36,910 nucleotides of DNA from Chthonomonadaceae bacterium (lineage in GTDB: Bacteria > Armatimonadota > Chthonomonadetes > Chthonomonadales > Chthonomonadaceae), in assembly GCA_025054835.1 (NCBI GenBank), contig JANWZQ010000118.1, forward strand, positions 1 to 36,910. Reading direction: 5' to 3'. Shown here piece by piece: positions 1 through 36,910 of the stretch. The first letter of the stretch is position 1. Each line of letters opens with the position of its first letter. The position numbers and the translations under genes were made by a program. The notes beneath the pieces are model-generated. The model was given only the letters and a program-made list of their open reading frames with translations. It searched no databases and had not been told where the DNA came from.

Positions 1-420
1 ATCCAAACCATGGTCTATTTCAAGCCGCCGGGCAGCCGGGGACAGAGCTTCCATCAGGACTGCCTGTACCTGCGCACGACGCCGTTACTGGGGGCGTGGG
101 TTGCGCTGGATCGGGCGGACACCGAGAACGGGGCAATGCAAATGGTGCCCGGCAGCCATCTGCTGGGATTGTTGCCCTGCCGGGAGGCCAATACGGATCT
201 CTCGTTCACGGACAGCGAGACCGTCTTCCCTTCCGATATGGAGAAAGTGTGGATCCTGCTGGAACCGGGCGATGCGGTGTTCTTCAGCGGGTACACGGTT
301 CATGGCTCTGGCCCGAACCGTTCTGCGGATCGCATGCGTCGTGCGTTCATCTGTCACTACGCAGGGGAGCGGGCGCTGCCTATTGTGGGGCCACTCCTGC
401 CCGGCGCCGAGGCCCGCTGA
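1..420 (+). CDS. Phytanoyl-CoA dioxygenase (PhyH) family protein, 3' part
   Basis: This is the C-terminal part of a non-haem Fe(II)/2-oxoglutarate-dependent oxygenase of the PhyH family; the reading frame is open to the first base of the window, so the start lies upstream. The iron-binding facial triad is visible: an HQD motif (His-x-Asp) near the start, and a distal His in the segment VFFSGYTVHGSGPN near the C-terminus, followed by Arg residues (RMRRAF) that in this family bind the 2-oxoglutarate carboxylate. The segment GAMQMVPGSHLLG is the usual PhyH strand-turn. The substrate cannot be told; bacterial PhyH proteins hydroxylate very diverse small molecules. The TGA stop shares its A with the ATG of the sensor kinase behind it, so the two are probably co-transcribed and translationally coupled. 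Confidence 0.88.
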   Translation: MQTMVYFKPPGSRGQSFHQDCLYLRTTPLLGAWVALDRADTENGAMQMVPGSHLLGLLPCREANTDLSFTDSETVFPSDMEKVWILLEPGDAVFFSGYTVHGSGPNRSADRMRRAFICHYAGERALPIVGPLLPGAEAR

Positions 421-1646
421 TGGTTGCCAATCCGCCTGCCCACATGCCTGAGGAGCCGCCATCACTCTCTCTTTCCGAGATGTGGCAGGTCAACAAGTAT
501 CTCTGGTTGAGCCTTGCAATTGCGCTCGCCTACCTGCTGAACGCGCAGGTGTGGGGCCTGTTGCAGGCTCCTGCGCCTGTGGCCTGGACGGTTTTCGGGT
601 TCGCCCTCGCCGACGCCGCCTCTCGATCCTGGATTGCCTACCGGTCAGGAGGCTACCTGCCGGGACACCTGGCACGGCTCTACACTGCTCTGGATGTCCT
701 GCTGATTTCCATTGCTGTGGGGATTACCCGGGGAGTGGCGAGTGAGCTCTGGCTGCTCTACTTCGTGGTGATGATCTTCGAGGCGCTCCATGCCACCCCG
801 CAGCAGAAACGCCGGATGGACCTGATGATAGCAGGTGCTTATCTGCTGGCGACACTCTCCTGTCAGGTCCGGCAACCACCCCCGATGCCCTATCCGGCTT
901 ACTGGGCAACCGTGGGCATGCGCCTCTGCATGCTGGTGCTGGTAGGAGCGATAGCGCGACGGGTGAGTGCGAACATCCGGACACGCAACCGGGAGATCGC
1001 GCTCCTGCGCGCACAGCAGGCGGTCGCGGAGGAGCGCGCCCGCATCGCGCGAGAGATCCACGATGGACTCGGACATGCGCTGGTCAGCGGGATCGTCCGG
1101 TTAGAACTCTGCCGGCGCCTGATGCGCCACGCTCCGGAAGAAGCGGAGACCATACTGGAAGAGGAAGTCCGGGCCCTGCGCACCGCATGGAGTGAGGGGC
1201 GTGATCTGGCATTTCATCTGCGCCCGTGGGAAACAACAGACGACGATGTGGTGGCGGCACTGCGGCGGCATGTGGAGTCGTTCGCAACGCGCACCGGACT
1301 GGCGGCGCAGCTCTCGGCAGAGAGCGGGACTTTGCGTCTGCGCCCGCATGTGGCGTTCGGACTGGTCCGGATTGTGCAGGAGGCTCTGACGAACGTCGCC
1401 AGGCATGCGCAGGCTACGCAGGTCCATGTGATCCTGTCGGTTCTGCCGGACCGGCGGGTTCAGTGTCAGATCCGGGACAATGGCAGAGGATTTATACAGG
1501 ATACTGCCAGTGGCATGGGGTTGCAGGCCATGCACGAGCGCGCAGAGGAGCTCGGCGGCACCTGCGTCGTGCAGAGCGTTCCGGGAGGTGGCACCGAAGT
1601 GATCGTCACTCTACCGATGCCGGAGATGCCTGTGGATGCGCCGTGA
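420..1646 (+). CDS. Membrane sensor histidine kinase, NarL/DegS type (HisKA_3)
   Basis: A 408-residue two-component sensor kinase. The N-terminal part (about residues 20-175) has five or six hydrophobic segments and no large extracytoplasmic domain, so it probably senses within or at the membrane. The phosphoacceptor helix is of the HisKA_3 type (EERARIAREIHDGLGHAL, His about residue 214). The ATPase domain follows, with an N box (VQEALTNVARHA), a G1 box (IRDNGRGF) and a G2 segment (GMGLQAMHERAEELGG). The frame is open further upstream, but that part overlaps the oxygenase gene; the ATG at 420, overlapping the TGA of the oxygenase, is the natural start. HisKA_3 kinases normally pair with a NarL/FixJ regulator, but none is adjacent here. 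The last 41 bases overlap the 3' end of the convergent regulator gene. Confidence 0.9.
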   Translation: MVANPPAHMPEEPPSLSLSEMWQVNKYLWLSLAIALAYLLNAQVWGLLQAPAPVAWTVFGFALADAASRSWIAYRSGGYLPGHLARLYTALDVLLISIAVGITRGVASELWLLYFVVMIFEALHATPQQKRRMDLMIAGAYLLATLSCQVRQPPPMPYPAYWATVGMRLCMLVLVGAIARRVSANIRTRNREIALLRAQQAVAEERARIAREIHDGLGHALVSGIVRLELCRRLMRHAPEEAETILEEEVRALRTAWSEGRDLAFHLRPWETTDDDVVAALRRHVESFATRTGLAAQLSAESGTLRLRPHVAFGLVRIVQEALTNVARHAQATQVHVILSVLPDRRVQCQIRDNGRGFIQDTASGMGLQAMHERAEELGGTCVVQSVPGGGTEVIVTLPMPEMPVDAP

Positions 1647-2265
1647 TCACAAACTCGCAGATCTGATCGCCCTGTGCGATACTCCTGCGGAGCGTCACGT
1701 CGGCGGCACCGAGCACATCCGCATACAGGCGCGTCTCTCCAAAGCAGCAGGCGCGGGGGTGTTCCCGGGCAACCGCGCAGATAACGCAGTTGCGCTTGCG
1801 CAGCACAAAGGTATGCTCCTCGAGGGCGCAGGCTTCTGCCATGTAGCCGCGCTCATCCAGCGTGCGGGCCAGCTCCTGAATGCGCACAGGTAGCGGCTTG
1901 CCCTTCAGTCGCGCTGCGAGCGCCGCGCGGTCGTGTTCACGAATGCGGTGTAGCAGCTGATCCACAGCCTCTTCACCCTGCCATGCCGAGAGCGCTTCCA
2001 GCAGGGCGCAGCTCAGGCGATCGTAGTCACGGGGAAACGTTTCATCTCCCTGTGGCGTTAACAGGTAGCGATGCGAAGGGCGACCCAGGCCGCGCCGCTC
2101 GATGCTCACGGCTACCATGCGCTCCGCTTCCAGAGCGGACAGATGCTGACGCACCGCAACCTGTGAGATGCCGAGGGCTCTGGCAAGCTCTTCTGCCGTC
2201 ATCGCTCCGTTACGTTTCAGAGCGGTCAGGATTTCTCTTCGGGTAATGCCGTTGGCGCGTGGCAT
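1606..2265 (-). CDS. HTH transcriptional regulator with C-terminal cysteine cluster (SufR/COG2345 type)
   Basis: A 219-residue DNA-binding regulator. Residues 1-75 are a winged helix (TAEELARALGISQVAVRQHL, then a wing around GLGRPSHRYLLT). The C-terminal half holds Cys146, Cys160, Cys163, Cys173, Cys174 and Cys203 in the context RNCVICAVAREHPRACCFGE. This matches the predicted ArsR-like family COG2345, whose SufR members bind an Fe-S cluster and control Fe-S assembly or redox genes; cluster binding here is inferred. I chose the ATG at 2265 because AGGAG lies 6 nt upstream. An in-frame ATG at 2301 also has a good GGAGG 11 nt upstream and would add 12 residues. No suf genes are in the window. 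A 20-bp inverted repeat at 2341-2360 may be its operator. Confidence 0.85.
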   Translation of the reverse strand: MPRANGITRREILTALKRNGAMTAEELARALGISQVAVRQHLSALEAERMVAVSIERRGLGRPSHRYLLTPQGDETFPRDYDRLSCALLEALSAWQGEEAVDQLLHRIREHDRAALAARLKGKPLPVRIQELARTLDERGYMAEACALEEHTFVLRKRNCVICAVAREHPRACCFGETRLYADVLGAADVTLRRSIAQGDQICEFVITAHPQASPASVE

Positions 2266-2340
2266 GACCTGCTCCTGCCGAAACACCGGTTCTTTGGTCA
2301 TGATTCTACATACCTCCATACGCCCGGAATGCTACAGAAT

Positions 2341-2360
2341 ACATCATTTAATAGTGATGT
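2341..2360. promoter_or_regulatory. Inverted repeat upstream of the HTH regulator, candidate operator
   Basis: ACATCA (2341-2346) and TGATGT (2355-2360) are perfect inverted repeats separated by an AT-rich 8-base spacer, in a GC-rich surrounding. The site lies 40-76 bases upstream of the two possible starts of the HTH regulator, where a winged-helix dimer would bind for autoregulation. No good -35/-10 pair is visible around it. Confidence 0.4.
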
Positions 2361-2762
2361 TTTTGCGGGTATTCTGGAGGGTGGAGGCAAAAGTTCCGGG
2401 ATCATACGGGAGAGCAGAGGAGGAGAGCAGAACCGTGCAGCCCGGACGGCCCCGCGATGTCGTGTCACCCGAAGTGCGTGAACCGCGGAAACACGGTCTG
2501 CAACTTCCTGAGGAGCGCGCGTCACCGGCCATGATGAGAACAGACCGGTCGTCACTTGCTCGCCAGAGCAAGTCGCAACAGGTACAGGTGTTGGCTCCGC
2601 ACTCACGAATGCATCACGGGCACCTGCAGGGCCATCCATGTGGCTACTTCCATTGTAACACACTTTCACCGGGCGCGCAATCCTCTGTTGCGTTCGGGCA
2701 GAAATCAGGTATCGTTGTATACGTTGTGGAGCCATTTTTCACTTCGTTGCGGGGTAGCCGGG
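2361..2762. other. Divergent intergenic region with one strong hairpin
   Basis: About 400 bases between the minus-strand regulator and the plus-strand methyltransferase hold no convincing gene; open frames here have no recognisable protein pattern and no good ribosome binding site. The main structure is a perfect 8-bp stem with a 4-base loop at 2554-2573 (ACTTGCTC, GCCA, GAGCAAGT). It lacks a following T run, so it is not a typical terminator. I could not match the region to a known riboswitch class. Confidence 0.5.
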
Positions 2763-3596
2763 ATGAGCGAAGAGATCGACCTGCGTGCCAGCTGGGATCG
2801 TCTTGCCCCCTATTACCAGCGCAGGCACGCGATACCACTGGATATTGCCCACTACGGCACCAATGCACCCAACGAGGACCAGCTCCAGTTGCTGGGGAGC
2901 GTGGCCGGCAAGCGCATTCTGGAACTGGGATGTGGAGGGGGCCAGTGCAGCATTGCGTTTGCCAGGCAGGGAGCCTCCTGCGTGGGGGTGGACTTCTCGG
3001 CACAGCAGCTGGTCCACGCCAGGCTCTTCGCAGAACAGGCGGGTGTGGAGGTCGAGTTCGTATGTGCGGAAATGGCCGAGTTTCTGGAAATGCAACGCGC
3101 GGCCTCGTTCGACATCGTCTTCTCTGCCTATGCGTTGCAGTATGTGGAGGATCTCGCGCGGGTCTTCCGGCTGGTACGCCGTGTGTTGCGTGACGGTGGC
3201 CTGTTTGTGTTCTCGCTGGACCATCCACTCAACAACGTTACCTGTTATAGAGACAACGAGGTGCGCTTCTATGAGAGCTACTTTGCGCGCGGGCGCTCGG
3301 AGTGGAACTGGGAGACCGACCGGCCAGAAGAGCCTCCACACCGCTTCTACTCCTTCCACCGCACTGTCGGGGACTTCGTCAACCTCCTGGCGGCGGCCGG
3401 CTTCTGGATCGAGCGTTGTCTGGAGCCAGAGGCTACAGCCGAGGCCGACCCGTGGGGGTCCATGGCGGACATCGAGCGATGGGCTGTGGTTCCCGCAACC
3501 ATCATCTGGAAAGCGCGTGCTCTCCCACTCTTCCCGATGCAGACGGCATCACACCCCTCTTCTCCAACCGTGTCCGGATCAGGTGATAACTCCTGA
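2763..3596 (+). CDS. Class I SAM-dependent methyltransferase
   Basis: A 277-residue cytoplasmic methyltransferase with the Rossmann-type SAM-binding fold. Motif I is ILELGCGGGQCSIAFA (about residues 52-67), followed by the acidic end of strand 2 (CVGVDFSAQQL), a motif II/III region (EFVCAEMAEFL) and the post-motif strand FDIVFSAYALQYVEDL. The layout resembles the UbiE/Methyltransf_11 group of small-molecule methyltransferases. The substrate is not apparent; the C-terminal half, with an aromatic stretch RFYSFHRTVGDFVNLL, probably forms the acceptor pocket. The frame is open about 200 bases further upstream, but only from ATG 2763 does the sequence look like protein of this family. Its ribosome binding site is weak (GGGG at about 8 nt). 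The gene appears to stand alone. Confidence 0.88.
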   Translation: MSEEIDLRASWDRLAPYYQRRHAIPLDIAHYGTNAPNEDQLQLLGSVAGKRILELGCGGGQCSIAFARQGASCVGVDFSAQQLVHARLFAEQAGVEVEFVCAEMAEFLEMQRAASFDIVFSAYALQYVEDLARVFRLVRRVLRDGGLFVFSLDHPLNNVTCYRDNEVRFYESYFARGRSEWNWETDRPEEPPHRFYSFHRTVGDFVNLLAAAGFWIERCLEPEATAEADPWGSMADIERWAVVPATIIWKARALPLFPMQTASHPSSPTVSGSGDNS

Positions 3597-3766
3597 AGCC
3601 GGTTCGCATGCAGGCGTTTCCGCCATTTATCTTTAATTGCCAGTATACTTCCTGTAATCGACAGGATGTGTTGCTGCATACGAAGCCGAGCGCACGGAGG
3701 CAGGTTGCAGCGCCTGCCGGTACCGGCGGACCGGGGACGTGTGCGGTTCAGGAAGGTGATGCCGTG

Positions 3767-4702
3767 ATGCTGGAAACACACGAACAGGAGATACTGGCAC
3801 GTCTGGATCGGATCATTGCGCTTCTAGAGCGCATCGCACCGCCACAGGGGCCCACACCACAGGCTGCGTCCGTGACGCATGCTATCGTCTCCCCGCCCGG
3901 TAGTGCCGGTCAGGATCTGGACACGGAGCCTGCTGGTGCGCCGGTTTATGACGTGGACCCGGGTATCCTGGCTCTTCTGGAGGGGCGTGGAATCCGGATC
4001 AAGACGGTGCCGCCCCGGAACGCTGCCGATCGGACCATCGACTCCCTGGCACAGTATGTGGGGGATAACTACCATCGCGTGAAGGACCTGCTGGCCAAGA
4101 TCAAGCGCACCATGCAACGCGGGGACACGTTTGTTGAGTCGCTGCAGGAGCGCACACAGGAGGACGTCACCGTCAATTGCCAGCTGTGCACGCGGTTGCA
4201 TGCGCTGGCCTTTCTGGCCGAGTACAAGTACGAGAAGTCCCCGAAGTTCTTGATCCGGGCGCGTTCTGCCTCTCTGCCCGCGGCGCAGAAGTTCTTCTCT
4301 GGCCAGTGGTTGGAACGCTTCATCGCGCTCTGCGTCCAGCGCGTGCTGGAGCGACGACAACTGCTCGCGGACTCGGCGCTTCTGGCCAATCCGCAGATCA
4401 TTCTGCCCAATGGCAACGATTTTGAGCTGGACCTGATCGTGCGGGTTCGGGACGACTTCTACTGGATCGAGGCCAAGACCGGTGCCTATCAGGATTACGT
4501 GCAGAAGTACTCGCGTTTCGCGCGCATCCTTGGCCTCGATTATGTGCACTCCATCATGGTGCTTACCGACGTATCGAACGAGTGCTGCGACAGCCTCTCC
4601 TCGCTGTTCGAAATGACAGTGACCAACGCCGAGTCGTTCGAGGCGTTGTTCGCTCACTCCGTGGACTGCTACCTGTCCGGCCGCGCACCGGGTGGACTCT
4701 GA
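3767..4702 (+). CDS. PD-(D/E)xK nuclease-like protein with N-terminal coiled coil
   Basis: A 311-residue protein. Residues 3-22 (ETHEQEILARLDRIIALLER) look like a short amphipathic coiled coil. After a low-complexity Pro/Ala linker, an alpha-helical middle leads to a domain with strand-turn-strand spacing typical of PD-(D/E)xK phosphodiesterases: FELDLIV with Asp222, then YWIEAKTG with Glu235-x-Lys237. These are the three catalytic positions of that superfamily. Similar proteins (COG5493/DUF3782-like) are common in cyanobacteria and other environmental bacteria, and their function is unknown. No restriction, toxin or CRISPR partner sits nearby. GGAAGG lies about 10 nt before ATG 3767; GTG 3764 is an equally possible start. 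A TATACT hexamer at 3644-3649 might be a -10 box, but no good -35 goes with it. Confidence 0.75.
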   Translation: MLETHEQEILARLDRIIALLERIAPPQGPTPQAASVTHAIVSPPGSAGQDLDTEPAGAPVYDVDPGILALLEGRGIRIKTVPPRNAADRTIDSLAQYVGDNYHRVKDLLAKIKRTMQRGDTFVESLQERTQEDVTVNCQLCTRLHALAFLAEYKYEKSPKFLIRARSASLPAAQKFFSGQWLERFIALCVQRVLERRQLLADSALLANPQIILPNGNDFELDLIVRVRDDFYWIEAKTGAYQDYVQKYSRFARILGLDYVHSIMVLTDVSNECCDSLSSLFEMTVTNAESFEALFAHSVDCYLSGRAPGGL

Positions 4703-4743
4703 GAAAGTGCCGGGAGCAGCATTCCTGCAGGGCAGGGGCGTGA

Positions 4744-6780
4744 TCAGCCAAACCAGACCGGGTAGGCGCGCGCTCCCTCTTCCCAGAAAGCCCCCAGAAG
4801 GCCCCAGGCTACTCCTGCGACGAAGAAGTGGCCAAGCGCAAAGCCCAGAAAGAAGGGCACGGCGCGGCGGTAGAGGCCGAAACCACCCAGCCGCAGGATC
4901 GCACACTTGCAGAGCCATACCAGCAGGAAAGGCCACCACGCCAGGGAGCCGTACGCGGTTGCAACCGCGTACCCGATGGGGTGCAACGGGAACCCGACGC
5001 ACTGATTACGCAGGAAAAGCAACCCACCCGCTACCGCCGCACCGGCTCCTGCAGCCAGAGTACGCACCGGATCCGGGCGTGCGGGGGCACTCTGCGCGGC
5101 TACCACTTCAGTGTACTCCTGGATGGACATGGACGTGCCCCAGATGCCTCCACGCAGGTTCTGTGCGCCCAGATGGTAGTAGGTCGTCAGGTGTACGTAG
5201 CAGGCGACCAGCAGGCCGATCGGAACTGCAAGCAGGAGCAGCGCGATCGTACGCCGACGCGACAGGCATGCCTCGGCAGCGATCTTCAGTCCTTCAATCT
5301 GGTAACCGATCAGGGAGGGGAAATACCCGCGTGCCAGAAAAGTCAGCATGGCAAAAAGAACCATGGTGGAGAGACCTGCTGCGGCAAACGGGGCCATGCC
5401 CAGCGTGAACAGCAGAAACTTCTTCTGCTGATAGAACGGGAAGAGCCAGATGAGAGGCACGCCGGCCTCGGCTCGAATGCGGGCGCAGACCAGCGCAACC
5501 AGAAGCACCACGCTCAGGTAGGCAAGGGCAACCCATGCGGCCATGCCAGCCAGCACACAGAACCCGCAGAGGAAGATCAGGCTTCCCAGAAATCCCCATG
5601 CGGCCCATCGCGGCGCTACAGCGTCTGCGGGAGGACGCGCATGTCCTGTGCCGAATAGCGCGGCCGTGATGTCCTGTCGGGCCTGCCACAGGAGCCACAC
5701 GCCCATCAGCAGGAAGGCGCCGATGCTCTGTTCCTGCTCAAAAGGGGCGCCTGGCAGATCCAGCGCTTGCCGGGCCATTAACAGGGCCTCCAGACGTCCG
5801 AGCAGATAAAAAAACCAGATGGAGAACAGGATTTCTGAGGGAACGAGGAACCCGAAGCCGATCAGATCGGGGCGATACCACAGACGCACGTCTCCGAGGC
5901 TCTTCAGATGAGGTGATTGCAGCGCAGGGGTCAGGTCGTAGAACCGACCGGGTGCGGGCACCGAGGGGTGCAGGGCGTTCAGGATATTGAGCAGGTTGTA
6001 CAGTGCGGCCAGCGCAAATCCGGCCCACATGACCCGATCGCGGAAGAAACGGGGTTGATCCCGGCGCCCTGCACTGGCTGTGATCTCCAGAGGCAGGGTC
6101 ACTATCGGGAAGGAGAGCCGTTCCGCGTGGATCCAGCGTCGTTGCACCAGCAGGAGCATGCAGAGCATACAGGCCCAGAGTACACTGAAAAAGACGGTCC
6201 ATGCCAGCAGGGGCTGCCACCAGACCTGCCAGGGCACCTCCCCGGAGGGATTACGCACATAAAGATCATGAATGGCGCCCGCATCTTTCACTGCAAGCCA
6301 GTCCGGAATAGACGCGTGCAGCGTAGCGAAACGATTGGCATCGCTGGCAAAGTAGAACGGGGCCGTGAGCAGCGACAACCAGAAGCGCACGACCCCGACA
6401 CCCAGAATCGAGACAGCCACGCCAACGAAGCAGTAGATCGCTAGCAGTTCTCCCCGGCTCAGCGCCAGCCTTCTCCCCACGCGAAGCAGCAACGGGTTCA
6501 GCGCGACCAGCGCCAGCAGAACGGCCAGCGCAGGAACAGGAGGCACGCTCTCGGTTATCTGGGTTGCCAGCACAACAATCTCTGCCTGACGCACCCAGAA
6601 ACCGCACGCGATGGTCAGGGCGATCGCAAGGACCGCCGCACGCCATGTGAACCCGGGCTCAGGAGAATCCCCCCGGTCCGACGCATGTGATGGGGTAGAG
6701 CGTTCAGGGCCAGACGGGTTGAGCATGCTGCGTGTGGCCTCCGGGTCCCGCACAGGCGGGGCACATCCAGAAGCGTTCAC
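4744..6780 (-). CDS. DUF6785/DUF6784-type polytopic membrane protein
   Basis: A 678-residue integral membrane protein with about a dozen or more hydrophobic segments, starting with WRAAVLAIALTIACGFW (near residue 46). I recognise the overall pattern of the DUF6785/DUF6784 family: an early SRGELLAIY motif after a Pro-rich loop, a soluble-looking stretch with APFYFASDANRFA, the RRWIHAERLSFPIV motif, and a C-terminal HPIGYAVATAYG segment. This family resembles OPT-type oligopeptide transporters, so a role in peptide or other solute uptake is plausible but unproven. The GTG start at 6780 lies 3 nt after the stop of the secreted DUF4965 protein, so the two form one operon. An ATG at 6726, with GGAGG 11 nt upstream, is an alternative start that drops 18 polar residues. 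Confidence 0.82.
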   Translation of the reverse strand: MNASGCAPPVRDPEATRSMLNPSGPERSTPSHASDRGDSPEPGFTWRAAVLAIALTIACGFWVRQAEIVVLATQITESVPPVPALAVLLALVALNPLLLRVGRRLALSRGELLAIYCFVGVAVSILGVGVVRFWLSLLTAPFYFASDANRFATLHASIPDWLAVKDAGAIHDLYVRNPSGEVPWQVWWQPLLAWTVFFSVLWACMLCMLLLVQRRWIHAERLSFPIVTLPLEITASAGRRDQPRFFRDRVMWAGFALAALYNLLNILNALHPSVPAPGRFYDLTPALQSPHLKSLGDVRLWYRPDLIGFGFLVPSEILFSIWFFYLLGRLEALLMARQALDLPGAPFEQEQSIGAFLLMGVWLLWQARQDITAALFGTGHARPPADAVAPRWAAWGFLGSLIFLCGFCVLAGMAAWVALAYLSVVLLVALVCARIRAEAGVPLIWLFPFYQQKKFLLFTLGMAPFAAAGLSTMVLFAMLTFLARGYFPSLIGYQIEGLKIAAEACLSRRRTIALLLLAVPIGLLVACYVHLTTYYHLGAQNLRGGIWGTSMSIQEYTEVVAAQSAPARPDPVRTLAAGAGAAVAGGLLFLRNQCVGFPLHPIGYAVATAYGSLAWWPFLLVWLCKCAILRLGGFGLYRRAVPFFLGFALGHFFVAGVAWGLLGAFWEEGARAYPVWFG

Positions 6781-6783
6781 TGG

Positions 6784-8844
6784 CTACTGTGCGCGGGATG
6801 CCCACTTGCGCCAGAGGTCGCGGTCAGCCAGCATCCGGATGAAGATCCCGCCGACCACGGAACGCGCCTGAAAACCGGTCTGCTTCGCGTCGTGCGTCCA
6901 GTACCAGTCGGTCAGAGGGACCCGACTGGGCGAGGTGTGAGCGAACGCGTAAACCGGGGCAATCAGCTCTTCAAAGTCGGCCTGTGTTTCTGCCAGTGTC
7001 GCCGACCAGACGATCCAGTCCAGCTTGGTGTACTGGCTGCGGTTGTCCAGCGGCAAGCCGAACGCATTCTGGACTTTTTTGTAGTAAGCGATCTCTTTAC
7101 GCGCCACTTCCGGTGGGAACAGGTTGAGGTTGAGCAAGCGGTCCCAGACAAGGTTGTACTTCTGGCTCCACGTGCCCGGCCGGTCGAACGTGAGACGGTA
7201 GTGATCTCCATCATCAGCCATAGCGATCCATTGACGCGCCATCTGCTGTGCCGTCTCGCGATACTGACGGGCCTCTTCGGTGCGGCCCAGACGCTGGCAG
7301 AGTTGCGCGTAGCCACCAAGGGCAAGAATAGCTTTGAGCGACAGATTGGCGTTGTGTGCCAGATGTCCTGCGAAGTCGTCCGTGCAGAGCTGATTTTCAG
7401 GGTCCATGCCCCTGTCGCGCAGGTACTCGGCCCAGCGTTGCAGGAGCGGCCAGAACCGGGCGGCATAGCGGGCGTCATCCTCAATCTCCGCGAGTGCGGC
7501 CACCATGAGCAGCATGTTGCCGCACTCTTCCACCGGCATCTGGTTCTCTTCAGACTGTTCGCCCCCGCCGTAGACCTGGCCGTTGGCCAGCGGATAGGTG
7601 CCCAGGTCGTGCGGAGCGAACGGGAACTTCCAGCGCGGAGTCTGTGCATACTCCAGCACAGGCGTCAGCATGCCCCTGAGCAGGGTCGGGTTGAACAGCA
7701 GGAAGAACGGGGCAGAGGGGTAGGTCACATCAACGGTTGCGATACAACCGTTGCTGAAGTTCTCTTTGGAGAAGAACCAGGGCTCGCCACGCGGGGAGGC
7801 AACCAGCTTGTGGGCCGCCAGACACTGTCGGAACGCGAGGGCGCACAGACGGGCGTAGTGCTCGCCGCCCACGCGCCGCAGATCCTGCATCAGCTCGTCA
7901 TCGAAGCGGGCACACGCCTGTTGCAGGCGTTCATAATCCTTCTGTGCGGTGCGCAGGAGCCGGTCGGCAGTCATGCCCCCGCGGCGCCAGTAGGGGCGCA
8001 AGCGCGTGTAGAGGTACTCAATGGAGTACTCGTCGTCGTAGGCCAGCATCAGGTAACGCCGGACGGGTTCTGCGCCCACAGTGCCCAGATCCAGCGCGGT
8101 AGCCAGTACCGGCCATCGGTGACTGGCAATGCGTGGCATGTCGGGATCGTCCTGCGCTGGCATCTGGCCCGAGATGAAGCCATCGCGTGCTGCGCGATCG
8201 GCAGCGATAACAGTGCGGGCGCGCGACGCATCCGGGACGGCCACATACAGGTATCCCCAGTCGATCCGCACGTTGTCTCCTGATTTCCCCAGCACGGGTT
8301 GTCCGCGGGTGCCGCAACGCATCACGCTCATGCCGTCCAGCGCATACCGCCGCCACACAACAGCCTGATTGGGAGTGTCGACAACCCATTCCGCAGTGAC
8401 ATCAAGGTAGATCTCCACGGAATGTGGCTGCCCATCTACGGACTGTGCTTCCCAGATGACATAGGTCACCGGACGGGACAGAACCTTCAGGTCGTGGGGT
8501 AGGAGCGGGGAGAGAAAGGTCAGCGCGAGGCGTATCCCTCCTGCTTCAAACAGGTAGGTGGTACGTGTGGGCGTTACCTCCAGGTGTTGTTGCGTCATGG
8601 CAGGCGTTCGCTCGGGGTAGGGCCCGGCGAACCGGTAGGCCTTACCGTCGATCCGGGCGATGCCACACAGGGCCTGCGTGGCACCGGTCCAGTGGCGAGA
8701 CCAGTTGTCGGTCAACCGGTCGTTCATGCTCCAGACACTGAAGTAGGGGTCGTGCGTGACAAGGGGCACTGCGGGGGGGCGGAACGCGCCCAGAGGGTCC
8801 GAAGCGACCCATGCAGCGGCAATCACAGGCAGATAGGAAAGCAT
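6784..8844 (-). CDS. Secreted DUF4965/glutaminase A-like protein
   Basis: A 686-residue exported protein. The N-terminus (MLSYLPVIAAAWVASDPLGA) is a short, weakly charged hydrophobic segment that may be a signal peptide. The next motif, PPAVPLVTHDPYFSVWS, is the hallmark opening of the DUF5127/DUF4965/DUF1793 family, related to fungal glutaminase A. Later conserved segments are FSNGCIATVDVTYPSAPFFL, PFAPHDLGTYPLANGQVYGG, the QMPVEECGNML motif of an (alpha/alpha)-type barrel, and KYNLVWDRLLNLNLFP. Bacterial members are abundant next to polysaccharide- or peptide-degrading genes; hydrolysis of glutamine is documented only for a few, so the real substrate is open. It is the first gene of a pair with the DUF6785 membrane protein, suggesting degradation followed by uptake. 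Confidence 0.87.
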   Translation of the reverse strand: MLSYLPVIAAAWVASDPLGAFRPPAVPLVTHDPYFSVWSMNDRLTDNWSRHWTGATQALCGIARIDGKAYRFAGPYPERTPAMTQQHLEVTPTRTTYLFEAGGIRLALTFLSPLLPHDLKVLSRPVTYVIWEAQSVDGQPHSVEIYLDVTAEWVVDTPNQAVVWRRYALDGMSVMRCGTRGQPVLGKSGDNVRIDWGYLYVAVPDASRARTVIAADRAARDGFISGQMPAQDDPDMPRIASHRWPVLATALDLGTVGAEPVRRYLMLAYDDEYSIEYLYTRLRPYWRRGGMTADRLLRTAQKDYERLQQACARFDDELMQDLRRVGGEHYARLCALAFRQCLAAHKLVASPRGEPWFFSKENFSNGCIATVDVTYPSAPFFLLFNPTLLRGMLTPVLEYAQTPRWKFPFAPHDLGTYPLANGQVYGGGEQSEENQMPVEECGNMLLMVAALAEIEDDARYAARFWPLLQRWAEYLRDRGMDPENQLCTDDFAGHLAHNANLSLKAILALGGYAQLCQRLGRTEEARQYRETAQQMARQWIAMADDGDHYRLTFDRPGTWSQKYNLVWDRLLNLNLFPPEVARKEIAYYKKVQNAFGLPLDNRSQYTKLDWIVWSATLAETQADFEELIAPVYAFAHTSPSRVPLTDWYWTHDAKQTGFQARSVVGGIFIRMLADRDLWRKWASRAQ

Positions 8845-9005
8845 CGTTGCCAGACACTCCGAATGGGTTTTTGGGATCGCCCGGGATCGTGGAACGAACA
8901 GATTACCGGGTCAAGGGGATTGTACCTGAAAATCGCGACAGGTATCGGCAGGGCCCCGGTCGAAACCTGTTGTGCCATGCTGTTCAGAGAAAGGAGCACG
9001 ATCAC

Positions 9006-10973
9006 TTGGCAGATCAGGAGGACATGAGCGCGGAACAACGGGCCGCCGTGTGGCATGACGAGGGACCCGCGGCGGTCTTTGCCGGACCGGGAAGTGGCAA
9101 GACACGCGTTGTGACGTTGCGTGCGGCACGACTGGCTGCGCAGGGCCGGAGGCTTCTGGTGACTACCTTCACCAATGATGCGACCATGGAGATGCGCGCC
9201 CGCCTGGAGCGGCTACTTGCTCGGGAGGCAGTTGCCAGCGTCCACGTCACCACCCTGCACGCGCTCTGCCTGCAGATCCTCCGGTCAGAAGGGAAGGCGT
9301 TTCACCTGCTGACCGACGAGTTTCAAAGGCGACGGCTGGCCGAAGCCGCCGGAGCGGCCGAACTCGACGGAGGGATCGCGGGCATGCTGGCGCGCCTGTC
9401 GTATCAGAAGAACCTGGGGGTGACGCACCGCACCTACCGGCACGATGGCAGCGCGGACGACATCGCGTTTGCCCGGGCATGGCAGGCCTATGAGAAGGCA
9501 AAGAGCGAGCGGGGATTGCGTGAGTTCGATGACCTGTTGCTGGACGTGTGCGCTCTGCTCGAAGGGGATGAGGCCCTGCGCCGCCGGGTTGCCGCACGGT
9601 ACACGCATCTGATCGTCGATGAGTGTCAGGACATGAACGCTCCGCAGTACGCGGTGATTTTCGCGTTGGGGCGCGACCATAAGAACGTCATGCTGGTCGG
9701 AGATCTCGATCAATCGCTCTACGGTTTTCGCGGGGCGGATACGCGCACCTTCCGGCATTTCGCGGCGCATCCCCGCACCACCGTCTATGAACTGCGCGAG
9801 AACTTTCGATCAACTCGCGCGATTGTGACACTGGCGAGCAGTCTCATCCGGCAGGATCCGCATCGATGGCCTCTGGAGCTGCGTGCAACCCGACCCGAAG
9901 GCGAGCCCGTTATCTGGGAGCGCTATCCGGATCCGGACGTCGAGGCGCTGGCTGTGGGAGAGCAGATCCTGCGGCTGAACCAGCGTGGGGTGCGCTTCCA
10001 GGACATGGCCGTTCTGTACCGGGCCAACGCGCAGAGCGAGGCTTTCGAGCGGCACTTCACTGCGCTGGGCATCCCCTTTGTCCTCCGGGAGGAAGGGGAC
10101 TTTTACGCCCGCAAAGAGGTGCAGGGCATTCTGGCCTACCTGCACTTCTTCGCGCCCTCCTGTGGTGTGGAGGCTGCCGATCCGGCCCGGGAATATCCGG
10201 ACGAGTGGTTGCTGGCGTTACTCCACGTGCCCTACCGCAGGATCTCACGATCGACCGGCGGGCAGTTGCGGAACTGGGCTGAGATCCGTAACCGGCGCAT
10301 CTGGGATATTCTGCCGGAGTTCCATGCAGAAGATCTGAAGAGCCATCGAGGATTGCGCCGTTTGCGGCAGGAACTGGAAGCGATTGGCGAGCGCGTGAGG
10401 CGCGTGGCACACGCTGGCGAGGCCATCCAGATCGTGCGCCAGGTGACCGGGTTCGATCTCTGGTTGCGGCATTATGAGAAAGATGACAGGGATAACGACC
10501 GGATACAGAACGTCCAGCGGATGCAGGCTGCGGCGGCTCACTACCCGACCATTGCGGAATACCTGCAGGCCGTGCAACGCGTGCGGGATGAGGCTGCACG
10601 GCGCCGTGCCGCGCGGGGCCGACGCCGCAAGCCGCAGGACGAAGTGACACTGGCCACCGGGCATGCGGCCAAGGGTCTGGAGTGGCGATACGTCTTCGCA
10701 GCTGGCTGGTCCGAGGAACTGTTGCCACATCGTAAGGCAGAGGATATCGACGAGGAGCGGCGTATCGCATACGTGATCGTCACGCGGGCCCGGGATCGCC
10801 TGTTTCTCTCTTCCGTCGATCGTTGGAACGACACGAATGTAGCGCCCTCGCGCTTCCTGACCGGATTACAGGTCACCGCACCATGTGGTGAGACCCGGGA
10901 CGTGCCAGAGGAGCTGTCGGCATCAACGCCAGAGCCTGCAGAGGCTCTGGGCGGTCTTTTCCTTATGTCCTGA
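9006..10973 (+). CDS. UvrD/Rep-family superfamily 1A DNA helicase
   Basis: A 655-residue 3'-5' ATP-dependent helicase of the UvrD/Rep/PcrA family. Motifs in order: Q motif (MSAEQRAAVWH), Walker A AGPGSGKT (residues 26-33), Ia TFTNDATMEMRARL, II VDECQDMN (Asp205 onward), III VGDLDQSLYGFRGAD, IV ELRENFRSTRAIV, V LATGHAAKGLEWRYVF, and VI YVIVTRARDRLFL. It is shorter than typical UvrD (about 720) and lacks the usual long C-terminal tail. I prefer the TTG at 9006, which has AAGGAG 9 nt upstream, over the ATG at 9024, whose AGGAGG ends only 2 nt before it. Both lie before the Q motif, so function is not affected. A terminator-like hairpin falls inside the last codons. Confidence 0.92.
   Translation: MADQEDMSAEQRAAVWHDEGPAAVFAGPGSGKTRVVTLRAARLAAQGRRLLVTTFTNDATMEMRARLERLLAREAVASVHVTTLHALCLQILRSEGKAFHLLTDEFQRRRLAEAAGAAELDGGIAGMLARLSYQKNLGVTHRTYRHDGSADDIAFARAWQAYEKAKSERGLREFDDLLLDVCALLEGDEALRRRVAARYTHLIVDECQDMNAPQYAVIFALGRDHKNVMLVGDLDQSLYGFRGADTRTFRHFAAHPRTTVYELRENFRSTRAIVTLASSLIRQDPHRWPLELRATRPEGEPVIWERYPDPDVEALAVGEQILRLNQRGVRFQDMAVLYRANAQSEAFERHFTALGIPFVLREEGDFYARKEVQGILAYLHFFAPSCGVEAADPAREYPDEWLLALLHVPYRRISRSTGGQLRNWAEIRNRRIWDILPEFHAEDLKSHRGLRRLRQELEAIGERVRRVAHAGEAIQIVRQVTGFDLWLRHYEKDDRDNDRIQNVQRMQAAAAHYPTIAEYLQAVQRVRDEAARRRAARGRRRKPQDEVTLATGHAAKGLEWRYVFAAGWSEELLPHRKAEDIDEERRIAYVIVTRARDRLFLSSVDRWNDTNVAPSRFLTGLQVTAPCGETRDVPEELSASTPEPAEALGGLFLMS
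10929..10961 (+). terminator. Intrinsic terminator inside the 3' end of the helicase gene
   Basis: CCAGAGCCT (10929-10937) and AGGCTCTGG (10942-10950) form a perfect 9-bp stem with the loop GCAG, followed after a few bases by TCTTTTCCTT. The stop codon is at 10971-10973, so the structure lies within coding sequence and ends the helicase transcript before the convergent GGDEF-EAL gene. Confidence 0.6.
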
Positions 10974-11011
10974 GATAGGGATACACAGGCCCGGGTGGTG
11001 TGTGATAGCGG

Positions 11012-13225
11012 TTATGCGACCCGGCGCAGGATACTTCGGCCGGAGCGCTTCAGCAACTCGGTCAGTTCTTCCGGTGGAATGGGCCGGCTAATCAGGAACC
11101 CCTGCAACGCGTCACAGCGATGTTGCCGGAGGAAGTCCAGTTGTTGCGGGGTGTCCACGCCTTCCGCGATCACAGTGATGTTAAGGCTGTGCGCGATATG
11201 GATGATCCCCCGGGTGATGGCTGCGCCCCGCGCATCGCTCTCGAGCGTGCGAATGAACGACCGGTCGATTTTCACCGTGTCGATAGGGAGTTGCTTCAGG
11301 TAGTTGAGGGACGAATAGCCGGTGCCGAAATCATCGAGGGCCAGCTGCACGCCGAGCGCTTTGATCCGGTGCAGAGTAGCCGCCATGTGATCCGCCTCTT
11401 GCATGGCCATGCTTTCCGTGATCTCCAGCTCCAGTACGTTCGGGGCGATCCCGGTTTCATACAGGACGTTGGAGATCCCGGCGATCAGGTCCGGTTGCTG
11501 GAACTGTCGTAGCGAGAGATTCACGGCTACACGCAACCCGGCGAATCCCTGCCGGGCCCACTGCCGGCACTGCTGGCATGCTGTGCGCACCACCCATTCG
11601 CCAATGGGCACGATCAGGCCTGTTTCCTCCGCCAGCGGGATGAAATCACCGGGCAGGACCATGCCTCTCTGGGGATGCTTCCATCGGAGCAGCGCTTCCA
11701 CACCGATTACCCGGCCCGAATGGACTTCGATCTGCGGCTGGTAGTAGAGCAGGAACTCGGAATGGGAGAGCGCTTTGTGTAGATCGGCCTCCAGACTGAT
11801 GCGCTCTGGCGTGTTCGGGGCCATACTGGGCAGGAACACCTGAAAGCGGTTGCGGCCGTGCGTCTTGGCCTGATACATGGCGATATCGGCATGCTTGAGC
11901 AGGAGCTCATAGTCCGTGCCGTCGTCCGGGAAGACACTGGCGCCGATGCTGGGCGTGACGTAGACCTCGTGGTGGTCCAGCAGGAAGGGAGCCTGTAGCG
12001 CGCCGATCAGCCGGCTGGCGATCCGGCTCAGGTCCTCGTGCCCGTTGATATCCGGGACCAGCAGGATGAACTCGTCGCCCCCCTGGCGTGCGATCATGTC
12101 GCCGTCGCGCATACAGGTCTGCAGGCGTTCGGCAACCAGTTTCAGCAGCTGGTCGCCCTGTTTGTGTCCCAGGCTTTCATTAATGTGCTTGAAGCGGTCC
12201 AGATCTAGCAGCAACACACCGACCTTGCGATGGTTGCGGTAGGCGCGCGCAATCGCCTGTGTAATCTTTTCGCGGAACAGATGCCGGTTGGGCAGACCGG
12301 TTAGCTGATCATGGTGTGCGAGGAAGGCAATCTGTTCCTCGGCCTGACGGTGTTGCGTCAGGTCGCGGGTGATGTTACAGAAACCTCGCAGGGCGCCGTT
12401 GGCGTCGCGCAGGGCCGTCAGCGTGTTGAGGGCGCGGAAGCGCGAACCGTCACGCCGCAGGCACCAGTCCTCATGTTCGGTGAAGCCATTCTTTTCCGCG
12501 CACTCCAGACGGCGCGCTGGAATGCCTGCGGTCACATCTTCGGGTGCGTAGAGCAGGGCGATGTGTCGGCCCAGAACCTCTTCCCCGCGGTAGCCCGAGA
12601 TGCGTTCTGCGCCACCGTTCCATGTGGTAATACGCCCGGCCGGGTCCAGCATCATGACCGCGTAGTCCTGCGCGCGTTCCGCAAACAGCTGGAAACGCTC
12701 CTCGCTCTGATGCAGCGCAGACTGCAGCGAGTGCACCTCGGATCGGCGTTCCATCTCCAGCAGGATCAGGGCACCGATTTCCTGCAGGCAGTGCTGCTGC
12801 GCGGCAGTAAGTCGACGGGGGCGTCGATCGAGAACAGCCAGAGAACCGAGTGTCCATCCGTCGGCCGTGCGTAGTGGCACGGTGGCGAAGAAACGCGCTT
12901 CCGGTTCGCCGAGTGCAGCACAGGCCTGCGCCAGTTCCGGACTGCTATCGGGTGTGAGGACCAGCAGCGATTTCGAGGACCACAGCAGGGCACTGCAGGG
13001 AGCAACGTCACGAGGCATCTCGGTAACGTCAAGGCCGTGACGAGCCTTGAACCACTGGCGCGTGCGGTCGATAAAACTGATGAAGGCAACGGGAACGTCA
13101 AGGAGCGTGGCTGCCAGCGAAGCCAGTCGATCGAAAGGCTCTTCCGGGGCTGTATCCAGTATCGCATAGCGTCTCAACGCCGCGAGACGGGCCGCTTCAT
13201 CGCCCGGTGGGCTGCAATGAGCCAT
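11012..13225 (-). CDS. GAF-PAS-GGDEF-EAL cyclic di-GMP synthase/phosphodiesterase
   Basis: A 737-residue cytoplasmic signalling enzyme with no membrane segment. Residues about 15-165 are a GAF domain (LRRYAILDTAPEEPFDRLA opening), 170-290 a PAS domain with PAC (FCNITRDLTQHRQAE), 300-460 a GGDEF domain and 475-725 an EAL domain. The GGDEF motif is intact (RQGGDEFIL, about residue 382), and an RDGD motif sits exactly five residues before it, the position of the inhibitory I-site. The EAL motif is intact (VEALLRWKHP), with LEITES, LDDFGTGYSSL and the late EGVDT motif. Both activities are therefore possible, and the net direction cannot be predicted. Its product could act on surface structures such as the pilus-like locus downstream (inference). 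It diverges from the DUF5722 gene and converges on the helicase gene. Confidence 0.93.
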   Translation of the reverse strand: MAHCSPPGDEAARLAALRRYAILDTAPEEPFDRLASLAATLLDVPVAFISFIDRTRQWFKARHGLDVTEMPRDVAPCSALLWSSKSLLVLTPDSSPELAQACAALGEPEARFFATVPLRTADGWTLGSLAVLDRRPRRLTAAQQHCLQEIGALILLEMERRSEVHSLQSALHQSEERFQLFAERAQDYAVMMLDPAGRITTWNGGAERISGYRGEEVLGRHIALLYAPEDVTAGIPARRLECAEKNGFTEHEDWCLRRDGSRFRALNTLTALRDANGALRGFCNITRDLTQHRQAEEQIAFLAHHDQLTGLPNRHLFREKITQAIARAYRNHRKVGVLLLDLDRFKHINESLGHKQGDQLLKLVAERLQTCMRDGDMIARQGGDEFILLVPDINGHEDLSRIASRLIGALQAPFLLDHHEVYVTPSIGASVFPDDGTDYELLLKHADIAMYQAKTHGRNRFQVFLPSMAPNTPERISLEADLHKALSHSEFLLYYQPQIEVHSGRVIGVEALLRWKHPQRGMVLPGDFIPLAEETGLIVPIGEWVVRTACQQCRQWARQGFAGLRVAVNLSLRQFQQPDLIAGISNVLYETGIAPNVLELEITESMAMQEADHMAATLHRIKALGVQLALDDFGTGYSSLNYLKQLPIDTVKIDRSFIRTLESDARGAAITRGIIHIAHSLNITVIAEGVDTPQQLDFLRQHRCDALQGFLISRPIPPEELTELLKRSGRSILRRVA

Positions 13226-13413
13226 TCTGTGTGTTCACTCCCCCAGTTCACTTCTGTGGCAAGGCCACGCATGAAACGCTGAGATTTTCGGACAGGGTTG
13301 CAGGCAGGATTAGGTCTCTGTTTGCCCTTCTGCGCGTCTGGCATTCCCCTATATCGCGGGTGTTCGCGCCGGTGGTTGTGCTGCCAGTGTGCTGGACACA
13401 GGAGATATCGCGG

Positions 13414-15534
13414 ATGTTTGTATTGCTGCCGGTAATGATGGGAGTAATCGCCATGGTGCTTTCCTCGTATGCGGAGGACTTCATTCCCCTGCGTGTCACC
13501 ACTCAGAATGTCCACGATGCCACAGTGCAGTTTCTGGAGAACGGGGAGATCGCGGTACGTACAACCGGATCGGATCCTTACCTGTTTACCGAGCCCTTTG
13601 ATGCAGAAATCTCTGTCGGGCAGCGGCATGTGCTCGCGTTCGAGTACTTCAGCACGGAGGGGACAGATCGCATACAGGTGTTCGTGGTGCCGCCGTTGCG
13701 CGAGGAATACAGCGTGATCACGGCAGGACTGGCACGCAGCGAGGGGTGGGCCTCCTGCGCCGTGGATCTCAAACCCGTTCTGGTAAAAACAGGAGGGCGG
13801 TTGCGCAACCTGCGACTCGATTTCGGCAACCTCCCGGGCAGAACGATCCGGATACGCAACCTGCGCCTGCGGGCCATGACAGATCAGGAGAGACGACTGG
13901 CCGCGCAACGGGAAGCTCGACAGCGTGCCGAGAAGCACCTGGAAGCGCGCCTGCAGCAATACCTGACGCGCTCGTATCCCTGTCAGATCACGCGGGTTAC
14001 TGTCGAAGCAGAACAGATACAGGTGGAAGGCCGGATAGCCGGGAAGGGACGAACGCTACTGCTGGCAGAGGTGCCCCTGTATCTGGACGTCACGAACCTG
14101 AACCGGACGTCGCTGCCGCTATGCGTTCCTCTGAGCCCCGATGCCAGAGGCCGCTTTGTGGTACGGGTTGCGAGAAACAGGGATGGGAATGACCGATTGC
14201 TCTCGCGCTGGGTTGTGGTGCAACGTACCCGGACGGGATGGCAGTTGATGTCACATGCGCGCTACCCGGACACAGTGCACGCACAGTGGCGCCTGCCCGT
14301 CGAGAAGCCACGGAACCGGAAGGGCATCGGGGCGTTGTGGGTGAACCGCCCGATGCGTGATCTGGACGAGCTGGGTCTCTCTGCCGCAACAGTGAATATT
14401 CTACTGAACGCGCTGGTGCGCACCCGGCCGGGACCGGGGCGCGTGCCGTTTCTTCATGCCGGGCGCACATGGTACGCCGATGCCGGGTACCTGGCACAGA
14501 TCGACATGACGCTGCAGGAGGCAGCAAAACGACAGATGATTGTTTCTGCGATCATTCTGGTTGCGCAGGCTCATCAGAGTCCCGATCCGGAGTATGGCCG
14601 GATCCTTGCACATCCCGATGCGGACCCCACAGGCATCTATGTGATGCCCGATCTGACTTCCAGGCAGGGAGTGACAGCCTATGCGGCCACTCTGGACTTC
14701 CTGGCACGGCGCTACAGCCGTCCAGACAACCGGTATGGTCGAATCCATCACTGGATCCTGCACAACGAGGTCAATGCGGGGTGGATCTGGACCAATGCCG
14801 GTGAGAAAACGGCTTTGCTGTACATGGACCTGTATCACAGATCCATGCGGATCGCACACCTGATTGCACGGCAGTACAACCCGCATGCGCAGGTCTTTAT
14901 CTCGCTGGAACATCACTGGACCCTGCGACCCTCCCCGAAGTTCTACGCGGGGCGGGATCTGCTGGATCTGCTGCTGCGGTTCTCGGCTGTCGAGGGGGAC
15001 TTTGACTGGGCTGTCGCTTTCCATCCCTACCCGCAGGATCTGTTCAATCCGAGAGTCTGGGAAGATACGCAGGCCGTCTTCTCTCTGGACACGCCCAAGA
15101 TCACCTTCAAAAATCTGGAGGTGCTGGACGCATGGGCGCGTCAACCCCGTACGTTCTTTCTCGGCAGGCACCGGCGCACCATCCACCTGACCGAGCAGGG
15201 ACTGAACGCACGGGATTACAGCGAGACCGCGCTGCGCGAGCAGGCCGCTGGAATGGCCTACGCGTGGAGCAAGCTGCGGCATCTACCGGGCATCGCGCTC
15301 TTCCACTATCACAACTGGGTAGACGATCGTGCTGAGGGAGGCCTGCGCATCGGGCTGCGACGTTTTCCAGATGACCCGGAGGACCCGATGGGTAGAAAGC
15401 CGATATGGTATGTCTATCAGGCGCTGGAGACGGAGCGCGAGCAGGAGGTGACCGCGCCGTACCTGCCGGTAGTGGGTGTTCGGGACTGGAGCGAAGTGCA
15501 CTACCGGAACGGAATTGGCGCTACGGCGCGCTAG
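13414..15534 (+). CDS. Secreted DUF5722 protein, putative glycoside hydrolase
   Basis: A 706-residue exported protein. The start ATG 13414 has AGGAG 9 nt upstream and opens a signal peptide (MFVLLPVMMGVIAMVLSSYA). Residues about 25-160 are a beta-sandwich-like region resembling a carbohydrate-binding domain; a charged helical linker follows (EARQRAEKHLEARLQQYL). From about residue 290 the DUF5722 domain begins (IGALWVNRPMRDLDELG). Two glutamates stand in the places expected for a TIM-barrel retaining hydrolase: HNEVNAGW (Glu452), the Asn-Glu typical of clan GH-A acid/base residues, and HLTEQGLN (Glu594), the nucleophile position. The family is found beside polysaccharide-use genes, but its substrate is not established. 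Assignment to clan GH-A is my inference. Confidence 0.82.
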   Translation: MFVLLPVMMGVIAMVLSSYAEDFIPLRVTTQNVHDATVQFLENGEIAVRTTGSDPYLFTEPFDAEISVGQRHVLAFEYFSTEGTDRIQVFVVPPLREEYSVITAGLARSEGWASCAVDLKPVLVKTGGRLRNLRLDFGNLPGRTIRIRNLRLRAMTDQERRLAAQREARQRAEKHLEARLQQYLTRSYPCQITRVTVEAEQIQVEGRIAGKGRTLLLAEVPLYLDVTNLNRTSLPLCVPLSPDARGRFVVRVARNRDGNDRLLSRWVVVQRTRTGWQLMSHARYPDTVHAQWRLPVEKPRNRKGIGALWVNRPMRDLDELGLSAATVNILLNALVRTRPGPGRVPFLHAGRTWYADAGYLAQIDMTLQEAAKRQMIVSAIILVAQAHQSPDPEYGRILAHPDADPTGIYVMPDLTSRQGVTAYAATLDFLARRYSRPDNRYGRIHHWILHNEVNAGWIWTNAGEKTALLYMDLYHRSMRIAHLIARQYNPHAQVFISLEHHWTLRPSPKFYAGRDLLDLLLRFSAVEGDFDWAVAFHPYPQDLFNPRVWEDTQAVFSLDTPKITFKNLEVLDAWARQPRTFFLGRHRRTIHLTEQGLNARDYSETALREQAAGMAYAWSKLRHLPGIALFHYHNWVDDRAEGGLRIGLRRFPDDPEDPMGRKPIWYVYQALETEREQEVTAPYLPVVGVRDWSEVHYRNGIGATAR

Positions 15535-15540
15535 CAGAAC

Positions 15541-15578
15541 GCAGAGGTGAACACAGAAAGTGCTGTGTTCACCTCTGC
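15541..15578. terminator. Perfect 16-bp hairpin between convergent genes
   Basis: GCAGAGGTGAACACAG (15541-15556) pairs perfectly with CTGTGTTCACCTCTGC (15563-15578) around a 6-base loop. It lies 7 bases after the stop of the DUF5722 gene and 27 bases before the stop of the minus-strand gene, so it most likely terminates or protects both messages. No T run follows on either strand, which is atypical for an intrinsic terminator. Confidence 0.6.
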
Positions 15579-15604
15579 AATCGCATCGGACCGCCGGGCC
15601 CTGA

Positions 15605-16375
15605 TTATGAGGCTTTCTCCCTGGGTGCGGAAGGACTGCGCTCGATCTTGCCTTTCCACTCAATCGGACCCTGCTGGCTGGGAATGCCCGAGGCCGTTTG
15701 CTCTGCCTGTATTAACTGACCGGTGGCCGGATCGAGAAATGCGGTGACTTTGACCTTCAACCGGGTGTCTGTGAACTCGGTATCCGCTTCCAGCTCCTGT
15801 GTGACCTTCCAGGCAGGCATGTCATTCAACTTTGCCGTTCCGTCGTAGGTCGTTTTGATTTTGACTTTCTTTCCCTTGACCTGCGGATTATCCGCTTCGG
15901 TGGTCCATGACTCGCCGGGTTTCACCGGCTTCTCCGGAAGGACGATGGTCTCGGCCATGGTGAGCAGGTGCAGGGTGCTGGAGGACAGGTAGGGATTGTC
16001 TTCCACTCGGGGCTTGAAGGTGAGCACACGGTTGATCCGGTCCAGGGTCATGGTGATCTCAGCAGTGGCCGGGATCTCGTTTTCCGTGCCGTTGACAAGG
16101 AACTTACCGCCCTCGTTGTGCACCACAACGATGACTTCTTTGTTGTCCTTGACCTCTTTGACGACGTGCTTGCGTACCTGCTCCACGGTGATATCCGCGC
16201 CGACACTCATGGTGAGCGTGGTCCGATAGCGAACCGTTTCCCCGACCTTTGCCGGGGCTGTCAGCGTGATCGGTCGGGCCTCGTCGGCAGCATCATCGGC
16301 GCGAACTGGAGTCTGCGTTGCCGCGAACAGAACGCCAAGTGCGGCAAGGCAAGAGCAGAGTGAGAACGGTTTCAT
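15605..16375 (-). CDS. Exported protein of unknown function (DUF6263-like)
   Basis: A 256-residue protein with a clear signal peptide (MKPFSLCSCLAALGVLFAA followed by an Ala-x-Ala-type site near VRADDA). The mature part is rich in beta strands with alternating Lys/Glu/Thr/Val and contains KVGETVRYRTTLTMS near its start and KPGESWTTE near the middle. That pattern, two similar 'GE' strand motifs in a beta-rich periplasmic protein, resembles DUF6263, a family of unknown function; I hold this loosely. There is no lipobox and no membrane anchor, so it should be periplasmic or secreted. ATG 16375 is preceded by AAGGAG at 8 nt; the TTG just before it is less likely. It follows the esterase gene on the same strand by about 70 bases and may be in its operon. 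Confidence 0.75.
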   Translation of the reverse strand: MKPFSLCSCLAALGVLFAATQTPVRADDAADEARPITLTAPAKVGETVRYRTTLTMSVGADITVEQVRKHVVKEVKDNKEVIVVVHNEGGKFLVNGTENEIPATAEITMTLDRINRVLTFKPRVEDNPYLSSSTLHLLTMAETIVLPEKPVKPGESWTTEADNPQVKGKKVKIKTTYDGTAKLNDMPAWKVTQELEADTEFTDTRLKVKVTAFLDPATGQLIQAEQTASGIPSQQGPIEWKGKIERSPSAPREKAS

Positions 16376-16447
16376 CAATACTTCTCCTTCTGGTCACGTG
16401 TACGGACTTTCGTGGACGATGGCATCGCTGTCAGGGATGCCGTTGTA

Positions 16448-18427
16448 TCAGGGTATGGGATCTGGCAACCGGGGGGTCCACCCCGTCAGGTCGGGCAGGT
16501 GCTGGAACCGATCCGGGGAGCCCAGCGTGCGGTACAGATCCCGGGCCCAGTGATAGGTTTCTGGAAGCGTACCGGTCACCACAATCTCTGCCGGGAAGAG
16601 CAGGCCGGCCACCTGCGGCAGGTCGGTGATCTGCAGGCAGTTGAGCATCTCGATCGTCTCACCTCGCCCATCCGGTTGGGACGGTGCGTTCTGCGTGGCC
16701 GGTGGAGACTGCAGCAACAGGGCAGCCACCCTGCCGTCCAGCAGAGCCGCATAGAGTGCGACTGCGGCCATCTCGCCCTGCGCAGCCAGCACGAGGGGCC
16801 TGTCTGCAATCTGCGGCAGAGAGCGCACCGCGGTCATCGCGCATAGCGTATCCCAGACACGCATGCTGGCGAGGGTGCGTCCGGTCCATGCGCTGGCCCG
16901 TCGCAGATGCCATTGCAGGCTCTGGCCCCATGCAGTATCGCCGGTACCCCGCGTCTCGATGATCACCTGAGCCCATGGAGCGCGCACGGTGCGTACATAC
17001 CGTTCCGTGGCGCCCCGCTCCTCTTCCGGCGAGCGCAGGGCGATCACGGCGGGCAGGGGCGTGTCAGTATGCGCAGGCAGACGGCACTCGCCGTGCAGGC
17101 GCCAGCCCTCTTCCGGGGTGAAGGCGAAGCGAAAACCATTACGATCTCCCGAGCGGAATTCGAACTCCACGCGCAGGTCCAGTGCCGGCAGATCCGGTGG
17201 AAAGGCACGGAAAGTTCGGCTCCGCAACGCGTCGGTCACGCGCTGGCGCACACGGGTTAGGTCAGTGCGATCAGCAATCTGTGGCGGGCGGGCCAGCGGG
17301 ATAAAGCTGTCCTGAATGGAGGGCGTACGGTCACCGTCAGGAGGGCCGTTAACGAACACGCGCAGGACAGCTTCTGGCTCCTGCCGGTCGGGTGTCTCAT
17401 CCACATCACCGATGTCATTCTCGGGAACAATCCGTTGTTGCAGATGTTGCAGAAAGAAGGCAAAGATGGCTTTTCGGGAGCGCTCGTGATAGGAGTGCCC
17501 TCCGGGAGTTTCCACAAGACGCAGGTTCTGCGGCGCACCCAGCAGGGTGTACAGGCGTTGCAACTGCCCGTGTACCTCCCGAATGGAAGCGATGGGGAAG
17601 ATCTCGTCGCGGTCTGCCGAGGCGATCAGCAACGGGCGCGGGGCGATCAATCCGCCCACGTCCGCAAGGTCCCACAGGTAGGTGTTCACCCACCACATGC
17701 AGTCACAGTGGCCGTCAATGACCCGATCCTGAACGTGTGAGGCGAGCGTGGTTGTGCCACAGACCGGGGCGGCGGCACCGATCCGCTCGTCCGCCGCCGC
17801 GAGGTACCACGTCGACGCGCCTCCTCCAGAGATCCCGGTGACGCACAGACGCCCGGGGTCTACCTCGGGGCGCTGGCACAGGTAATCGATGGCGCGCAGG
17901 GCATTGTACAGCTCGACGCCGGCGGGCGTGTATCCCCGGCTGATCCAGTGCCACCACCCTTCTCGATAGGTACCATGATGGTATCCTTTTCCCTCACCCA
18001 GCTGGATCGTTTCCATCAGCAGGCAGACGAAACCGAGCTCGGCAAAGCGCCGCGGATGCGCCTGAAAGGCGACCTTCTGTTTTTCACTGTGCCCGCACAG
18101 GTAGAGGACAGCGGGGCGGAGCCCGCCGGTAGCGCCCGGGGTCCCGGGATCGGGAACGTACAGGTTCGCTGTGACGTAGAGTTGCGGCCGGGTCTCCAGG
18201 GCGAGTTTCTCGATCCGGTAGCCCGGCCGTTGCAAGACGCCTGTCTGGATGATGGGGACTGGCATGCGCCCGGCAGGCGCTGGCAGGTCTTCCAGTCCCA
18301 TCATCTCCAGAAACTGCCGGCGCTTCTCCGGAACAAGACGACGCCATGCGGCTTCCTCTGTGTATTCTGCAAGCGCACGATCCGTGATACGCCGCGCTGC
18401 GCGACAGAGCGTCTCGCGGATGGACAT
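16448..18427 (-). CDS. Acetyl xylan esterase-like alpha/beta hydrolase with a second degenerate hydrolase domain
   Basis: A 659-residue protein made of two alpha/beta-hydrolase-like halves. In the first half the nucleophile elbow is TGISGGGAS (Ser200), the acid is in SADRDEIFP (Asp272 or Asp274) and the base is in TPGGHSYH (His311); AVLYLCGHSEKQK is the oxyanion-loop region. In the second half (about 420-650) a similar strand order appears, but the elbow-like site LVLAAQGEMAAVAL has no serine, so this half is probably structural or regulatory. Such two-domain proteins are annotated as acetyl xylan esterase or general hydrolases in Planctomycetes, Armatimonadota and Acidobacteria. No signal peptide is evident, so it should be cytoplasmic. 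AGGAGG lies 7 nt before the second of two tandem ATGs (18427); the first (18430) is only 4 nt away. Confidence 0.85.
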   Translation of the reverse strand: MSIRETLCRAARRITDRALAEYTEEAAWRRLVPEKRRQFLEMMGLEDLPAPAGRMPVPIIQTGVLQRPGYRIEKLALETRPQLYVTANLYVPDPGTPGATGGLRPAVLYLCGHSEKQKVAFQAHPRRFAELGFVCLLMETIQLGEGKGYHHGTYREGWWHWISRGYTPAGVELYNALRAIDYLCQRPEVDPGRLCVTGISGGGASTWYLAAADERIGAAAPVCGTTTLASHVQDRVIDGHCDCMWWVNTYLWDLADVGGLIAPRPLLIASADRDEIFPIASIREVHGQLQRLYTLLGAPQNLRLVETPGGHSYHERSRKAIFAFFLQHLQQRIVPENDIGDVDETPDRQEPEAVLRVFVNGPPDGDRTPSIQDSFIPLARPPQIADRTDLTRVRQRVTDALRSRTFRAFPPDLPALDLRVEFEFRSGDRNGFRFAFTPEEGWRLHGECRLPAHTDTPLPAVIALRSPEEERGATERYVRTVRAPWAQVIIETRGTGDTAWGQSLQWHLRRASAWTGRTLASMRVWDTLCAMTAVRSLPQIADRPLVLAAQGEMAAVALYAALLDGRVAALLLQSPPATQNAPSQPDGRGETIEMLNCLQITDLPQVAGLLFPAEIVVTGTLPETYHWARDLYRTLGSPDRFQHLPDLTGWTPRLPDPIP

Positions 18428-18608
18428 CATATGACCTCCTGCACCCGAACCCCGAAAACGGAAGCGTCCTGATAGTTTGACGGTGCCGGCTGGCAAGTTG
18501 CGTCAGGTAAACTGTGACGTATCTTCGTTATCTCCTGTGCGGGTTCCCTGCTGCCGGATGGGACCCTTTCAGAAAAAGCCAATGCTTTCGCAATGCAACC
18601 GCAGCTTC

Positions 18609-19715
18609 ATGACAGGGATCCGGATTGTCCGGGCGACTCTGCGCTCTTTCGTCGGGTTCATGGCGATCGCGAGTCTTGTTGCCAGTAGCGGGTGCAACCG
18701 CGCAGAACCCGGTATCGTTCTGTATGCGGACCAGGATCCGCAGGTGGTAGAAAGCCTCGTCAGGCAGATACAGGCCGATGTGGGCACGCCGGTGCGCGTG
18801 GTCTGTGCGGCTCCAGAGCAGGTCGCACAGGGCATCGGACTGGCGCAACGTGTTCGAGAGGAGCGCAAGGCCGACGTGTACTGGGCCGGGAACCCGATAG
18901 CCATGCAGAAGGTGATGGATGATGGCCTGTTGCTGAAGATGAAAACGCCCCTGACGATCCCCTATGTGCCCGAGGCACGCGACCCGGATTTCTACTGGGT
19001 TGGCCTGGACGCGCGCTTCCGGGTGATCCTGTACCATCGTCGGGCTGTTCCGCGTAATCGCCTCCCGGACTCTCTGGCCAGCCTGCGAGACCCGCAGTGG
19101 AGAGGAAAGGCGGGGATGGCTCACCCGAACCGGAGCTTCTCTGCGCGGTACCATCTGATGACGCTCTTCGCGCTCGCTTCGGAAGCAGATGCCAGAGAGT
19201 TGCTATCCGGCATCAGGGCAAATCAGGTCCAATTGCTGCCGGGTGAGCAGGCCGTGGCGGATGCTGTGACTTCTGGGAAGGTCGCATGGGGCATTACGGA
19301 CTCGGATGTCGCGGAACGGGCGATACGCTCGGGGGCGCCAGTGGACTACGTGGTGCCGGATCAGAAAAGCGGTTCAACGGCCCGGGCCATGGGCATTCCC
19401 CCGGAGGCACTCCCGACACTGGGCACTCCATTGCTGGTGACGCCGGTTGGCCTGCTCAAAGACCGACCACTGCGCGGGGAAGCGGAGAACCTGTTCCGGG
19501 CGATGGTCAAGTTGAGCACGGCGAACGCGATGGCGACCCGGATCCAGCCAGACCGGTTACCGACGCATGAGGCTCTGCTCGACAGCCCGCCAGCGACCAG
19601 CAAGCATCGGATCAAGGACTTTCGCAGGCTTCTACTGGCTCCTCTGACATCCCGACAGGCCAGAGAGGCAGAGATGCGGGTGACGCTGGCCGTTGAGGAG
19701 CTGCTGGAGCCCTGA
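18609..19715 (+). CDS. Lipoprotein substrate-binding protein, Fe(3+)/AfuA-type
   Basis: A 368-residue extracellular solute-binding protein of an ABC transporter. The start at 18609 gives a textbook lipoprotein signal: RIVR, a hydrophobic core, then LVASSGC with the lipidated Cys at residue 29. ATGs at 18558 and 18582 are in frame but extend the leader, and none of the three has a strong ribosome binding site. The mature protein has the family pattern IVLYADQDPQVVESLVRQ at its start, KADVYWAGNP, and DSLASLRDPQWRGKAGMAHP in the middle, like the FutA/AfuA/FbpA iron-binding group. Conserved Tyr pairs of iron binders are not evident to me, so another ligand such as a phosphonate or a small organic anion is possible. 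No permease or ATPase gene is adjacent, which makes it an orphan. Confidence 0.85.
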   Translation: MTGIRIVRATLRSFVGFMAIASLVASSGCNRAEPGIVLYADQDPQVVESLVRQIQADVGTPVRVVCAAPEQVAQGIGLAQRVREERKADVYWAGNPIAMQKVMDDGLLLKMKTPLTIPYVPEARDPDFYWVGLDARFRVILYHRRAVPRNRLPDSLASLRDPQWRGKAGMAHPNRSFSARYHLMTLFALASEADARELLSGIRANQVQLLPGEQAVADAVTSGKVAWGITDSDVAERAIRSGAPVDYVVPDQKSGSTARAMGIPPEALPTLGTPLLVTPVGLLKDRPLRGEAENLFRAMVKLSTANAMATRIQPDRLPTHEALLDSPPATSKHRIKDFRRLLLAPLTSRQAREAEMRVTLAVEELLEP

Positions 19716-19783
19716 GTGGCACCGTGTGCGCGTAATCGGGAGAGTTTGCACCCGGTGATCCTGCTTGAAACGATGTCATTGCC

Positions 19784-19812
19784 TTGACACTGGCAATAAG
19801 TTGGCATATAAT
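19784..19812 (+). promoter_or_regulatory. Consensus sigma-70-type promoter of the pilus/secretion locus
   Basis: TTGACA (19784-19789), exactly 17 bases, then TATAAT (19807-19812): both hexamers match the consensus perfectly at optimal spacing. It is the best promoter in the window. Transcription would start near 19819-19821 and run about 450 bases before the pilB-like start codon. The likely start site coincides with a CTGCAC-AAG-GTGCAG hairpin (19813-19827). Confidence 0.85.
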
Positions 19813-20266
19813 CTGCACAAGGTGCAGAAAATGCACTGCGAAGGAACCGCTCTGAACAGGCGGTAACAGACGCCCTGAAGCGCGATCTGGCAGTTCTGCT
19901 GTGCGTGCCTTGCGACGTGCGTCCTGTGCAGTCAATACTGCACGCCGATGCGTGGCGTTGTGGCGAGGCCGCCATTTCCCCCGTAGTTCTCTTCATCTGC
20001 AGCACTGCCGTTTCCCGACAGTGTCACCTCGAAGTCGGTTGCGTTGGCGCTTTTCTCATGAAACAGGCAGCAGGACTGTTGTGAATTTCCCGGGTGAACA
20101 CTTTGCGCCTTGAGGGCGTCTGACGAAAAAGAGACTTCGCCCGAAATACTACTGGAGGCCCGCACGGGATCCCGTGTCAGGTGCTGTGCGCGTGCGCCGG
20201 GTTTGAGCCGGAACCGGGTACCTCCGGGCGCCTCTTCAGGTTTACTTCTCTGCGAGAACAGGGGAA
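19813..20266 (+). other. Long untranslated leader before the pilB-like gene
   Basis: About 450 bases between the consensus promoter and the first gene of the locus. It holds two short hairpins built from the same hexamer: CTGCAC/GTGCAG with a 3-base loop at 19813-19827, and GTGCAG/CTGCAC with a 6-base loop at 19926-19943. The arms can also pair across the two hairpins, so alternative folds are possible. I do not see the conserved cores of c-di-GMP-I/II or other common riboswitches. A 77-codon minus-strand frame (19932-20165) crosses it, but nothing supports it as a gene. The stretch 19716-19783 before the promoter shows nothing else. Confidence 0.5.
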
Positions 20267-21985
20267 ATGCTCGAGAGCCTCAAGCCTTTCTATCATCGAA
20301 GCAGTCATCTGGGGGAGCAGCTGGTTGCGGATGGGCATATCACGCAGGAGCAGCTGGAGGAAGCGCTCGCCCGGCAGGTTCAGCACAGGAAGCGGCTCGG
20401 AGAGACCCTGTTGCAGATGGGGTACATCTCCCCGGCCGTGCTGGGGCGCTATCTGGAGGCAGCAACCCGCTGTCAGTTCCTGGAACTGGCGGATTACCCC
20501 ATCGATTTCGAGGTCGCACAGCAGATCAACGAACAACGTGCGCGCCGGTTGCGCGCCCTACCGGTGCGCGACCGGGGCGAGGATGTGCTGGTTGCTATGT
20601 CAGATCCACTGGATCTGGCAGCTATTGATGAGCTGCAGGCTCTGCTCAATCGGCGTGTCACGCCCGTTCTGGTCTTCGAAGCCGATCTGAACGACGCGAT
20701 CAACCGGGTATTCGACGTGACCCGGCGTGCGCAGGGCATTATCGATGAGATCGGCAAGGAGAGCGCGCCGGCCTGGGAGATAGAAGAGAATGAGGACGAC
20801 CTGCTGGCCAGTGCACAGGAAGGGCCGGTCGTCCGGCTGGTCAACAGCATCATCGCGGGCGCGATCGCCTGCGATGCCAGCGACATCCACATCGAACCGC
20901 AGGAAGATCGGGTGCGGGTGCGCTATCGCATCGACGGGATCCTGGCTGATCAGATGACCATTCCCGTCAACTACCGCGCAGCAGTGATCTCGCGCATCAA
21001 GATCATGGCGCGCTGCAATATCGCGGAACGCCGCCGCCCGCAGGACGGGCGTATCCTCTTCAAAGGAAGTGGACGGGATAACGATCTGCGTGTTTCCATC
21101 ATGCCGACCGTCTTCGGGGAGAAGGCTGCCATTCGCATTCTGGAGCGCACCAAAACACTGAACAACTTGGAGCAGATGGGGTTCTTCCCGGAGCAGTACC
21201 GACTCTTCGATCATTTTATTCGGCGGCCACATGGCATGATACTGGTTACCGGCCCGACCGGGAGCGGCAAGAGTACCACTCTGCAGGCCGCGCTGGCCCG
21301 GATCAACAGCCCGGAGATCAATATCAGCACCATTGAGGATCCAGTTGAGTATCTGGTGCCCGGAGTCAACCACACACAGGTTGACCCGAAGATTGGCGTG
21401 ACATTCGCCAGCGGGTTGCGTACGCTGGTACGTCAGGACCCGGATGTCATCATGGTCGGTGAGATCCGGGATCGCGAAACGGCCGAGATCGCCATTCAGG
21501 CCGCATTGACCGGGCATCTGGTTTTCTCTACGCTGCACACCAACGATGCGCCCGGGGCCATCACCCGCCTGATCAACATGGGCGTGGAGCCCTTCCTGAT
21601 CGCTTCGGCGTTGCTGTGTAGTGTGGCACAGCGTCTGGTGCGCACAGTCTGTTCGTTCTGTCGAGAAGAGTTTCCCGCAACGGCATCCATGCTGGAAGCG
21701 CTCGGGGTGCCGCACACCGAGGGGTTCCAGCCCATGCTGGCTCGCGGTCGGGGATGCCCCAAGTGCGCGCAGCGTGGACTGAAAGGGCGCACTGCTGTGT
21801 TCGAAATCATGCCCATGACCGAAGAGATCCGGGAGCTGACCCTTCGGCGGGAGTCCAGTGCTGTGATCGGTGAGATGGCTCGTCGTCAGGGCATGAAGAC
21901 CATGCGTGAAATGGGAGTACGCAAGGTGCTGCAGGGGGTCACCACTATGGAGGAGGTGACGCGCGTGCTTTCGGCAGAGGAATAG
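20267..21985 (+). CDS. pilB: PilB/GspE-type assembly ATPase
   Basis: A 572-residue hexameric ATPase that powers subunit extrusion in type IV pili or type II secretion. Residues about 10-150 form an MshEN-type N-terminal domain (GEQLVADGHITQEQLEEAL, then LGETLLQMGYISPAVLGRYL), which in MshE and some PilB proteins binds cyclic di-GMP. The catalytic part has ASDIHIEPQ, Walker A GPTGSGKST (residues 329-337), an Asp box (TIEDPVEY), Walker B VIMVGEIRD (near 394) and a His box (GHLVFSTLHTNDA). A zinc-binding tetracysteine (CSFC near 462, CPKC near 497) is intact. It is the first gene of the locus, with AGGGG just before the ATG. A c-di-GMP enzyme is encoded 7 kb upstream. No PilT retraction ATPase is present. 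Confidence 0.95.
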   Translation: MLESLKPFYHRSSHLGEQLVADGHITQEQLEEALARQVQHRKRLGETLLQMGYISPAVLGRYLEAATRCQFLELADYPIDFEVAQQINEQRARRLRALPVRDRGEDVLVAMSDPLDLAAIDELQALLNRRVTPVLVFEADLNDAINRVFDVTRRAQGIIDEIGKESAPAWEIEENEDDLLASAQEGPVVRLVNSIIAGAIACDASDIHIEPQEDRVRVRYRIDGILADQMTIPVNYRAAVISRIKIMARCNIAERRRPQDGRILFKGSGRDNDLRVSIMPTVFGEKAAIRILERTKTLNNLEQMGFFPEQYRLFDHFIRRPHGMILVTGPTGSGKSTTLQAALARINSPEINISTIEDPVEYLVPGVNHTQVDPKIGVTFASGLRTLVRQDPDVIMVGEIRDRETAEIAIQAALTGHLVFSTLHTNDAPGAITRLINMGVEPFLIASALLCSVAQRLVRTVCSFCREEFPATASMLEALGVPHTEGFQPMLARGRGCPKCAQRGLKGRTAVFEIMPMTEEIRELTLRRESSAVIGEMARRQGMKTMREMGVRKVLQGVTTMEEVTRVLSAEE

Positions 21986-22074
21986 GGGCTACGGGGCGGG
22001 GGACCTGTGCGCTCTGGACAGCGGTTCCCGGGCCCGATGCGTATTCCCGGCAGCATCTCTGGAGTGTGACCGTA

Positions 22075-23304
22075 ATGCCAACCTACGCCTACACAGCGCG
22101 CGATCGTAATGGCAACCCGGTGCAGGGGGTTGTCATCAGTGCCGACATCGACACGGTACGTGAACTGCTGCGCGAGCGCGACCTGTTCCTGACCAGCGCC
22201 GTCGAGCAGGGAGGCGCACTGCCACAGGAGTCGACGGGGGTACGGGTGCGCCGCGGGCGACGCGTGCGCATCGGGGACATGGTGGTGATGAGCCGGCAGC
22301 TGGCTACTCTGGTGCGTGCCGGTCTGCCACTGAACGAGTGCCTGTATACCACGGCCCTGCAGAGTGAGAACCAGTACCTGCGCGATGTATTGCATCAGGT
22401 GCGACGCGATGTGCTGGGAGGAAGCAGCCTGGCTGAGGCTGTTGCCAGGCACCCGAACGTTTTCCCGGAGCTCTACGTAGCGCTGATCCGGGCCGGGGAA
22501 GCGGGAGGCGTTCTGGATGAAACGCTCGACATCGCCGCCGAGCAGTTCGACAAGGAAGCGGAACTGCGTGAGAAAGTGCGCTCTGCATTCATCTATCCTA
22601 TCATTGTGATTTGCGTGGCCATCTTCGTGGTAGGCTTCCTGATCCTGTTTGTTATCCCGCAATTCGACAAGGTATACCGGGCGTTCAACGCGCAGCTTCC
22701 GCTGGTGACCCTTGCGCTACTGCGTTTCAGCGCATTCGCGGTGAGCCCTCTGGGATTTCCTCTGTTGCTGGCACTGACGGTAGGGGGCTACGTGGCCGTA
22801 CGCCGGTACATCCGGACGCCGAAGGGACGTGAGCGCTGGGACCGCTTCAAAATCAACGTCTGGCTCTTCGGGCCATTGAATCGCAAGGTTGCGATCGCCC
22901 GGCTGACACGGACGCTCTCCGCTATGGTACGGTCCGGCGTGCCCATTCTGCAGGCCCTGGCGATCTCTTCACGGGTCGCCAACAACGTCATCATCATGAC
23001 CGCTATGAACCGGGTAGCGGAGTTCGTGCAGCAGGGCTCCCGGCTCTGGATGCCCATGGAGCAGACCGGTGAGTTCCCTCCGATTGTGACCCGAATGATT
23101 GCTGCTGGAGAGGAGTCGGGCAATCTGGATGAGATGCTGACCGAGCTCACACGCTTCTATGATCGGGACATTGAGTACACGGTGCAGAAGCTAACACGGC
23201 TGCTGGAGCCTGCCCTGACAGTACTGATCGGGGGAGTTGTGTTGTTCGTGCTGCTGGCCCTCTACATGCCTATCTTCAACCTGACCAACGTGTTGCGACG
23301 GTAG
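22075..23304 (+). CDS. pilC: PilC/GspF-type inner-membrane platform protein
   Basis: A 409-residue inner-membrane protein on which the assembly ATPase acts. The N-terminus MPTYAYTARDRNGNPVQG is the classic start of the PilC/GspF family, which is why I take ATG 22075 (GGAG about 10 nt upstream) rather than GTG 22066. Two T2SSF domains are visible: the first around MSRQLATLVRAGLPLNECL with the later LIRAGEAGGVLDETL, the second around LTRTLSAMVRSGVPILQAL with MIAAGEESGNLDEML. Three membrane segments follow the usual places (about residues 175-200, 220-240 and 375-400), and the C-terminus ends in LYMPIFNLTNVLRR. Spacing to the ATPase gene is about 90 bases, with no terminator between them. Confidence 0.95.
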   Translation: MPTYAYTARDRNGNPVQGVVISADIDTVRELLRERDLFLTSAVEQGGALPQESTGVRVRRGRRVRIGDMVVMSRQLATLVRAGLPLNECLYTTALQSENQYLRDVLHQVRRDVLGGSSLAEAVARHPNVFPELYVALIRAGEAGGVLDETLDIAAEQFDKEAELREKVRSAFIYPIIVICVAIFVVGFLILFVIPQFDKVYRAFNAQLPLVTLALLRFSAFAVSPLGFPLLLALTVGGYVAVRRYIRTPKGRERWDRFKINVWLFGPLNRKVAIARLTRTLSAMVRSGVPILQALAISSRVANNVIIMTAMNRVAEFVQQGSRLWMPMEQTGEFPPIVTRMIAAGEESGNLDEMLTELTRFYDRDIEYTVQKLTRLLEPALTVLIGGVVLFVLLALYMPIFNLTNVLRR

Positions 23305-23330
23305 TGCGGCCTCTGCGTAGAGGTGAATAG

Positions 23331-23360
23331 TTGACAGAATTTGCAAAATTCTGGTAATTT
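23331..23360 (+). promoter_or_regulatory. Possible internal promoter with an inverted repeat in its spacer
   Basis: TTGACA at 23331-23336 is followed by the perfect inverted repeat CAGAATTT-GCA-AAATTCTG (23335-23353) and the weak -10-like TAATTT (23355-23360, 18-base spacing). The repeat overlaps the -35 end and fills the spacer, where a repressor could block polymerase. An alternative reading is a weak hairpin followed by TTTT acting as an attenuator between the platform gene and the pseudopilin genes. Confidence 0.4.
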
Positions 23361-23420
23361 TCCCGGGAAGCGCCTCCGGAAGAGAGCGTGGTGGGCCATC
23401 TGCGAGCCCGGTAGGATCTC

Positions 23421-25091
23421 ATGGAAGATCAGGCGACAATGCATGCACGTAGTAGCACCGCATATCGGGGGGTAGCGCTGATCTACGCGCTGGTAGCGGT
23501 CCTGGTTATCTCTGTGCTGGTGCTGGGCGTCGGCCGGCTTGTGAGCTTTCATGCTGTCTCGGAGAGCACTGCGCAGGGCTATGCCCGTGCGATCTACTGT
23601 GCAGAAGCGGCTGCCGCATGGCAGATGGCCCGTATGTCCCGGTGCAACCTGCCGGGCGCACCTGCCGTGTCGGGACGGCTTCCATGGGAAGTTGTGAACA
23701 CATGGAATGAGGCCAGCAACCGGCCGGAGCCCTACGTTGGGCCTCTGCCTGCTTCCGATCTGGGGACCTCTTTCGAGGGGACCGTGAAGGTCTGGGTGAA
23801 AAGCGCGGCTCTGGGGGGTGTCTGGACGGCTCCGGAGGACTTTGTGCTCTTCGCGATCGGCACAGACCCGGTCACGGGGATACAACGGGGCATTACGCTC
23901 AATGGGACGGGAACGGGACTCGGAGATCAGTATGCCCTGTTTGCGCAGGGTACGTTGTTGTTCGAAAGCCTGCCACTGACGCCGGGCAGTACGGGGGTGG
24001 CGTTGCTGAAGATGGGCTACATCGGAGCTAACGGGAGTGTGGCTTTTAATACGCGAGGGGCTCCACCACAGGCCCAGCTTCCTTCCCAAGGGGGACTCTT
24101 CTTCGGATGTCGCCTGGGACCGGATGCCGTGCTGCAACCGGGAGCGGGCGCCTGGACTGCCGGATGGGATATCCCCCGGCTGCCTGATGTGATGCGCTGG
24201 CCTACTATCGAGGATGTGCTGGCCTACGTCTGGAAGGGACGCACGCCTGCACAGGCAGCGGCATTGAACGACAATGTGCAGATCCAGTATCGCAACGCAG
24301 ATGGTACCTTCTCCAGCTTTTCGCCCCCGCCACGCCAGTTAACAGCCGCCGAGTTCGATCGTTCAACCAGCCGCCCCTATCGGACAATCCGCATCAGAGC
24401 ACGTCTCGATGCGCCGCATCACAACCTGATCTATCTGGAGAACATTCGGATGCGGAGCACCGATGTGCTGATCCTCGACCTGCGTAAAGAGTTCAACGAT
24501 GATCGTCCGACCGGCATCCGGATCCTGATCCATAACCCTGCGCTTGGTGCCAATGAGGGGCCGGTGATCACCAATCTGGCTTACTTCGAGACAGAAAACA
24601 GCCTGGCTCCGGGCGACCAGAGAGCGCAGTCGCCCTCCTACATCTGGTTCAATAATACCAGTCAACCACTGACCTATCGCCCGCACCTGGCTCTGCAGGA
24701 ACTGGACCGCCCTCCTGCGGAAGATCCCGATGACTGGAACAGTGCCAACTATCGCTATCGGATACGACCCTCTTTGCGCGGGCTGGTGTACGGCATGGCG
24801 GCCCTGCCTGCTCCGGATGCCGGGAGCGTTGTGATCGAGGGAGATCCAGCCGCACCGGCCGGGGGAGCTACAATCCAGTCTGTGGTTGCCAACCGGATCG
24901 TAGTGCGGGGCAGGGTGACAGTGAACAACGCGGAGCCGGTCGAGAGCGCCCGGGACCGCCATCGGTATGTCCTGTACTACCGGGTGAAGTCTCGTTCCCG
25001 GGGAGAAATCCTGCCGAATTTCACCCCGGACAATCCGGGATTCCCCATGGAACGAGGGCCGGTCTATGACTACGGGCCCTTTGTGCCCTGA
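23421..25091 (+). CDS. Large PilX/GspK-like pseudopilin
   Basis: A 556-residue protein with an N-terminal prepilin-like segment: YRG then VALIYALVAVLVISVLVLGV, so cleavage after Gly17 would leave a hydrophobic helix whose fifth residue is Tyr, not Glu. Lack of Glu5 is the hallmark of GspK-type pseudopilins; PilX-N domain proteins share the RGVALI opening. At 556 residues it is far larger than PilX (about 170-200) and larger than GspK (about 300). The C-terminal 500 residues are beta-rich with Pro/Gly loops and resemble no domain I know. It precedes two smaller pseudopilin genes in the K-I-J-like order of a T2SS tip complex, so it probably sits at the pilus or pseudopilus tip. The start ATG 23421 is preceded by AGGA. 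Confidence 0.75.
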   Translation: MEDQATMHARSSTAYRGVALIYALVAVLVISVLVLGVGRLVSFHAVSESTAQGYARAIYCAEAAAAWQMARMSRCNLPGAPAVSGRLPWEVVNTWNEASNRPEPYVGPLPASDLGTSFEGTVKVWVKSAALGGVWTAPEDFVLFAIGTDPVTGIQRGITLNGTGTGLGDQYALFAQGTLLFESLPLTPGSTGVALLKMGYIGANGSVAFNTRGAPPQAQLPSQGGLFFGCRLGPDAVLQPGAGAWTAGWDIPRLPDVMRWPTIEDVLAYVWKGRTPAQAAALNDNVQIQYRNADGTFSSFSPPPRQLTAAEFDRSTSRPYRTIRIRARLDAPHHNLIYLENIRMRSTDVLILDLRKEFNDDRPTGIRILIHNPALGANEGPVITNLAYFETENSLAPGDQRAQSPSYIWFNNTSQPLTYRPHLALQELDRPPAEDPDDWNSANYRYRIRPSLRGLVYGMAALPAPDAGSVVIEGDPAAPAGGATIQSVVANRIVVRGRVTVNNAEPVESARDRHRYVLYYRVKSRSRGEILPNFTPDNPGFPMERGPVYDYGPFVP

Positions 25092-25100
25092 GGGATTGCG

Positions 25101-25625
25101 GTGCGCAACAGAACAATCAACTTGCGTGCTATGCGGCGTGGGGCTACACTGACCGAGGTGTTGATGGCAACTGCCATCGTTAGCGTGTCGCTGATCGGTC
25201 TGGTCTCCTCGTGGCTCTACATGGTCAGCAGCGCCATCACCACGGACGAGCGAGCTGCTGGATACATCTGCGCGCGCACCACGCTGGAGCGTGCCAAAAT
25301 CAACGGCTTCTTCGTGAACATGCCGGTCACACAGTCGTCGCCGGTGCCTGGCAACAGCCGTAGCCGCTGGACGACACCCAATCTGCAGGCTGTGCGCTTC
25401 TTCGATGAGAACCTCGAAGAGATGAACACCACAGATCGGCAACGCCCTCCGGCGCTGTACGCTCGCTATCGCGTGCACACGTTGATCCATTTCTCGCCTC
25501 CCGGCACTTACCCGCCCGGCCGGGATGATCTGCGCATCATGACGATCACAGTGATTGCCTACCACAACAAGCGGAATGTGGAGCTGGCGCGCATGCAGAC
25601 CTGCATGGTGCAGGGGGGGATCTAA
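25101..25625 (+). CDS. Type IV prepilin-like protein (PilV/GspI-like)
   Basis: A 174-residue minor pseudopilin. The class III signal is clear: basic leader MRNRTINLRAMRRG, cleavage after Gly14, then ATLTEVLMATAIVSVSLIGL with Glu at mature position 5 (Glu19). The remainder is a short globular domain with the pair of Cys residues (YICARTTLERAK and MQTCMVQ) that could form a disulfide. Length and position between the large K-like and the J/W-like protein fit GspI or PilV. The GTG start at 25101 has GAGGG 6 nt before it; ATG 25131 would leave only three residues before the cleavage site and is unlikely. It follows the previous stop by 9 bases and is probably translationally coupled. Confidence 0.85.
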   Translation: MRNRTINLRAMRRGATLTEVLMATAIVSVSLIGLVSSWLYMVSSAITTDERAAGYICARTTLERAKINGFFVNMPVTQSSPVPGNSRSRWTTPNLQAVRFFDENLEEMNTTDRQRPPALYARYRVHTLIHFSPPGTYPPGRDDLRIMTITVIAYHNKRNVELARMQTCMVQGGI

Positions 25626-25626
25626 C

Positions 25627-26361
25627 ATGGAGTGCGCCGGCTGGAAGCATATCACGGGAGCGCATCGGGGGCGCGCACGCGCTGGCCTATCTACCCCGGA
25701 ACTGCTGGTAGTGTTGCTGGTTCTCATCATGATTGTGGGGGCCGTGTTCGCGTTGTTCCGGGCATCCTGGCAGTCTTACGACAATCTGGTGTGGCAGACC
25801 CGGGTCAATCTGGAGGCGCGCCAGTCACTGGATGATATCTGCGATATGCTGCGTACAGCAGGCAACAACATCGATATGACCTGGCCATCGCCCATGAGCG
25901 AAGGGCAGGTCGATCCGATCAGTACCCCGAACCGGCTCACGTTTCTCACAGCCGGCCTGGGCTACGTGAACTACCGGGTGTTCTCCAGTGTGCGTGAGCG
26001 GAACAATTTCCTGACACGCTGGCCGGGAGCCAGCATGGCGGCCCGGCGCAAGGTGGGGCAGTTCATCCGCGCAGTCGAATTCGAGTACGAGTACCGGCTT
26101 CCAGCGACCGGTAGCACGGACCGTACGTGGCGTTTCGTACGGGTGAGTCACCCGGCGTTGAACCCTCTCGCCCCGGATGCAAGTTTTCTGGCGACGACGG
26201 TCTATGTAACCGTGCATGCGGAGGCCAGGCCTTACGGGGATAACGGACCGATCTACCGACGAAGCCTGACGGGCGCGGTGCGCCTGCGCGGGCCCCACGG
26301 GTTGATCATGCCTCCTGCTGTATATACCAATGTGCCACGTCCTCCAGAGACGGTGGAGTGA
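25627..26361 (+). CDS. Type IV prepilin-like protein (PilW/GspJ-like)
   Basis: A 244-residue minor pseudopilin. After a 20-residue leader ending RARAG comes LSTPELLVVLLVLIMIVGAV, giving Glu at mature position 5 (Glu25). The globular part starts with a long amphipathic helix (WQSYDNLVWQTRVNLEARQSLDDICDML), as in GspJ and PilW, then a beta-rich domain ending in RSLTGAVRLRG. ATG 25627 comes one base after the stop of the preceding pseudopilin gene, with a G-rich ribosome binding site inside that gene's end. With the two genes before it, it would make the initiating tip complex of the pilus or pseudopilus. Confidence 0.83.
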   Translation: MECAGWKHITGAHRGRARAGLSTPELLVVLLVLIMIVGAVFALFRASWQSYDNLVWQTRVNLEARQSLDDICDMLRTAGNNIDMTWPSPMSEGQVDPISTPNRLTFLTAGLGYVNYRVFSSVRERNNFLTRWPGASMAARRKVGQFIRAVEFEYEYRLPATGSTDRTWRFVRVSHPALNPLAPDASFLATTVYVTVHAEARPYGDNGPIYRRSLTGAVRLRGPHGLIMPPAVYTNVPRPPETVE

Positions 26362-26368
26362 GGGAGCG

Positions 26369-28087
26369 ATGGCAAGCCTGAGAAGAGCGGTACTGGGGAT
26401 CGAAATTGGCCTCAACGAAGTCCGGATGGTAGAACTCCGTGGCGGCCCGGTGCCGCAGGTACTGAAAGTGGGCTCTGTGCCATTACCTGCAGGGGCAGTG
26501 GATAACGAGCGGGTCATTCAGACCGAGGTTGTCGCGGATATTATCCGGGGATTGCATAGCCGGAGCGGTTATCGCGCGCGCACTGCTGTGGTCGGGATGG
26601 GGGTGCAGGGCGTGGTCACACGTATTCTGGCCATCCCCCGCGTCCCGGACTCCGAGCTGCGCTTCGTGCTGGAGGGAGAACTGGCACACTACCAGATTTT
26701 GCGCACGGGCACCGGAGTGTTCGACTACTTCCGTCTGGACACAGCAGCCGGCGAAGATAATCTGCCCTCAGTGCTGCTCATGGCCGCCGAGGAACGTGTG
26801 GCCATCACATATCGTCTGGCTGTGGAGCGTGCCGGGTTGCAGGTGCTGGCGCTGGAACCAAGCACGATCGGCCTGTTCCGGGTCGCTTACCCGATGCTGG
26901 AGGCACAACCGGCCGCGCTCTGCCTGGCCATCACGCCGCAACGCAGCGAGCTCTCCATTCTCGATCACGGGCAGATCCGGCTCTATCGTCGTCTGGAGAC
27001 AGGCAGTAACGATTTCATCCGGGGGCGCAGGAGCGCGCCAGTCTACACTGCGGGGCCGGTCAATCTGGCTGCAGACCCACCTGTGGAGGACCCTGCAGGC
27101 TACGTTCGGGTGCGCACGCCATTGAACCCGGACGACGACACCGCTGAGCTGGAAGAAAAGGACATTCCGGGCAGCTCCGGGAGTGGCAGCGGGCCTCTCC
27201 CTCCACTGGGTGGCGCCGTACAGGGCGAGATCATACCGCAGATTGCCCTGTCGCTGGCAAACGAGGTCCAACGATCGCTGGACTACTACCAGAGAGAGTT
27301 CCCCAACGCGCCGGCAGTCAGCCGGATTGTGGTGGCGACCAATGACCCGGAGGCCGGGCCAATCACGGAATGGTTGGCGCAAACCCTGCGCATGGAGGCG
27401 CGCCTGGTAGAGATGCCCGTGGATCCGGGGCTATCGGGTGAGGTGGCCACGCAGCTCAGCCCGCCACACGGGTTGAAGTATCTGGGCGCAGTGGGGCTGG
27501 CGATGCAGGCTGTAACGGCCGACTGGCGGCATGTGCCCCGCTTCAATCTATCGCCGGGTGTGCAGGCCACGGTCGCTCCGGTAGAGCGTGACCGCCTGAC
27601 CGTTGTGTTAATTGCCTCTCTCTGTGTGCTGGCAGGCGGTCTCTTCTCCGGATACCTGTTCAACCGGCAGGCACAGACAACCAACGCGCAGGTCGAGGCG
27701 TTGCGCACCACGCTCGGAGTGACCCGGCAGAACTATCGCGAGCTGGAGAAACGGATCCTCGATGAGCAGACCCTCGGGTGGATCGTGAAGAGTGACAATC
27801 TGCCAGTGCCCTCAATCCTGGATCTGGTGACCCAGCGAATGCCAGAAGGAGTCGGGCTGACGGCCATGCACATCCAGCGCAACGGGCACATCGTGATCGA
27901 GGGCAACGCCCGGAGCGAGCAGGACTTCAATATCTACTACGCCAATATCATTACCTGTCCGCACTTTGTCTATCCGCGGTTCCAGAACATCTCGACCGAC
28001 CCGAAGACGCGTATTACCAGGTTTCGGATTGAGACAAGCCTTGCAGGCACGCAGGATGCGTTGACCCACCGCGGCGGCACGCTCTAG
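26369..28087 (+). CDS. pilM: PilM-PilN fusion protein (GspL-like architecture)
   Basis: A 572-residue fusion. Residues 1 to about 375 are the actin-like PilM ATPase: GIEIGLNEVRMVEL (phosphate-1 region), AVVGMGVQGVVTRIL, FVLEGELAHYQ and LALEPSTIGLFR are family landmarks. A Gly/Ser/Pro-rich insertion lies near residues 260-285. From about 390 the sequence becomes PilN: the motif RFNLSP (Phe392 onward) matches the conserved N-terminal INLLP peptide, then one membrane segment (about 410-431), a coiled coil (NAQVEALRTTLGVTRQNYRELEK is its start) and a ferredoxin-like periplasmic domain. In classic type IV pilus systems PilM and PilN are separate and PilN's peptide docks into PilM; the fused form is the layout of GspL. 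AGGGAG lies 2-3 nt before ATG 26369, and only 7 bases separate it from the preceding stop. Confidence 0.88.
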   Translation: MASLRRAVLGIEIGLNEVRMVELRGGPVPQVLKVGSVPLPAGAVDNERVIQTEVVADIIRGLHSRSGYRARTAVVGMGVQGVVTRILAIPRVPDSELRFVLEGELAHYQILRTGTGVFDYFRLDTAAGEDNLPSVLLMAAEERVAITYRLAVERAGLQVLALEPSTIGLFRVAYPMLEAQPAALCLAITPQRSELSILDHGQIRLYRRLETGSNDFIRGRRSAPVYTAGPVNLAADPPVEDPAGYVRVRTPLNPDDDTAELEEKDIPGSSGSGSGPLPPLGGAVQGEIIPQIALSLANEVQRSLDYYQREFPNAPAVSRIVVATNDPEAGPITEWLAQTLRMEARLVEMPVDPGLSGEVATQLSPPHGLKYLGAVGLAMQAVTADWRHVPRFNLSPGVQATVAPVERDRLTVVLIASLCVLAGGLFSGYLFNRQAQTTNAQVEALRTTLGVTRQNYRELEKRILDEQTLGWIVKSDNLPVPSILDLVTQRMPEGVGLTAMHIQRNGHIVIEGNARSEQDFNIYYANIITCPHFVYPRFQNISTDPKTRITRFRIETSLAGTQDALTHRGGTL

Positions 28088-28166
28088 AGGACACCCGGAA
28101 ACGGATGCCGGGGGCTACGAAGACTTCTGGCAGGATCCCGCGCTGCCAGTATGGGGGCCTATCGCA

Positions 28167-28889
28167 ATGTCCCGTGTTAACTGGATGAATATTGCTACGG
28201 GAGCCGTGCTGGTGGTCAGTCTGCTGTTCGCCTTTGCGTACGGCTGGTATCAGTGGGGGCACGCCCAGCGCGCACGGCAGGCTCAGGAGGAGGTGCGTCG
28301 GCAGGTGGCTCTGGCGGAGCGGGAACTGATGGCGCGTCGGGAAAGCTACCGAACAACGCTCGGGAAGATCGCAGCGCCGGACACGCGGGAAGAGGATGCG
28401 GCTTTTCTGAACACGTTGCAGGTGTTGATGGCGGCGTCCGGGGTCAAGCAGGTGCAGATGGATCGGGCGCGTGTGGAGCCGTTACCGTCCATCACGCGCG
28501 TTACCGGTGCAAATACGGCTGGCTCTGCGCCCGCAGATGCAAACACGCCCCCGGAGCCCTCGATCACCAACCTGCCACTGGGCGTGCGTGCTATCGCAAC
28601 CAATCTGGTAGTACAGGGGACTTTATCCAGCATTCGTCTGTTTCTGTATCAGCTACAGAGCCTGCGCTATCGCTCCCGCGCCGTCAATGTCAACAGCCTG
28701 CAGATCTCTCTGCTGGATGACAGGGGCACGCTACGCGCCTCGATGATGCTGACGCGCTTCGTCCGCCCTGAGAGCGACCCGCTTCGGCCGATTGGTGCCG
28801 AGGAGGACACGGGTCTGACGCGCCTGCCGCAGTCCTCTCCGGCTATCGAGATGAGTCGACCCGATACGCCCGCGCAGACCGGGCCATGA
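28167..28889 (+). CDS. pilO: PilO/GspM-like inner-membrane protein
   Basis: A 240-residue bitopic protein: one membrane segment (about residues 8-28, ATGAVLVVSLLFAFAYGW), a coiled-coil stretch (AQEEVRRQVALAERELMARRE) and a periplasmic ferredoxin-like domain with the strand LVVQGTLSSIRLFLYQLQSL, which is characteristic of PilO and GspM. A Pro/Ala linker (residues about 115-135) interrupts the domain, and the C-terminal tail is Pro-rich. It is expected to dimerise with the PilN half of the preceding fusion and connect the cytoplasmic PilM part to the secretin. It follows the fusion gene by 79 bases that include a short GC hairpin, with no obvious ribosome binding site before ATG 28167. Confidence 0.85.
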   Translation: MSRVNWMNIATGAVLVVSLLFAFAYGWYQWGHAQRARQAQEEVRRQVALAERELMARRESYRTTLGKIAAPDTREEDAAFLNTLQVLMAASGVKQVQMDRARVEPLPSITRVTGANTAGSAPADANTPPEPSITNLPLGVRAIATNLVVQGTLSSIRLFLYQLQSLRYRSRAVNVNSLQISLLDDRGTLRASMMLTRFVRPESDPLRPIGAEEDTGLTRLPQSSPAIEMSRPDTPAQTGP

Positions 28890-28930
28890 GCAGGAAGGGG
28901 AACTCGCCCGTTTTTCGGAGGAAGAGAGAC

Positions 28931-30880
28931 ATGATGTGTTATCGCTATTTCGGGCAGGCCACTCTATGCTGCGCGCTCTGTGCAGGGGCATTGCTTCCCA
29001 GCGTCGCGGGGCAGGTACAGCCTGCACGTCGGAGCAATCCAGGGCGGATACTCCCCCGGATGGTGTTCAATACGGATGTGGCACGCATCCTCACCATGCT
29101 CGCCCGAAGGGCCAACGCCGGGATCGTACTGTCCGATGAAGTCAAAGGGACTTTGCGGACCGACCTGAGCGGCATGACCGCAGAGGATGCCTTCCGCCTG
29201 GTGACAGCGCAGGCCGGCCTGGCATACCGCAGGATCGGCGACGTCTTCGTGGTCGCTCCACCATCCGCGCTCAAAAGCGTGCTGGCCAGTTTCCTGACAG
29301 GTCGGGAGGAACGCGTTGCGTTGCAGCATGTGCTACCAGCAACAGCCGCACAACAGCTGGAGGCCGTCGTGCCCTATGTGACAGTGCGTCCCGTGGGGCG
29401 GGGAGTACAGCTGCTGGGTGCACCGGAGGATCTGGCGCGTGCCCGGGACCTGCTTCTGGAGATCGATACCCCCCCTGCGAAGGCCGAGCCCCTTGCCAGC
29501 GCATCGGTCACGCTCACGTACGCGCCGGCGGAAGATATCGAAAAGGTACTGACCGGTCAGTTCCCGGGCCTGAAGGCGCAGAAGGTCGGGGAGAACGCAG
29601 TGGCATTTACCGGGACGCGCGATGAGGTGGAGCGCGCCCGGGAATTCATCCGGGATCTGGATCGTGGCAAGGAGGCCAATGCCCGTTATGCGATCTATCG
29701 GGTCAAGTACGCCAGCCCCTTCTCGCTGGCGGAGAGCCTGCGTGCCACGCTCAAGACGCTCACTGTTGCTTCCGGCCCGGACACTTACTACATTCCGCCG
29801 GCACAGCTGCGCTTGCTGTCGGCTCAATCTCTGGGCATGGGCATGGGTGCTGGCGGTTTCGGTGCGGGTATGGGTGGCTTCGGTGGCGGCATGGGCGCAG
29901 GTGGCTTCGGCGGTGTTCCGGCCATGGGCGGTATGGGCGCGGGTGGTCTCGGTGCGGGCATGGGTGGCATGGGTGCTGGCGGTTTCGGTGCGGGTATGGG
30001 TGGCTTCGGTGGCGGCATGGGCGCAGGTGGCTTCGGCGGTTTCGGACTCGGGGAGCGCGCCCGCACTCTGATCCTCGGGGGGCCTGAGGACGTGGTGCAG
30101 GCGGCACTGAAGCTGGCCGAGAACCTGGATAAGCCGACACCGCAGGTTGTGCTGGACGTGAAGGTGGTCAGCGCGAACCCGCAGGTCACGCAGAGCCTGG
30201 GCATCGATTGGTCCAACAACGGGCAGGGCAATAGCATTTCTGTCAACACCCAGATCTTCGAGCGTCCCAACACTCAGGCCAGTGATGTACCGAATACGCC
30301 CCTGTTGCGCAGAGACTTCGGCTTTGGCGGTTTCGGCCGGCTGCCCCTCCAGTTCTCTGCAACTCTGAACGCATTCTTCAACCGCACTGACGTCAAGATC
30401 CTGGCCAAGCCCACTATCACCGCACTGGACAATGAGCCGGGTGTGGTGTTCGTGGGCGAGACCCGGCGGGTGAGCGTCTCTGCGATCCCCGGGATACCGG
30501 GCACTGGAGGGAACAATATCATCCTGAACAATGTGGTGGAGATTCCGGTCGGCATCATTCTGCAGATGCGCCCCCGCGTGAACGAGGACAATCTGATTAC
30601 CTTGCATGTGCACCCTATCTACTCTTCCATCGGGAGCATCGACCCGCGCACCGGTCTGTTCAGCACGTTCCAGCGTGAGGCGGATACCACGGTGCGCGTG
30701 CGTAGCGGCGAGACGATCGTGATTGGAGGACTGCTTCAGGAGGAGGAGACCCGGACTCTGGTCAAGGTGCCTATTCTTGGCGATATCCCGTTGATCGGTC
30801 AGTTCTTCCGTAACACTACCCGCGCGCAACTGCGGCGCGAAGTGCTGGTGTTTGTGACGCCCCACCTTAAAAACGATTGA
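28931..30880 (+). CDS. pilQ: PilQ/GspD-type secretin with a Gly/Met-rich insert
   Basis: A 649-residue outer-membrane secretin subunit. I choose ATG 28931, which has GGAGG 9 nt upstream and starts a signal peptide (MMCYRYFGQATLCCALCAG then LLPSVAGQ); an in-frame ATG at 28886, overlapping the previous stop, would bury that signal. Residues about 40-120 are an STN/N0-type domain (FNTDVARILTMLARRANAGI), followed by N1-like repeats (VTLTYAPAEDIEKVLTG and YRVKYASPFSLAESL). Residues about 302-374 are almost only Gly, Met, Phe and Ala. The secretin core follows, with VVLDVKVVSANPQ and the signature VRVRSGETIVIGGLLQ, ending in PILGDIPLIGQFFRNTT and EVLVFVTPHL. The Gly/Met block lies in the N-domain loop, at a position other secretins also vary. 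No pilotin gene is visible. Confidence 0.93.
   Translation: MMCYRYFGQATLCCALCAGALLPSVAGQVQPARRSNPGRILPRMVFNTDVARILTMLARRANAGIVLSDEVKGTLRTDLSGMTAEDAFRLVTAQAGLAYRRIGDVFVVAPPSALKSVLASFLTGREERVALQHVLPATAAQQLEAVVPYVTVRPVGRGVQLLGAPEDLARARDLLLEIDTPPAKAEPLASASVTLTYAPAEDIEKVLTGQFPGLKAQKVGENAVAFTGTRDEVERAREFIRDLDRGKEANARYAIYRVKYASPFSLAESLRATLKTLTVASGPDTYYIPPAQLRLLSAQSLGMGMGAGGFGAGMGGFGGGMGAGGFGGVPAMGGMGAGGLGAGMGGMGAGGFGAGMGGFGGGMGAGGFGGFGLGERARTLILGGPEDVVQAALKLAENLDKPTPQVVLDVKVVSANPQVTQSLGIDWSNNGQGNSISVNTQIFERPNTQASDVPNTPLLRRDFGFGGFGRLPLQFSATLNAFFNRTDVKILAKPTITALDNEPGVVFVGETRRVSVSAIPGIPGTGGNNIILNNVVEIPVGIILQMRPRVNEDNLITLHVHPIYSSIGSIDPRTGLFSTFQREADTTVRVRSGETIVIGGLLQEEETRTLVKVPILGDIPLIGQFFRNTTRAQLRREVLVFVTPHLKND
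29840..30040 (+). repeat. 75-bp perfect direct repeat inside the secretin gene
   Basis: Bases 29840-29914 and 29966-30040 are identical over 75 bases, spaced by 126 bases (42 codons), so they are in frame. They encode Gly/Met/Phe/Ala-rich peptide, and the spacer between them is made of similar shorter units. The perfect identity indicates recent slippage or recombination, and strains probably differ in copy number. Confidence 0.9.
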
Positions 30881-30920
30881 CGGATTGCGGTTCAGGGGCT
30901 GCGGTCAGGAATTTATCGCG

Positions 30921-31727
30921 ATGCAGAACCAGTCGAACGATACGCCCAGGATCATCGGGCTGCTGATCGCCATCGTGGCGGTGCTCGCGTATGTCATCTG
31001 GCAGTATGTGCGGGCAACCCGTCCGGCGGAGGCGCGAGATGTGCGAGTCCCGACGGTATCGGAGAACTCGCAGCGCGCGGCCACCGGGAGTGCGCCCGCG
31101 CAGGTCGCCACGGCAATTGGAGCCGGGATCAATCCAAACGCAGGACCGGGGCAAATGCGCTACTTCAGTGAGGTGCTCGACAGCGAAATGGGCACCAACA
31201 TCGCTCCCGGTCGGCCCGATGCGTTCCGACAGTTCAAGCCTCCCGCGGAGCGCAGTGCACCGGTTGTAACACCGACGCGGATCCCGGCAGGGGAGGTAAC
31301 ACTGCCGCGCAGAGATGAAGCATTTCGCCTGCCCCCCTTGCCTGCACCGGGGCAGAATGAGACGCCTGCAGGGGGTATGCCTGCTGTGGTCAATTCGGTG
31401 GAGATCAAGCTGGATGGTGTGGTACTCGGCAATTCGCCAGAAGCTGTGCTCACTATCGTGCGACGGTCGTCAGAGGGCCCGGACACGGAAGGAGAAAGGA
31501 CGCTCTATCTGCGCGTCGGTGATCGTCTTCCTTTCGGCAGGCATCGCATCGTCCAGATCACCGAAGCGGGCCTGATCCTGCAGGGATGGCCCGAGATCTG
31601 GACCGTCGGGCAGACCCGGTCCTTCAACGTCAGAGCGGGGCAGTCCTCAGAAACCGGCAACCGACCGTCGGTGCGTCTACCTTCCGGCCTGATGTCCACG
31701 TTGCCGCCACCCTCGCTGACACCATAG
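30921..31727 (+). CDS. PilP/GspC-like membrane-anchored protein
   Basis: A 268-residue bitopic protein: a short cytoplasmic N-terminus, one membrane segment (IIGLLIAIVAVLAYVIWQYV, about residues 11-30), a long Pro/Ala-rich linker, and a compact beta domain near residues 160-240 (VEIKLDGVVLGNSPEAVL, then LYLRVGDRLPFGRHRIVQI and ILQGWPEIWTV). That strand order, with a 'GVVLGN...A' strand and a 'VGD.L....IVQI' strand, is that of the homology region of GspC and of PilP, which contacts the secretin N0 domain. PilP is usually a lipoprotein; here a membrane helix and no lipobox make it more GspC-like. ATG 30921 has AGGA 10 nt upstream; it follows the secretin stop by 40 bases. Family identity is recognised by pattern only. 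Confidence 0.65.
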   Translation: MQNQSNDTPRIIGLLIAIVAVLAYVIWQYVRATRPAEARDVRVPTVSENSQRAATGSAPAQVATAIGAGINPNAGPGQMRYFSEVLDSEMGTNIAPGRPDAFRQFKPPAERSAPVVTPTRIPAGEVTLPRRDEAFRLPPLPAPGQNETPAGGMPAVVNSVEIKLDGVVLGNSPEAVLTIVRRSSEGPDTEGERTLYLRVGDRLPFGRHRIVQITEAGLILQGWPEIWTVGQTRSFNVRAGQSSETGNRPSVRLPSGLMSTLPPPSLTP

Positions 31728-31752
31728 TACCCGGGAACGAGAGCGCGCCTCT

Positions 31753-34200
31753 GTGTCGGTCGTCCATCGTGAACTGAACCGCCTGGAAGTCCTGCGCGGG
31801 TTGCGCGTGGCCACGTGGGAGGCTGCCTTTGCCAATATCTGGGTAACGCTAACTACCGGCGCTTTTCTAACCGGTTTTGCGCTCTGGCTGGGTGCCGGCG
31901 ACGTCGAGGTCAGCCTGCTGAGCGCCATACCTACGTTTGCAGGACTGGTGCAGTTTGTCTCCTCCTACTTCGGGGAGCGCTTGCCGGCGCGCAAGCCCTT
32001 CTGCGCCTGGTTCCTGATGGCCGGTCGCGGTCTCTGGGTGCTGATCCTGCTGCTGCCTTATCTTCTGGGACCCTCGCGTTCCCTCTATCCCTTCCTGGTA
32101 CTGTATCTTCTCTCCTACGTAGCCATCAACATCCCGATGCCGGCTTACATGGCGTGGATGTCGGACCTGGTGCCGGCAGACCATCGCGGGCGCTATTTTG
32201 GCCGGCGCAATATGATTGCCGGCGGGGCAGGTATGCTGGTCGGCCTGCCAGCAGCCTGGTTCCTGGATTGGACAACCCGGAAGACGCATCAGGAGGCGCT
32301 CGGATTTGCGGTCCTGTTCGGCGTGGCGGTAGCCGGGGCTGTTGCGGCTCTGGTCTGTATGTTGCGCCAGCCAGAACCTCCTGGAAGGAACACAGGAGTT
32401 AGCGGGGACAGGTTGCAGGGGACGGAGGGGGTTCTGGCATACTATCGAGCGCCTTTTGCGGACCGCAACTTTCGCCGGTTGATCATGTTCAATGTAGTCC
32501 TGGGTCTGGGACAGTTTCTCGCTGCCCCATTCTTCACGGTGTATGCCCTGCAGTCCCTGCAGCTCAACTATGTGACGCTGCAACTGCTCTCGGTGCTCAC
32601 CAGCATCACCGGTCTGGGCTCGATGCCAGTGTGGGGGTATCTGGCAGACAGGTTCGGCAACAAGCCGTTGCTGGGCATCAGCGTGTTCGGCACCGTGCTG
32701 CTGCCGCTGTACTGGGTCTTTGCGACGCCGGATAATCCCGGCGTGATGATGGTGCTGCTGGTGATCAATCACCTTTCTGGAGGGGCCTCGTGGGCAGGCG
32801 TTGGCCTGATGCAGTTCAATCTACTGATCCGGATGAGCCCTGCGGAAAAGACTGCTGTCTACGTGGCCACTATGTCGGCGGTTACCGGGTTGACCGGAGG
32901 TCTGGCTCCACTCGCCGGGGGCGTGTTGATGAACGCGCTGGTTCACTGGCGGAGCACGTTGCTGGGGATCGAGTGGACCAACTTTCATGTCACTTTTCTG
33001 GCGGCCTCCGTGCTGCGGGTTGTGGCGCTCGGCTTTCTGCGCCCGCTGGTGGACGCGCAGGCAGCCTCGGCACGCGATGTGCTACAGCAGCTGACCCGTG
33101 CGGATCTGCGAGCATGGCTCCATATCCGGCGTCTGCAAGGGGGGAGCGGGTTGGAGGCACGTCGGCGTGCGACCGAAGCGCTGGGAGAGTCACGGACGCA
33201 ACTGGCTGTGAGTGAACTGACGACGGCGCTAACGGACCCGGCGCCTGCGGTACGCGAGGAGGCTGCGCGGGCACTGGGCGAGATCGGTGATCCTGCGGCT
33301 GTCGAGGCGCTAACCGCCGCTCTGATGGATCCTGCAGCGGGTATCGTAGGACCGGCAGCGGACGCGCTGGCCCGGATTGGCGATCGACGGGCTGTGCCTG
33401 CGCTGATCACTCTGCTAGAGGCTCCGGAAGGCACTGTGTCTCCTCTGGACTCTCTGGCGGTCATCCGGGCGCTGGGCGCACTCGGTGGGACAGAAGCAGC
33501 AGGCACTCTGACCCGGCTTCTGGAGCAGACGCAGGATCCTGAGATCGCGGAAGCGCTGGCACGTGCGCTCGGGGAGGCCGGAGAACCGGAGACCGCGCAG
33601 GCATTGATCCGATTTCTACAGTTCCGGCAACCGCCAGAAGGGGTACGCATGGCGATTGTCCATGCACTTGGCCAGCTCGGGGCAGCAGAGGCCGGTCCTG
33701 TGCTGCGACAGGAACTGCAGGCCTGTCCTGCCGATAGCCGATTGCTGCCGGTTGTCGCAGAGGCGCTGGCCAGACTTCAGGATCGTGCGGCGCTTCCTCT
33801 CCTGGTGGCGCATCTGGCCCGAAGCTCAACGCCATTGAGCCGTAAGCAAATTGCCCTGGCAATCGGGATGCTGCTACAGGCCAGTGAGGCCCTGTATACC
33901 CTGCTCACGCAGGAGGAGTTCGCCCGGGATGAGATGGTCGCCCGCATGATAGAGGAGTTACGACGTCGATGGCGCGCAGGCCCGGATGTACCGGCGCTGG
34001 AGAACGCGTTGGCGGCCTACATCCGGGAGGAATACCGGGAATGTGTACGGGCTCTGGAGGCTGCAGACCGTCAGATGGCTGCAGATAAACGGCCCGATGA
34101 GGCCTTACAAACGCTCCGGGCACTCTGTGCGCAGGATGCTCTCCCTGTTGAGGGGGCACTGGTCGGGTTGATCGCGTTGCGGTGTCGCGTGGACGCGTAA
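31753..34200 (+). CDS. MFS-type transporter fused to HEAT repeats
   Basis: An 815-residue two-part protein. Residues 1 to about 440 hold about 12 hydrophobic segments with major facilitator features: the loop 2-3-like SYFGERLPARKPF, the stretch SDLVPADHRGRYFGRRN and the loop 8-9-like GYLADRFGNKPLL. Residues about 462-700 are HEAT or PBS-lyase-type helical repeats, with units such as AVREEAARALGEIGDPAAVE and GPAADALARIGDRRAVPALI; the last 100 residues are helical and less regular. The HEAT domain should lie in the cytoplasm, where it could bind a partner or gate the transporter. The substrate is unknown. The GTG start at 31753 has only a weak ribosome binding site and follows the PilP-like gene by 25 bases, so it may be read through from the pilus locus. 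Confidence 0.88.
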   Translation: MSVVHRELNRLEVLRGLRVATWEAAFANIWVTLTTGAFLTGFALWLGAGDVEVSLLSAIPTFAGLVQFVSSYFGERLPARKPFCAWFLMAGRGLWVLILLLPYLLGPSRSLYPFLVLYLLSYVAINIPMPAYMAWMSDLVPADHRGRYFGRRNMIAGGAGMLVGLPAAWFLDWTTRKTHQEALGFAVLFGVAVAGAVAALVCMLRQPEPPGRNTGVSGDRLQGTEGVLAYYRAPFADRNFRRLIMFNVVLGLGQFLAAPFFTVYALQSLQLNYVTLQLLSVLTSITGLGSMPVWGYLADRFGNKPLLGISVFGTVLLPLYWVFATPDNPGVMMVLLVINHLSGGASWAGVGLMQFNLLIRMSPAEKTAVYVATMSAVTGLTGGLAPLAGGVLMNALVHWRSTLLGIEWTNFHVTFLAASVLRVVALGFLRPLVDAQAASARDVLQQLTRADLRAWLHIRRLQGGSGLEARRRATEALGESRTQLAVSELTTALTDPAPAVREEAARALGEIGDPAAVEALTAALMDPAAGIVGPAADALARIGDRRAVPALITLLEAPEGTVSPLDSLAVIRALGALGGTEAAGTLTRLLEQTQDPEIAEALARALGEAGEPETAQALIRFLQFRQPPEGVRMAIVHALGQLGAAEAGPVLRQELQACPADSRLLPVVAEALARLQDRAALPLLVAHLARSSTPLSRKQIALAIGMLLQASEALYTLLTQEEFARDEMVARMIEELRRRWRAGPDVPALENALAAYIREEYRECVRALEAADRQMAADKRPDEALQTLRALCAQDALPVEGALVGLIALRCRVDA

Positions 34201-34211
34201 GGGATCACTCC

Positions 34212-34949
34212 CTACCGGTGTCGGCCGAACACGGCGCTCAGCTGCTCGCGCAACCGTACGAGTTGCCGGAACCGTTTGGTGCGTGCACCCTGCCGGAAAC
34301 ACTGCACTTCGTGCCGGATTGCTGCAACGGTCCTGCGTGGTAACGTGCGTCGGCGCCCGCCGGGGCGTCTGGTGCGTGGCGGCGTCGGAAGGCGTCCTGC
34401 AGCGATCGCGGCCTCACGTTCAGCGCGTCGACGTTGCAGCGTCTCCTCGGTAATGAGGGTGCCCAGCAACCAGTCGGCCAGGGGGAAGAGCACACAGAAG
34501 TTCTTCTGATAGTAGCGGTGATGCAGTTTGTGGTGCGTGCGCAGGAAATGGAACCAGCGGAAGCGTTCGATGAAGTGGCCCCGCGGGATATGGATGTTCC
34601 AGTGCACGTACTCGTACACGATAAAGTAGGCAATGCAGGCGGTGATGGCACCGACCGCCGTATGGGCCCACAGATAACGCTCAATGGCCCAGACAACCGG
34701 TAGATGCACGGCAATGATGGCCGGAAGCGCGTAGGGCTTGAGCAGAATGTGAGCAGGGTGTGCCCCCTCTTCCAGAAAGAAGCTCTCGTCGCCCCGATAG
34801 AGACCGTGGTGGACAATCGTGTGCCCGCGGAATGCCTCCCGGGGAAAACGGGGCTGGTGCATCCAGTACCTGTGCCAGTACCACTCGAAAAAGCTACCGT
34901 AGACGACCCAGCAGAGACCGGAGAGGACCTGAGGTATCCAGTGCGTCAC
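34212..34949 (-). CDS. Fatty acid hydroxylase/sterol desaturase family membrane protein
   Basis: A 245-residue integral membrane protein with a di-iron histidine pattern: His26-x4-His31, His43-x3-His47-His48, HWNIHIPRGH, and RTHHKLHHRYY. These clusters match the fatty acid hydroxylase superfamily (C4-sterol methyl oxidase, carotenoid hydroxylase, alkylglycerol monooxygenase group). Hydrophobic segments lie at about residues 5-22 and 70-118. The C-terminal 75 residues are very Arg-rich (about 170-240), unusual for the family and probably cytoplasmic. The lipid substrate cannot be told from sequence. The start is GTG at 34949. Its stop is only 11 bases from the stop of the convergent MFS gene, and a small AGGGA-TCAC-TCCCT stem lies between or over the ends. 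Confidence 0.85.
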   Translation of the reverse strand: MTHWIPQVLSGLCWVVYGSFFEWYWHRYWMHQPRFPREAFRGHTIVHHGLYRGDESFFLEEGAHPAHILLKPYALPAIIAVHLPVVWAIERYLWAHTAVGAITACIAYFIVYEYVHWNIHIPRGHFIERFRWFHFLRTHHKLHHRYYQKNFCVLFPLADWLLGTLITEETLQRRRAEREAAIAAGRLPTPPRTRRPGGRRRTLPRRTVAAIRHEVQCFRQGARTKRFRQLVRLREQLSAVFGRHR

Positions 34950-35077
34950 GTTCCGTACTTCTCGCTTTCCCGGCAGGAAGTTCCTGTTGCTGCCTGCCTC
35001 TGATGATTTTCACCTGTTCCTGTGACCGCGACTATTGTACCCTGAAATCGATGCCGAACAAGGGATCAGGATCTCTG

Positions 35078-35287
35078 TCAGATCGGGTTGCAGCAACTTT
35101 CCAGATAGCCGCAACGGCGGCAATGCATCTTGTGCCCGAGGTGTTCCGGTGGGATGATCTGATAGCAGACCGGGCACCGCACTTCGCCCGGCTTCTCAAA
35201 GGGATCGATGCGCCTGCAGATCTCTGTGGCTTCCCTGACGGGGGGTGTCATGGCTGACCCGGGAGCAGGACCCGGTCGATCGCGCAT
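35078..35287 (-). CDS. Small zinc-ribbon protein
   Basis: A 69-residue protein whose second half carries CPVC and, 16 residues on, CRRCGYLESCC, the paired Cys-x2-Cys knuckles of a zinc ribbon with an extra Cys pair at the C-terminus. ATG 35287 has a strong AAAGGAGG about 10 nt upstream on the minus strand, which with the zinc pattern makes it a real gene despite its size. The first half is Pro/Arg-rich and without a known domain. Function is unknown; similar tiny ribbon proteins occur in many thermophilic and environmental bacteria. It is divergent from the membrane protein gene at 35577 and followed 130 bases later by the hydroxylase gene on the same strand. Confidence 0.72.
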   Translation of the reverse strand: MRDRPGPAPGSAMTPPVREATEICRRIDPFEKPGEVRCPVCYQIIPPEHLGHKMHCRRCGYLESCCNPI

Positions 35288-35576
35288 TCGCGTGCAACCT
35301 CCTTTCCCTGTGTTATCTCCTCATTTCCGCTAATTGGTGCTGTCTTCCCTCTTTTTTCCTCTCCGTGTATCAGGAGCTTTTCAGAGAGATGTTCAAGCAG
35401 GGATGATATGTGTGCCATTCCTGTGTTTATGAAGAGCTACGGGCGGGCCATACGGCGCGTGGCGCAAAATCCGCCGGACGGCGGATGCATGCCCGGCAGA
35501 ACTATCTGTACAATTCTGCACAATGTACTGCTCAGGGAGTTGAGGAGTGCAGAACGCGCATGGGTGAGGAGGAGCT
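35288..35576. other. Divergent intergenic region with two inverted repeats
   Basis: Between the zinc-ribbon gene and the respiratory operon. ATCCGCC-GGAC-GGCGGAT (35469-35486) is a perfect 7-bp stem. GTACA (35508-35512) and TGTAC (35524-35528) flank 11 bases and could be an operator. I see no consensus promoter on either strand, and no RNA gene. Confidence 0.4.
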
Positions 35577-36692
35577 ATGCAATTCCCGTCTGTAGACCCT
35601 ATTCCTGTTCCGGCGCCGGTCTGGCTGATGAAAGTGTTGAGTCTGGTCACGCTGGCGTTGCACTTCTCTGCAGTGATGTTGCTGGTGGGCAGCCTGTTGC
35701 TGGTGTTATACCACAATACCCGGGGGCGCTCCCGGCGTGATGCCGATCAGGTCTCCGCGTCCTTTGTGCTGGCGCGGCGCCTGCCAGTGATTATGACCTA
35801 CGTGATTAATCTGGGGATCCCCCCGTTGCTGTTCGCGCAGGTGCTGTACGGGCGGGCGCTCTATACAAGCAGCATCCTGATTGGCGTGCTATGGTTTGCG
35901 GTGATCCCGCTACTGATGCTAGCTTACTGGTTACTCTACCGCATCGCACCCCGCATTGAGAAGGGGCAATCCGTCCTGCTGATCACGCTGGTGGCTCTGG
36001 GGATCGTTGTGGGAGTCGGGCATATCTACGCGATGAACATGACGCTGATGCTCCGCCCGGAGGTCTGGCAGGAGATGTATGCTCGCAGTCCATACGGCCT
36101 GCAGGGGGTGTCCGGTGATCCGACTGTCACACCACGATGGCTGTTCGTGATGTCAGGCGGGCTCGTTTTCGGAGGGCTCTGGGCCGCGCTGCTGGCCGGC
36201 ATGCCCCACCTGTCTGCAGGAACGCAGGCGCATCTGCGGCGCAGCGGCGGGGGAATGACTGCAATCGGCGCGGTAATCCAGGTGCTCTGTGCGCTGATGG
36301 TAGTCCAGACGCAACCTGTAGCCGTGCGTCAGGCTCTGGTGAGCAACGCGCTCTACCCCGGGGCCGGTCTGCTGTTTCTGGGAGCGATTGTCATCGCGGC
36401 TGTGCTGGCTGTGTGGCAGGGTATGGGAACGCACTCCCGCGTGCCCATAGCGGTTTCCGGGTTGGCGGCTGGCTTTCTGAGCACACTGGGTGCCGTGGTC
36501 TACCGCGATGGTATTCGCGACGTGACGTTGCTACAGAGAGGGTTCGATGTGTGGCAACGGACGGAGGTGAGCAACTGGTCCGTGATTGTACTTTTCCTGT
36601 TACTGTTCGTGATCATGCTGGGAGTTCTGTACTGGTTGCTGCGTGTGATGCAGCGGGCGACGCCTCCCGGCGAACAGGTGGTGGTGCCATGA
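35577..36692 (+). CDS. Polytopic membrane protein preceding a Rieske protein, unknown function
   Basis: A 371-residue inner-membrane protein with about nine hydrophobic segments and short loops. I do not recognise a named family. Two histidines lie in predicted membrane segments, His29 (VTLALHFSAVMLLVG) and His149 (VGVGHIYAMNMTL), which could ligate haem b, but this is a guess. The stop codon overlaps the ATG of a Rieske-type protein (ATGA), so the two are translationally coupled and the protein probably belongs to a quinol-oxidising or other electron-transfer complex. GAGGAGG lies just before ATG 35577, a strong ribosome binding site that fits high expression of a respiratory operon. Confidence 0.7.
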   Translation: MQFPSVDPIPVPAPVWLMKVLSLVTLALHFSAVMLLVGSLLLVLYHNTRGRSRRDADQVSASFVLARRLPVIMTYVINLGIPPLLFAQVLYGRALYTSSILIGVLWFAVIPLLMLAYWLLYRIAPRIEKGQSVLLITLVALGIVVGVGHIYAMNMTLMLRPEVWQEMYARSPYGLQGVSGDPTVTPRWLFVMSGGLVFGGLWAALLAGMPHLSAGTQAHLRRSGGGMTAIGAVIQVLCALMVVQTQPVAVRQALVSNALYPGAGLLFLGAIVIAAVLAVWQGMGTHSRVPIAVSGLAAGFLSTLGAVVYRDGIRDVTLLQRGFDVWQRTEVSNWSVIVLFLLLFVIMLGVLYWLLRVMQRATPPGEQVVVP

Positions 36693-36910
36693 GCGACAGT
36701 GTTCTGACTACACCGAATCCTGTGGAGTGCCCGGACACATCGGATGCACTTCTGAATGAGGAGGAGCGAGGTTTCACCCGGAAGGGCTTTGTGAAGATTG
36801 CAATCGGGGGGGTCGGACTGGCCTACGCCGCGGCGATCGGTTACCCCATTTACCGGTATCTGAACTCTCCGGTAGAGAAGTTCGCTGCCATGGCCGCCGT
36901 GAAGGAAGTG
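36689..36910 (+). CDS. Rieske iron-sulfur protein, N-terminal part
   Basis: The first 74 codons of a gene cut by the window end. After a 30-residue polar N-terminus comes FTRKGFVKIAIGGVGLAYAA with the membrane helix, then IYRYLNSPVEKF, the usual hinge into the Rieske domain of QcrA/PetC-type proteins. The start of the helix (TRKGFVK) resembles the basic, Tat-like anchor of Rieske proteins. The cluster-binding Cys-x-His motifs lie beyond the window, so the identification rests on the anchor region and on its coupling to the membrane protein before it. A cytochrome b gene would be expected downstream. Confidence 0.72.
   Translation, partial: MSDSVLTTPNPVECPDTSDALLNEEERGFTRKGFVKIAIGGVGLAYAAAIGYPIYRYLNSPVEKFAAMAAVKEV

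Follow-up and report, generated by a model that had tools for sequence, protein, structure and literature searches.

GspL/PulL has been described as a fusion of PilM and PilN (PMC6325625), and a phylogenomic study assigned type II secretion systems (T2SS) to the Armatimonadetes (PMC6668835). GspL consists of an actin-like cytoplasmic domain, an [ND]L-type motif, one transmembrane (TM) helix and an (alpha-beta-beta)x2 periplasmic domain, it has no intact nucleotide signatures, and its gene adjoins gspM in an operon with the E, F, pseudopilin, D and C genes. In type IVa pili, PilM with its complete fold and PilN with its Pfam domain and INLLP-like motif are two proteins. The Amuc_1101 family of the Verrucomicrobiota (NF045709) combines a full-size PilM part and a following PilN part in one model, of which positions 1-353 align to separate PilM and positions 358-514 to separate PilN. 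In the Aeromonas MSHA locus, PilM-, PilN-, PilO-, secretin-, MshE- and GspF-type genes are clustered, but the parts resembling PilM and PilN are separate open reading frames (ORFs), and MshI was therefore rejected as a known example of a fusion in a type IV pilus (T4P).

The window, by which we mean the whole stretch of 36,910 nucleotides of Chthonomonadaceae DNA that was analysed, encodes a fused PilM-PilN (GspL-like) protein of 572 residues at 26369..28087 (+). The preliminary description had placed both proteins in one open frame without frameshift, and the fusion is confirmed as real, the product being one protein: all 572 codons are open with neither stops nor frameshifts in the translation, the ATG at 26369 has its own Shine-Dalgarno sequence directly 5' (GGAGTGAGGGAGCG), and two Pfam domains exceed their cut-offs in the same chain (PilM_2, PF11104, 56.2 bits at residues 10-203, cut-off 27; PilN, PF05137, 32.5 bits at residues 483-557, cut-off 22.8). 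The C-terminal half thus matches a PilN profile, as had been proposed as a check. The whole protein was modelled with AlphaFold2 from a four-row alignment (mean pLDDT 66, mostly 70-90 in the PilM half and below 50 in the TM and long helices), and the actin-like domain, the TM helix and the ferredoxin-like periplasmic domain are all found in one chain. The cytoplasmic half (residues 1-388, 26369..27532 (+)) is predicted to be a complete PilM/FtsA-like fold, which VIA-align matches to Thermus PilM (2ych) with Z 30.1 over 316 residues and to the cytoplasmic domain of EpsL (1yf5) with Z 14.2. It is followed by the RFNLSP motif (residues 391-396, 27539..27556 (+)), by a TM helix at the hydropathy maximum (about residues 410-428, 27596..27652 (+)) and by a long helix, a probable coiled coil modelled with low confidence (residues 429-470, 27653..27778 (+)). 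The model contains one helix from 407 to 470 and then the order alpha-beta-beta-alpha-beta-beta at residues 480-558 (27806..28042 (+)). This periplasmic domain adopts the same topology when folded alone (pLDDT 75) and resembles PulL (5hl8, Z 11.8; 8a9w, Z 10.9), PilO (2rjz, Z 11.0) and XcpY (5n7l, Z 10.7) more closely than PilN (4bhq, Z 7.6). According to these Z scores the cytoplasmic half is PilM-like, and the periplasmic half is at least as GspL-like as PilN-like. The anatomy claimed earlier, namely motif, single TM helix, long helix, periplasmic domain and insert, was thus recovered from the sequence and the model. The Gly/Ser/Pro/Asp-rich insert itself (about residues 222-284, 27032..27220 (+)) is present. 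It is predicted to be disordered (pLDDT about 30, unstructured in the model) and is not conserved: three relatives have a shorter version or none, as in a lineage-variable loop.

Fusions of this kind were surveyed in 151 Armatimonadota genomes. Among the 150 PilN matches listed, 75 lie in frames of at least 390 residues and 75 in shorter frames, and all long-frame loci fetched from other genomes (60/60) turned out to be PilM-PilN fusions followed by a PilO-like gene; in the four fetched fusions checked with Pfam both domains were over their cut-offs. The fusion is therefore common throughout the phylum, alongside separate PilM/PilN pairs. A scan of contigs from named genomes gave three relatives, of which two carry Armatimonadota names, and a tblastn search of plasmids with P0001 gave no match. 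In the PilM tree we distinguish the window class (class I), shortened fusions (class B) and the remaining fusions (class C). All fusions may go back to a single event: the topology test does not reject a tree in which one branch sets apart all separate PilMs (p-AU 0.88). Because the class labels were set after viewing the tree, motif counts broken down by class serve as description and do not test a prior hypothesis. The pattern [ILVFM][ND][LFM] within 45 residues before the TM helix is present in 24 of the 29 window-class proteins (3.2 expected after shuffling), and the same form precedes the TM helix in 22/27 class-C (2.2 after shuffling) and 10/26 class-B proteins (3.4). The recurrence of the layout, in the 60 fusions and in the motif of the window class, exceeds what chance would give. 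However, bona fide GspLs carry similar sequences at this position (ANLLQG in Aeromonas ExeL, RFDLMAG in Paracoccus, RYDMLHG in Escherichia coli). The docking motif that had been attributed to PilN is thus present, as a counterpart of both the PilN INLLP and the GspL NLLQG, but it does not mark PilN over GspL.

The protein shares with type IVa PilM and PilN the complete PilM fold, the PilN Pfam domain and the INLLP-like motif, but it is one chain in an operon without PilT, its nucleotide signatures are lost, and the motif is internal and not at the N-terminus of a separate polypeptide. TIGR01175 (PilM) gives 75 bits at a cut-off of 133. With NF045709 (cut-off 650 bits) no match to the window protein is obtained at E 0.1; Amuc_1101 aligns best to class-C fusions, and its locus context is unlike the window operon. 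Concerning GspL, the cytoplasmic half differs in being a full-size PilM-like domain of about 385 residues including the insert, compared with 238 residues in EpsL 1yf5. A search of the host genome with the cytoplasmic GspL profile PF05134 (T2SSL) finds nothing at E 1, and the class-B relative L075 passes it with 30.7 bits. In profile-profile comparison with four GspLs, all proteobacterial, the window class is more distant (E 0.0019) than the separate PilMs are (E 5.7e-5). Judged by its sequence, the window protein is outside the sequence-defined GspL family. By analogy of layout, it probably works like GspL nevertheless.

The name "PilM half" requires a qualifier, because the fold is PilM-like but the nucleotide-binding signatures are gone. 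Three aligned signatures were scored, GxDxG, DxG and GG, with an alignment that is least certain for class B. Where they are expected, the window protein has GIEIG, LAIT and ATND, and none of the three is present in any of the 29 window-class rows. The rows labelled as split retain GxDxG and GG in 28/32 each and the strict DxG in 16/32, with NxG in many others. Two of the exceptions for GxDxG and GG, L119 and L013, are actually fusions, or probably so, that contig ends interrupt, and they were left out of one PilM tree and yet counted among the 32 split rows; the others are truncated or divergent. Among the fusions, all three signatures are retained in 8/26 class-C and 0/26 class-B rows. We infer from the alignment that the window class lost the nucleotide-binding signatures yet kept the full-size PilM fold. 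With all recognisable signatures gone, the cytoplasmic half is probably a scaffold or lever like that of GspL and not an ATP-binding PilM.

The fused gene lies within a series of genes on the + strand. It starts with a GspE/PilB-type ATPase at 20267..21985, placed by profile matches and the ATPase tree, with an MshEN N-terminus of the c-di-GMP type (NF053729, 61 bits, over the cut-off). About 7 kb upstream of this ATPase a PAS-GGDEF-EAL protein is encoded at 11012-13225 (-), and c-di-GMP regulation is possible. The ATPase is followed by a GspF/PilC-type platform protein at 22066..23304, for which the GspF model is best, and by three candidate minor pilins. The first, at 23421..25091, is a weak GspK/PilX-like candidate (TIGR02523, E 0.019; NF037980 GspK, E 0.063) with an N-terminal hydrophobic segment; it is unusually long, with 556 residues and no Pfam match. 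The second, at 25101..25625, is GspI/PilV-like (motif G/ATLTEVLM; N_methyl E 0.0044, below the cut-off), and the third, at 25627..26361, is GspJ/PilW-like (motif G/LSTPELLV; no Pfam match). Downstream of the fused gene there are a GspM/PilO-like bitopic protein at 28167..28889 (GspL_C E 0.0039, below the cut-off), a secretin at 28886..30880 (GspD 189 bits, PilQ 165 bits, neither reaching its cut-off) and a GspC/PilP-like protein with an N-terminal TM segment at 30885..31727 (T2SSC E 0.048, weak). The secretin has a Gly/Met-rich insert, and about residues 315-390 of its N-terminal half form a tandem repeat rich in Gly, Met and Phe, GMGAGGFGAGMGGFGGGMG... Directly past the operon, at 31753-34200 (+), an ORF of 815 residues combines an MFS transporter domain with C-terminal HEAT repeats. 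The order GspE-GspF-minor pilins-[PilM-PilN]-GspM/PilO-secretin-GspC-like is also seen in relatives, and in several of these GspG-like pilins are encoded between the F gene and the fused gene. In three loci of relatives, 2-3 tandem near-copies of a GspG-like pilin are found upstream of the fused gene (L128:340-2547, L121:300-1354, L036:1077-2841).

In our judgement, the window protein likely serves a divergent T2SS-like (pseudopilus) machine of the Armatimonadota as its GspL-type inner-membrane platform subunit. It is encoded with E, F, pseudopilin, M, D and C genes in a conserved order and without PilT, although the C, M and pilin profiles are weak. The GspF and GspD models outscore their T4P counterparts for the platform protein and the secretin, and no PilT-type ATPase is encoded on the contigs C201 (the window), C199 and C127 of the host genome. 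The best matches of the periplasmic domain to PulL, PilO and XcpY, the GspL-like motif before the TM helix, both Pfam domains in one ORF, the loss of the signatures in 29/29 rows, the published description of GspL as a fusion and the reported T2SS of the Armatimonadetes all point in the same direction. In this respect the GspL layout proposed for the protein stands. Against this reading are the missing PF05134 match, the profile distance from GspL and a cytoplasmic fold much closer to PilM than to EpsL. In addition, the GspE and PilB models tie on the operon ATPase (599.6 against 598.1 bits), the curated T2SS equivalog cut-offs are missed (GspE 599.6 of 630, GspF 372 of 424, GspD 189 of 351 bits), no major pseudopilin is encoded in the window operon, and in the ATPase tree the operon ATPase does not group with proteobacterial GspE. 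In that tree the window clade (100/99) is distinct from a T4P clade and from another one with class-B and class-C loci (97/97), with an uncertain branching order among the three.

The tie between the two ATPase models and the MshEN domain would also suit the platform of a type IV pilus that does not retract but serves adhesion under c-di-GMP control, like MSHA, in which case the fusion would have arisen or persisted in a T4P lineage. Amuc_1101, itself a PilM-PilN fusion, sits in a pilus-like locus of the Verrucomicrobiota, and of the fused classes the window class lies nearest to the separate PilMs of T4P systems in the PilM tree. A pilus of this kind is nevertheless rather unlikely, because PilT is absent from the contig, the gene order is T2SS-like, the GspF, GspD and GspG models are preferred, and the same genome has a separate PilB-PilT and PilM set. 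Of that set, a PilB-like ATPase adjoins a PilT of 504 bits on contig C58, and a T4P-type PilM on contig C35 (162 bits, cut-off 133), cut by the contig end, is unfused and belongs to a class distinct from that of the window; in the relative G013 a PilM of the C35 type is followed by a separate PilN. For the secretin on contig C200 the PilQ model is preferred, and it may belong to the T4P of the C35-type PilM. With a T2SS-like operon, a contig without PilT, an unfused T4P-type PilM in the same genome, fusions throughout the phylum and a similar motif in GspLs, the earlier view of the fusion as an oddity among type IV pili finds no support. The 3.7-Mb host genome encodes five extension-type ATPases, at least five PilT-like or further T2SSE-type matches, four secretins and 13 H-X9-DG prepilins, and thus contains several parallel type IV filament machines.

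The fusion could also be merely genetic, if an internal start or proteolysis released a functional PilM and a functional PilN from the one ORF. In-frame GTG and ATG codons are indeed found near the junction, at residues 375, 379 and 389. However, none of the in-frame ATG, GTG and TTG codons in the junction (residues 369-420) has a clear Shine-Dalgarno sequence, and the single-chain layout is retained throughout the window class, which makes two products very improbable. That an assembly artefact joined two genes has a negligible chance: the draft host genome comprises 202 contigs and one of its three fused loci is apparently split across the contig ends C127/C165, but it has two fused loci besides that of the window (the other being the divergent copy on C199, whose PilN part passes the Pfam cut-off in one search and misses it in another), and the recurrence in other genomes, with 60/60 verified fusions and some single-contig assemblies, refutes this reading.

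For the GspL-type subunit of a T2SS-like machine, the working of the protein can be sketched from GspL. The cytoplasmic half would bind the GspE-type ATPase by the N-terminal region of the latter and so keep this region at the membrane. Motion of the ATPase would be passed along the TM helix and the long helix into the periplasmic domain, and this domain would pair with the downstream GspM/PilO-like protein and contact the pseudopilins. The RFNLSP segment probably docks in the INLLP-binding groove of PilM, either in cis or in an adjacent protomer, and the disordered insert would be a tolerated surface loop. The covalent link would couple the two halves at 1:1. A stoichiometry fixed in this way is sound in principle, but it is no peculiarity of this protein because it is already true of GspL.

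Given the known GspL layout, the secretion-type operon and the occurrence throughout the phylum, the fusion is largely ordinary. Taken as a single finding its message is modest: the GspL layout reaches a divergent T2SS-like lineage that Pfam labels PilM and PilN. Some class-C fusions keep the full-size fold and the signatures, such as L090, L070 and L094, in which all three signatures are intact and which match the FtsA and Amuc_1101 profiles. As far as can be read from their sequences, these fusions are possible intermediates between PilM plus PilN and GspL. We suggest only tentatively that the Armatimonadota hold living intermediates of the whole transition, from separate proteins with signatures through full-size fusions with and without them to shortened fusions without them. 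If this order is right, the joining of the two proteins preceded the loss of ATP binding and of part of the fold, which may have happened twice, in paralogous machines that share one cell. This touches two open questions, whether PilM needs to bind ATP and how GspL originated from PilM and PilN, and for both of them the separate, fused-with-signature, fused-without-signature and shortened forms within one phylum would be natural constructs.
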